A model generated the notes under the pieces. That model was given only the letters and a program-made list of their open reading frames with translations, was not told the origin of the DNA and did no database searches. This document shows positions 1-64,000 of a stretch of DNA of 64,000 nt, in pieces. Both the position numbers and the translations under genes were made by a program. Each line of letters starts with the position of its first letter. Positions within the stretch are counted from its first letter, which is position 1. The stretch comes from Phlegmacium glaucopus (lineage: Eukaryota > Basidiomycota > Agaricomycetes > Agaricales > Cortinariaceae): assembly GCA_015039465.1 (NCBI GenBank), contig MU130359.1:494191-558190 (forward strand). Direction: 5' to 3'.

Positions 1-2040
1 GAAGCCTTTCTAGTTCCTGGCAGCGCATGTAATTGGTGCCTGCGTTCTCTGTTTGTCTCTACCTCTCCTAAGCAGATAAGGGTCAGACGTTCGAGTCTTC
101 TACTCTGTAGGTGCGGATAGCGTTGTCCTTGAGCTCTTAACGACTCGATGCGTTAATTCGTGGGGGAGTGCTTGTGTAAGTCGTATTGAAAATACTTCTA
201 CACGTAAACTTGAAACTTCGAGGTACCTGCGTCTTCTTTCAAGCAGGGGGTAGCTATCGGCCTCTTATCCGAGAGTTTTTAAAGCGTTAAAGTACAATTG
301 AGAGAAGTCTAGAGCCTCGTGTCGGTCATTGTTATCCCGGTAAATCCATAATATGGTGGGTCAAACTGAGCCTGACTCATGCACTGAGAAGATTAACCTA
401 TTGTATTTATACAGTCAATTAATAGAACCCTTCCTCTTCCATGTATGTTCGTGGTTCAATGTACAAGTGTAAGCAAGGAATCTCTTCAGGTTGGGATCTT
501 CATTGTTTTCGACGCCTTTGGGGTCCTTATGATCTTAACACGATATACCACGTTTCTTTGGTGGCGGCACCGTGACGCCGGGCGTCATGCGTGTAGAGTG
601 TACTGGATTTTGCGACGCTGACCTTATAATAATAACTGGAGGTTCAAGTATAAGTTCCGAACCGAGTTAAAAAGTTGTAAAAAGGAAATTAATGTTTGAT
701 TCTAGCTGTTCCAACGTTTACTACTAGCTCCTTCTTCAAGCCTTCTTGTAACCTTTGATGTTTTCGTTCTTGTCACTATCCTAACGTATCTAAGACGGTG
801 TTTCACATTACGCTCTTATTTGGTGATTCAAACAGCTTCAGGGGGCTAGAAATACAGTAGCTAAAACGTCTTCAGGATATGCTGTCTTCCGGTCCTATAA
901 TTAGCTCAAACTCCATCCATTTCCTTACACATAGCTATAGACTGTGACTCTAATTACTGACAAACTATTGGTCTTTTTTAGTGATGGAGCTTAACTGGAA
1001 CTTCCTGCGGAAATACAACAGTGGCCACTGGCCTAATGACGCCGTGGTTCTTGAATGAACAGCAAAGCCGTTCGCGTCATGGTTTCGGAAAGCATTCAAA
1101 CCAGCGTTCGGTTTTTGTTTCAGAACTTCCAGATTCCGTGCTTCGTCATGGTTCAAGGTATTGCGTTTGCTTCTGAACCCGAACTGAAATAAGTCCCTCT
1201 TGGTCGTAGGTAAAGTCAAACAGCGATTCGACGACTGATCGCGACTCAGGGGGCTATCAACCCCACGACACTACGGTTCTCTCGTCGTCGTCTCGGACTA
1301 GACCGAGAAAAATTTTCGTTTTCACCTTAGTTTTTTTACGCAAAGTAGGACTCATACGTGTGTTTACAAGTATTTTAGGCGTTAACGGTTCGGTTACACG
1401 GTTCAAGGGTTCAAGGTTTGTTTTCTTCTTAGGTCCCCTGCGACCTAGTTATCTTGGGGAACAGGCTTATCGCGACTCGATCTCGGCCGGCGACATCGAC
1501 TACCAGGTGTAAGTATAGAAACCGAAACAGCTCTTTAGGAAAAACTCTACTAATAGTATGGTCTTATTCGATAAGCTAGAGGTTTTGATCTTGACTATGA
1601 TTGTTCTGGGGGTGAACACTCTTCTCTTCCTCGTATCGCACTTTCTCAGCCCTTCGGTTTCTGCTAATCCCACCGTGCGTCAATTATCCCTGTGCATTTC
1701 CGCAGTTCATTATGACAGTTTGAGCCGATTCAACACCATTGTCTTCGTGAAGAAATTTACATGCATGGGTTGCCAATCATCAAAGTTCAAAGTTCAAAGC
1801 GATGAGTCGAGGACTTCATTTTCTCTCTAGCCATTGGCAGTGTTATCAACTGCTTGATGCTCGCTCTTGATCTACGTTCTCTCACCAAGCTGTGTTTTTT
1901 TCTTAGGTTTTTTTTTCAGTGGTCTCTGCCACTTGACTACTTGTCTCCATCAATTTCACAGCGTAAAACGGAGAGCGGAGCCATCTCCACATGAAACGTC
2001 TTCGTAATGATATATACGCACAAACCAAACCATGCCTTTA
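1..2040. other. No gene recognised
   Basis: Only short ORFs occur here (at most 90 codons), and none resembles a known family. There are GT-AG-like signals, but no run of exons that joins into a convincing protein. It probably contains the distal upstream region of the hydrophobin gene and unidentified sequence that continues beyond the left edge. Confidence 0.5.
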
Positions 2041-2082
2041 ATTCTCCTGATTATCAATCATCTCGTACGAGACCTCTGGAAG

Positions 2083-2088
2083 TATAAA
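2083..2088 (+). promoter_or_regulatory. TATA box of the hydrophobin gene
   Basis: TATAAA lies 75-80 bp upstream of the hydrophobin start codon, a usual spacing for highly expressed basidiomycete genes. It is read from sequence only, with no transcript evidence. Confidence 0.55.
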
Positions 2089-2162
2089 GATCGCCATGTT
2101 CTACCTATTGTCTTCACTCAAACAGTTCCCAAGTGTTCAGTATTACCAACAAAACAAGCAAT

Positions 2163-2771
2163 ATGCAATTCAAAGTCATCTCTGCTCTCGCTTTCGCCAC
2201 TCTTGTGGCTGCTATCGCCACCCCTCCTAACACGCCCTCTTCCAACACGCCCTCTTCTAACGTGCCCTCTTCTAACACGCCCTCTCCTAGCATCCTCCCT
2301 CCTTTTCCTGGGAACCCTCCTCCTACTATCGGAGCTAGCAAGTGCGAGACTGGAAAACTGCACTGCTGTAAGTTATATTTTCACCAGATCGCCATAGTGC
2401 TATGATGAAAACGAATTATTATAGGCAAGAGCACTCAGTTACCCACTGCACCCGCTGCTTCCGCCGCCCTCGGTCCTTTGGGAATCTCTGCGGACACTAT
2501 TTCTGGTTTTGTCGGTATTACTTGCACCTCGATCACCGTCACCGGTGGAAGCAACTCTTGGTAATTTTTTTAGATTCATGAACCTGGCACTTTGAATTTA
2601 AACAATTTTTTCTTGCTAGCTCTGCTCAACCTGTCTGCTGCACAGACAACTCCTTCGGTAAGCACGGCTTGAGAATATACGATCATGTTTTCTGTCTTCT
2701 AACTTTTTTTTTGCCAACGTTAAGGTGGCGTCGTTTCCCTCGGTTGCAACCCGGTTAACCTTAGCTTATAA
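2163..2771 (+). CDS. Class I hydrophobin
   Basis: Secreted amphipathic protein expected to self-assemble at air-water interfaces and coat hyphae and fruit bodies. Four exons (2163-2367, 2425-2560, 2620-2657, 2725-2771) join in frame with introns of 57, 59 and 67 bp; the last intron ends in AAG|G. The product has a signal peptide from the first Met (MQFKVISALAFATLVAA), then a Pro/Ser/Thr/Asn-rich linker with imperfect T-P-S-S-N repeats, then the eight-cysteine hydrophobin pattern C-X6-CC-X32-C-X11-C-X5-CC-X12-C. The spacing fits class I. The first CC pair spans the first intron. The start was chosen because it gives the signal peptide directly; an upstream in-frame Met at 2133 would add ten residues (MFSITNKTSN) before it. 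A TATA box lies about 80 bp upstream. The gene looks intact. Confidence 0.93.
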
Positions 2772-4109
2772 AAGTTGAATATTCGTTGAGTTGGGGCGGC
2801 GCCCACACATTAATACCTTAAATTAATGCAAATCCTTGTGATCCTTCCGTATTAGGCCGAGTTTGTTATATCTGTCAAAGTCTCCTTCCGCATTATGTGA
2901 TCGTCTGGAAACTATTTCAGAGCAATTATCTTCTACCCACATTGTCTCAATCATTCGGTTGAAGTGTGCGAGTTTCAGCTTGTTAATCTCCTTTTAGGTA
3001 TTTTATCGGGACAGACAACTTACAAGACTAATAGACTCACGGGAAAGTACACTGATCTCCCATCAAATTTGATGCCGTAGGCCGCCATCAACATATTTGT
3101 GACATTCCGGCAAGCCTGCCAGTTAGGTGCTACTGGAATTGGGTTGGGCTAATGGTTGGTTAGGATCCTGGTTGGTGTTAAGGGTTGGTATTAGTAGTTC
3201 ATGCTCAGGCTAATGGTAAGTTTAGTGGGCAGGTTATGCAAGTATATGTCCTTTTTGCATAGTAGTGTGCTCTTGGTTAGGTGGTCAGAACTCCAACTGC
3301 CTCATGGCAGCTGAGGGGGTGGTGTGTTGCATCTCACAACTGTGTGGGTGTTGTCTCTTATATTTTATCTTCTCATTTCTTTTATCTATTAAGTATACAC
3401 ATACCACAAATGTTACATAATCACATATGTTTAGTCACACATTCTTTTTATTATGAGTGTAATAGTAGAATACGTTGAACACCCAAAAGGGTAGTCGTCG
3501 CGTATTTGTGAGGGTAAGTCAGAAATAATAATTTCCGATGGTGCAGGTGCTTAAGTCACGTGACGTGCGTTTACACTAACAATTTACGCAGTCGTAAAAT
3601 TGTATGTGTGATGTGTTTGTATATTTGAAAGATTGATGCAATAAAGAGATTTGTGAGGTCTCCTTTTGAGAATGAGTTTAGAATCTGAAGCTAGCTAATG
3701 AGGGGGACTTTTCCACTGCCCTTCTCAGTAAATAATTATATGTAAAGAGAGGAAATTTTAAAATGAAGTTTTTCCAGTGCTGTTGATCCTAAGAAAATTT
3801 GTTTTGTTTAATTAATTTTTTAGAGCATACTAGCTCTTTTTTGGGTGTTTCCATTTTCTCTTTTCCTTGCACGAGCCTGGTCCTACCCATCTCCTGTTTC
3901 TTTTGTGTTACTTTTCCAGAACAGGAATAGTCATGTGTGACAATTCCCAAGGCAGGTGGTCTTTCGTGCGTATGAACAAACTCCGTTCCTTACATGAGTC
4001 TCAACTTTATACTGAACAGTGAAGTTGAGACATGAGCACTGTCATTTATTCATTCATTATATTAGTGTCTGGCAGACAGTATATAGCATTACATAGTATC
4101 ACTTAGGCA
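2772..4109. other. Intergenic, no gene recognised
   Basis: AT-rich sequence with a GGTTGG/GGTTAG-rich stretch near 3140-3230 and no ORF with recognisable content. It ends at the target duplication of a solo LTR. Confidence 0.5.
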
Positions 4110-4114
4110 GTTCA

Positions 4115-4701
4115 TGTTACATTCCGTCTTACGTTACTCCGGTCCAGCTCCGTCGGAGCTGTCTCCAGTAGTCCGTACTCTGAACAGTACCTTCCCTTAT
4201 ATCCCGAACTACTCTTCCTATGTTCAACTCCGAGACTTCTCCGTGTCATTCCGGTTTTTCCGTCTATACTCCAAACCCGTTATCACTTCTTCGCCACTAC
4301 CACTATTCTTTGTCATCACCCTTCCCATCATCAGTCAGTATACCCGCCATGGATTATTCACCCAAGAATGCAGGACCTTTCCGGGAGCAGAACGCAGCAC
4401 TTATATTTATCTTTTATATTTCGGTTGCTATTCCTTTATTTATTTAAGTACTCGAAACTTGTATGTTTTCCCTCAGTTCGAATATCAACTTAGTTTCCTC
4501 CTCTTGTTCTTCCTCTAAGTCACTGAGGTCTTCCAACTTGTTACTTTCTTCTTCCGTTCCGAAATCAGGACACCTTAGGAGCTGGGCGGCACAGCACACA
4601 CGCTGAGGCCAACGTCCTTTCCAGGTTACTGTTCCGGTTCCGTTCCGTCCGTTCTGGAGTAACTCCGACGTGACTATTCCTTTTTTGTTTTAAACTTAAC
4701 A
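4115..4701 (+). mobile_element. Solo LTR of the chromovirus family, with target duplication
   Basis: A 587-bp sequence begins TGTTACATTCC and ends CTTAACA. It is flanked by a perfect 5-bp direct repeat GTTCA at 4110-4114 and 4702-4706. It matches the reverse strand of the LTRs at 42183-42760, 50498-51044 and 52638-53224. With a target duplication and no internal region, it is a solo LTR left by LTR-LTR recombination. The short ORFs inside it are LTR sequence, not genes. Confidence 0.92.
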
Positions 4702-4884
4702 GTTCATAGCACTCTGTAATAACTCCTTGTAATTCCAGAGCACTCTGTACTGAGCTCAAATAGTATTGGTTTATTTCTGCATTTTTTGAACCATTTTCTT
4801 ACTCCAAGCCAAGTACTTGAAAAAAAATACCATATGTATATTGTCCAACTACCTACAAAGCACATTGTCTAATTACCCATATTA

Positions 4885-5105
4885 CCCATATGTCATTCTT
4901 GCATGTTGTCATCACATGTTGTTGTCACATGTTGTTCATTGCATGTTGTTGTCACATGTCATTGCATGTTGTTCATCACATGTTGTCGCATATGCATACT
5001 TCATATGTTGTCATACTTTTGTATGCCATTGTAGTAATTTCATATGCCATCATAGTAATTTTGTATGCTGTCATTGTAATTTCATATGCCATCGTTGTAC
5101 TATGT
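4885..5105. repeat. Degenerate tandem repeat, CATGTTGT-rich
   Basis: Short imperfect repeats of CATGTTGTCAT / CATATGCCAT / TAGTAATTT type fill about 200 bp. Open frames across it are repeat artefacts. Confidence 0.6.
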
Positions 5106-5252
5106 AGTTAATATAAAAAAGAAGGGGAAGGAAAAAAAAAACATGCATCATGGTAGTTGGTCTTTGTTGTTGCTGTTCCCATTGTCACAGTGATGCCTAT
5201 TAAGATAAAAATAATTCTGTTGAGGCCATTGTCAGTGCCATGGAGGACTTTA

Positions 5253-5938
5253 CACTCCCCCACATTGTCTGGCTGGACTTCCGCTGGACTGACCAGAGTC
5301 CTGCAGAAGTAGAAAAATGAATGGACTGTATGTCTGGTCACAGTCTGGTGGACTTCCACCAGACTTCCACCAGACTTTTACTAGAATTTTACCAGAATTT
5401 TGTTATTTTAAAGGAAGTTATAGAGGATGTACATAGTTCAACACACTCCCCAAAGGAGAAATGAGCAGATGATTGACACATCACCCAAAAGTGTCACAGA
5501 TTAACATGCCTCTATCCTCTCCTAACATGCCTCTATCCTCTCCTAACTAAGAACGCGCTACTGTGCAGAGAGAAAAAAATCCCCATCCCTAACCTATTAA
5601 CCCTAAGCCTTAAGCCTAACCTCTAAATCTAAATCTAACCCTAAATCTAACCTAAATATACACATGTAGATATAATAATCAGCTAACAATATGATCTATA
5701 ACTTGAAAATCACAAAAGTCTGGTAAAATTCCATTAAAAGTCTGGTGGAAGTCTGGTGGAAGTCTGCCAGACTATGACCAGACATATAGTCCAGGCATTT
5801 TTCTACTTCCACCAGACTCTGACCGGACTCTGACCAGACTCACGACCGGACTTTTACTGGAATTTTTCTGGAGTCCACTGGACTTCGGCTGGACTTTGGG
5901 CAGTCCGGTGGAGTCCAGCTGGACAATGTGGGGGACTG
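5253..5938. mobile_element. Non-autonomous element with long terminal inverted repeats (MITE)
   Basis: The left end CACTCCCCCACATTGTC is mirrored at the right end, which reads CAGTCCCCCACATTGTC on the other strand. Both ends sit next to a TA dinucleotide. The inverted similarity continues inward for about 150-220 bp through repeated TCTGGTGGA / CCAGACT motifs. The ~300-bp centre holds degenerate CCTAA/CCTAAAT repeats and no transposase. TA target choice suggests a Tc1/mariner-type source. Because the flanks are themselves palindromic (ACTTTA/TAAAGT), the exact ends are uncertain by a few bases. Confidence 0.72.
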
Positions 5939-5949
5939 TAAAGTACACA

Positions 5950-6115
5950 TTGGCAGCAGTAAAAAACTACACATGTCTGTCTATTATCACCTGTATTGGC
6001 TGTTTTTGGATTCATTTCAAAGCTGCTGCTCCAGGAAATTTATGTCTGCACCCGCACTTGCAGTCTCATTCAGCACCAGCAGCAGTGTTCATCAGGAAAA
6101 ATGCTTTGGCTCTAA
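5950..6115 (+). repeat. Copy of a ~165-bp dispersed repeat
   Basis: Starts GCAGTAAAAAACTACACAT and runs through GCTGTTTTTGGAT and CAGTCTCATTCAGCACCAGC. Two more copies lie in tandem at about 10085-10410. No coding role is evident. Confidence 0.65.
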
Positions 6116-6235
6116 GAGTCTCTCAGAGCAACCTCAAAAATTTAAGTGATTTGCTCAGGACACCTTTAGTGTATCCTGGTGTATTGACCATCTGGATTAA
6201 ATCACATCAAGAGGCCCTGGGAGTCCCTTAGAATT

Positions 6236-7155
6236 TATGATTTTTGCTAGACAATATTCAACCACCACATCCAGAAAAGTATTTTGCAATTTTCTCAATA
6301 AGGAGAGCTGCTATTAATATAATTTAAACATATTCAGGGTCCTAAAACAATTCTCTACCACCTTTAAAAAAATTTCCTTTTTTGGAATTTTATGTAATCT
6401 ACCCTGACCCAGCACCATATGCTCGAAATCATGCTTATTTGTGATCATGTGACCAATGGTCTGTGTGCCATCCAAAAGATATATAAACCACCCACAATTT
6501 TGTTTTCTTATTTCCTACTTCCCCCAGTATTATAGTACTAGTAGTATATAACTTTGTATCACTATTTTATTATTATTTTATTACTAGTATATATGTTTAG
6601 AATAATTGAATATTATTTTATTATATTATTATTATTCTGTTGTGTGAGACTATTCAAATATCAGGTTCTAGCATCTCTATATAGAATGGGACGTCGCGCC
6701 TGGGAATGTCAGGGGTATCATTGATGTTGGATTTATTTCTAAGCATTATATAAGCATTTATAAGTATTTGTAATAATTTTATATTGGTCAGCTGCTCCCA
6801 CACCTTCATCCCATTATACTGTTAGCCCAGTGTCACGAACATCACAAATCGTGACATAACCGTGACATCCCAGTAACTTCCATCTAAATTTCGCTTTTTT
6901 GGGTTCTTTTGTAGGGTGCTAATATTATATTTTTGAACATTACCATCTAATATACTTACTATTTAGTTGGCTGTGATATATATTGTCTTTTTCTGTGTGT
7001 TAATTGAACAGCTATAACCTGTCTTTTGGGATCTGCTGTAATTCTTTTTTTCAGTCAACATTAACCCAGGGTGTATTTTTTATTTTTATTTTGTTTGGTA
7101 TTTGTGTGAGGTATTTTTTGGTAAATATGCTGTAGCTATTTATTATCTACACAGT
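6236..7155. other. AT-rich, no gene recognised
   Basis: Long AT-rich sequence with no recognisable coding potential, probably repeat-derived. Confidence 0.45.
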
Positions 7156-7159
7156 TGAT

Positions 7160-7850
7160 AGGAACATGGGATGAGAAGATATAGGAATATGAGGTTGTAA
7201 TGAAAATAATATACACACTTAATGTGAGAGATAGGTGAGTGGGAACATAAGATTGGAAGATGAGTTATTTTGAGATTCTTTCTGTTTCTGTGTTTTAATT
7301 TGAGTCAATGGGAGGATGGTTACAATAACAATGTGAGTGGGGAGATAAATGAAGACAGAGAGGTGGATGGAGGTGGGAGGGAATATGGTTTTAGATAGGT
7401 ATAGATGAGTGGGGTGGTGGTAAGATGAAAAATGAAAAATTGAGATAAATTGAATTAAGTTAGGTGTGATGGATTTAAAGATAAAGATAAAAAAATAGGA
7501 ACATGGGATGAGAACATTGAGAAGATGAGGTTAAAATAAAAATAATATACACACTTAATGTGACAGATAGGTGAGTGTGGTGAACATAAGAAAATGTCAG
7601 ATAAATTGAGAATAAAAAACAAGATTGGAAGATGAATAGAGTTATTTTGATTGAATGGGAGGATGGTTAGAATAACAATGTGAGTGGGAAGATAAATCAA
7701 GACAGAGAGATGGATGGAGATGGGAATATGGTTAGATGGGCATAGATGAGTGGGGCAGGTAGGTGGTAAGATGAGAGTTCTCTGTTTTGTATTGGAATAC
7801 TGTACTATGAGAATTTTGAAAATGAAAAATTGAGATAAATTACTTTGGAT
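7160..7850. repeat. Two direct copies of a ~340-bp AT-rich unit
   Basis: Sequence from about 7160 (AGGAACATGGGATGAGAAG) recurs from about 7495 with the same order of blocks: AATATACACACTTAATGTGA, GAAGATGA, GGGAGGATGGTTA, GATAAATGAAGACAGAGAG. This is a tandem duplication with small indels and no gene. Confidence 0.65.
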
Positions 7851-8720
7851 GTGATGGATTAAAGATTTGATATGATTTAGGATGTGTGGAGCTACTATTA
7901 ATCCAGCTACAATTTTGAAGTTGAGAAAATATAAACAAGGTGAAAGTTCAATGTATAATAGATATATTCAATATGCATATAGAAATAGAATAGGAAGAGA
8001 AAACAAAGCTCAAGGGATCTTATGGAAGATCATGATTTTGGATATAGACCATTCAAATGAGTCAGATTTGTAGAAAATGAAAAATATCAGTTACATGATT
8101 AATATTTATGTTGTGAGTGTAGGATGTTAATTAATTGAGTGACAGGATGTGCAATGGTAGAGAAGAATTTATGATTGGTAACTGAGGATGTACACAACAA
8201 CAGCAATCCCTTTGTCTATATGGCAATGTATGATAGGGGGTTGTGTCTTCACCTGTCTCCAACACAGAATATGATATGACAACATTGATAAGAATAAATT
8301 TATGATGGGTCAAGATGCTCATGTTGATGACTCTCTCTTCTTCAGAGTGTGATGGGTAGATGAATGGATGTTCATAGTCTGAGATGCTCAGATGGGTCTA
8401 CTATTACTAAGTATAATTGGGGTGTATTTGAGTAAAAGTTTTCACTAACTATTATTCAAGCAGAAATAAATTGGGAAGTGAGAAGAGAAAGTTTCTTATG
8501 ATTTATGATGGTTCTGGATGTAAGTTCAGAAAATTGAAGTATTTTAAGTGTAAATTAAGTGAAAAAGATATAAAATAAATTGATTTGAGTTATTTAGATG
8601 TTTTAATATTATTTAGATAGGGTAGGATTTATAAAAATGCCTTAGAGAGATTTTGAGAAAGTGGATGGGTGATAGAAATACTCTCAGATGCTTGGGTGAG
8701 TCTACCCTTGGGATATAAGA
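7851..8720. other. AT-rich, no gene recognised
   Basis: Continuation of the AT-rich region. ORFs reach only 63 codons and have no recognisable content. Confidence 0.45.
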
Positions 8721-8726
8721 GATGGT

Positions 8727-8940
8727 GTCCACTGTTTTGATAAGAGACAGTGTCCACTATTGGGATAAGAGAATGTCCATTATTGGGATAAGAGACAGTG
8801 TCCATCATTGGGATAAGAGACAGTGTCCATCATTGGGATAAGAGACAGTGTCCATTATTGGGATAAGAGGCAATGTCCATTATTGGGATAAAAGACAGTG
8901 TCCACTACTGGGATAAGAAACAGTGTCCACTGTTGTGATG
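8727..8940. repeat. 25-bp satellite, about eight copies
   Basis: The unit GGGATAAGAGACAGTGTCCAT plus four variable bases is repeated about eight times with few substitutions. It is followed immediately by a G/C-rich hairpin-forming stretch (GGGGGCGGAGCCCCC). Confidence 0.85.
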
Positions 8941-9211
8941 CAGCCAGGGGTCCAGGGGGCGGAGCCCCCAGCAAGCCCTGAATCCATGCTGTAGGCCAGC
9001 AAAGTGGAGTGGCACCGTGCTGAGGGCACAGGTTCATGGCTTGTCAGATATAAAGGGACTAAGGCTGCCTCAGGGATGCTCTCAGGTTGCCTCAGGACAC
9101 TCTTAGGTTGCCCCAGGACATACCTAGGACACCCTCTGAGTTTTCAAAAAAAAAGACATTGGAATAGTACCTTCTTAGAGCACTCTTGGAGCTCTAAGGC
9201 TCTAAGAGCTC

Positions 9212-10007
9212 TAGGGCTGCACACCGTACCGTCTGACGGGTACGGCCATACAATTGACAGTCAGAGGACAGGTACAGTTCACCTGTCCACTGTCCGTCAA
9301 GTCTGGTTGGCAGAACCCCAACGGCTGTGGGACGGGTACGGAGACGGCCGTTGTACGGTAGACGGCCAGATGGCACTTGAATCCTGCCGAAAATGGAAAT
9401 ATGCTGACAAATCACTAAATTTTCAACCCAGCGCTGGTTTGATTTTCGGTCGTGGCTCAACTTGAAATTTCCGAGTTCGAGCCTGTCCTGGATTCTGAGC
9501 CATATGCAAGGAAATAAGCTTTGGAAAAATGACATTTACTGTAAGCAGTCCAAGTAGTAATATAGACGATGTATGAAGTTTCCTTAGATGATCCCTGACA
9601 CACCTAGACTCGTCCACTTGAGCCTGGCCTCACAAGAATCTATTGTCTACTCACTTGCAAAAACTGCTACAACAGTTGAACAACTCCAACAATTTACTGC
9701 TGCCGTTTCACGCAATTGTTGTCTCTCGACTGGCAGGAAGTCAGAACTGTATTTGTATGTCAAACAGGCAGGCACTACTCGTACAGATGGTGGTGTTGGT
9801 GTGAGAAAATAAGGATTGGTACCTGTACAATACTGTACAATACTGTACAATACCGTCAACGGCCGTTTTGCGACGGTAATGGACAGTCATTGATTGTCCC
9901 GTCCACCGTCTGTCCAGTTGGTCAAGCTGAGCCTTGATGGCACAGGTACGGCAACCATACTATGGGTCCATCCATTCCATACTGTACAGTCATGGCGTGC
10001 AGCCCTA
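9212..10007. mobile_element. hAT-type MITE with 8-bp target duplication
   Basis: The element starts TAGGGCTGCACACC and ends with the inverse of TAGGGCTGCACGCC. It is flanked by a perfect 8-bp direct repeat AAGAGCTC (9204-9211 and 10008-10015). An 8-bp duplication and T/CAGGGCTG ends are the hAT signature. The 796-bp interior has no transposase; it contains CAACGGC/GACGGT motifs near both ends and a TGTACAATAC run at about 9828-9862. It is inserted in another repeat. Confidence 0.88.
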
Positions 10008-10084
10008 AAGAGCTCTGGGGGTGTCTTAGAGTATTTTAGAGTGTCCTTAGACTGTCCTAGGGCAAAAGTGTTTTTCCTGATGTC

Positions 10085-10410
10085 GGCACCAGTAAAAAAC
10101 TATGCATTTCTACCAATCAGCACTCATCTCACTCATTTATTGCCCATATTGGCTGTTTTTGGATGTTTTTTCAAGCTGCTGCTCAGGGCAATTCATGTCC
10201 GCACCTGCACTTGCAGTCTCATTCGGCACTGGCAGCAGTATCGGCAGCAGTAAAAAACTACACATTTCTGCCAATCAGCACTTATCTAACTCAATTATCA
10301 CCTGTATTAGCTGTTTTTGGATTTATTTTAAAGCTGCCGCTCCAGGCAATTTATGTCCACATCCACATCCACACCCTCATTCAGCACCAGCAGCAGCACC
10401 AGCAGCAGTC
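10085..10410 (+). repeat. Two tandem copies of the ~165-bp dispersed repeat
   Basis: Both units begin CAGTAAAAAACTA and share GCTGTTTTTGGAT and CAGTCTCATTC/CCTCATTCAGCACC blocks with the copy at 5950-6115. The second unit has an expanded ACATCC triplet-like stretch. Open frames here are repeat artefacts. Confidence 0.7.
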
Positions 10411-10554
10411 AAAAGCTACACCCTTCTACACCCCCCTTATAGCTGTTGGGCATGGCAATTCATCCCCATACCTGCATCTGGATTCTGCAGCCCCAACCTG
10501 CAGCACCATCGCCAACAGTCAAAATCCACACCAGTAAATGTACAGCTTAATATT

Positions 10555-11093
10555 GTAGGTGTTCACTGGTGTTTGGGCGAACGGAGTAATATGACTACAC
10601 TGTATGCATTCACTGACTGTCTTACTTGTTACAGCATAGCTTACCATCCTGTCACTGGGACAGCATGTAAACTGATTGAATTAATAGCACAACTTGCTTA
10701 CTATAAACCAAGCTCCTTAGCACCATTAGCATATGAGGAAATCCAAAAACATGAAGCCAAGCAGGATGAATGAACAAAAACAAACAGCCATTATAAAAGT
10801 GATTTACCAAATGATTGATAGCTCTACATTTATTCAAGTAAAGAATGAATGCAGCACTGCAGCTGTATAGAGAAAAATCACATCAATTCATGCAGATAAA
10901 GGTTCCATGTATGAAACAAACCTTCTCACCCAATTACAAACAAGCCAATACATTGATGGCCAAAGTAATAAGTATGTGAGACCACTTAATGAAGATCACT
11001 GAAATCAAAGAAAGACTGGCTAAAATGAACTGCCAGATCTCTGGCAAGTTGTTTGTAACATACATCCAAACATCACTGTGTTGCAGTTTTAGT
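10555..11093 (+). pseudogene. Decayed Ty1/copia gag (UBN2-type) fragment
   Basis: Conceptual translation in shifting frames gives gag-like pieces such as LAPLAYEEIQKHEAKQDE and then TSIHADKGSMYETNLLTQLQ, interrupted by stops and frameshifts. Pieces of this kind resemble the copia gag-polypeptide (UBN2) domain, which packages retroelement RNA. The second half matches the better-kept copy at 53225-53558 base for base over long stretches. The fragment lies immediately beyond the 3' end of NACHT-WD40 copy A, as its twin does for copy B, so it belongs to the duplicated unit. It is not functional. Confidence 0.6.
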
Positions 11094-11258
11094 TTCTGGT
11101 GCAAGCTAAACATATTCATTTGGACCAGAGTAGATAGCAGGAATATGTACCAATAGCTGAAAGGTCTCATATCTACATAGCCACATTACTATTTGCATAA
11201 GTACTAAGCCTTTGGGGACAGAATTCCCCATCAGTTTTAACCAATATACTGCATATTC

Positions 11259-11657
11259 TGTTATAACTTCAAACGGTTCAGAGTTCTGACTGTAGACAGT
11301 CGTATAAGGATCGTTCATTCGTTCAATGAGCTCAAAAGAATACTAAGAGAGGTCGTCTCAAAGTAGAGTCTTAAGAGTTTGAGAGAGTTTGAGAGATAAG
11401 CAACCAGAGGTAGATTCTCAAGAATTAGCTACCGTTACATCAAGAAGTACATACTGTATTTATAGGTAAAGAGAGAGTTGTGCATAAGGTGAGACAAGCA
11501 CATGTAAAAGGGTAAGCATGTGTATAAATAGGTGAAACATATGAAAGAAGAAAGGTAAACATGTGGGAGCAGAGATGAAAGGAAAGCATAGTGTGTGTGT
11601 GGATGAAACAGGCATGTGTTTGGTGGAAATAAGAAAAAGAAAAGAAAGTTCGTAACA
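11259..11657. mobile_element. Solo LTR of a second LTR-element family
   Basis: A 399-bp sequence with inverted ends TGTTATAAC and GTTCGTAACA is flanked by perfect 5-bp direct repeats TATTC (11254-11258 and 11658-11662). It interrupts sequence that is absent from the otherwise matching region near 53450. It differs from the chromovirus LTR. Confidence 0.8.
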
Positions 11658-12234
11658 TATTCCCCCCCAGCTTAAAGCCTCACATTGATATTGCTCTCAT
11701 CTAGACTTGTATACTTCAAACCAACCACTTAAAATTCAACACACTACTCCTTATACCTAATTTCCAATCCCTAATCACAACATTAGGTGCTGCCACACCC
11801 AAATCTGGAAAGAAACTCTCAAGCATGAACCTAATTTATTCTCAAAGATCAAAAAAAGAAATAGACCACTGGTCCAGTCTTTTAACTGGACTTCCAAGCA
11901 CTAATGCTGGTAGCAACCTGCTGTACTGACACATATGGAATTAGGAAGGTGATGGATTTATTCAATTTGTTTCTGATGCTTTCATCAATACCTTCAACAT
12001 ACTTATACACTTAAAATACTTCTAGATATTCAGTGATGTTTTGATAACATCAAAGATGTGGCTATACTTGGATAGGCATGGAAGATAGTAATTTATACAG
12101 CTTTCACAATGTCATACTAACAACTACAGAGGTATATGTGTCTTACAGTCTTCATGATGCAAATCCCCCTTTGAGTCCTTTTCACAACATTACATTGTTT
12201 GAAAGGAACCATGTTCTGCCATAAGTTTATGAAG

Positions 12235-15200
12235 CTAACATTGATACTATATTTGAGAGAAAATATTGAGCAATGAAACAAGAATGTAGAATAAAATGTA
12301 AGGGCCATACATACCTCTAGAAGCAAAAGTTCTCCTGTTCCATATCCAAGGCATATTTTTGACAAGTGGTAACTGACAGAGATTGGCTTACAGTAAGGTG
12401 GTGGAATCCATATTTTATGGAGGTTCATAGTGTGGAATATAATACCTTGATATATAGCAAGGAATGATAATTGTAATGAGGGATAAATTTGGTCATCAGC
12501 ATCATGGTGGATAAAAACACCATTAGGAATTGATGATAAAATAGGCAATGGACAGTTATCAGATAAACATGGAACAAAGGTATATTCATTCAGCTCTGCC
12601 TCACACTCTCCTGTGGCTGTATTCCAGATCCTTGCAGTCTTATCATAAGATGCAGACACAATATGCATACCATCAGGAGAGAAGACAGCAGACAGAACAA
12701 CATCTGAATGTCCTTTCAGCTCTGCCTCACACTCTCCTGTGGCTGTATTCCAGATCCTTGCAGTATTATCATAAGCAGGAGAGAAGACAGCAGATTTGAC
12801 AAAATTTGTATGTCCTTTTAGCTCTGCATTGCACTCTCCTGTGGCTGTATTCCAGATCCTTGCAGTGCTATTATCAGATGCAGACACAATATGCATACCA
12901 TCAGGGGAGAAGACAGCAGAGTTAACACTTTGTGAATGTCTCAGAATTACTTCACTTGGGCTCCATGTCTTTCTCCTTCCCAAGCAAAGCTCCCATGGAC
13001 AATCCATCCTATTTCCATATATTTTCCAAATATCTGAATTTTCTGGCAGCCAAACTAATGCTGATGGACATCCTTCAAGACTGTTGTCTTTAATACATTC
13101 AAAATTTTCTTTTAGGAACCTTTCAACATCAATCACTGTCGTCTTCAATGACTTCTGGGCCTATTTTCTGTTGTAAGTGCAGTTCATCTGCAGCAATATG
13201 AATACTTACCTTTGCCCAACTTTCTAGCTTATGCAGTAAATGCATTGCCATTCTCAACTTTCCTAGAATACTCAAGCAATCCATCCATCGCAGAAGAAGT
13301 CTTTGAAAAAAATGCTTCAATTCATCAATTTCATTGTTGTTGTCTGCATATATGAAATGTGAAACCCAGCTAACACAAGCATATGCAAGAGATTCAGAAA
13401 TCTCTCCACATTTCCTCTCTGCCAAGTAAGATACCCTTTCTTTCTCTGACCATTCTTTCTCCATCAGGGACAGACACTGAAGTGCTAAATGCTTATGTGA
13501 AATATATGGGTCAAGATAGTGCTTTGGGGAAAGAATTTGATTGCTGATGAAATCATAGAAAGAAGCATGGAATATTGAGATTGGCATATCAGAGTCTTGA
13601 GATGGAATATACATCAAGAGAAGAAAGGGCAGCCACAGCATGTTCTATGGGCATTTTCATCACAGCACTGATGGCAGTCATAGAAAGAGGATTATAGACA
13701 TATACAACAGCTGTGAGAATCATATCTATATTCATCCTCTCATTTCCATCTGTAAAGGCATAGGCAGCATCCAGAATTCTTTCATAAAGAATATTTAGTG
13801 GATGGGTTACACCAGATCCTGCTGCCAATTTAGAATTGACCACATATGAAAGACACTGGGGCATGCTAGAGCTACCCTTCTGAGTAATATATTTGCAGAC
13901 AGTTGCTGCATAAATGAATAAAGTGCCAGACATGCTGACAAGGCTTTCAAGTTCAGCCTCAGGAGGCCAATTATGCATATTGTGCCTCACTTGGCCACCA
14001 ATCAAGCAAGCTTTGATGTAAAGCTCAATATCAGCCTTAACAATCTCCTTTTCAACCTCATGAAGGATGAAATTAGAATGATCCAAAGAATGATCAAAAG
14101 TCTCCTTGACCATTACTTCTGGACGACTAGTGATGAAGAACTTGACTGGAAGAGATTTACTATGCTTTAAGATCATAGAAAGCAACTCAGCCACAAGGGA
14201 CTGGTCAGAGCACTCATCCAGGGCATCAAGAACAATAACTGGGACTACTCCTCCCCCTCCAGTACTATCTCTATATGTAGTGAGTGGTCTGACCATGAAA
14301 TTCAGGAATTGTTTGCCAATTCTCCAAGATATGCAGTCAGAACTGGGATCAGCTCTTATTACATCCAAGATAAGATGAGACAGAGAAGGGAGATACTCAG
14401 CCAACTGAAGGGAGATAGTGGGGATGATGTAATGAACATCGCTGGTATCAACCCGGAGATGAGATGAGAAGAAGGTGCCACCAAGGGAATCCTGTTCATG
14501 AAGGATTTCGCTGAAAGAGTAAGCAATTGTTGTTTTGCCAGTTCCAGCCATCCCATTGAGCCAGTATACCTTTGTGGCCGTATCATCACTGGCCCACACT
14601 TGCAATGAATCAAGGATTGCCTCGCGAGTGTTCTCCGTACATGCGTTGCGTGGAGATGCTGCATCGTATTCTGCGAACTGAGAACGCGGCAAGAGCTTCT
14701 CACGTAGTGCATCCTATGGACTAGTATTCAGCACAGATCATCCAACTCCAAGGAGTATATTGCTCAATAATTCGAAGGTTCGGTTCATTTCCATCAGCAT
14801 TGAATGGTGCATGCATGTGAATCTGATACGATGATAGAACTGTCGATACACAGATTGGCTTTTGTACAGACGGAATGATGCTTACACTGTTGGCCATGTT
14901 AAACGTTGAGTTGTGCAGGTATACATCGTGAGCACCTTGGAAGGCGGACGCTGGACTATGGATGTTTGGAGCCATGTACTAAATGAGAAGTGATTAACAA
15001 CGACGGCCGTGAGCGCAACACGGACGCTGACCGTGGATGGAGTTTCTGGTCCTGGGCTAGCAGAACCAAGTTGCCTGGGCACAATAGGTATCGATACTGA
15101 AACTGGTACTGGTACAGAATTCGAGCGGGACACTGTGTTTACCTCTGCGGTCACAACGGATGTGGCAGGGTGATCGCCGCTGACCACAGGGACCATTGTG

Positions 15201-15448
15201 AGCGGCAAATTGCTTGAAAGGCTGAGGAGATCATGTAAATAATCAAGAAAATGTTGTATAACAGCGAATTCTGCTGCTCACCTTGTTCCGGCGTCTATCG
15301 TTACCAGACGGTTATCGGGGCTTGTATCCACGCCGGTCGATAATGGTGTGGGCGGGTGTAACAAAGGAAGAGGAGAAGAGAGTTTCCCTTTCACATACCG
15401 AATAGCTTTGGTCATGCGATTGTTCTTAGATGGTCTTTCGTTCGACAT
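12235..15448 (-). pseudogene. NACHT-WD40 NLR-like gene, copy A, frameshifted
   Basis: STAND-type immune-like ATPase. Reading leftwards the exons are 15282-15448, 15032-15212, 14886-14978, 13210-14713, 12315-13160 and a 12-nt last exon 12235-12246. The N-terminus is Ser/Thr/Pro-rich and carries the AFQGAHDVYLHNSTFN motif common in mushroom NACHT proteins. The NACHT exon has a Walker A (GMAGTGKTT) and a Walker B (VIVLDALDE). An 8-bp deletion near 13618, relative to copy B, shifts the frame after AVAALSSLD, so the NACHT tail and WD40 part are in another frame. Only three WD40 units remain, one with an in-frame 24-bp deletion. The gene may once have worked in non-self or heterokaryon recognition by analogy with Podospora HET-E/HET-D; that role is inferred. 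Confidence 0.85.
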
Positions 15449-16596
15449 GATGATGGTCAAGAGAGAGTGCCCGTGCCCTTCCCGCGGTGGAGTCTGGCAA
15501 CATAGCATACGAAAAACAAAAGCAGACAATAATAAGCACTCTGATCCCAACTGACGGTATCATATCCTCAAGAATGCCCTTATGCTGCCCCCGCTCTCGT
15601 TACCTGCTAATCCTACTTGCAGGTTTACCTCGCTTCATAGATAGCGCCTCATCGCACTGATACGAAGTTGTCTAGTGCATCTTGGGGACAGTGGGCAGAT
15701 GAGAATATGGTAGCGGCTGAGAGCCACATTGGCAATAGCTTCAACAGTATTGAGGCTGGTACTGTAGTTAGTAATCATAATGCTAAAAAAATGTGGCCTT
15801 GTGTCGTGCGTTGATGAGTTGGCAGTAGAAATAAGGGAGGAACTTGAATTCGGAATTGTCAACTAGTGCGTTGCTTTTCACGTCGATAGTAAAATAATGA
15901 CTTAATTGAAACTCGTCAGATGCAAGTGTCGTCAACCAGCGGTTGGTATCATCGAGCCTACGACATTTCTTTTTCCTACTAGTAACGACGTAAAAAAAAC
16001 ATGTAGACCACACCGTGAGACCAATACCAGCCAGTATGGTGTTAATGTCACATACTAAACGTTCATTATTTAGGGGGGCATAATTCCTACAAACTGTCGT
16101 TGTGGAGGCGGAATCGTTGTAGTAATTGTCAATCCCCCAGCCAGGGGGTGGATGGTTGTTGATATCGAGGTGGCGTCGACAATGATTCGGCAGTGGGTAA
16201 AAACTTATTCACGTCATTGGCTAATATGGTTTTCTCAAAGTTTGAATGTGAACTTGCACATTGTGGTTGAGATAACGGTGAAATTTGGACCAGCGACGAC
16301 AAGACATTGGAGTGATACCTGTTAAAGGTAAGTAGATATGCAGATACTTGAAGTTATGTAGCTTCACCTTGAGACATTTGACTGCACTTGGCAGTATCCC
16401 TATCAGGCATGGGGGTAGCGAACTTAAAGTATTGCGCACCGTTGTCATGACATCTCAAGATCAGCTGGGTGTTGTTTCTCAAGCCTGTAGTGAGAAAAGT
16501 CTCGACATTGCGATACTCGAGCTTCTAGAAAGTAAGAGACCCATGCAAGACCGGTGAAACCATTCAATTCTTTTGGCTATATATTAGTGCGTTATG
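15449..16596. other. Intergenic, no gene recognised
   Basis: The first ~320 bp match the region upstream of copy B and probably hold the NACHT-WD40 promoter. The rest shows no recognisable coding content. Confidence 0.45.
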
Positions 16597-18210
16597 CTAT
16601 ATATATGGAGGTCCCAGTGCTGGAACAACGATCATGAGAGAGACGTCTTAAGCCCATGAATAAGGAAGAATTTACCTTTCCTGAAGATTCCAAGCGTGAA
16701 CTCTACAACTAGAAGGAGGACGCCACCTCCTGGCGCCAGTCGAAGAACCTTTGGGACAAATCCTTTGTACAATGCAGCTAAACCTTCTTCTCGAGCGATG
16801 GTCGCTAACGCGGGATATGTCCAATTGTATTTTGGCTTGACACCTGGTATCTTTTCCGCTCCTTGAATACGCGACTTTACCACCTGAAGGAGAGATATCA
16901 GATTGAGCCGTCTCGGGACCGCGAAACTATATTTACATCAAATCTGGTGGATAGGGTACTTAATATTGCCAATCAACATTGAGACGGTTGTATGACTTAC
17001 GGTGTATTCAATGCAGTGCCTGCAAAACCACCTACAGCACCAGCCACGAAGTTGTTCAGGAGTTGTTCTCGTGGGGTCTGGCAAATGATAAGAGCCGGTT
17101 CAGGTTTAGGTCAGAAGTACAGCACAGACTTCGGGTTTTGGAAGTAATGCTTTGACTTGATGGATGCAACCGAAATACCCACCGTTCCAGTATACATGTC
17201 TGAAGAGAAGCGAAACAGAGTTCTAAAAGGTTGGGGTTGGATCAAGATATGTCATCACTCACCTCCAGAAGGTGGACTCCATTCCAGCGTACAACCCGAG
17301 GAGACCTTCCTTTCGGATCACCTGCTTCACCACGTCCATGGGACCTTTGTAGGTACTCGTTTTATCTTGGAGCCTGAATAACATCTGCCAGTTAGAAAGA
17401 AGCTTTCAGTAGAAAGAGTAACGACTGACTTGATTTTGACCAGTTCAAATGGTACGACGACAAAACTTTCCTAAGAGATCAATATAGCTTAGAGTTCATG
17501 GGAAGTGTTGACTTTAGACCCCTTACAGTTGCACCAGCACTGCACCCAGTTAAGATTGAGAGATTTTGGGTCATTTTTGATTCTCCATAGAGATCCATGA
17601 ATGTCTTTCCCCAGAAATCATTGGAGGCACTTTGTCGACCAAAAGTTAGACCCGAAATGTGACATGTGTTAAAGTACCAACAATTTAACAGCACGTTTGG
17701 GTGCCTCGAGCAATAAAGGAGGAACCAATCCTGGTGGTACTTTGGGTTACGCATTTTCTATATCATAGCCGGTTCTTTACCTCTGTAAAGTCGTCCAAGA
17801 CTGAGTGACTGTGGTTAGCCCTGAATCAGATTCGACTTGACTGACGCACCCCTCTTGCTTAATGATATTTCGTAGCGTTCCTACTAGACCATGTTGTGTT
17901 TTCCCTGTCTCCAACTGCATGCGAGTTTTGACCTGGGAATGGTGCATCTACCCAGTTCAAATGGGAGGAAGAACCGGTTAAACATACGACATCTGAACAA
18001 AAAGATACCATTCAGATCATCTAACAACTCAACAGCATGAATTAAACCCTACCAAGAGGATAGAATGTTAATATCTCTGATATGCCCGCGATGGCACCAG
18101 CAGCGAAATTCGCCACAAAGGGCAGAGCTAGTGGATAAAGTCAAGCTCAGACGATATCCAAACTTGGCAGTTGGTTTTAACCTACGTTTTGGTTTATGCT
18201 CAGCAGCCAT
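16597..18210 (-). CDS. ODC: Mitochondrial 2-oxodicarboxylate carrier
   Basis: Inner-membrane carrier that exchanges 2-oxoadipate/2-oxoglutarate, linking lysine metabolism and the TCA cycle. Fourteen hand-built exons, right to left: 18186-18210, 18053-18127, 17988-17992 (5 nt), 17850-17932, 17781-17800 (20 nt), 17682-17730, 17527-17629, 17430-17470, 17263-17373, 17130-17199, 17001-17077, 16937-16943 (7 nt), 16676-16883, 16597-16619. They total 897 nt, an exact 298-codon frame. The protein has three ~100-aa carrier repeats with signatures PLDVVKTR, PFELVKIK and PFDVVKSR. The tail LYKGFVPKVLRLAPGGG and YRGLVPPLLLEAPKRA fit Odc1/Odc2 from memory. The 5- and 7-nt microexons encode the D-V of repeat 1 and P-F-D of repeat 3. 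The gene diverges from SRP9 over 162 bp. Confidence 0.88.
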
Positions 18211-18372
18211 TACAAGAGAGTCAGAAATCCAGCAGACCACACAAAGCACAGAAAAGGACGGGGCGGAACAAGTGGGGAGGAATTGACATGATGCCCGTGC
18301 GGGGTCACTCAGTCACTGTGACTGGGCGTTACGATTGTTCGTCGTCGTCCTGCTCTGCCGCGCCGATGAACT
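18211..18372. promoter_or_regulatory. Short bidirectional promoter, carrier / SRP9
   Basis: Only 162 bp separate the divergent start codons of the carrier (minus) and SRP9 (plus), so both transcripts must start within or close to this interval. No clear TATA box is seen. Confidence 0.6.
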
Positions 18373-18880
18373 ATGGTGTACATTCACTCCTGGCAAGAGT
18401 TCCAGGACGCGGCAGAAGCGCTTTATTCAAAATCACCGAACAATGTTTGTTCTATCAGTTTTAAAAAACCGATTTCTTGATCTGATCAGTCATTGCTTTA
18501 CATAGACACGATATTGTGTAAAATGGAGATCTTCAGAAGGCAAACTTGTGTTGAAAATCACGGATAACGCTACAGTGAGTCTGCTAAGAATTCAATACTA
18601 CCACGTTTTTCTAACCTAATCAATCCAGTGTATCAAGTTCAAAACCCATTCTTCTATCTTTCTCAATCGATTCGAGGCATTGAATCTGTCGTTGATACAA
18701 AAGATGCAAAACTACAGACGGCAAGAAGACACACTACCACAATCTGTTACTACTCCCGAAGTCCTTTCACCAACTGAAAACGACACTGGCCCTCTGGTAG
18801 CCCAAGCATCGAATGTGATTCCATCCGCAGCGCCTACAGCTGGAGGCGTCAAAAAGAAAAAGCCCAAGAAGAAAAAATAA
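18373..18880 (+). CDS. SRP9: Signal recognition particle subunit SRP9
   Basis: Alu-domain subunit of the signal recognition particle, which pairs with SRP14 on SRP RNA to pause elongation while ribosomes are targeted to the ER. Three exons (18373-18444, 18506-18574, 18629-18880) join in frame to give 130 aa. The SRP9 fold covers about residues 1-80 with W-Q-E-F-x-x-A-A-E-A-L-Y, the conserved KWRSSEGKLVLKITD and then CIKFKTHSSIFLNRFE. The C-terminus ends in KKKKPKKKK, a basic tail as seen in fungal SRP9/SRP21. The ATG chosen is the first in frame and opens directly into the domain. Introns are 61 and 54 bp. The tail is longer than in animal SRP9, as is usual in fungi. Confidence 0.88.
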
Positions 18881-20794
18881 CCGCCACAACCGACCTCGAT
18901 TCACGCGATATGAACGGTGGAAGAAAATGATTATAGAAAATGGCCAGGTACAAACAAGCATTCGGGTTAGGCATTTTTAGATTCTTTTCACAAATTTCTT
19001 ACCGCGAATCTACATCAGGCCGCTGCGTTGTGTTAGACATTCATATCCAATCTATCTTAAAAACATCGATTTGTTTCCGATTCGAGATTTATCACCTTGA
19101 GGACGTGTTTTACCCAAAATATTGACGCTTTTTTGGTCTTGAACTTCTCAGCTGCTACAGATTGACCAAGTCGCATCTGTCTGGATAAGCATTGCAAGAT
19201 CTGGTGAGCAAACTAGTCTCGTAAATTAGGTACAGATCCCTCAAATTTTGCTTTACAGGTATACGACGTAATTTGGATCACGAAGCTCCAAGTCTGCTTT
19301 CCTCCAATCTTTAAGTCTGTGCTTGTCCCAAACTACTACATCGATATCACTTCAGCCAATCAATGATCATTTCACACCCGAAGAGAATAATCCTTGCTTG
19401 CTTGTTTCATAGACCGCATGCAATTAAGCTCTGTAACCCCTTTACACTCCCTGTTCTTGGCATCTAGCGTTCCGTTGGCCGTGCTGTATGAAACTTTGCA
19501 AAGAACCACCCGTTAAATGTCACCTCGTTTCGTCTTTCCGGTCTTGTCAAGCCGGTGAACACTTCAAATCTGTCGCCCTTCATGATTGTAATACAATCAA
19601 AACTTCGTAACTGCGCCGGTTGAGTGCGCAGCTTGCTGTACCAGTCCCGACATTTTGGAATAGACAACGTTACTCCCATCGATGTGTTCGTCTCAAGCTG
19701 CCTACCCCTGCTGGGATCCGCGTAGAAGGCTCTGCTATCTGCTCTGTTGTCAAAATGCTTAATTTCATTACGCAGCCTGAGAGACCCTCTTTAGGTTGTG
19801 CAGTTGCGACTGCGGCGCGTATTGAATTACGTTGACGGACCCAAGGTAACTTCTACAATCCGAGTCCACCACAAGAATATGTCGATGTCGAATGGCAGGA
19901 TATGTGATCATCGATCAAAGTCTAGGGACACTACGTACGCATGTTCCCTTGATTCATTGTATACACTTTTTGTATGTGTGGCAGTGTGCGTCAGTGGTGT
20001 ATACCCGTCCACTCGTCACCATTACTTTCTTGGCTGTCCTTATGTAGCCTTCACCGGCTCCACCCCTCGCTGCAAACCATCTGCCCCTCTGTCACCTCTC
20101 ATCATCTAGCTTCATGTGCTGGCAGTTGACTCCCGAGACCCAACGCAAAGGAGCTATTGTCGGAAAGTCCTTTCCTATGTATGACCTGTAGCAACGATCG
20201 CGGCTAAAGACCATGTAGTCAGATACCGACTACCGGTTGACAGTTGAGACCCGTCCGACAGTGACAAGTATCATGGTGGATTGTTCTCCTTTGAAACCTC
20301 CCATAAAGTGCGCCTCGTAGTCCTAATTGGAAATGCGACCCACTCCTTCGGTATGTTTTTTCCGGTGCAGTATCATTACCAGAGGGGTAAGGTATCTAAA
20401 AATACAGAGAACCTTCTTTTTTTAAAAGGGGGGTGGGGTAGACATGGTGCGATAAGTAAGCGAATGACAAAACTCTCCCCCCTTAAGTTATTTTGTCCGT
20501 GCCTTAGATGGTACGAGTTCGTCAAAAGTCCGTATGTAGAATCCGGGGTGGGAGGTAAGCCAAATGCATGGGTGAATGAATCATAAACGCGTGGGTGCGG
20601 GCGTGCAATGTATAAGTAATACAATCATGTGTTAATTCTATGCTCTTCCATGTTCGAACCCCTTCGGGAGATACAGCCAAAAAAAAGGACGTCAAAACTT
20701 CCCTAAGTGTATATGAGAAGACTCTAACCATACCATGCTGTAACTACTCGTCCTTTTTTGATCGAAAATAAGGTTACATTTAGATATTGCTTTG
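18881..20794. other. Intergenic, no gene recognised
   Basis: About 1.9 kb with no ORF longer than 103 codons and no exon series that joins into a recognisable protein. It lies between the 3' ends of SRP9 and the membrane-protein gene, so it is long for a convergent intergenic space and may hold a non-coding or decayed gene. Confidence 0.4.
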
Positions 20795-22469
20795 CTACGA
20801 AGTGTCCTCTTGGTGATGGTTGGTCTCGGGATTTTCGGAGGGTTCAAGAGAACTCGTAGACATTCGTGAGCGAGGTCTCATGTCGTAGTAGGAAGACTGG
20901 AGTAAAGGCAGGTTTTCAGACGAGGAGGTAAAATTAGAAGAGCCGTTACCCACGATATCGGGGTTACTGGAAGCTTGATTTGCAACCGTTATTGATGGTG
21001 GTATAACGCTTGAAGGCAGAGCTGGAAGAAGTACGGAAAGGGCTAAAGGGAAAGGCGGTGGTGGAGGTATATCCTCCAATATGGGTGGCGGTGAAGCAGG
21101 AGGTATATCGGCGTAAGACCGTTGCCTCGAAGGGTATTCACTGGACGACAGGGACGCTAATGCAGGAGTGTTGTTATGGTTGGTGGATGATAGCGCGTCA
21201 TCATAAGTAGGTGGATCTGGGGGAATAATCGTGTCTGGGAAGTATCTCGGCACGAATGGCACTGGTCCAGACATGAGAGGCGCATCGCCGGTGGCCTGAG
21301 CCTCGTTGTCGAGACGATCTCGACGAGCGGCCAACATTCTTCGTCGTATAATGCTAATCGCGATACCCAAAGAGAACAAGCTTAATACGCCAACACTACC
21401 GCCAACAGCGCCACCGAACGTCCCAATATTATTGTGTTTCTTGGTAACTCTGTGAAAAAAGCAACATTAGAATACTGGTATAGGCAGGAGAGAAAACTCT
21501 CCTCGGTGTAAAAACCTACTTTGAATTGTCTGCTGTGGGAGGGCTTGTCGTGGAGTTATCTGTATAGATGAAACGATCGAATAGGAAGACTGAATCGTCG
21601 CCAACGTTCACCACAAGTTGATGTGGCTCGTCTGACAAACCACTCAGCGACAAGACACTTTGATTTAGCAAAAATCCTGTGCTTCCTGGGTTTCCCGGGG
21701 AGAAAAATGTTCCGGAAGGTTGATTATCCAGAGTGAAAGATAAATTCATATTTGTAGGGGTGCCATTGACAGCAGCTCCAACGGGCGGTTGAATGCAGAA
21801 TATATATATGGCCGACCCTAACATATCCCAGGAATTAGAGGTAAATCATGATGAATACGCAAACTACGAACCTGTGAAATTAAATGAAACAGTGATGGGG
21901 GTATCTACAAAGCCAGGGTCATCGATGTCGAGTCGAGGGACTAATTGCCTCCTCAAGTCGTTCTTGCCTCTTCCCCCAGAAGAGTCATCTGAAGAGTCTC
22001 TACCACCCGGCGTTATCGATGGACTGGAAGACGAAGAGGTTGCAGTGGGTGGTGCTACTGCCAAGTTTGGTGGACTGGAGATTTGGGCAGGCGGAGGTGT
22101 TGATGATGGGGGTATGGGTGAGGGAGTTGTCGGTGTACTTGATGAAATCGTACTGGTATTGTCTTGATCAAGGGTGACAGCTGGAGGCGATGATGGTATG
22201 GGCATAGTATTTGTCGGTATACTTGATGAGCTCGTACTGTTATCGTCCTGATCATGGTTGACAGCTGGATGTATTACTTCGTGATACGACGTAGAGATCC
22301 CAGCATCTAAACACGTCGAGCATAAATTCGAACTTGGATACCATGATGCCAGTGGAGAATAGACAATTGTTGGATCGGTATCTTTTACAGTAATATTTGC
22401 AGCGAACACGCTATGGTTGGTTCGCAGCCAGCAACACAGGAGCACAGTAAGGCGCAGTACAGCTGCCAT
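20795..22469 (-). CDS. Single-pass plasma-membrane protein with PPxY tail
   Basis: Function unknown; the architecture is common in mushrooms. Three exons (21872-22469, 21520-21817, 20795-21449) total 1551 nt, 516 aa. A signal peptide (MAAVLRLTVLLCCWL) is followed by an ectodomain with two Cys, a Ser/Thr/Pro-rich stretch, and a beta-sandwich-like segment with GSAIYIFC...GLSDEPHQLVVNV...VFLFDRFIYTD, which recalls carbohydrate-binding jelly-roll folds in related basidiomycete proteins. Then comes a Gly-rich transmembrane helix (GGAVGGSVGVLSLFSLGIAISII) followed by RRR. The ~170-aa cytosolic tail contains PPTYDDA, a candidate WW-domain or arrestin/Rsp5 docking site, plus proline runs. It may act as a cell-wall sensor or adhesion protein, but that is a guess. 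Confidence 0.75.
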
Positions 22470-23119
22470 GCGCAGCCTTGTTAATGATCTTCTATACTCA
22501 TCACGAAAAATTAGGGAAATGGAGCTGGATAAACTGAGCGACTTACGACATGATGGAAAGAGATGGTTCTGGTAGTCGTACTATCGTCAATGACCAACGA
22601 ATAAGAGAGGAGGAGGATGGGTGAGAGAGGAGGACATCATTTGGACCAAGTTGAGTTAACTAGTTAAATGGGGAGATCGCCGCAGATACCTTTTTAGCCC
22701 ACGCGCACATTAATTGCCGGTCATATGCACAGTGCTATGTACAGTCTCGGGAAGAAGATGAGAAATAGCCTCCCGGTTTACCGTGGAATATTGGGACCTT
22801 AACTGCTAGGACGCAGATTGCCGGTACCAAGCCTAGCCGTTCTCTCTCACCGAAGCTCGCACCTATAGGGATATATGTAGAGCCATACCTCGTTTAATAA
22901 AAGCCTATTCAAATTTCAAATGTAAATGTCAGCTCAGAGTAACATAGATGTGTAACAAACAAACTCGTGACCATAATGCTATCTAATCAGATATCTACTA
23001 GATGTAACAATGTTCACAGCTTTCATCGCGACCAACACGACGGCGGCGAACTACCAGCTCTTTGGCTTATATTGTCTGCTAGGAAATAGCGATAAGGTTG
23101 CTTAATAATCAAGCAGTGA
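22470..23119. other. Divergent intergenic region
   Basis: It separates the divergent starts of the membrane-protein gene and VPS36. No gene or clear TATA box was recognised. Confidence 0.5.
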
Positions 23120-25027
23120 ATGGCACGAGGTTTCCCGAGACCGGTTGATGGTTCAATACCTGTTCAAGCGCTACTGTACAACGACGAGGAGCTTCTTGCT
23201 AGTCAAGACGGTGTCGGTATTTACTATGGGTGCGTTAATATGCTTGAAATGCTCACAACGCATGTTTCAAAATTTCAGTGACTTAGTTCTCAGAAATCTC
23301 CTGAACACCAAAACGGAACGATCCATGTTACCACTCATCGCCTTTTTTACATTGACGCTCAACGAATGGTGTCCAATTCATTTCAAATGGATCTCTCGTT
23401 GATTACACAAACAGAATATTACGCAGGCCTCTTTAAATCCTCTCCAAAGGTCACCTGCCATCTTACAGGCAATCCCGGTGGGTCGGATCCGAATGAGCAA
23501 GAAGCGGGATTCGAGAGCTGGGAATGTCAAGTGTGTGCTTATCGCAACCCCCCGGGCCTCAGTCCCGCAGCGGCTCGCATCTGTGGTTTATGCGGGGTAC
23601 CTCGCACAGCGGTTCCGATAACCACTACTTCGGTGTTACCCCAGCACCTTTCATCATCTCTCCCATCGTCAGCCCTATCCTCTTCGACCTCTTTAACGGT
23701 CACTTCCTCCTACAGTGTCGAGCAAAGCTCGATCGCTTGCCCTGCCTGTACATTTCTGAACCATTCTTCGCTGCTGTCATGTGAAATATGTTCTACTGAC
23801 CTTTCTCGACTGAAACGCGAGTCTATTAAATCAGCACCTTCGTCCCGTTCCATGACTCCTGGTTTTGATGATATTGACGAGTCCTCGAAGAAGATGGTCA
23901 AGATCAGTTTCCGAAAGGGCGGAGACAAGCCGTTCTACACAGTCCTCAAGCGCAGTTTGAAAAGCAAAGTCTGGGAGGTACGCAAGCCTATTTCAAGATT
24001 TTTGACGAAAGGAGACGCAACGGACCCCTATTACATTAGGAAAGTGGAGCTTTAACTCGTGATGTGAACAGGATCGATTTGGACGACCCGCACCCCATTG
24101 GAATGACAGGAATATGTATGTGGTTATTTTTTCTTCTATATATCTCTTTTAACCGTTTATTTTTATCTTCCGGGACAGCTGGTATTCTCAGGACGGTGGA
24201 AACTTCGGCTCAAGGGAGAGAGACTCACATGAAGGATGCCTTGCAAGACCTGGAGGCCCTCATGGTGAAAGCCAAGGATATGGTCAGGCTAGCTGCGGAA
24301 CTTAACGAAAAGTTGACAGCAGCTTCAACTTCAAGGTCTTCGGCGGCTTTTGCTTCGAACCCCCCAGAGCCGGAAGAGGCAACCTTTATCCGTTCATCAC
24401 TTTCTCAGCTGGGTTTAGAGATGTCAAACACACCCGTGACTCTTGACATGATGAAAGATGAACGGAGATGGTTTGAGGAGCTTGCCCGCGAACTTGCTGG
24501 TATATTGCAAGGAACTACTAAACGAGGTATAATGAAAGAGAGAGGTATCATCGCCCTGGACGAAGTCTGGGGTAGCTGGAATCGTGCCAGAGGAGTGGGT
24601 ACGTCATCCTATCTTTCAAACCCCCATTTGTCAACAATTCTAAAAACAAGTAGCCCTCATTCCACCATCCACATTTCTCCAAGTGATACCCCACCTTCCT
24701 ACTTATACGGAACCTGTCATTCAGCATCGTGCCTTTCCCTCTGGCTTAAACGTTCTCCACACGCCACCTTACACACAAGCCGCGTTTGCCGCACGTATCT
24801 CTAGCTTTCTAGTATTGGGTGGCCCGAAAACGACGGTGGAAATAGCTGCGGAGGAGAATCTGACGGTAGGTCTTGTATCTGAAATGATGGACGCTGTCGA
24901 AATGGATGGAACTGTTTGCCGAGACGATAGCATTGCTGCAATTACAGGCGGTGGAAGTGGCGCCGTTTCGGATATTAGATGGTGGGGAAACTTGTTTGTA
25001 GATTACATCTGGGACGGTCCAGAATAA
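23120..25027 (+). CDS. VPS36: ESCRT-II subunit Vps36
   Basis: Vacuolar-sorting protein that binds ubiquitinated cargo and phosphoinositides on endosomes and, with Vps22 and Vps25, drives multivesicular-body sorting. Five exons (23120-23229, 23287-23977, 24040-24115, 24179-24598, 24651-25027) total 1674 nt, 557 aa. An N-terminal GLUE domain (VTTHRLFYIDAQRMVSNSF) carries an insert with two NZF-type zinc fingers (WECQVC...ICGLC and IACPACTFLN...CEIC), as in yeast Vps36. The C-terminal winged-helix region spans GISGILRTVETSAQGRE to the end. The third exon (76 nt) requires the acceptor at 24039; an acceptor nearer the next codon block loses the frame. The gene looks intact and is convergent with the rhodanese gene. 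Confidence 0.88.
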
Positions 25028-25426
25028 AGTGCTTTTATGACAAGTATCTCAACAGAGACTGCGGAAACCTTAAGCTGACATTCATCCTCGCTCATCGTTT
25101 CCCGTATGTATGTTGTACAATACAAATGCTTCTCTATCTTCATAGTTAAAAACAAATGAATATATCAAATGTCAATGAGTTGACGTACCTCATGGCGATC
25201 TCTTTCTTGCAGTGACAAAGGGATCTGGAAGTATTTATTATGCATGAGGATGTACCCTGGCTTACCTTTTCTTTATCCGTACAAAAATAACGGACTTTTC
25301 AGGCTACGCGAATAAGAACTTCTACTCGGAAGTCCGTCCCGTATTTCAAAGTTTGCTGGGGTTTATCAAAGCCGCTGGACAGAGATCGACGACCTGGATA
25401 AATAAATATACTGGGCTTGCATGGCC
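25028..25426. other. Convergent intergenic region
   Basis: It holds the 3' ends of VPS36 and the rhodanese gene. No further gene was seen. Confidence 0.6.
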
Positions 25427-26607
25427 TCAGACCACTGAACCGGCTCGCGAAACAAGGGACCTAGAATCTCGTCGACTGTCAAGGTCAATGGGAAGTCCTG
25501 CGCTCTTCCACGCTTCGTAACCTCCAATCATGTCTGTTGCATTCAGAAGTCCCAATTGATGGAGAGAATACGCTGCTAAGCTAGAAATGCAGTTTTTAAG
25601 GTTCGGGGAATGATTTCAAATTCAAAGTTTCATGGAATAATCACATACCTCGAGGTGTATCCTTCCTGACAGAACACTATAATCCTCAAATCATATCGAT
25701 CTGCGATCGCAAGCCGCGATGCACATCTGGGATCAAATCTCCATTCCAAAACGTTGCGTTCAATGATAAGGGAACCATGAATGGCACCTTCTCTTTGTCG
25801 TTGTGCTGCAGGCCGTATGTCAACAAGAAAGGTAGGTGCACCCACTTGCGTTTCTCGAAGTTCATCGAAAGCTTGAGAAGCACTGATACGTTGAAGCTTT
25901 GACCGTGCTTCTGATAGAATGGTATCGATAGATTTGGACCCTGGTGGAGGGGCGAGGGGGTCCATCGGACTCTTTGCTGATTTACGCATGACATCCCATA
26001 GAGCATCTTCATCATATGGTGATACTCCAAGATCGCTTATCGTCGCTACCCATACAAAATCTGGTTCTTCATCCCCTGCAGACGTAACCATCCTTCCAGT
26101 AAACTTTGAGCTCGTGAGAAGCATCGCTCTTTGCACGAACTCGATTGAAGAACCGCAGATGATGAGCTCGTTCGGGGATGATTTGGCAGATTGGGTTATG
26201 GTTGCTACTGCGAACAGATGGTCGCGTAGTGTCATTTTATATCTGATTTTTCCGGCGATCTGACGTAGAAATTCTTCATCGCTGCCGCTGGACATGAGGA
26301 AACGAACGCCAATTCTTACGCCTTTTGAGCCGAAGGTTGAAGTCGAGGTCATTTTTTTAAAAAATAAATAAATAATGTCGTTCTTACCGTCAATATATTC
26401 CGCCTTGGTAATAGTGTTTATAGCGATTTCCTGAGAGACCTGATCGCGAACATCATCTAGTGTACGAAGGGGCGAGCTAACTGTAACGTTTCTGGGAACT
26501 AGCGCGGCTCCATCCCCAATGACTGATGCAGGAGTTGTTGTAACGTTGCTTCTACTTGATTTATTGGAGACGCTGGGTGAATTCACAGTTGTTCGAAATC
26601 CGATCAT
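25427..26607 (-). CDS. Rhodanese-domain protein with unrecognised N-terminal domain
   Basis: Three exons (26388-26607, 25649-26321, 25427-25580) total 1047 nt, 348 aa. The C-terminal third is a rhodanese domain: PTFLVDIRPAAQRQREG, IERNVLEWRFDP, and the active-site loop VFCQEGYTS with the catalytic cysteine, then LAAYSLHQLG and MIGGYEAWKSAG. It is expected to carry sulfur as a persulfide or to act as a phosphatase-like fold. The first ~210 residues (TLDDVRDQVSQEIAIN, GRMVTSAGDEEPDFVWVATI) form a domain I do not recognise. The GC start at Met 26607 is the first in frame. No targeting signal is evident. The gene diverges from the Fmp46-like gene over 293 bp. Confidence 0.75.
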
Positions 26608-26900
26608 GGCCGCAAAGCTTGGCTGATATTATTTCTTTTCAAGTAGCGCTCATTGCTCAATGGGGAACGCTCACCAAACGCTCAGATAAAGTCTGCTGTA
26701 TTCAAGAACCGGATCAGCTGGATTTAATCGGATATATGAACTGAGGAAAATAACGCTTACAGGTTACAGAAATCTCAGTAACGAGAGCACTTGGAAGTAC
26801 TAAACAGTTCTAAGGTTATTATTGACTGACAGGTCACGTTATATGTGATCACTGTCTTATTGCCATTGGTGATATCATCCTGCGTTGAGCTTCCGTCATC
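26608..26900. promoter_or_regulatory. Divergent promoter region, rhodanese / Fmp46-like
   Basis: A 293-bp space lies between two divergent start codons and must contain both promoters. No specific motif is called. Confidence 0.5.
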
Positions 26901-27524
26901 ATGTTCAATTCTTTCACAAAGAGACTGGTATTAACATTTTTCTTTTCAAGTCATCGAAATCAACGAGCTCATTAAACCTCTCGTTAGCCAGAGATATCAA
27001 TATTGTAAGTGTAACTTTTTATGTTTTCTTGGATTTACAGACTTTCGATAATAACCAATGAAACACATCATCGGAAAAGCCATCATCCATCGTCAGCTCC
27101 TTCAACGAGGGCTTTAAATCTACTTCGATCCTCTTTGTCGACGCCCTATCCAGTGGACAGTGCAAAGGGGAAACCACTTGAGTTTGAACTCCAAGTAGTA
27201 GAATCATCGCCGACATCGGACCAGTTAAAGACTATCTTGTCTTACTTCCCTTCAAAGGCCGCAAACCCTTCCATGGTTTTCCTTTCTGCTCATCCCTCAG
27301 GTCCATCTACCCTTGGCGAACCAACAACTGTGCAAGGGATCGTGGAACTAGCTGAAAAGAATCCACTTGCGATCAAATGGCCTATCGTTGTTGACTGGAA
27401 TAGTGGTAAAGCTAGTATTGGAGATGTGGAAGGTGTAAAGGGCATTCTGGAAATTCTACGACAGAAACGAGACGGTGAATATGAAGAAGACAAAGTTCAT
27501 CAGCCAAAAGGGTGGTTTAGTTGA
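26901..27524 (+). CDS. Fmp46-like (DUF1687) mitochondrial thioredoxin-fold protein
   Basis: Three exons (26901-26927, 26988-27004, 27080-27524) total 489 nt, 162 aa; the middle exon is only 17 nt. The joined N-terminus MFNSFTKRLPEISIFHHPSS fits the thioredoxin-fold opening of the Fmp46/DUF1687 family. ALNLLRSSLS, AANPSMVFLSAHPSGPS, IKWPIVVDWNSGKASIGDVEGV and the terminal QPKGWFS also fit that family from memory. Family members are described as putative mitochondrial redox proteins. This protein has no cysteine at all, so a thiol-redox mechanism is not possible here. The N-terminus is basic enough for a weak mitochondrial signal. Confidence 0.68.
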
Positions 27525-30500
27525 GTGGTTCTTGTGGACGCCGCAGGTAGAAAGATCGGATTTCTTGCGGATGACATTCAATTCATGTTATATCCTTTTT
27601 TTCTCGTAATCCTTATAGCAAGATTTGTCTGACATTGTAATTGCCTCTCAAGATCCCCAAGTTTGAATATAGTGACGCCTTCCCTGTCTCTTTCCGCAAA
27701 GCACCAACTTAGGTCCTACATACATCATATTGGCTCACATCCAGCATTAAAATGTTTTCGCAGTCGCAAATGGAAAATTAAGGCCCACGTTATTACCTGA
27801 TCAACAAGTAATCATGATTCTCTATGCCACCGCCTTCTTCGAATCATCGGTTTTAATTTCTTTGAGAGAGAACGATGGGCTATCAAGGGTCACGACTAGT
27901 CCTGTGAACCAATTCAATACTTCGGGAAGGAGTACCATATCAGTGAAGGAAGCATCACTCCGCCTATCACTGCAACTTAGTTCATTTCCCGCATGGAGGT
28001 TTGAGGGAACAAGAAGGCATTCGCCATGCATATCATGGATAGAACGGCAGTCACGGAAACTGGAAGGCTATGCACAATACAAACGTAAGTAAGCGCCCCG
28101 ACAAGGATAATCTCTAAAGGGAATCTGCTAACCCAGATACCAAGGCTGAATGGGCCAAATTTGAACTTTGTTCTTGCTTAGGAGACGAGTAGTGATGGGA
28201 ATGGAATAGGCAATGTCAAGGGGCCGTGGTAGATAAAGCGAAGACTGCATTTGATGGCCTGTGGTCCTGCAAAAACCAGGTAGCCCAAGGGGATATCGCG
28301 AACCCAAACAGTATTCATGGTGTTTTGGTGTAACTATTTATCCTGTATAACCATTCAGAAAATAGCTAAAAATAAATCTAAGCGTTTATTTCTGATAAAT
28401 TGACTTACCATGATCACGACTGAACGCGAAAGTTTGGCGGCTTCCAGCGAGAAGCTACAGATCATGTCTCAGGAAATCCAAGTGACATACTAGTAACAAC
28501 TGAATATGTCCTAAGTTTGAACCCATCATATACCTACGGCGACATGAAAATTTCAGCCAAATGGTGAATCGATTTATTAATAAATGCGTACTTATTGCAC
28601 AATTATCATTAAGCCAAAGCTGTTGAGGAAGATCTGCGCCATACGTTGATTGTTATTCACGAGTAATTTCAATCACCGCCCATGCAGAAGACATATTGGC
28701 TGCTGCATGTTCAAGATCAGTTGGTTCCAGAAAAATAACCATAAGATTGGATAACATACCCCAAATGGCAATAGTGTTGACAATCATGGCACAGCGATAG
28801 CGGCATTGGACGACTCCTCGCTAATGTGGATACTCGAGTCGAATGAAACTGAATCAAAGTACTCAGTCAACATACCATAGTTGAGGGACAGAATGAGTAG
28901 ACTAACAGATAGTCCATGGAGGGGCAAGAAAGTTTAAGATGAACGCGTAACCTTTGCTTTCAGCCGGTCGCTGTGAAGATATGTAAATCGATCATTGGCC
29001 GTTTGCTACTTTGGCTGAATTTTTGAAGTCTGTAAGGCGTTGCAGCCGGAAGACCAATGGTTATAGAAAAATATAATCTCAGAAGAGGCTGATAAGTTCT
29101 CAGAATGGGTAAGCTGGAGAAGATACGCTCACAAGACATTTAACACATGACCGATTTGTAAATGTGCTAGCACTGACATGGTCTAGGCAGCAGAGGACGA
29201 CGTGTGACAGAAAGATAGCTGTATAAACATCACTATTTAAAGCAAGCCAGTGATAATTAATGTAACTGAAGAAGTGAAAGGACCTTCTCACAAAGTTGGG
29301 CTAGGGTTGATTGAAAGGTGTCTTTAGAACCTTAAGTGGCAGCAGCCATAATTTGTACGGCACAACCCCAACCACACTGGCACCTGCGATTATTCCGACA
29401 GTCTTTGGACCTGACAATAAAGCGATGAATAGTAGCTAAGTCAAAAATTATACGTACATCCAACAGTGGATTTCCACTGCGAGGTTATTAAGAACATGCT
29501 GGCGACCAGCCACTGTTTTGTATAGCATGAATTATTATTTAAGAAAATCGGTATATTTTTGTACACTTACCGTGGACGGGCGTCAACCTGACAATGCGGT
29601 CTGGCACCGTTATCGAACTCCGACCTGTTGAGGTATCTGATAACAACCTTATGGCAACATGTTCGAAACCTTGAGTTTTCTATGTAACGACAACATGAGG
29701 CTGAGCTATTCAGGCAAGTACAACCCTATCTTATGAAATAAGAAAACATCATTTCATTACGATAGATACCTTGCATTACCATTCCTCGTGCAGTCTCTTC
29801 TGATATGGCATAGTAGCTATTCTGAACCTTCGCTCAAGACCCTATATGTCCGTTCTTTCACAAATCATGAGTTTGTTGCTTAGAGTCCAGATCCCATATT
29901 AGTGTTGTTCTCGAGAAGGCGGCGAACGTCGTACCTACGACTCCGAGTCGGATATTCGCAGTTTCTCCTTCAGTGGTTATTGGTTAGCCGGAAGCGACGG
30001 AGAAATAGCGGCTATCAAAGGTTCTGAATCTATGGGACGGATATTCACGGCTTTATTTCTTTCTAATTCGGATCGCAGTCAGTCATTTATACTTCCTATG
30101 CTACCTTCATTTGCATGATTGTAACCCCAAATTTCGAGAACCTTTTAGACCCTGGGTATGATATCTTCTTTTGTCAATGATCGTTTTGCCTTATACATAC
30201 ACATAACAGTGTATAGTTTCAAGTTGAACTAATCCTACTAATCCCCTGAGGACTGAGTGCGGGTTTGATCGATCCATGGCCGCTGGGGTTCAAAAGGGTT
30301 TGGAAATTATAGTCGCGTGAAGCCCCTTGATACAATGATAGGCATGGGTATCTCGGCTGCTTTATCGTACTTCCTTTCTGCTCCCTGAAAGAACAGGCAA
30401 CAAAATTAACTGTTCTCAGGTGATTTCCAGAAGGATCGATAATCTGTATTGAAAATTTGAGGGTGCTCTTTATGTTTGTCACCATGGGACCTTGTGGCAT

Positions 30501-30683
30501 TGAGGCTTTTTGTCGAACTCTGTGAGTCCCGTCAGGCGAATACTACTAACGTGGACAGCAGGGAAGCCGCTGTCGCTGATGGAACAATTATTTAAAGGGT
30601 CCATGCCTACGAAAGGCTTGGCTTCCTTCGATTCCTATCTTTCTTCCTCTCCTCAGACAACGGTGGGCGCCTTGTGACTCCCA
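27525..30683. other. No confident gene; possible multi-exon gene on the minus strand
   Basis: About 3.1 kb without a confident gene. Minus-strand pieces look exon-like and hydrophobic: about 28785-28620 (CRYRCAMIVNTIAIWG, then FLEPTDLEHAAANMSSAWAV), about 28935-28880 (FLPLHGLSVSLLILSLNYG), about 28319-28180 (MNTVWVRDIPLGYLVFAG). Candidate GT-AG signals lie next to them. They could be exons of a multi-pass membrane protein or of a decayed one. I could not join them into one frame and do not name a family. Confidence 0.3.
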
Positions 30684-31274
30684 ATGCCCTCGTTTGAGAG
30701 AGCTGAGGAGCGTCGACCCAATAATGCCCTAGAAATTGAAGAGGTATGTTCTTTCAACTATCCAAGTTCGTTACATTTTTCTAATCTTAGCAAAATTATT
30801 TGTCTGTGCCCATGCTTGAAGCCGGATAACGACGACGCAATCTTGAATGACATACTACGGAGGGACCCAGGGAATTTGGCGGTCACTTCCAGTCTTCATC
30901 CCTTCTGGCACACAAAGCAAGGAGGTGTAATAATAGGTCTCGTGATTTTGTTGGTTATTGGTGCTATTGTTGGGGGTGCAATAGCTGGTGCGGATGCCGT
31001 AGAACGTAGGGAGAGGATGAGTGCAGCTTCCTCATCAGCCTCAACAACAAGGACAGGTCCGCAGGCGGCGTCCCAGACGTCAAACAGTAGCACGCCGTCT
31101 GTAATAAGCACTGCATTCACCACTGTAACCGGTCCTTCGGGAATTGTCAGAATTGCGACAAGCAGTTCAAGCGCAATTCTACCAGTCTCGAGTGTATCTA
31201 TGGTCACGACACAGGATCCTGTAACACCTCAACGGCCTCAACATCAACCAGCCGCTCCCTCTCCCCCCAAATAA
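30684..31274 (+). CDS. Small single-pass Ser/Thr-rich membrane protein
   Basis: Exons 30684-30743 and 30822-31274 give 170 aa; the 78-bp intron is a multiple of three without stops, so retention would give a 196-aa form. A short hydrophilic N-terminus without signal peptide (MPSFERAEERRPNN) precedes HPFWHTKQGG and a strongly hydrophobic, Gly-rich helix (VIIGLVILLVIGAIVGGAIAG). An ~85-residue Ser/Thr/Pro-rich tail follows, likely extracellular and O-glycosylated. It resembles the next gene in layout, so the two are probably old tandem paralogues. Function unknown. Confidence 0.6.
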   Translation: MPSFERAEERRPNNALEIEEVCSFNYPSSLHFSNLSKIICLCPCLKPDNDDAILNDILRRDPGNLAVTSSLHPFWHTKQGGVIIGLVILLVIGAIVGGAIAGADAVERRERMSAASSSASTTRTGPQAASQTSNSSTPSVISTAFTTVTGPSGIVRIATSSSSAILPVSSVSMVTTQDPVTPQRPQHQPAAPSPPK

Positions 31275-31705
31275 CGATTTCTCGTATCATGCCACAAGCC
31301 AAATTGTCTCCCTCCAAGGCCCCCAAAATGGGTCGAGTTATCGATTGAAGTGCGATGAGGAGGTGTTTGAGTTACCTATGGACTGGGGACAGGGGGAGGT
31401 TTTTTTCAATTTTTTTTTTTTTCATTTTTGGGTTTTAGGATATTTTGGGGGATATGTATTGCTTTCAGTCTTGCTTCCTGTATCATCATGTATCGAGGGA
31501 GTTTGACTTTCTAATGGTTATACCTTTCAAGTAAACCAGTTGCCAGTTGCCATCTGGTGGTGCCTGACGCCGGTTCCTGAATTGGGTTGTGGCATCAAAT
31601 TTGAGGCTGTACTTTTCTCTTTCAACCCATCTTTTCGGGACAAGGTCTCTCACAAACCCCACCTCCCTTGATTCTTGTGACGAGAAGATTACTCGGATAT
31701 CTATC
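31275..31705. other. Intergenic between the two small membrane-protein genes
   Basis: It contains a T-rich stretch near 31400 and presumably the 3' end of the first gene and the promoter of the second. Confidence 0.5.
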
Positions 31706-32267
31706 ATGTCGCATTATGATGAGAGTCTATTGGCCTCAGCGCCAAAAGCTACAAAAGCTCAGCTGCAGGTTGGTGATGCATAACTTGCAAATGACAGCAA
31801 AATGCTGACGATGATGGTTACAGGATGGCTATAACCCTGATCTTCTCGTTGAGAAGAATTCATCATCTGTACCAGCGTCAGTTATTGACCCAGAAGCCGC
31901 TAATCATCATGCAAATGCTGTCGGACGAGAAGAGGGGGCTGTTCTTCCTCCTACCAAGAAGTTACCCTTTCATCACACCCAGAAAGGAATCATCGTTATC
32001 GTCGTGCTGGTCGTCATCATTATCGCAGTTGTAGTGGGAGGTGCTGTAGGAGGGACGAGGGCAAAGCACGGGAGCAAGATTGCCTCCAACGCTACTTCCA
32101 GCGCTACCGCCAACGCTTCGGTTATCATAAATGGTGCTGCGCCTGCGTCCTCCACAACAGGGGTTGCGCAAGGAGCAGGTACGCAAGGTTCTCAGGCTGA
32201 CCCCACTACCAAGTCGACTATCACGGTACCATCAGGCATACCCGGCCTAGGGGGCAATGGGAGATAA
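31706..32267 (+). CDS. Small single-pass membrane protein, paralogue of the upstream gene
   Basis: Exons 31706-31768 and 31824-32267 total 507 nt, 168 aa. The 55-bp intron uses GTTGGT as donor. The N-terminus MSHYDESLLASAPKATKAQLQ leads to a hydrophilic segment, then LPFHHTQKGI and a hydrophobic helix of Ile/Val with a GGAVGG end, then a Ser/Thr/Ala-rich tail. The H-x-F/H-H-T-x-K/Q-G motif ahead of the helix and the GGA-GG motif at its end are shared with the gene at 30684. No catalytic motif is seen. Function unknown; probably a type II or tail-exposed cell-surface protein. Confidence 0.65.
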
Positions 32268-32736
32268 ACTTAATACCTGCATTCCTCCTTGGGACTATGG
32301 CAAGCCTGGAGCTCGAACCTCCCTTATAAATACTTCGTTTAATGCCTTTATATGCACATATTTCTTTGATATCATTCGATCATTTTATGTTTAAGGGAAA
32401 GTCTCAAGTTTGCCCTAATTTATGTTCTTTGGCGCGGACCTTAAAGTAAACTTATGTATGCCCCGGTTGATTACAACTACAGGTGTCCCTCGATATGGTG
32501 GTATATATATTCAATGTATCCGATACTCCCTACATATATGTACATTGTTCACATGCACATAAAATACTGAAATGCGTCATTTCAAAAATGCAAAAAAAAA
32601 GTGAAAGGGTTAAGAAACAATGGTAATTGAGATTGAAAAAAGGGGGAGGGGAGAATAAATCTCGCATATGTCTGACTATTGTATGTCATATATTTCTGAC
32701 AGTACCAGAAATATTAAACTATTTTTTTTTTGGTTT
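32268..32736. other. Convergent intergenic region
   Basis: AT-rich, with no gene. It holds the 3' ends of the small membrane protein and the cupredoxin gene. Confidence 0.55.
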
Positions 32737-34321
32737 TTAAAAATTTCCACGAGGAACAAGAACAGGAGAAGGGGAAGGGCCTGTAGCCGCACGGTAATTT
32801 GGGGGAGGATGATGAACTTGCGATATGCCCGAGTAATTATCGTTATTATTCAAGTTTTGTACTGTCATCGGTTGCTGCCCACGCAGGTCTTGAGAGGCGG
32901 AATCCTTACGATGTCCATGAGGCAATGGAGGGCTTTGATATAATACAGCAGCAACCTCTTGAGCCAGGTTGCGGATATCGATATGGCCTGCAGATTGCTG
33001 TTCTAAGAGGGTATTTCCTGTCGATGAATTTGACGAAAGAAGGTCGGAGTGTCCAGATGGTTGTCGATGAAGGTTAGGTGGCTGTAGTATTATTGGTCCA
33101 GTTTGTGCGGGTGGGCCGCGGACAGGGCTGAAATGGGGGGTTGTTGTAACGGTGTTATTGGTGTTTGTATTTGAGCTGATGGAAAGATTATGGTGGAGGT
33201 CTTCGGCACGCTTTGCTTCGACGAAGACCTGACTAGGACGTCGAGCAGGGACAGGGTTATATCTGAAGAATTCGTCGGACTCTGGGCTTATGGGAGCCTT
33301 TTTCTTGCGTAGACAGAACAACCAGAGCATAAAGATGAGACCGATGAGTGCAACAATTCCTCCAACAGAGCCTCCAACAATGGCACCCAAGTGAGGGTTG
33401 GTGGAGGAAACGGCGGTGGCAGTTGGGGTTGGGGATGGGGTACTAGTAACAACAGAAGAAGTGCTCGATAAGGTCGAAGTAGTAGCTAATGCACTGGACG
33501 TAACGGGTAGTGGAGTTGCACTTGGTGCTTGGGTAGCAAATGCTCCCGAACCAGTTAGGGCTACAGAAATAGTCGGCTAAAACAATATTTAGCAACTCAT
33601 GGAAGATCATGATAAGCATCTAGATAAGAATATTACTCACGGCAGGAGTGCCTGTAACCAATTTAGCGGCGGCGACAAATTGGTTATACATATCAATGCT
33701 GGGAGGATTGATCACTCTAAAGAAATACTTAGCCGTTTTACTTCATTTCAAGGAAATCACGTCTTATTTACCCGACCATTCCAGCAGTACAATGAGATGT
33801 CGGTCGCGTGGCTTCACAGAAAAACCAGATGGCTAAGTCGTAGAGAGAGCGTTAAGCGCGAGCGAAACGTTTGGAAATAATAATAGTTTGACTCACGAGT
33901 GCTGACGTTGGTGACAATAAGACTCCATGTCGGGGTGGGCGCTGAGCTATTAGTGCCCTTGCCAGCAAGCCCGCTATTGAATCCTCCAGCAAGGGGAGTG
34001 CAAGGGGCTTCAAAGGTCGATTGTGTCACCGTATGGATACTTTATCAATTGTCATTAATTATGATCAGATGGTGATAAGAGGAAACAAGACACATACTCT
34101 CCCGCAAATTGAAAGATGACTGTTTGATTTACTTGAGCAGAGATAGTCGCTGAGTTGTAAAAGCTTCCTTCCACACCGACATTCACCTAGTTAGAAAAAA
34201 GTAAGCATCTTTGTTCGCTTGATTAGCAATACACACATACGATCACGGGGGCCGCCTGCCCGTTGACGAAGAGAACATAAGAGGCGACAAAAGCAAACAC
34301 GTTAGCCTTGAAAAGCATCAT
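32737..34321 (-). CDS. Membrane-anchored plastocyanin-like (cupredoxin) surface protein
   Basis: Six exons (34241-34321, 34098-34186, 33897-34039, 33772-33832, 33641-33716, 32737-33576) total 1290 nt, 429 aa. A signal peptide (MMLFKANVFAFVASYVLF) precedes a cupredoxin domain of the fungal extracellular serine-rich type: NVGVEGSFYNSATISA, VIFQFAGDIHTVTQSTF, PTWSLIVTN, IWFFCEATRPTSHCTAGMVG. The His, Cys, His and Met copper-ligand positions are all visible. A Ser/Thr-rich stalk, a Gly/Ile transmembrane helix (IVGGSVGGIVALIGLIFMLWLF), a basic stop-transfer CLRKKK and a ~160-aa Gln/Asn/Pro-rich cytosolic tail follow. It may bind copper at the surface or simply use the fold. A degraded tandem copy lies at 35494-37016. 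Confidence 0.82.
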
Positions 34322-35493
34322 CTAGGGCGTTCATATAGCAACTGAAGAACAGTGCTGGAAGAGAGAGAGAGGAAAGGAGGGGCAGTAATTCGAGTCACGC
34401 CGTGAGTGTATACGGCGTGTTCGGGTCTTGACATTGACGTTTGAAGAGAGTTTGACTGATAGGAAATATAAAAAGGGCCTTGATTCTCGCCGCTCGGCTT
34501 GATAAAAATAAAACGGATACGAAGGTCGGCGGTCTCAGAACCGAACATATGTACCTTGGGAGAGGTGGCCGCTGTACACACAGCTTTAATAAAGGATTCA
34601 TTGACAATCATCTTGTCATGTGGAAACGAGAGGCTACTAGACAGACGTGGGCTTTAATTACTTGAAATGGACAGGATTAAAAAAGGCCGTACTCACCGCA
34701 GAGCAATGTTGAATAAATTGTCACTATAGGCGGTTTTGGGATGAGAATAATTGGTGACGCGCTACGTGAACGATGCCATTGTGCAGATTGAGAGCTCAAG
34801 AATGCGCCTTTAAAATTATGGAAGTTACGGCTGGTTCATTCATCTCCCACTGCCGCCTAAAGCAATCCCGGATGATCGGGATGACAGCCTGCGCCTGGGA
34901 CTGACAGTTGATCATAATGCTTCATGAATGTCGCCTTCTGAGGATACCGGAAAGCCTGGTCCCGTTTGTGATCATCGGCGGCCTGTACGGGGTTAGCACA
35001 ACATCTATTTGTATATTATATCATAGGCAAAACCCCGCGAGACCATCCGATCGATTACTAGTATTAGGAACAAGGTCCAATGGTGTGTACCTTGTGCATG
35101 ACATAACATCAGAATTTGGGAGGCAAGTCCAAAGTAGGTTTACTTAGCATAGGCATTATCATCATTTGCCAGTTTATCTAATCCACTCCGAGTCAAAGAT
35201 GATTCTGTATAGCAAGTCTGTACTAGTCTCCTAAAACAGACTTAATGATAATGTGATGACAATTGATCATGTCATACTGATAACTACATAGATATCTTTG
35301 TCTTGCAAATCCACCCTCTTTCTGATAATAATACAACGGATGCGAAGGTCAGCCATGTACTGTATCAAAACTGAATCTATGTACCTTGGGAAAGGTGGCT
35401 GCTCTGCACACAACTTAAAAGATTCACTGACAGTCATAATGTCATGTGGAAACGAGAGGCTACTAGACAGACGTGGACTTTAATTGCTTGAAA
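34322..35493. other. Intergenic between cupredoxin gene and its pseudogene, with a duplicated segment
   Basis: It contains the promoter side of the cupredoxin gene. The stretch at about 34500-34670 recurs at about 35335-35493 (ATGTACCTTGGGA-AGGTGGC, CATGTGGAAACGAGAGGCT, ACTAGACAGACGTGG), directly against the 3' end of the pseudogene. This marks a rearranged tandem-duplication junction. No gene is called. Confidence 0.6.
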
Positions 35494-37016
35494 TGGACAA
35501 GAACAGGAGAAGGGGAAGGGCCTGTAGTTGCACGGTAATTTGGAGGATAAGCCTGCGATATGCCCGAGTAATTATCGTCATGACTCAAATTTTGTACTGT
35601 CATCGGTTGCTGCCCACGCAGGTCTTGGGAGGCGGAATCCTTACGATGTCCATGAGGCAATGGAGGGCTTTGATATAACACAACAGCCACCTCTTGAGCG
35701 TGTTTCCTGTTGATGAATTTGACGAAAGAAGGTCGGAGTGTCCAGACGGTTGTCGATGAAGATTAGGTGGCTGTAGTATTATTGGTCCAGTTTGTGTGGG
35801 TGGGCGGCGGACAGGGCTGAAAGGGGGGGTTGTTGTAACGGTGTTATTGGTGTTTGTATTTGAGCTGATGGAAAGATTATGGTGGAGGTCTTCGGCTCAC
35901 TTTGCTTCGACGAAGACCTGGCTAGGACGTCGAGCAGGGACAGGGTTATATCTGAAGAACTCGTCAGACTCGGGGCTTATGAGAGCCTTGCTCTTGCGTA
36001 GACAGACAACTAAAGCATAAAGATGAGACCAATGAGTGCAACAGTTCCTCCAACAGTTCCTTCAATAATGGCACCCAAGTGAGAGGTCGAAGAGGAAACG
36101 GCGGTAGCAGTTGGGGATGGAGTACTAGTAGCAGCAGAAGAAGTGCTCGATAAGGTCGAAGTAGTAGTTAATGCACTGGACGTGATGGGTAATAGAAATG
36201 CACTTGGTGCTTGGGTAGCAAAAGTATTTAATGGTGCACTGGACGTTATGGGTAGAGATATATCTGGTGCTGGGGTAGCGAATACTCCTTCAGCGGTTGG
36301 GGCTGGAGGGCCCACCTAAAACAATATTTAGCAACTCATGGAAGGTCAAGATGAACATCTAGATAAGAATATTACTCACTTTAGCGGCGCTGACAAATTG
36401 ATTATACATTTGAATGCTGGGAGGATTGATCGCTCTAAAGAAATACTTAGCCGTTTTACTTCATTTCAAGGAAGATCATGTCTTATTTACCCGACCATTC
36501 TAGCAGCACAATGAACTCTAAATACCCCCGTTGAACAGAAATACCAAATAGCTAAGTTGCAGAGAGCGTTAAGAGCGAGCGAAATGTTTGGAAATAATAA
36601 TAATTCAACTCACGACTACTGTCGTTGATAGTAAGACTCCAATTAGTGCGCCTGTCAACCACCCCGCTATCGAATCCTCCACCAAGAGGACTACAAGGGG
36701 CATCGAAGCTCGATTGTGTCACCGAATGGAGACTTTATCAATTTTCATTGATTATGATCAGATGGTGATAAGAGGAAAGAAGACGCTTACAATACTTCCG
36801 AAAACTGAAAGATGATTGTTCGATTTATTTCAGCAGAGACAATTGGTGGGTTGTAAGAAAAGTTTCCGTCCGGAGCGACAACCACCTGGTTAGAAAAAAG
36901 TAAGAATCTTTGTTCTTTTGTTTGGCAATACGTACTGTCAAGGGGGCCGCCTGCCCATTGACGAAGAGAATATATGAGGCGACGAAAGCATACAGATTAG
37001 CCCTGAAAAGCATCAT
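35494..37016 (-). pseudogene. Degenerate tandem copy of the cupredoxin surface-protein gene
   Basis: It matches 32737-34321 exon by exon, starting with a similar signal peptide (MMLFRANLYAFVASYILF) and including IWYFCSTGV, AINPPSIQMYNQF and the stalk. The transmembrane helix is cut by a stop: the Trp codon after IGLIFML is TAG, followed by a 1-bp loss before the basic stop-transfer segment. The cytosolic tail is partly deleted and has lost its normal stop. The ectodomain still reads in pieces, so a secreted, unanchored product is conceivable, but loss of function is the simpler reading. The two copies share upstream sequence (GAGAGAGAGGAAAGGAGGGG), which supports a whole-locus tandem duplication. 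Confidence 0.8.
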
Positions 37017-39324
37017 CCGGGGTGTTCGTAGCAACTGGAGAACAGTGCTGGAAGAGAGAGAGGAAAGGAGGGGTAGTTCGAGTCCACGCCGTGGTGTATA
37101 CAGTATATATACAGTATATATACGGCATATTATTAGGGACGTTCAAAGTTGAACGCAGCTCGCATTCGCATCTAGCAGCAGCACGTGCATCTGTGACCTT
37201 ATAAGTTATATAATATTGTTAGTGCCGAAATAAACCTGTTGCCGACATCACGGCCGAGCTCCAAATATAGTTGGTGAGATAACTGTTTGGCAGCTATTCT
37301 AAAGCCATCGGGTGCCATTTCAGCCTTTTATCGTGATAGATAAGTTGTATTCCGGCAGAATTATGCAGAATCAGTACACTTTTGCCTCAACTACTGTTGA
37401 AGAGGCAATTTTTACAATCTAATCTCATTTGCCCGGCCATACCTTAGGGTCCTTCAAGTTGACCCATCATGACCTCATCAATCAAAGTCAAATCAGACCT
37501 GGGTCAAGCTTGAGGGATTCCGTCCCACTAAACACCCAAGCGACACCGCTACTGTCCATCAGATACTCCCAGTGGATCTTGATGAATTTCTGACCGAAGA
37601 CCATTGGTAATCACTGTAAACTGCCAGTGGTGGAGTTGCCCACAAAAGGTCAATCAAACCACCAGGTATCAACGGGTTAGTACAGGTTAGTATCAACGGG
37701 TTGGAGAGAATGGCAGATCTCAGTCCCTGTCCCCCCAGTAGATCCGAACCTCTGGTAAACCTTTGATCTAGTAATTACTGATGATCTTTGAAAGTTGCAA
37801 CTGCCAGTGCCAGTGTGCTGATGATGATAATGATGATGAAGTAAGACCGTGATCGCCAATAGTGGAGGATTTAGGAAATAGTTGCTATTCTACAAGGCCA
37901 AAAAAGATATCGCATTATCTGATTCGCATACTGTTCGGCGTTTACCTAGATAGCTAGGAATACATTATATATGGTATGATACATCAGCAAATTCAGGAAT
38001 TTCCCATAGATCGTCACAGTCATGTCACCCAAACTCATAGTTTCCCATAGATAGTCACAGTCATGTTATAGTTTCTCATAGTCACATCACTCAATTTATA
38101 GTCGGTTCTTGTTCCATAGCATCCATGCCATGCTTGCTAGTGCTGTCCAGCATTACTTTGTTATGCTATCACACTACTCACAGCTTTGTCACATGGTGAC
38201 ATAGATAATATTTTTTCATTAAGTTAAATAAACCAGCCCTAAACAAAGTCCGTGCACAACAAAAAATTACTAAACATTCAACTTCAATGTTTCAACCTCA
38301 CCACACCACCACGCAACGACAACCACCCTCATGTCACCTGCTAACAACCACATCAATGGCCACAATGATGACATCAACATGTCAACAAGGAGGACAAACG
38401 ACACTGGCTACTACCACTACCCAAGGACCGATGATGAACATGCTGGTTCCCTGCCTTCGTTTTTCGCATTTTTGGCAGCGACGTCGCTCTACATCGCCTC
38501 TTACACCGACTATTTGCGGTTTTATTGCATAGATAAGTCTCTGGCTATTCGGTCGTCGCCTCTACTGTCCCAGAAGCTTCCTAAATGCCTTGGCTATATT
38601 TCGCTCGTACGATCGCCCCCTTCTCCGGCAGTACCCGGACGACATTAGGCATCCTGCCTCCCTTTCGCTCCCTTTCACCAGCGGTCACGTGTATAGTCAT
38701 GCTTTTTCCATATTTGGTAATGCTCACTCGTCTAAGAGTCGTAGGCATGTCCACTGCCCAGACCGACGTCCCCTTACGCTACACCAAATCGTTCGGTGTC
38801 AAATCGTCGTTGCTACCCTACCAGTCGCTCCTATCCAGCGACAATCACCAGATCGAGAAGTTCCTTAACACCAATGGGCATTTTGGGTTGCTGATCATTT
38901 ATATTCTTTTATCTCTCTTCGGTTACCTCAAACACTTTGTTTTCTTTATTTTTGATACATTTGCCATCGCTCCTTGATCGCCTCCCTATACCACATGTCT
39001 CCTGCCGGTCCTCGGAGTGACGACCGGTCCTCTTTCATTTATCGCCCACTATCCCTGATGTTTTGTCTCCCGATTTTGCCTAGTCCTTCTTGGACTCCTG
39101 TTTCATCATTTTGATTTGTTTTATAGCTACCCATGTGCAACTTAGCCATGTGATCTCCCCTACCTACTATAAAAACATCCTGTAATTTAGTTACAAAGAA
39201 TAATAAGAAAGTATTCGCCTCTCTCCCCAGAGTATAGAATTAAGTCTTGTCATTGTCTCTCTCGTCGTTCACCTTCGTTTCATTGCATTTTACTGCAAGT
39301 TGCCCATACAGCGACTATACTTTG
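37017..39324. other. No gene recognised; possible undetected repeat element
   Basis: About 2.3 kb. Near 37995-38090 short units of TTTCCCATAGAT-GTCACAGTCATG recur about 2.5 times. At 38331-38648 and 38585-38977 there are overlapping ORFs of 105 and 130 codons without recognisable content. A TATAAAAA lies at about 39168, in sequence reminiscent of an LTR promoter. No terminal repeats or target duplication could be fixed, so no element is called. Confidence 0.35.
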
Positions 39325-39412
39325 TCACTGCATCACCCCTTTGTCACTGCGTCGCCCCTTTGTCACTGCGTCGCCCCTTTGTCACTGCATCGCCCCTTTG
39401 TCACTGCGTCGC
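39325..39412. repeat. 19-bp minisatellite, left part
   Basis: The unit CGCCCCTTTGTCACTGCGT/A is repeated four to five times. The array resumes at 40822-40920 after the inserted 1.4-kb element. Confidence 0.85.
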
Positions 39413-40821
39413 TGTCGCGCACCAATACTGATTGGTAGCGTGAGAAGAAAGCTTAAAAGTCGCCATCATGAAAATAAGCGGACTTTGAATTTGCTTACCT
39501 ATTTTGGAAGCGGCCCTGAATCGTGTTCCTGGTCAACAAAACCATTCATTCAACGATAACATCCCCATTGCTCATCATACTCTCAATGTCTCACACTATG
39601 CTCTCCATTGTTTTCACTATCGACATGCTCCTAAGCATATACCATCCATTCGTTCCTTGGCTAGTGATCCAGCAAAGCGATCAATCTACTATTCGCGTCG
39701 GTCATCAGCTCACGTTTGATCGTATCCTTGGTCCATCATTTCAAGAACGGCCCCTTCATGGACGCATCAACTACATCTCCCATTATGTACAAGGCTTTGT
39801 CATTGTTGTTGTGGCTATGGACCCACAAGTCTTCCCCTCAGCCATCTATCTTGCCATCCCTCGCTCCTGGATCTCACTCAGTCCCCTATCCTCACTCATC
39901 TACCTCTTATCTTATCATTCACTGCCAAAACCATCATTCACGCGGTACCTGAAGCCTTCCCACCCTATTTATGACAATTTAGGAAGTCCAGGAGGATCAC
40001 GACTAAGCAGGAATTGCAGATGAATCAGCAGCAGAGGATTATTCTCGCAGTGTGTCAAGTGTTATCAAGGCTGCGCGACATGGGACCATGGGCAAGTAGT
40101 GTTTTCTCGGGAACAAGGCTGCGCCTTTCAAGTGTTGACTCAGGACCTTTCACATTTTTGACATGACCACACGCCTATGGAGTCGATATATTTTTGCTAT
40201 TGGACTATGTACACTGCCTTCTCTTCTTTTCTCTCGCACTTTGACACTTTACAGATTTTTTTATTGTTCCTTCTTCTTTTCCATTGTTCTTTTCTTCTCG
40301 CAGCTGTCCTCTCTTTATCTTTCTTCCTTTGACAGCGCGTACTTTTTTCTTTTTTATTGTTTTACATAGCCTCATCCTTAGGGTATAAATACTGCTCTTT
40401 TGTACCAGGATAGGTAGTTCAGTTAAAATTCATTCTTACCCCCCCACTTTCATTATCTCAGTGGAATTCCAGTGAATTCCTTCCTTAAGTTCGCTTTTTC
40501 AGTCCCTTACTGTCACTGTCCTCTACTGTCAATCACTATAGTCTTGCTGAAGACTCTTCCTCTATCATCCTCATCCACATCCTCTACTCCCTTCGCTTTT
40601 TCAGCCTTTTACTTGTCACTGTCCCCTACTGTCAACCGCTGTAGTCTCACCAAAGACTCTCTCATATTCATCCTCATCCACCTCTACTCTTGCTCCCTAC
40701 CTCTGTGTGATACAAGTCAAGGTTACACCTTCCCTAAACGAACAACAGGGAGTCTCTTGACCTAAGGTCTGGTCCACTGCTCTCTGGTTGGTGTTTATAT
40801 ACAACAACAACAACGATTTAT
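39413..40821 (+). mobile_element. 1.4-kb repeat element, copy 1 (possible solo LTR)
   Basis: Starts TGTCGCGCACCAATACTGATTGG and ends ...ACAACAACAACGATTTAT(A). It splits a minisatellite, with TCGC on both sides (GTCGC left, ATCGC right), which suggests a 4- to 5-bp target duplication. A near-identical copy (48423-49775) interrupts the chromovirus gag at another TCGC. A promoter-like TATAAATACTGCTC lies at about 40384, two-thirds in, as in a U3-R-U5 layout. The ends are not the usual TG...CA, so solo LTR is one possibility and an unknown element type another. It carries the ORF at 39586-40023. Confidence 0.75.
39586..40023 (+). CDS. Conserved 145-codon ORF of the 1.4-kb repeat, copy 1
   Basis: Open from ATG to TGA with the same length (438 bp, no indels) as its twin at 48596-49033, although the two elements differ by about 56 bp elsewhere. 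By eye I count about 16 third-position, 13 first-position and 7 second-position differences. The third-position changes are synonymous, and many replacements are conservative (V/I, L/V, H/Y, N/S). The protein contains HPFVPWLVIQQSDQS, YISHYV and VVAMDPQVF and has no family I recognise. The codon pattern is suggestive, not proof; chance openness of a slowly diverging repeat is the alternative. Confidence 0.4.
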   Translation: MSHTMLSIVFTIDMLLSIYHPFVPWLVIQQSDQSTIRVGHQLTFDRILGPSFQERPLHGRINYISHYVQGFVIVVVAMDPQVFPSAIYLAIPRSWISLSPLSSLIYLLSYHSLPKPSFTRYLKPSHPIYDNLGSPGGSRLSRNCR

Positions 40822-40920
40822 ATCGCCCCTTTGTCACTGCGTCTCCCCTTTGTCACTGCATCGCCACTTCGTTACTTCGTCGCCCTTTAGTCATTACATC
40901 GCTCCTTGTTTCGCTTGTCG
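40822..40920. repeat. 19-bp minisatellite, right part
   Basis: Units ATCGCCCCTTTGTCACTGC continue the array at 39325-39412 and decay to CGTCGCCCTTTAGTCATTACAT-like units. Confidence 0.75.
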
Positions 40921-41039
40921 CATATCTTGTCGCCCTACCCTAGTTGGAACCTTTCTGCATATACTTGACTCAGTGTTTAGGCCACCGAAGCCCCGAGCCG
41001 CATCATACCTCAGTTAGTACAGCACCTAGCGTACTGACA

Positions 41040-41600
41040 GTGTATCACCGAGCGATGACGATGACAACAACAATGACAACGACAACGGCTATCAAGTATG
41101 GGTTTTTTTTTTGTTTTTTTTTTTTTTGTTTTTTAAATTTCATTTATAATTTCTACTAACTATATCCAAGCAGTCTACAACTACGATGATGACGAGCAAC
41201 AACAACAGTTGTTAAGTAGGGGGTTTTTTTTAAAAAAAATTTCATTTCAAATTTCTATATATATCCAAGCAACTACGACGACCGTGCATCGACAAACAAT
41301 GAGCAACGAGCAACAACGATCGCTATCAGGTACGGGTTTAGAAAAAAAAAATCATTTCAAATTTCGACTAACTATATCCAAGCAGTATACAACTACAACG
41401 ACCGTGCATTGACAAACAATGAGCAACGAGCAACAACGATCGCTATCAGGTATGGGTTTAGAAAAAAAATTCATTTCGAATTTTGACTAACTATATCCAA
41501 GCAGTATACAACTACGACGACCGCCGTGCATCAACAATGAGCAACGAGCAACGACAATGGCTATCAAGTATGGAGTGGGTATAGGGTGGGTTTTTTTGTT
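41040..41600. repeat. Tandem repeat, ~115-bp unit, about five copies
   Basis: Each unit runs ACTATATCCAAGCAGT..CAACTACGACGACCGTGCAT, CAATGAGCAACGAGCAACAACG, GCTATCAGGTATGGGTTT, followed by a poly-A or poly-T tract and CATTTCAAATTTC. The homopolymer tracts vary most in length. Confidence 0.8.
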
Positions 41601-42162
41601 TTAGTACAACAATGTCAATCATATAGAACTACCTACGCGATGTCATGTAAACTACTTGAATATATATATTTTAAAATTTCCTTATCGTTGTGTGTGATAT
41701 ATCTGGTCTAAATAATTCCTAGCTTCAGTATGAGATGGTATTAACCTAAGCTATGTAGCACTGTATAGCAATGAGCTAAGTCTATATAGCACTCTATAGT
41801 GCTGTCTAACATTAAGCCGTTTTTGGGTAGCATTACCGTAACACTGGACAGCACTATAAACAAAAGAACCTTTTCTATGGTTCTATGGTGCTGTCCGGTG
41901 CTGTCCGGTGCTGGTAAGCTGGCCCTGAGTTTACTGATGTAGAGTGGGAATGCAGGAACGAGTCTCAGTCCTTAGATACACTTCACCACCTCGATGGTGT
42001 AGTCGGTCGCTGGCACACAATACAAGTCCAACCATATGTAAGTCACGGTACCCAGGGTATGAATTGTTGTTGATCTTTTTGCAGACGCTGTAGTTGGCGT
42101 AACCTAACCTAATATATCGCCGATGTCTCGCAGTCTATATGGGATCAATGCTAGGGCTTGCG
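41601..42162. other. No gene recognised; upstream region of a disrupted membrane-protein gene
   Basis: It contains an imperfect inverted repeat at about 41850-41915 (GGACAGCAC ... GTGCTGTCC) and ends at the TATA box of the gene whose coding part lies at 51100. Confidence 0.45.
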
Positions 42163-42168
42163 TATAAA
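42163..42168 (+). promoter_or_regulatory. TATA box separated from its gene by the chromovirus
   Basis: TATAAA stands 14 bp left of the 5' LTR-side boundary. Removing the chromovirus and one copy of its target duplication would put it about 67 bp ahead of the ATG at 51100. Confidence 0.55.
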
Positions 42169-42182
42169 GCAAGATGCAATAC

Positions 42183-42760
42183 TGTTAAGTTTAAAGCAAA
42201 AGGAAGAAGTCACGTCGGAGTTACTCCGGAACAGAACCGGAACAGTAACCCGGAAAGGATGTTGGCCTCAGCGTATGTGCTGTGCCGCCCAGCTCCTAAG
42301 GTGTCCTGATTTCAGAACGGAAGAAGTAAGTAACAAGTTGGAAGACCTCAGTGACTTAGAGGGAAAACAAGAGGAGGGAAACTAAGTTGATATTCGAACT
42401 GAGGGAAAACATACAAGTTCGAGTACTTTAAATATAAAAGGAATTGCAACCGAAATATAGAATATAAATATAAGTGCTGCGTTCTGCTCCCGGGAAAGGT
42501 CCTGCATTCTTGGGTGAATAATCCATGGCTGGTGTGCTGACTGATGATGGGAAAGATGATGACAAAGAATAGTGGTAGTGGCGAAGAAGTGATAACGGGT
42601 TTGGAGTATAGACGGAGGAACCGGAATGACACGGAGAAGTCTCGGAGTTGAACATAGGAAGAGTAGTTCGGGATATAAGGGAAGGCACTGTACGGAGTAC
42701 GGACTACCGGAAACAACTCCGACGGAGCTGGACCGGAGTAACGTATGACGGAATGTAACA
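42183..42760 (-). repeat. 3' LTR of the chromovirus
   Basis: 578 bp. On the minus strand it reads TGTTACATTCC to CTTAACA. A purine-rich ACAGGGAGGTAC immediately ahead of it (minus strand) is the likely polypurine tract. Confidence 0.92.
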
Positions 42761-42823
42761 GTACCTCCCTGTCAAGGCCGAGACCCTCGAGGCCACGTGA
42801 TGGTCCGTGCGAGGTTTCCGTGG

Positions 42824-42829
42824 TATAAA
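42824..42829 (+). promoter_or_regulatory. TATA box of the antisense chromovirus gene
   Basis: TATAAA (in GTGGTATAAAGAC) lies about 80 bp ahead of the ATG at 42905 and just inside the 3' LTR. The same TATA, its surroundings and a CACGTGATGG block upstream are kept in the truncated element copy at 55144-55225. Confidence 0.65.
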
Positions 42830-42904
42830 GACTGTCGGCGACTGGGGTTGATTCCTCACTTCGGTAACCTCACCAACTGCCCCATCCTCCAAAAATTTAA
42901 TAAC

Positions 42905-43954
42905 ATGAACACCAACAACAATGCCGGCCCCTCCCGCCCTCCTGCTTCCCAACGAGCTCGGCTCGAGGAAGCACGGGAGCGTCGACGGAGAGAGCGGGAG
43001 GAGGAGGAAAGGCGGGAAGAGGCGGAGATTGAGGAGGCGCGGAGGCTGGAGGAGGAGGAGGAGAGACGGAGGGTAGAGGCGGAGAGACAGAGGGTGGAGG
43101 CAGAGAAACGGAGGGAAGAGGCGGAAGAGAGAAAGAGGGAGGAGGTGAAACGGAGGCAGCAGGAGGAAGAGCAGCGGAAGAGAAAAGCGGAAGCAATGGT
43201 CGTTGATGACGACAACGATGAAGAAGAGGAGGAAGGTAACGGAATGGAGCCGGGGCCGAGTGCCCCAAAAAAGAGAAAAACAAATGATAAAGTAAGTGTT
43301 CAAAAAATAGGAACGGATCAAGACTAACGGAAAACATAGGAGGTCTATCAGACCAAAACGAAGAAGAACCCGGCGTGTAGCCGGTGCATGGAGGCACACG
43401 AAGTGTGCTACGAGAAGAGCAGTGGGCCAGGGTGCTGGCGGTGCTATCAGAGGAAGATAGCATGCAGCCTGGTTGGAGGGAAACGGAAGACGAAGGAGCG
43501 GACGGAGGAACGGAGCGGAAGGGTGGATAAGGGGAAGAAGAAGGAGGTAGCGCCAGAGGTGGACGGGACGGAGTTAATAATAGAGGGGCTGGAAATGATA
43601 GGAGGACTGTTGAGGAAAATGGTGGAGATGCAGGAGGGGATAAAGTACGCGATGGAAGTACAGATGAGGAGGGAGATAGAGAGGGAGAAGAGGGAGATTG
43701 AGAAGGATAGATGGAAAGAGGAGTGGAGGGAAGAGGAGAGAAAACGGAGAGACGCAACGAAAGCGGAGAAGGGGGTGGAGACGGAGATGCAAGAGGAGAC
43801 GGAGGAGGAAACGGATGACGGGGAAGACAAGGAGGTGGAGGAAGGGTTGGAAGCGGAGACAGAGAGAACGGACGGAGGAGCAGACGGAGGAGCGGAGATG
43901 GAAGGGATGGAAGGAGTAGAAGGAGTAGAAGGAGTAGAAAAAACAGCAGAATAA
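42905..43954 (+). CDS. Antisense gene of the chromovirus: coiled-coil protein with Zn2Cys6-like cluster
   Basis: The gene lies between the pol stop and the 3' LTR, on the strand opposite gag-pol. Exons 42905-43291 and 43340-43954 join across a 48-bp intron (GTAAGT ... CTAAC ... CATAG) into 333 codons. Exon 1: Asn/Ser/Pro start (MNTNNNAGPSRPP), a long Arg/Glu heptad-like coiled coil, an acidic run (DDDNDEEEEE) and a PKKRK nuclear-signal-like motif. Exon 2 opens with six cysteines spaced C-X2-C-X6-C-X8-C-X2-C-X6-C, the spacing of fungal binuclear zinc clusters. It lacks most of the usual basic residues between the second and third Cys. A Glu/Lys-rich, partly coiled tail ending in EGVEGVEGVE follows. 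An upstream in-frame ATG at 42797 falls before the TATA box and is unlikely to be used. Role unknown. Confidence 0.75.
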
Positions 43955-44187
43955 AAAGTAAAAAATAATTGTATATAATTTTTTTCTTGTTATTTTTTTT
44001 TTTGTTTTGTTTATAAAAAATAGTTTTCTTGAACTTTTGTTTTGTGAAACAGAAGAGTAAGATAATGGAAAGGATTAGAATGGAAATGATGACTTTGTTT
44101 TGTGAAACGGAAAAGTAAGATGACGGAAAGGAAATGGAAAAGACATGGAAAGGGCACGGAAAAAGCAAGGAAAGAGACGGAAAGGAA

Positions 44188-47100
44188 TCAAGAGAGCGGA
44201 AGAGGTCCAGGTTTAGCCGGATAACTCTGGTGGAAATCAGCAACAAGTTCGGATGCATGTCCTAGTTCATTAGCTGGTAACCAGGAAGTTTCTTCGTCGG
44301 TACCTTCATAGCCAGACCACTTGACTAGGTACAGAAGTTTGCATACACGTCGTCTGTTGTCCAATTTAGAGTCCAAAATCTCGGAGACCTCAAATTCCTG
44401 TTCTCCGTCAATGACGACCGGAGGAGGCGGAGGTTGAGTGCGTTCCGGAATAGTGTTCGGAACGGAGGGCTCTAGCATGGAAACATGGAAGACGGGATGG
44501 ACGGCACGCAAGTTGTCGGGAAGACGAAGGGTCCAGGACAAAGGACCTGCCTGAGCAATAATCTCATACGGACCAAGATACTTCTCAGAGAGTTTCTTTG
44601 AAGGTCTGGTCGTACGGAAGAATTGTGCTCTGACAAAGGCCCGATCCCCAACCTTGAAGTCCGGAGGAGGAATCCGACGCTTGTCCGCGGAACGTTGGTA
44701 TTGTTCCTGGGAAGTAAGGATAGCTTTTTGGAGTTCCTCGTGGAGTTCGTTAAGGTCCGTAACGTACTTGTGAGCACGGGAGGAGACAAGGTCGTACTCC
44801 AGATGGATAGTGATAGCCGGATCGTAGCCTTTGTTGGCAAAGAACGGAGATACACCGGTAGTGGCACTCGGAGTATTGTTGTAGGAGAATTCCGCTAACG
44901 GGAGAAGTGAACTCCAGTTGTCTTGCTGATAATTGCAGTAGATGCGGATGTATTGTTCCAAGGTCTGGTTGACGCGTTCCATTTGTCCGTCACCTTCCGG
45001 GTGGTATCCGGAGGTGAAGTGCAACTTCATGTCGAGGGCTTTTCTGAGGGATCTGAAGAAGTGAGATACAAACTCGGAACCGCGATCGGAAGTTACATGG
45101 GACAGAACACCGTGCTTGGAAAACACGTGGATGACAAATAGTTCAGCAAGTTGAGCGGAAGTGATGGTGTCGTATGTGGGGATGAAAATGGATTGTTTTG
45201 TGAAACGGTCTACTACGACCAAGACCGCAGTGAAACCTTCGGAGTCCGGAAGGTGTTCAATGAAATCCATGGAGATGGAGTCCCAAGGACGGGACGGAAC
45301 AGGGAGTTGTCGGAGTAAGCCGTATGGTTTATGACGTTTGGCTTTGGACCGAGAACAGGTGGTGCAAGTCCTACAATAGTCAGTGACAAAAACACGAACA
45401 CTGGGCCAAGTATATTCTCGACGGATAACCGCAAGAGTTCTATTGACACCAAAATGTCCGGAGACGGGATGGTCATGATAATAATGAAGGACACGGAGAC
45501 GAAGATCTCCGGAATCTGGAACATAGATCCGTTGATCAATCCGGACAAGTCCGGAAGAGTCCTTAGACCATCTAGCATACTTCGGATTGTCTAGATCCGA
45601 TAAGTAGGACTGTGCAAGGGGATCCGTGGAAAGAGCGGAAAGGATCCCCTTGTTGAGCTCTTCGACATCCATGGTAAAGATACCACGGAGTACAGTAGGA
45701 AGTAATGAAGTAGCTCGGAGCGAAGCGGAAAGTTGTTCGGAAGAAAAGATAGGTTTAAAATTGTGTGGATTGACTTCACCGTAATCTTTCCCTCCCTCCT
45801 TTAGATAGAGGTCAGGACGACGAGTCAGCGCGTCCGGTTTTGTTCCGAGACGGCCTGGGCGAAATCTAATAACCATGTTGAATGCAGAAAGGTACTCAGA
45901 CCACCGGGCTTGACGCCGGGATAAGATCTTTGTGGTCGAGAAATACTCTAGATTCTTATGGTCAGTAACCACATCAATCGGGAAACTAGCACCTTCAAGG
46001 TAGTGATGCCAAGCTTTAAAAGCTTCAAAAATGGCGAGTAACTCCTTGTCGTGAACATTGTAATTCAATTCCGCACCGGAGAAGGTACGAGAACGATACG
46101 CAACGGGATGGATTTCTCCATCGGAATCACAGATGGAAAGGATAGCTGCTAAAGCGTAGTCGGATGCGTCAGTTTCCACAATGATAGGACAGTCTGGCTT
46201 CCAGTGTGTTAACACCGGAGCGGAAATAAAAGCCTCCTTGAGAGTCTTAAAAGCAAGGCGACAACTGTCATCAAAAACCCACGGAATATTTTTCCGGGTG
46301 AGACGGGTCAAAGGAACGACAATATCGGAATAATTGTGGATGAAACATCTGTAAAAATTAGCAAAACCGAGGAAGGATTGGACATCTTTGACTTTCCGAG
46401 GTTCCGGCCAGTCTTCAATGACTTGGACTTTCGCCGGATCCATTGAAAGGCCATCAGGACCAATCATGTGACCCAGGTACTCGATGGAATCGGAGTGGAA
46501 AACACATTTCTTACCATTAGTGAAGGGATTATTATCTCGGAGCCGTCAGAGGACTTTGGAGACATGTTTGATGTGATCTTTTTCGTTGATGGAGAAAATG
46601 AGGATGTCGTCCAGATAGATGATTACGAACACATCTAAAAGGTCAGCAAAAATGGTGTTAAGGAAGCATTGAAAACCGCCAGGGGCGTTGGTAAGTCCGA
46701 ACGGCATGACCAGCCACTCGAAGGAGCCATAGCGGGTACGGAAAGCAGTCTTCCACTCGTCTCCGGCAGCAATCCGGACGAGATGGTAGGCATGCTTTAA
46801 ATCGATTTTAGTGAATATTCCGGATTTGCGCGGAGCATCAAGTAAGTCGGAAACAAGGGGTAAGGGATACTTGTCTTTCCGAGTGATGGCGTTGAGTTTT
46901 CGGAAGTCGACGCAAAGCCGGAGTGACCCGTCCTTCTTCTTGATGAACAGGACAGGTGCTCCGAAGGGAGACTTAGAGGGACGGATGAAACCCATGTTTA
47001 GGTGCTCGTCGATGAACTCTCGGAGCGTTCCTAACTCGGATTCGGAAAGGGGATAAATCGGACCCAAGGGGGGCTTAGCAGACTCATCAATTTCGATTTT

Positions 47101-47945
47101 TAGGTCATACTCTCGATGCTCCGCTAGAGTGCTAGCCTTGCCTTTGGAAAAGACGTCCGAAAATTTGTGGTATATTTCCGGAACACCGTCCAGATCGGAA
47201 TCGGATGGTGTAGTGGAGGCTGAGGCGGAACGGCCAGCAGCCTCGACTGGATGGTGAACAGAAATGGAGTAGCATTGGGCTCCTTCGGAACGGATGGACC
47301 TCATGAAAGCTGCAGCAGACACTAAGGAAATTTTAGGAGCGGTCAATGGTTTGGGAACAAAAGGGATATCAGGAGGTGGTTCCGGGACAGAAGGTATTTC
47401 AACCTTTGTCTTCGCGGAAACCGTATCAGACATGGTAATGTCAGATACCGGAACGGGTGCCTTGGCGGAAACGGAAGCAGGAACTGGAAGGATAACTATA
47501 CGGTCTCGGAAAGTTACACTGCTATCGACCCAATCAATCAACGGATTATGCAGGGTGAGCCAGTCAAGCCCGAGTACAGCAGGAAAATCAGAATCCAGCT
47601 TGGTTAATAAAAACCGGATTTTGTGGACTGTACCACAAGAAAAACGAACGGAAACAATGGTAGCATGTGTGATCATGCCCGGAGAAGAACCATCAATAAG
47701 ACGGAGAATCATAGGAGTAATCGGAAAAATAGGAAAACCTTTGGACTTCGCGAAATGCTCATCCATGAAACAGTGAGTGGAACCACTGTCAATGAAAGCG
47801 GAAAAATTGATATGCGGAAATTGAAGAGAGAGAAGAGAAACAAAAACTGCTCAGGTTTCTGGAGAGATTATTGCATTGAGAACTGCAACAAGCTCAGCAC
47901 AGGGCTTCTCGCAATTCACCGTCTGTGCTGAGTCCAGTGAATTGC
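44188..47945 (-). pseudogene. pol: Chromovirus pol: protease, reverse transcriptase, RNase H, integrase, chromodomain
   Basis: Retroelement polyprotein, read right to left. Aspartic protease with FIDSGSTHC (about 47790). Reverse transcriptase with the YLDDI catalytic site (about 46620). RNase H with ETDASDYA (about 46180). Integrase with an HHCC zinc site (HPVSGHFG ... CRTCTTC), catalytic D/D/E positions (MDFIEHLP, TSDRGSEF, GDGQMERVNQ) and a GPY-type segment. The C-terminal chromodomain (EFEVSEILDSK ... YLVKWSGYEGTDEETSW) probably directs insertion to marked chromatin. The pol frame is -1 relative to gag, with an A6 run just before the gag stop. Two TGA stops break it, near 47860 (before the protease) and near 46545 (after RT motif HIKHVSKVL). 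The second sits where the family normally has Arg, consistent with CGA to TGA. Confidence 0.92.
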
Positions 47946-48422
47946 TTAGTCTTTTTTCTTCTCCGAACCGGAGTCCTTTGGCTTAGCCGGAGCGGACTCG
48001 GAGACGGAATCAGAAACGGTAGAGGCTCGGCCTTTAGCGGGGCTTGCCTTGGCAAGGTTACAGTCAGGAACGCGATGTCCCGGCTTGCCACAGAAAAGAC
48101 AAAGTTTATTATCCATCCGGCGTTGCCTTTCTTGCTGGGTAAGTCTACCCCGCGAGTCCAGCTTGCCTTCTAGATTAGGTTTAGGAGGAGTGGATGATGG
48201 AACCTTACTGGAGTTTGCGGGCTTAACGGATTTTTGATCCGAAGGCCGAGACTGTTTACCGGAACTGGAAGAGGGATTGGAAGAAGAGGGTACGGAGGAG
48301 GATGAAGAAGGGGTAGGACCCTTCGGAGGGTTTTGGCGTTGCTGCGGAGCGGATTCCCGAGAACGTTCTTGCATACGTTCCCAGTAGCGAGCATCGGCAT
48401 TTTGAGCTTTTTGACGCATCGC

Positions 48423-49775
48423 TGTCGTGCACCAATACTGATTGGTAGCGTGAGAAGAAAGCTTAAAAGTCGCCATCATGAAAATAAGCGGACTTTGAAT
48501 TTGCTTACCTATTTTGGAAGCGGCCCTGAATCGCGTTCCTGGTCAACAAAACCATTCGTTCAACGATAACATCCTCATCGCTCATCATATCCTCAATGTC
48601 TTCCACTATGTTGTCTATCATTTACACTATCGACATGCTCCTTAACATCTACCATCCGTTTGTCCCTTGGCTAGTGATACAACAAAGCGATCAATCTACT
48701 ATTCGCATCGGTCATCGGCTCGCGTTTGATCGCATCTATGGCCCATCATTTCAAGAACGGCCCGTTTATGGACGCATCAGCTACATCTCCCATTATGTCA
48801 AAGGCTTTGTCATCGTTGTTGTGGCTATGGACCCACAAGTCTTCTCCTCAGCTATCTATCTTGCCATACCTCGCTCCTGGATCGCACTCAGTCCCCTATC
48901 CTCACTCATCTACCTCTTACCTTATCATTCACTGCCAAAACCATCATTCACGCAGTACCTGAAGCCTTCCCACCCTCTTTATGACAATTTAGGAAGTCCA
49001 GGAGGATCACGACTAAGCAGGAATTGCAGATGAATCAGCACCAGAGGATTATTCTCGCAGTGTGTCAAGTGTTACCAAGGCTGCGCGACATGGGACCATG
49101 GGCAAGTAGTGTTTTCTCAGGAACAAGGCTGCGCCTTTCAAGTGTTGACTCAGGACCTTTCATATTTTGACATGACCACACGCCTATGGAGTTGATATAT
49201 TTTTGCTATTGGACTATGTACACTGCCTTTTTTTCTTTTCTCTCGCACTTTGACACTTTACAGATTATTTTACTGTTCCTTTTCTTTTCCATTGTTCTTT
49301 TCTTCTCGCAGCTGTCCTCTCTTCATCATTCTTCCTTTGACAGCGCGCACTTTGTTTCTTTTTATTGTTTTACATAGCCTCATCCTTAGGTATAAATACT
49401 GCTCTTTTGTACCAGGATAAGTAGTTCAGTTCAATTCATTCTTACCCCCCACTTTCATCATCTCAGTGGAATTCCAGTGAATTCCTCCCTTAAGTTCGCT
49501 TTTTCAGTCCTTTACTGTCAATCTATCCCCTATCCCTCAACCGCTATAGTCTTACTGAAGACTCTCTCTTGCTCATCCTCATCCTCGTCTTATACCTCAT
49601 TCATCTTCCAAGACCTTCATCCTCCTCCTTCTCTTCTCTATTCTTTCCTCTAACCTCTGTGTGTTAAAAGTCAAGGTTATACCTTCCCTAAACGAACAAC
49701 AGGGAGTCTCTTGACCTAAGGTCTGGTCCACTGCTCTCTGGTTGGTGTTTATATACAACAACAACAACGATTTAT
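48423..49775 (+). mobile_element. 1.35-kb repeat element, copy 2, nested in gag
   Basis: It is flanked by ATCGC at 48418-48422 and 49776-49780, the target duplication that shows it landed in gag after the chromovirus inserted. It starts TGTCGTGCACCAATACTG and ends CAACGATTTAT. TATAAATACTGCTC lies at about 49391. It is close to 39413-40821 along the whole length except for a divergent segment near 49500-49660. Confidence 0.85.
48596..49033 (+). CDS. Conserved 145-codon ORF of the 1.35-kb repeat, copy 2
   Basis: Open over the same 438 bp as the ORF at 39586-40023 and in the same place in the element. It carries HPFVPWLVIQQSDQS, GPSFQERPVYGRI, YISHYVKGFVIVVVAMD and LPKPSFTQYLKP. Weakly hydrophobic stretches occur; no signal peptide or catalytic motif is recognised. 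It may be an element-encoded protein or an accidental open frame. Confidence 0.4.
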   Translation: MSSTMLSIIYTIDMLLNIYHPFVPWLVIQQSDQSTIRIGHRLAFDRIYGPSFQERPVYGRISYISHYVKGFVIVVVAMDPQVFSSAIYLAIPRSWIALSPLSSLIYLLPYHSLPKPSFTQYLKPSHPLYDNLGSPGGSRLSRNCR

Positions 49776-50497
49776 ATCGCGGTTAAAGACCGGGGCTTGC
49801 CATCACCTTTGCTGATTTCATCCTTGATTCGGGAAGGTAAACCTTCGTAAAACCTATACCTAAGAGCAGGCTCGCCCCAAGTACAGCGGACTGCCAAGGA
49901 GTTAAACCGGACTAAGTAATCGGAGATACGTTGGCCGTCCTTCATTCGGAGATTGGTGAGTTCGTGTTCTATGTCGGCGGACTCGTTGTAAGGACCAAAG
50001 TTGGACTGAAGTTCGCTGACAAAGAGATCCCAATCTTCAAGCCAAGACGGAGGCTCGTCGGTGAGACCGGAAATTCCAGGTTCGAACCATTCCTGAGCAA
50101 CGTCCCGGAGATAGGACAGAGCAAATGTTACTCGCTTGGAGTCATCTCGGAATGTGTCGGAAGAGCTCCGGAAATAGAGCTTGCACTGGAAAAGAAAAGC
50201 TTTTAGTTTCTTAGGATCCTTACCCGTGAAGGGTTCGGGCTCTCTAAGTCTGCCAGCCGAATCGGACTTGGCTGAAGATTTCCCGAGGGAATTTAAAGCG
50301 GAAACGAGTTGATTGATATGAATAGTTGGAGACTCAACTTCGTCCGTAGTACTCCGAGGTTCATCAATATGACTAGCCTCTTCGACTACATCGGGAATGG
50401 GAGTGTTTTCGTGGGACATAATTTCTTGTATCGGTAATTGTGTTTTGGAAGTTTTAGAACGAGTTTGCATAGGAGTGGGTGAGGAGTTCGAATATAC

Positions 50498-51044
50498 TGT
50501 TAAGTTTAAAGCAAAAGAGAAGTCACGTCGGAGTTACTCCGGAACGGATGGAACGGAACCAGAACAGTAACCCGGAAAGGACGTTGGCCTCAGCGTATGT
50601 GCTGTGCCGCCCAGCTCCTAAGGTGTCCTGATTTCAGAACAGAAGAAGTAAGTAACAAGTCGGAAGACCTCAGTGACTTAGAGGGAAAACAAGAGGAGGA
50701 AACTAAGTTGATATTCGAACTGAGGGAAAACATACAAGTTCGAGTACTTTAAATATAAAAGGAATTGCAACCGAAATATAGAATATAAATATAAGTGCTG
50801 CGTTCTGCTCCCGGAAAGGTCCTGCATTCTTGGGTGAATAATCCATGGCTGGTGTGCTGACTGATGATGGGAAAGATGATGGGTTTGGAGTATAGTCGGA
50901 GGAACCGGAATGACACGGAGAAGTCTCGGAGTTGAACATAGGAAGAGTAGTTCGGGATATAAGGGAAGGCACTGTACGGAGTACGGACTACCGGAAACAA
51001 CTCCGACGGAGCTGGACCGGAGTAATGTATGACGGAATGTAACA
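50498..51044 (-). repeat. 5' LTR of the chromovirus
   Basis: 547 bp. It differs from the 3' LTR by a ~31-bp internal deletion near 50880, between GATGATG repeats, and by scattered substitutions. It ends next to AATAC. Confidence 0.92.
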
Positions 51045-51099
51045 AATACCAATGATGTAGACGCCAATAAGGCCCTCACACTATAACCCACACAACACC

Positions 51100-51419
51100 A
51101 TGTCCCAAGGTGATATTCTGTTCTTCACTGGAGTGGTCCTCGAAGGCTTTTTCTATGGTAAGATTTTTTGTTCTTCTATGATGCATTCTGACATTATTCC
51201 TGTCCAGGACTTTACTCCGCCATATTTTTCATATACTTGCAGGTGTGGGCCATTGCTCCGCATGGCATATACGAGTCCTTTGGAGTCAAATTTTTTCTAG
51301 TGCGTTCCTCAGGCTTCATTCTCACCTCCTCTTTTGTATCTCTCAGTACATCTTATGTGCAATCTCTTATGTATGTGTGTAAAATGCAGCAGATGCCGCA
51401 CCACCCCTGCAAACTGTGA
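51100..51419 (+). pseudogene. Truncated mushroom-type multi-pass membrane protein gene
   Basis: Exon 1 (51100-51157) reads MSQGDILFFTGVVLEGFFYG, an N-terminus typical of the basidiomycete multi-spanning proteins of the DUF6533/6534 kind. A 50-bp intron follows; the next exon continues LYSAIFFIYLQ and then hydrophobic and loop segments (VWAIAPHGIYESFG, FFLVRSSGFILTSSF). The frame ends at 51419 within sequence overlapping the protease fragment, far short of a seven-helix protein. The promoter TATA box is 9 kb away, cut off by the chromovirus. Gene identity is from memory of the family; truncation is direct. Confidence 0.55.
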
Positions 51420-52637
51420 GTTGTGGACAACTCAGAAGTGAGCCAGAGTTGATCAACTGCGAACCGGTATTCAATCCATCGTAAAACCAAAGTTGCTTGT
51501 CTGCAGTAATAATATTTGAGATGAAATGCTCATCTGTGTTTCTGTAGTATATAACACCTGCTAGGTTGTATTTATGTGTTTCATTGAATTGCTTTATTTC
51601 AAGGCAGTGATCAATTTCGATGTTTGAATTTGAGAACTCTAATATCACAAGAGGTGGTGCAGTCACGAAAGTCGTTTCAATATTCACGGCTTGCCCACAT
51701 GTACGACAGGAATTTGTTGCTTGATGGGAGTTTTCTCTCATCCACTCCGAGGTTGATGTAAAATGTGCACAGGCTTTGCTCATGTACAATTTATATCCCT
51801 CAGAATAAAGATCCCTATGATTGTCAGGGCATCGATGATGCGTCTCATAAATTATCTCACTGGTTGTGAACATAGCTTCAAAAATGTAGTCAATGGACGT
51901 GTAGGAACCGAACTTAAGATGTGGGGAAATTTTAGCTAATTCTTTGCGGACTCTATCTCGAGCCTTTTCCAATGAAATTTGTTTTCTGTCATATTTTGAA
52001 AACTGATTGGCAAGGAGGATGCTGAATTCATTGCCTGTTTTGTTGAAGTTTCTATTCCAGGCGTCTTTATTGTTGCACCAAATGGCAAATAAAATAGTGA
52101 AGACAGAGTCGTATGCACAGCTATTCTGACTCCACGCCATTCCAATAGGAACAGGATAGTACGTAGCGCTTGTGTGTGGAGCGACTGGCAGTGCGGACAC
52201 GAGTTGCCTTCTCTTTTTTGCATAAATAGGCCTTGTGCGCAGAGCAGGGATGGACACAAGTAGTCTTCTCTTTTTCGCAGGAATATCTTCATCACCACTC
52301 TGTCCGTTGAGTTCGAGTTCTGATATTCTACGTTTTCTGGAGTCTTTGGTCACCAGTGGTAAAGGTTTTGTCAATGTTGTTGTGCTTACAGCCATTGTTT
52401 CTCTTAGATCTTTTAGATCATATATCTGAGACTCGAGTAAAGGATCTCTCTTGGACCACCAAATTGCAGGGTGCACAAACTTTGGTACATATTGCAATCC
52501 TTTCCACTTACAGAATGCTTGTATGAGATTATTTCTAGTGTCACCGCATATTGTGGCTGGGAGCTTACTTGTATACATTAAAGATGTTATTTCATCCAAC
52601 AACTCAAGCTCTCGGAACTCCTGTCTCAGTGCTCCGG
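51367..52637 (-). pseudogene. Ubiquitin-protease-like cysteine peptidase, N-terminus cut by an LTR
   Basis: A ~420-codon open frame. The C-terminal half resembles ubiquitin-specific-protease folds: GMAWSQNSCAYDSVFTILFA gives a candidate catalytic Cys, CPDN...CRTCGQ may be part of a zinc site, and YNLAGVIYYRNTDEHFISNI with LWFYDGL supplies a candidate catalytic His and Asp. The N-terminal half (GDTRNNLIQAFCKWKGLQYV, KKRR basic repeats) is unrecognised. I recall this peptidase type as a multicopy family in Agaricomycetes, often near DNA transposons. The frame runs rightwards into the LTR at 52638, so the original start is missing. It may be a transposon-borne or host domesticated gene fragment. 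Confidence 0.55.
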
Positions 52638-53224
52638 TGTTAAGTTTAAAGCAAAGAGGAGAAGTCACATCGGAGTTACTCCGGAACGGACAGAATGGAA
52701 CCGGAACAGTAACCCGGAAAGGACGTTGGCCTCAGCGTATGTGCTGTGCTGCCCAGCTCCTAAGGTGTCCTGATTTCGGAACGGAAGAAGTAAGTAACAA
52801 GTCGGAAGACCTCAGTGACTTAGAGGGAAAACAAGAGGAGGGAAACTAAGTTGATATTCGAACTGAGGGAAAACATACAAGTTCGAGTACTTTAAATATA
52901 AAAGGAATTGCAACCAAAATATAGAATATAAATATAAGTGCTGCGTTCTGCTCCCGGGAAAGGTCCTGCATTCTTGGGTGAATAATCCATGGCTGGTGTG
53001 CTGACTGATGATGGGAAAGATGATGACAAAGAATAGTGGTAGTGGCGAAGAAGTGATAACGGGTTTGGAGTATAGACGGAAGAACCGGAATGACACGGAG
53101 AAGTCTCGGAGTTGAACATAGAAAGAGTAGTTCGGGATATAAGGGAAAGCACTGTACGGAGTACGGACTACCGGAAACAGCTCCGACGGAGCTAGACCGG
53201 AGTAACGTATGACGGAATGTAACA
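52638..53224 (-). mobile_element. Chromovirus LTR without target duplication
   Basis: A 587-bp LTR, TGTTAAG...GTAACA. The flanks differ (CTCCGG left, GGATGC right), so it is not a simple solo insertion. It cuts the protease gene on one side and abuts the copia-gag remnant and start of the segmental duplication on the other. Confidence 0.9.
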
Positions 53225-53558
53225 GGATGCAGCAGCTGTATGGAGAAAAATTGCATCAATTCATGCAGATAAATGTTCCATGTATGAAACAAACCTTCTC
53301 ACCCACTTACAAATAAGCCAATACATTGATGACCAAAGTATGCAAGAGCACCTAATGAAGATGACTGTAATTAAAGAAAGACTGGCTGAAATGAACTGCT
53401 GGATCTCTGGCAAGTTGTCTGTAGCATACATCCAAACATCACTGTCCCTCGTACCCAGTTTCCAATCCCTAATCACAACATTAAGCACCACCACACACAA
53501 ATCTGGAAAGAAACTCTCAAGCATAAACCTAATTTATTCTCAAAGATTAAAAAAATAG
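53225..53558 (+). pseudogene. Ty1/copia gag (UBN2-type) fragment, better-kept copy
   Basis: An open run of about 110 codons reads DAAAVWRKIASIHADKCS, MYETNLLTHLQISQYIDDQS, MKMTVIKERLAEMN and FQSLITTLSTTTHK. This is the characteristic copia gag-polypeptide order (size/length step, LLTxL, the ITTL motif). It starts exactly at the LTR end and stops at 53558. The twin at 10853-11093 carries stops. Fragment only. Confidence 0.65.
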
Positions 53559-54553
53559 ACCACTGGTCCAGTCCTTTAACTGGACTTCCAAGCACTAGTG
53601 CTGGTAGCAACCTGCTGTACTAACACATATGGAATTAGGAAGGGGGATGGATTTATTCAATTTGTTTCTGATGCTTTCATCAATACCTTAAACATACTTA
53701 TACACTCAAAAGGAAATTTATAGATATTCAGTGATGTTTTGGTAACATCAAATATATGGCTATACTTGGATAGGCATAGAAGATACTAATTTATACAACT
53801 TTCACAATGTCATACTAACAACTACATAGATATATTTGTCTTACAGTCTTCATGATGCAATCCACCACTTTTGAGTCTTTGCACAATATTACATTGTTGT
53901 GAAAGGAACTATATTCTGCCATAAGTTTATGAAGCTAAGATTGAAACTGTGTTTGAGAGAAAATATTGAGCAATGAAGCAACAATCTAGAATAAAATGTA
54001 AGGATACATACCTCTAGAAGTAAAAGTTCTCCTGATCCATATCCAAGGCATATTTTGGACAAGTGGTAGCTGATTGATGTTGGCTCACAGTAAAGTGGTG
54101 GAATCCACATTTTATGGAGGTTCATAGTATGGAATATTGTATCTTGATATATATCAAGGAATGGTGGCTGTAATGAGGGATAAATGGAGCCATAAGCACC
54201 ATGGTGGATAAAAACACCGTCAGGAAGTAATGATAAAACAGGTAATTGACAGTTATCAGATAAATGTGGAACAAAGGTATGCTCATTCAGCTCTGCCTCC
54301 CACTCTCCTGTGGCTGTATTCCAGATACATGCAGTGTTATCATAAGATGCAGATACAATATGCATACCATCAGGAGAGAAGACAGCAGAGTTGACACTTT
54401 GTAAATGTCCTTTCAGCTCTGCCTCACACTCTCCTGTGGCTGTATTCCAGATCCTTGCAGTACTATCATAAGATGCAGATACAATATGCATACCATCAGG
54501 AGAGAAGACAGCAGAGTTGACACCTTGTAAATGTCCTTTCAGCTCTGCCTCAC

Positions 54554-55143
54554 TGTTAAGTTCGAGAACTCTATTCCGGAGTTTCGGACGGAGTAACGGA
54601 CGGAGTAACGGACGGAGTACCGGAACGGAGTCACGGAAAGGATAGGACTTAGCCTCAGCTTATGTGCTGTGCTACCCAGAACCTTCGTGTCCTAATTTCG
54701 GAGTAAGACGGAGCGGAGCGGAACCGGAAGTTGCAAAGAACTTAGAGGAAGACCAAGAGTGGGAAACTAAGTCGATATTCGAACTGAGGAAAACATACAA
54801 GTTTCGAGTACTTAAATATAAAAGGAATAGCATCCGAAATATAAAATATAAATTAAATGCTGCGTTCTGCTCCCGGAAGGTCCTGCATTCTTGGGGTGAA
54901 TAATCCATAGCTGGTGTGCTGACTGATGGTGGGAAAGTGATGACAAAGAAATAGTGGTTGTGACGAAGATGTGGAAATGAGTTTGGAGTAACGTCGGAAG
55001 AGCCGGAATGATACGGAGAAGTCTCGGAGTTGGACATAGAAGGAGTAAATCCGGAGGCAAGGGAAAGTACTGGAACGGAGTACGGACTACCGGAGACAAC
55101 TCCGACGGAGTCGGACCGGAGTAACGTATGACGGAATGTAACA
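54554..55143 (-). mobile_element. Diverged chromovirus LTR inside the WD40 exon
   Basis: 590 bp, TGTTAAGTTCGAG...GTAACA, more diverged than the other LTRs. It is followed directly by GTACCTCCCTGTCAAGGCC, the internal sequence next to the 3' LTR of the full element, so this is the 3' end of a second, truncated element. Confidence 0.88.
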
Positions 55144-55484
55144 GTACCTCCCTGTCAAGGCCGAGACCCTCGAGGCCACGTGATGGTCCGTGCGAGGTTG
55201 GCGTGGTATAAAGACCGTCGGAGACTGGTGGAGATTCTTCACTTCGGATAACTTCCCTAACCACCATCATCCACAACAAAACCACATATGAATGCCAACA
55301 ACAAAGCCGGCTCCTCCCTCACACCCTCCTGCGCAACGAGCAAGGCTCGAAGAAGCACGAGAGCCTCGGCAGAAAGAGCCGCAGGAGGAAGACAAGCGGG
55401 AAGAAGCGGAGATTGCGGAAGCCCATCAGGCTAGAGGAAGAGCAGGAGAGACCAAACCCGGGGGCGGAGGCGGAATGACCTTTT
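55144..55484 (+). pseudogene. 5' part of the chromovirus antisense gene, second copy
   Basis: It matches 42761-43070: CCACGTGATGGTCCGTGCGAGG, GTGGTATAAAGAC and the leader are conserved, then an ATG (about 55288) and the coiled-coil start (QRARLEEARE). A frame change near the start and a truncation after AEIAEAHQARG break the gene. The right end joins WD40 sequence at GGAATGACCTTTTAGCTC. Confidence 0.8.
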
Positions 55485-58400
55485 AGCTCTGCCTCACACT
55501 CTCCTGTGGCTGTATTCCAGATCCTTGCAGTGTTATCATCAGATGCAGACACAATATGCATACCATCAGGAGAGAAGACAGCAGAGTTGACCCAGCCTGA
55601 ATGTCCTTTTAGCTCTGCCTCATACTCTCCTGTGGCTGTATTCCAGATCCTTGCAGTGTTATCATGAGATGCAGACACAATATGCATACCATCAGGAGAG
55701 AAGACAGCAGACCAGACTGTATCTGAATGACCTTTAAGCTCTGCCTCGCACTCTCCTGTGGCTGTATTCCAGATCCTTGCAGTCTTATCACCAGATGCAG
55801 ACACAATATGCATACCATCAGGAGAGAAGACAGCAGAGTTGACACTTTGTAAATGTCCTTTCAGCTCTGCCTCACACTCTCCTGTGGCTGTATTCCAGAT
55901 CCGTGCAGTGTTATCACAAGATGCAGACACAATATGCATACCATCAGGAGAGAAGACAGCAGATTTGACACAATTTGTATGTCCTTTTAGCTCTGCCTCA
56001 CACTCTCCTGTGGCTGTATTCCAGATCCTTGCAGTACTATCATAAGATGCAGATACAATATGCATACCATCAGGAGAGAAGACAGCAAACTTGACCCCAT
56101 CTGAATGCCCTTTTAGCTCTGCCTCACACTCTCCTGTGGCTGTATTCCAGATCCTTGCAGTGTTATCTGAGGATGCAGACACAATATGCATACCATCAGG
56201 AGAGAAGGCAGCAGAGAAGACAATTCCTGAATGTCCTTTCAGCTCTGCCTCACACTCTCCTGTGGCTGTATTCCAGATCCTTGCAGTGTTATCTGAGGAT
56301 GCAGACACAATATGCATACCATCAGGAGAGAAGACAGCAGAGAAGACAGATCCTGAATGTCCTTTCAGCTCTGCCTCACACTCTCCTGTGGCTGTATTCC
56401 AGATCCTCGCAGTGTTATCAGAAGATGCAGACACAATATGCATACCATCAGGAGAGAAGACAGCAGATTGGACAAAATTTGTATGTCCTTTTAGCTCTGC
56501 CTCACACTCTCCTGTGGCTGTATTCCAGATCCTTGCAGTGTTATTTGAAGATGCAGACACAATATGCATACTATCAGGGGAGAAGACAGCAGAGTTAACA
56601 CTTTGTGAATGTCTCAGAACTACTTCACTTGGGCTCCATGTCTTTCTCCTTCCCAAGCAAAGCTTCCATGGACAATCCATTCTATTTCCATATATTTTCC
56701 AAATATCTGATTTTTCTGGCAGCCAAACTAATGCTGAAGGACATCCTTCAAGACTGTTGTTTTTAATAAATTCAAAATTTTCTTTTAGAAACCTTTCAGC
56801 ATCAATCACTGTCATCTTCAATGACTTCTGTGCCTATTTTCTGTTGTAAGTATAGTTCATCTGCAGCAATATGAATAACTTACCTTTGCCCAACTTTCCA
56901 GCTCATGCAGTGAATGCATTGCCATTCCCAACTTTCCTAAAATACTCAAACAATCCATCCATCGCAAAAGATGTCTTTGGAAAAAATGCTTCAATTGATT
57001 AATTTGATCGTTGTTGTCTGCATATGTGAAATGTGAAACCCAACTAACACAAGCATATGCAAGAGATTCATAAATCTCTCCACATTTCCTCTCTGCCAAG
57101 TAAGATATCCTTTCTTTCTCTGACCATTCTTTCTCCATCAGGGACAGGCACTGAAGTGCTAAATGCTTATGTGAAATACATGGGTCAAGGTAGTGCTTTG
57201 AGGAAAGACTTTGATTGCTGATGAAATCATAGAAGGAAGCATGGAATATTGAGATTGGCATATCAGAGTCTTGAGATGGAATATGCATCAAGGAATGAAG
57301 AGAAGAAAGGGCAGCCACAGTGTGTTCTATGGGCATTTCCATCAAAGCACTGATGGCAGTCATAGAAAGAGGATTATAGACATATACAACAGCTATGAGA
57401 ATCATATCTATATTCATCCTCTCCTTTTGATTTGTAAAGGCATAGGCAGCATCCAGAATTCTTTCATAAAGAATATCTAGTGGATGGGTTACACCAGATG
57501 TTGCTTCCAATTTAGAATTGACCACATCTGAAAGACGTTGGGGCATGCTAGAGCTACCCTTCTGAGTAATGTATTTGCAGACAGTTGCTGCATAAATAAA
57601 CAAGGTGCCAGACATGCTGACAAGGCTTTCAAGTTCAGCCTGAGGAGGCCAATTATGCCTATTATGCACTTGGCCACCAATCAAGCAAGCTTTGATGTAA
57701 AGCTCAATATCAGCCTTAACAATCTCCTTTTCAACCTTATGAAGGATGAAGTTGGAATGATCCCAATAACAATCAAAAGTCTCCTTGACCACTACTTCTG
57801 GGCGACTAGTGATGAAGAACTTGACTGGAAGAGATTTACTATGCTTTAAGATCATAGAAAGCAACTCAGCCACAAGGGACTGGTCAGAGCACTCATCCAG
57901 GGCATCAAGAACAATAACTGGGAGTGCTCCTCCTCTAGTACTATCCTTATATGCAGTAAGTGGTCTGACCATGAAATTCAGGAATTGTTTGCTAATCCTC
58001 CAAGATGTGCAGTCAGAACTAGGATCAGTTTTGATCACATTTAAGATAAGGTGGGAGAGAGAAGGGAGATACTTGGCCAACTGAAGGGAGATGGTGGGGA
58101 TGATGCAGTGAACATCACTGGTATCAACCCGGAGATGAGAAGAGAAGAAGGTGCCTCCAAGGGAGTCCTGTTCACGAAGGATTTCACTGAACGAGTAAGC
58201 AATTGTCGTTTTACCGGTTCCAGCCATCCCGTTGAGCCAGTATACCTTTGTAGCCGTATCATCACCGGCCCACATTCGCAGTGAATCAAGGATTGCCTTG
58301 CGAGTATTCTCCGTACATCCATTACGTGGAGATGCTGCGTCATATTCCGCGAACTGAGCACGTGGTAGGAGGTTGTCACGTAGTGCATCCTATGAATTAG

Positions 58401-59117
58401 CATTCAGCGCAGGTCGTTCGACTCCTAAGTATCGCTCACTATGGTTCGAAAGCTCGGTTGTTCATTTCCATCCGCATCGGATGGTATATGCATGTGGATC
58501 TGAGTCATCTGACACGATAATAGAACTCTCAGTACACAGATTGGCTTTTGTATAGATAGATGAAATGATGCTTACACTGTTGGCCATGTTAATCGTTGAG
58601 TGATGCAGGCGTACATCGTGAGCGCCTTGGAAGGCAGACATTGGACTATGGATGTTTGGAGCCATGTACTAAATGAAGGGTAAGTAACAACGACGGGCGT
58701 GAGCGTAACACGGACGCTGACCGTGGATGGAGCTTCTGGTCCTGAGCTGCTATCAAAACCAAGTTGCCTGGACACAATGGGGGTCGATGCTGAAACTGCT
58801 ACAGAATTCGGGAGGGATACTGTGACTGCGGAAGCAGTCACAACCGGTGTGGCAGCGTGATCGACGCTGTCCATTTTGAGCGGCAAATTGCTTGAAAGGA
58901 TGAAGAGATTAAGTAAATAATCAAGGAAATGTTGGCTAACAGCTGCTCACCTTGTTCCAGTATCTGTCGTTGCCATACGGTTATCGGGGCTTGGATCCAC
59001 GTCGATCGACGATGATATGGGCGGGTGTGACAAAGGAAAAGGAGAAAGGAGCTTTCCTTTATCGTATCGAACAGCTTCGGCTATGCGAATTTTCTTAGAT
59101 GGTCTTTCGCTCGACAT

Positions 59118-59680
59118 GATGATGATAGTCAAGAGAGAGCGCTCTGCTCTTCCCACGGTGAAGTCACGGACAGGATTAACAAATAACACCACCGACGCGG
59201 TATCTACATAATATTAATACTTCTCAAGAACGCCCTTACGCTCGCTTCGACGTCACATAGATAAGCATCGTCGGCGCACTGATACGAAGGTTGAGAGACA
59301 ACCGTCTAGTGCATCTTTTGAATAAGAGTGGACGAAAATGTGGGTGAGAGTGAACGATATTGAGGCTGGTAGTTAGTACAATGTCGTGAACTAAAATAAT
59401 ACATTGGTGAGTTGATAAGTAGAGATGGCGTTGATAGTCCTTTGCTTCTAGCTCGCCTACCCTTCAAGTTCCCACTCTTCCACCGCTATCGGACCGGACA
59501 CACGGGCACGTGGCGAACATCAACCCTACCTTGCACCACTGACTATACTGTCAGTAGGATCGTTTGTGGCCTCAAGGAAATCGGTTTTACGGTCGTGAGT
59601 CTACCTCATGTTGACAGGAACCAATTCTAAAGATTGGTTTTTATCTTTATTAGGTCTTAATATTTCGTCAGGGCCACGCG
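59118..59680. other. Divergent intergenic region
   Basis: It separates the starts of NACHT-WD40 copy B and the Msb1/Mug8 gene. The left ~250 bp are shared with the region upstream of copy A. No gene recognised. Confidence 0.5.
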
Positions 59681-62600
59681 ATGTACGCGTTCTTGTCGAA
59701 AGTCTTCGGACGTAAAAAAGACGACAAGGATGCTTCATCGTCATCACATCCAGTCTTAGGTCCCGGAGAACTCCTAGGTGGCAGATTTGAAGCCATCTCT
59801 CGCAATGTTTCTCCTACCCCACAGCTTTTAGAGCTTGACCCGAACACCCACGAGGCTAAAGATAAGGAAGTAGAAAAGGACGTCGGATTCTCTTTCCTCA
59901 AGGGAAAATGGCGGCCTGCATCGCCAGATGTCAAGCCTTCCAGAAAACTTGATGTCCTTCCCCACCTTTCTCTGAACTTTCAAGAACCCAAGACAGTATC
60001 TGCCACGCCAGATATAGGACTTCTCTTCAGGACGGACCAGATTCTTTCTGATGCTGTCATCGGCCAACGACGCCTAAACCCTTTAGAGGCACTCGTCCTT
60101 GTCCAAGCATGCTCGCAAGCTATCATAGCAAAAGGTATGTTCATCTTCCTATGAACAATGACAGAGTATGCTGACGTTGGCGTAGGCGTCGATACCCTTG
60201 GAATAATGCACCCTCATTGGCATGCTGCGTCTCATGGCATCCAGCGTAGAGTGATCTCCCACTTTATATATCTCTTGAACCTCGAGGGCGCAACCCCTAT
60301 TTCCTCTCCGGTGTCTCCAGCTTCCCCTTTATCGGCTTTTGAGGCCGAAGTCAATGATACGCTTTCTCCTCACGATACTGCAGCTATCTTACGATGGGGT
60401 TTACGTCATGTTCAACTTGATGGGAACGGTTTGGGGACGGACGATGAATGGTATAAAGCTTTCCTTGAAGCTGAAGGCGCAGCCGGATATCCGCCGAGAG
60501 CATTCTCGGACAAGTTAGCACCCCTGCTTCCAACTGCACATCTTCAGTTACTTACAGCAACCCTCGAGATTTTTTCTTCTCTGGCTGCTCATGCAGAATG
60601 CAACGGTACTTCGGGCAGCAAGCTTTGCAAGATCTTCGGATTATGGTTGTTAACGGCTCATCACGTCGAGGATAAAGACGACTGGAAAGCCTTCTATGCA
60701 AGATGGGAGCGTACAGGTCGAATGCTCGAACATTTGTTCTTGTCACGAATTAGGTAGGTTTTCAACATAACGCACGATCTTGTCAACTGATGTTGTTTAT
60801 TAACAGAGACGAATCCACCGATCAACGCATGCCCATTCGTCTGCTTGAGCTCGTCCGCAAATACCCATACACTAAAGGCCTATCGTCCCCTACCACTGAT
60901 TTACCACTTCTACCTCGTCCACCTTTCACTACACACTCTCATGATGCCTTTTTCGTTCGTATTGAAATTGAACTTCCGTATGGCAAGCGTAAACCCAATT
61001 CCAAGCTGCATCCTTTGTCACTCCTCTCCGATGCGTTTTCCACAAAAGTGGAAGAAGGCGAATATACAGACCTTTGGGCCAAGATAATCACTGCATCCAA
61101 AGGCGGAGACAGCTCATCTTTTAGTAACATTTTTGCCGATGATACCATTCGCATCCTCTCACTCGTCCCAGGCGAACCCAGTGGGCACGAAGTAAGGTCA
61201 CCTACATTCAGTTTGGTATCGCCTGTGTCTCCTCATAAACGCTCGCTTTCCGCTAATGAAGCGGATAAATCGGAGGCAATTGTAGCTGGGCACCCCAAGT
61301 CGGCGACCGAATTCTCTCCCATGGCCATTCTTTCTCCCCTGAACAATGGCATAGGCAGTGACTGGGCCCAGTTTTCGGCCTCTGGCTTCCTCGAAATCAG
61401 CCCCAATATTATTCCTTTGGCGTCGACTCTTCTCGACACTGACATCGAGAAAACAATACCCCCGGAACCCCTCACTCCTCTCTCAAGAAAGTCAAGCAAG
61501 CGTAGCAAGGCGGCGTCTCCATCATCACCGAGGAAAAGCATTGATCTGGCTCGTTCTGCAAGAGAGACATCTCCTGAAGCAAAGCTCGAAGATACTGAAG
61601 AACAAAGAAATATCATCAAAGCCTCCCAACCGCAGATTATCCAGCTCGATGAAGCTTTCGTCGATTTCTGGAGCGACTCTCTACTCGATCCCATAAGCGC
61701 TGATTGGCCTACGTTCATCATCTGCAAGTTCAAGTCTTCTCTTGTGCCCGAACTCACATTTGGTGTTACTGAAGAGGGCCAGAAGCAGAAAACTATCCAA
61801 TGGCTTGTTCTAGAGCAAGTATACACCATCAGAGCGCTACCTGTCCCTCCTATTCCAGTTGAGACAGTCAGGCCAAGGCCTTCATCTCCAGGCGCTCAGT
61901 CAACGTCGGGAAGGAAACGGTTCAGCTTCTGGAGTGTATCCCGAACTGCTTCGGGCTCTTCTAGCACCTCCCATAAAGGCAAAAAGAAGGACCAGGAGCT
62001 TAGGGTTGGCGAAATGGGTGAACTTCTCGAGGAAGAACCTGGAAACGAAGTCAAGGAGCTGATGCTCAGGCTCAAATCACCTATCTTCAAGTCCATAAAA
62101 TCGTTGGACATAGGACGCAAGTCTGTCGAACCAACGAGGAAGTCTGTCATCAAACCTGCCGAAGAAGCCAAGACCGATGAAGCCGCCGCCGTAGCTGCTG
62201 TGGCAACGGGCATCGTTGTAGCAAGTACTACTGCCGTGATAGCCAATGGATTACCTACCGATGAGCCGAACCGTGTTGAAGCAGTAACGGCGAAAGAGAC
62301 CTCTGTAGTCGACACTAAGGCCGAGATCGTGGTGCCTGTTGACGTTCGATCGAAGGATGCCGCACTTGTTGAGACTTCTTTCGCAGACGAGCCTGTGGAG
62401 GTTATCCTTCCTCCTAGTGTAGAGGAAAGCCCTGAGACCTTGGCGCCAATGGTAGAGCCGTCCTATGAGAAACCAGACGATGAGACGGTAGGGGTGAGTG
62501 TCCTTCCCATTCTATTGTATCTCTGAAACTTACATCAACACTATGTAGAGCCATATCACCCCCGAAGTTGATACTATCGTACCCGAAACTCAAGTTCTTG

Positions 62601-64000
62601 GTGGGGCTGAGCTTGTGCCGGCTGCAGAAGAGCTCGCTACCCCTGTAGAATTGAATTTGGAGCAGGACGTCGTTGCAGATTTGTTACTACCTTCACAGGA
62701 ACCTTTAGTGGCCCCCGAGGCCGAGCAACCCGTTGCACGTGAAGAAACAGCCCATATCTCCTCGAATTCTTCTCCAAGGCACGAAGCCCTTCCTACTCCT
62801 GAAGCAAATGTTTCCATCGCTGTTGAATCTGAACCAGAACCCCTTTCGACAACTGTTGCATCTGAAGATACTCTTGAAGTGGAAGCACAGCATGTATTGC
62901 TATCGACAGAAAGTCGTGACGCACCTAACATAGAGTTGGAAGATGAGATTATTCCCCTTGCCGCTGATGAACCTGGACCGGAAGCCGTGGAAGCCGTCGT
63001 GGCGCCAGTATCAGAGACTCTTGAGCTCCAACCACAACATTCTGTTGAGGAAACGACGGAGGTGAGTTTTGCTCTCATTCCTTCAGTAGGGCCTCCTGTT
63101 AATTGCAATAAACTCATAAAGGAAGTCTATGCTGCTGTTGAAGCACCTAGTGAAACTGAGGCTGAGATTATGATTCCCATCGAAGGTCGATCTGTTCTAG
63201 CAACGGAAGTAGATGCCCAACTAGAATCAACAGCTACACCCATCCCAATCGCATTGTCTTTAGATGACGTTTCAGCGTCCGAGGTTGAGCCTGAACAACT
63301 GGAAGAGTACACTACTGTCGCTGCCTCTTCGGAACCTCTCTACGAGCCTCATTCAACTCCAGAGAATGGGCTAATTTCCACTGTTGAGCATGATACTCCA
63401 GTTGAACCAGTCGAAGTGCAACTCGAAGCTCTGCCAGTAGCGGAAGAGAGTGGCGGTACTGCCGAAGTCGAGCCCCAGATTATACCGGCAATCGTGGAGG
63501 AGTCTCCTACCCAGATCGAGGAAGAAAGCCCAGTTCTAGCGGACCTACAGGTAAGGTGACCACTATCATCATATTGCTTACTGACCGTTGAGCCATGAAG
63601 GACGACACCACCCTGTCCGAAACAGCCTACGCAGAACCTATCGAAGCAGGACCTGTGTTAGTAGAGGAAGAACCGGCTACGATCGTGGAATCGGAACCAG
63701 AAGCTCTGCACATGGCTACAAGCGTCCCAGTAGTTCCCATTCCAGCATCTGACGTGGATGTTGCTGTTACAACACAGCCTTCTGAAATGCTGGAAGACGA
63801 GTTAAACGCTGCTGACATTCTACCCGAACTCGAACTTGATCTACCTAGTCATGACATTGAGACTGAAGGCTCCTCGTCTGTCGAGGAAGCAGATTCAGTT
63901 CAGGACTCTTCGGCCTCTCCACCCAGCACTGTCGACATTAGCGCAAGTGAAATCATTCACAATCCCGCCGACGTTAGAACCCTGTTCACGCCAGAGTTCC
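59681..64000 (+). CDS. Msb1/Mug8-family morphogenesis protein (3' end beyond window)
   Basis: Large polarity/cell-wall protein. Msb1 in yeast works with Rho1/Cdc42 signalling at growth sites; the role here is inferred. Exons 59681-60134, 60186-60753, 60807-62493, 62549-63061, 63122-63550 and 63601 onward all keep phase. The 60-bp piece 63062-63121 has GTGAGT...AAG ends but no stop and could be retained. The N-terminus MYAFLSKVFGRKKDD, then SVIGQRRLNPLEALVLVQACS-like text, LGIMHPHWHAASHGIQRR, ILRWGLRHVQLDGNG, YPPRAFSDKLAPLLP and FYARWERTGRMLEHLFL fit the Msb1/Mug8 domain from memory. After about residue 600 the protein becomes a long, acidic Glu/Pro/Val-rich low-complexity region. The gene is otherwise intact. 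Confidence 0.8.

Follow-up and report, generated by a model that had tools for sequence, protein, structure and literature searches.

The Ty3 chromovirus inserted in the window (the whole 64,000-nucleotide stretch of Phlegmacium glaucopus DNA analysed here) probably carries an accessory gene in antisense orientation, equipped with a TATA box of its own and one intron, for a Gal4-type Zn2Cys6-like and coiled-coil-like protein that we infer to bind the DNA of its own family and to set its transcription or chromatin state. Judged from the sequences of its copies, this is a real intron-bearing gene with its own conserved TATA region, for which transcription and splicing are predicted, and it is protein-coding and was under purifying selection while the element was active. 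These properties hint that the element makes its own regulator.

The antisense gene and its host element

The chromovirus occupies positions 42183–51044 with its sense strand on the minus strand, and has a 5-bp target-site repeat (AATAC) at both ends. Its 3' LTR (42183–42760) is ∼96–98% identical in aligned pieces to the 5' LTR (50498–51044, inner end approximate), which was placed by LTR alignment. From ORF translations and domain matches, gag was located at 49772–50470, the upstream part of pol with the reverse transcriptase at 46546–47766, and a 759-aa pol ORF containing RNase H, integrase and chromodomain at 44188–46467, all on the minus strand. The antisense gene is a plus-strand gene in the interval from the pol stop (44188) to the 3' LTR, and it is intact despite the broken gag-pol of this copy, which is disrupted by nested LTR-like sequence at ∼48.4–49.8 kb and by a stop codon in pol.

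Several other repeats are present in the window. Another LTR-like repeat of ∼1.4 kb occurs as direct copies at 39406–40826 and 48416–49780, with pieces 92–96% alike, and the latter copy is nested in the chromovirus directly downstream of the gag capsid ORF. The chromovirus family itself has additional LTR copies at 52917–53224, 54836–55474 and, inverted, at 4115–4422. The stretch at 54836–55474 (plus strand) is a second, partial copy consisting of an LTR end and the 5' part of a truncated antisense gene (55140–55474); it is nearest the type represented by loci L050 and L051 (86–92% to L049, L050, L051 and L054). Copies of a NACHT-like/WD40-repeat gene (NLR-type by eye) with similar internal repeats flank the element region at 12117–14692 and 53889–58275.

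The antisense gene runs from an ATG at 42905, through an intron at 43292–43339, to a stop codon at 43952–43954, giving 333 codons. This re-derived model agrees exactly with the two exons and 48-bp GT-AG intron with CTAAC that an earlier note on this DNA had proposed; of the interval that it quoted, 42761..43957, the start is merely the LTR end, and the coding region falls within it. Exon 1 (42905–43291, residues 1–129) encodes a charged, coiled-coil-like N-terminus (by eye), an acidic run and the motif PKKRK, while exon 2 (43340–43954, residues 130–333) encodes a Zn2Cys6-like cluster (142–171), a basic linker, a helix of ∼80 residues and an acidic tail. The intron has the form GTAAGT...CTAAC...TAG and contains GACTAAC; its retention in the window gene introduces stop codons in frame, and the 43292/43339 junction is also present in the depositors' proteins P0001, P0002 and P0004. 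Of 45 loci inspected, 41 have an intron of 39–55 bp at this position, as identified by a search that demanded GT and AG and left the GTAAG donor, present in 40 of the 41, free (the intron of L051 was recognised by alignment and stands outside this count). In 24 of the 41 the intron length is not divisible by three, and in each of the 20 loci, out of 45, whose spliced ORF still reaches 300 aa or more, retaining the intron would break the frame or add a stop.

The putative promoter is similarly well preserved. The TATA box (TATAAA, 42824–42829, plus strand) lies 81 bp upstream of the ATG, close to the distance given by the earlier note, and is present in 45 of 45 aligned copies; it is 64 bp inside the 3' LTR boundary and beside a likely polypurine tract adjoining the LTR (42761–42775, purine-rich on the minus strand and named by eye), which is at least 90% conserved in the 45 copies. 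Between the LTR and the TATA box most positions reach at least 90% agreement in these copies and two positions only ∼30%. The region also includes an E-box-like CACGTG at 42794–42799 on the plus strand (42/45 copies). Transcription would begin from this TATA box, antisense to the genomic RNA, and the transcript would be spliced; an intron that is antisense to the packaged RNA would not be removed from it and could therefore persist, which would give a clear example of how an intron can outlast retrotransposition.

Zn2Cys6 domains follow the spacing CX2CX6CX5-12CX2CX6-8C, and the cysteines of the antisense protein, at 142, 145, 152, 161, 164 and 171 (C-X2-C-X6-C-X8-C-X2-C-X6-C), match this pattern. 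The six cysteines are conserved among copies and are lost in one decayed copy (L049). An AlphaFold model has a Zn2Cys6-linker-helix layout, and all 12 PDB fold matches listed for it are Zn2Cys6 proteins, at low Z. The score against Pfam PF00172 is 9.3 bits, below the gathering cut-off of 21, and we therefore label the domain Zn2Cys6-like and not Zn2Cys6; across 11 family members the best E-value for this model is 0.38, with 3 of 11 matching at an E of 1, and a PDB sequence search with the family profile gave 0 matches. Neither a bZIP nor a TRP28 (PF04195) domain is among the matches listed in Pfam scans of the protein. The cluster that the earlier note had seen is supported by spacing and conservation and, more tentatively, by the predicted fold, and its other protein features are also present: the nuclear-signal-like PKKRK directly upstream of the cysteines with the acidic run beside it, and a coiled coil, N-terminal and judged by eye.

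Copies, selection and exchange between backbones

Copies were sought in the assembly from which the window comes (60.5 Mb, 259 contigs), where the gene is present in ∼100 copies in Phlegmacium (Cortinarius) glaucopus. A DNA search recovered ∼40 copies, with 40 of 134 candidates scored, and a protein search with exon 2 gave 109 matches down to ∼42% identity, from which 99 gene loci were used after leaving out 10 second fragments of loci already listed. A same-family pol end lies at most 6 kb downstream on the opposite strand in 67 of the 99 loci and on the same strand in one, a short, stop-bearing fragment, so that 67 of the 68 loci close to a pol end have the antisense placement. Such homologues beside chromovirus 3' LTRs are what the earlier note had proposed to look for. 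The remaining 31 loci have none within this distance; among them L009 and L025 retain only the last 32–34 pol codons, and L018, L029 and L046 have no pol end in the stretch examined. Viewed from pol, the antisense gene lies beside 69 of 74 pol-end rows of the same family versus 1 of 71 of other Ty3 families; these rows come from the 150 of 314 candidates that were scored, of which 145 were used once 5 second fragments had been dropped, and a few are still pieces of one element.

Among 17 intact sequences of the window's allele type (type A), dN/dS is 0.160 (136 pairs; codon bootstrap 0.126–0.202), far below the value near 1 that would have spoken against a functional gene. The ratio is lowest in the acidic/PKKRK stretch (0.07) and the cysteine region (0.08), is 0.15–0.16 in the first 100 residues and in the helix region, and rises to 0.38 in the tail. 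Copies that were not picked for intactness have dN/dS of 0.07–0.32 per exon when compared with the window. By eye, the decay of copies L009–L053 consists largely of CGA codons turned into TGA stops and of Arg replaced by Trp, as CpG deamination would give.

The coding region has diverged far more deeply than the elements that carry it. Synonymous divergence from the window is 0.07–0.26 in pol versus ∼0.22–1.4 in the antisense gene of the same elements (without L012 and L025, for which only poor or remote pol matches exist and which, as 2 of 32 pol comparisons, inflate the computed mean). Windowed divergence in 11 sequences with all segments filled passes from 5–10% in the LTR to 10–20% in the gene region and back to 2–9% in pol, with jumps at both edges of the gene. 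This is most pronounced in elements with the second allele (B): L057 differs from the window by 5% in the LTR (157 bp alignable), 11% in the UTR, 30% and 27% in the two exons, 4% in the 3' noncoding part and 2.6% in pol, and L058 by 9% in the LTR (527 bp compared, the differences clustering in one stretch), 29% and 25% in the exons and 4% in pol. In trees of 30 sequences, three of them with allele B, the gene unites L053, L057 and L058 (100/100), whereas in the pol tree (453 columns) the three lie apart and their grouping is rejected (AU p 0.003). Exon 1 of L050 is nearer the window type (21% different), and the protein sequence of its exon 2 is closer to the other type.

The cassette-like divergence and the conflict between gene and pol trees together indicate that old alleles of the coding region were exchanged between backbones by recombination, and template switching is probably the route, as far as sequence can tell. 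Simple faster evolution of the gene on a shared history is disfavoured by the intercept of gene against pol distances and by the tree conflict; a higher rate in the gene may nevertheless contribute, because the two distances still correlate (r 0.47). A strict linkage of gene type to LTR type was considered and rejected: the LTRs of allele-B elements are 5% (L057, 157 bp) and 9% (L058) from the window's, within the 3–12% seen for type A.

Some carriers of the gene have lost pol. L050 (with the neighbouring stretch L054; contig C138) and L051 (C134) have common deletion junctions through pol and have kept the gene, which is intact in L050 (349 codons) and broken in L051; the L050 element is bounded by LTR sequence at its far side. 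Loci L055, L056 and L049 belong to the same allele class as L050 and have no pol end within 6 kb; L056 is intact, L055 is open for 328 codons and L049 has two early stops. In all, at least 11 gene loci of the L050/L051 class are without a nearby pol end, and dN/dS among L050, L055, L056 and L049 is 0.12–0.28 over 276–280 codons. By their structure, these pol-deleted elements should be able to move only in trans, yet they retain the antisense gene.

CGGA saturation and the action of the protein

Read on the strand of the antisense gene, CGGA (TCCG on the gag-pol strand) is the most over-represented tetramer of the element, with 137 occurrences versus 40.5 expected from dinucleotide shuffles, and the excess extends to LTR, gene, intron, pol, gag and noncoding parts. 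Its density is ∼22 per kb, compared with ∼2 per kb in the remaining window (46 kb, which exclude the element itself, every kilobase containing another copy of the family, and 39–42 kb). CpGs inside CGGA make up 154 of 378 (41%) in the element and 102 of 1610 (6%) in those 46 kb, while CpGs in other contexts have about the same frequency per kb in both. The density drops in the nested insertion and climbs again in the other family copies. Four ORF pieces each exceed their synonymous-codon shuffles (z 4.8, 3.6, 3.0 and 3.5), in all three reading frames; the highest of 1000 such shuffles equals the observed count for gag (13) and lies above it for the antisense gene (28 vs 27). The coding sequence of L057 contains 35 CGGA, only 10 of them in common with the window's 29, and divergent alleles thus hold the density at mostly different sites.

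All four same-family reverse transcriptase loci (L001, L002, L003 and L007; RT 91–96%) have a CGGA excess. Eight loci of other Ty3 families were compared: three without a detected gene (L004, L060 and L061) have an excess on both strands, with ratios of 2.3–2.7, two (L006 and L063) have a weaker one-strand excess (TCCG ratio 2.0), and L005, L008 and L062 have none. L060–L063 are partly masked, and their CGGA counts and the absence of a gene hold for the readable sequence. L004, L060 and L061 speak against a motif confined to gene-bearing elements. In L059 a different coding-looking stretch (∼1195–1829, minus strand) lies antisense to pol beside the pol end of another Ty3 family; it has a C-X2-C...K-Y-K-C motif and a coiled-coil-like segment, and may belong to another transposon, one with GGATCCCCTGCTAG repeats.

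CGG triplets are the classical binding sites of Zn2Cys6 proteins. Since CGGA contains CGG, the simplest link would be that the antisense protein reads CGGA, but the excess in Ty3 families where no gene was detected argues against an exclusive link. There is about an even chance that the saturation has nothing to do with the protein, having arisen instead from a strand-specific mutational bias of reverse transcription or serving as an RNA-level signal (UCCG) read by Gag in packaging. The strand bias in the chromovirus family, the reach of the excess into every part of the element and its presence in L004, L060 and L061 all favour such an origin. The both-strand excess in those three loci, however, fits a signal at the level of DNA, and the maintenance of density at mostly different sites in very different alleles is not predicted by drift alone, although a mutational bias could produce it. 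It is doubtful that CGGA is a self-recognition code going beyond the needs of coding and codon usage, which the predicted protein would read to find, protect or control all family copies, pol-less ones included; the gene would then be a specificity cassette whose old alleles are shuffled, and the families with the code and no gene would be co-beneficiaries or relics.

In the probable reading set out at the beginning, the accessory protein would be made as a nuclear dimer and would bind own-family DNA, probably at CGG-containing sites, and this binding would set the transcription or chromatin state of the element. The earlier note had suggested action on the element's own DNA, and the CGGA saturation lends this circumstantial support, against which stands the sharing of the motif by Ty3 families without a detected gene; its suggestion of a pairing with the chromodomain found no support. 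From the type of domain one can predict, and test, that the protein binds CGG-containing DNA in a zinc-dependent manner; CGGA saturates the element, and the system offers many intact copies and natural allele swaps. By analogy with known systems, opposition to silencing, as by VANC, may be slightly more likely than self-repression, as by HBZ, the data being compatible with both.

A self-limiting regulator of the latter kind would repress the sense promoter or interfere with gag-pol of its own or related elements, with the deep cassette alleles as specificity or immunity types. This possibility, which we do not favour, has a precedent in the antisense proteins of HTLV-1 to HTLV-4, described as spliced, mostly nuclear and repressive (PMC10186651), and the swapping between backbones of alleles as old as the synonymous divergence of gene and pol implies is expected if difference pays. 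Retention of the gene by pol-less elements, on the other hand, is not obviously favoured by a repressor, and the LTRs do not split into the classes of the gene.

Non-coding antisense transcripts are known in other elements, according to the account in PMC7264820, and the functional product here might likewise be an antisense RNA (dsRNA, a silencing trigger or a decoy) with an incidental ORF. The protein-level selection and conserved cysteines make this very unlikely, as does an intron whose length so often breaks the frame. Zn2Cys6 factors are a host fungal family, which would favour the recent capture of a host gene by one element that then carried it as a passenger. This is highly improbable for a gene that is positioned alike in 67 of the 68 loci close to a pol end and is found in most family copies, under selection and down to the low identities given above; protein searches of limited sensitivity, the last of which scored 7992 candidates, gave no homologue in any other named organism, and a pattern scan found no relative in viral contigs. 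An ancient capture from the host may be the alternative.

Reading-frame controls were made on one alignment of 21 intact sequences (the 20 loci with a long spliced ORF and the window). The gene frame has a dN/dS of 0.19, the other two plus frames 1.07 and 1.27, and the minus frames 1.27, 1.58 and, where the frame shares the wobble position, 0.35. A chance ORF is ruled out by the ∼100 copies, the antisense arrangement in 67 of 99 loci and a dN/dS of 0.16 versus 1.1–1.6 in four wrong frames. There is only a negligible chance that the true gene is the overlapping minus-strand ORF of the window (453 aa, 42897–44258) with the plus frame as its shadow: in 6 of the 20 intact copies (e.g. L020, 344/345 codons) the minus strand is free of stops over 90% or more of the gene, but the longest such stretch falls short of 90% in the other 14, even the wobble-sharing frame is less constrained than the plus frame, and the TATA box, splice signals and cysteine cluster are all on the plus strand.

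Comparison with known systems

Grande and RIRE2 belong to non-chromovirus lineages. Antisense accessory genes of LTR retrotransposons are described as being of unknown function (PMC7264820, PMC11963269), and those of plant Ty3 elements (aORF-3R) include TRP28 of Retand, gene23 of Grande and the ORFs of RIRE2 and PvRetro13 (PMC11963269, PMC7264820). Retand is also assigned to a non-chromovirus lineage (PMC11963269), and transcription of the Grande aORF is reported from a promoter upstream of the gene (PMC11963269, PMC7264820). As described there, the plant genes lie antisense between pol and the 3' LTR in most copies, and some are predicted to be DNA-binding or nuclear. Both this position and conservation in most copies hold for the Phlegmacium gene. 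It differs in belonging to a fungal chromovirus, in its Zn2Cys6-like cluster and single conserved intron, and in cassette exchange; compared with the Retand aORF in particular, PF04195 was not found and pol has a chromodomain.

The earlier note knew of no fungal antisense gene of this make-up, and a fungal antisense gene as such does have a precedent: brtn, an extra antisense gene between pol and the 3' LTR of Boty-like elements of Botrytis cinerea (PMC7264820, PMC8365987), Boty itself carrying a chromodomain (PMC4227169). Both are thus fungal Ty3 elements with a chromodomain and an antisense gene in this interval. The descriptions of brtn considered here do not mention a zinc cluster or an intron, and the comparison is one of descriptions, not of protein sequences. 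Because brtn is already described between pol and the 3' LTR, novelty lies only in the make-up of the protein, the intron and the mode of evolution: a Zn2Cys6-like protein, a conserved intron, selection in a basidiomycete family, cassette exchange, pol-less carriers and CGGA saturation. No description of an antisense Zn2Cys6 gene in an LTR retrotransposon was found in the open-access literature, part of which was judged on the title and the start of the abstract.

Among Zn2Cys6 factors the likeness is to Gal4, Hap1, Ppr1, Leu3 and Pho7, which are the only fold matches listed, and extends to the CX2CX6C-linker-CX2CX6C arrangement, the linker and the long helix. Unlike these fungal factors, the antisense protein scores below the Pfam cut-off, has its recognition-helix-like half second, is short with no regulatory domain seen, and is encoded by a retrotransposon.

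If the protein does bind its own element, it would be to a fungal retrotransposon what VANC or HBZ is to its own element or virus, and would offer a model of how elements distinguish their DNA from the host's. HBZ and APH-2/3/4 of HTLV-1 to HTLV-4 are reported as spliced antisense proteins, mostly nuclear, that repress or inhibit viral expression (PMC10186651). They share with the Phlegmacium gene the encoding of a spliced-type antisense regulator, a putative one in Phlegmacium, near the 3' LTR, an analogy of working and not of descent; HBZ is a bZIP protein and the HTLV promoters are in the 3' LTR, whereas the Phlegmacium TATA box lies a little inward of the LTR and the protein has a Zn2Cys6-like domain. 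VANC of the Arabidopsis VANDAL elements is an anti-silencing protein that owes its specificity to a short motif repeated densely and in one orientation across its own family (PMC5735166). The motif here, by contrast, is also enriched in L004, L060 and L061, which have no detected gene. VANDAL is moreover a DNA transposon with another protein, and VANC motifs lie mainly in noncoding tandem repeats (PMC5735166), while CGGA occupies coding and noncoding sequence alike; binding of the motif was demonstrated for VANC and is a possibility for CGGA. What the two systems would have in common, again by analogy and not descent, is an element-encoded protein of DNA-binding type, predicted in our case, and a motif that is dense in one orientation.
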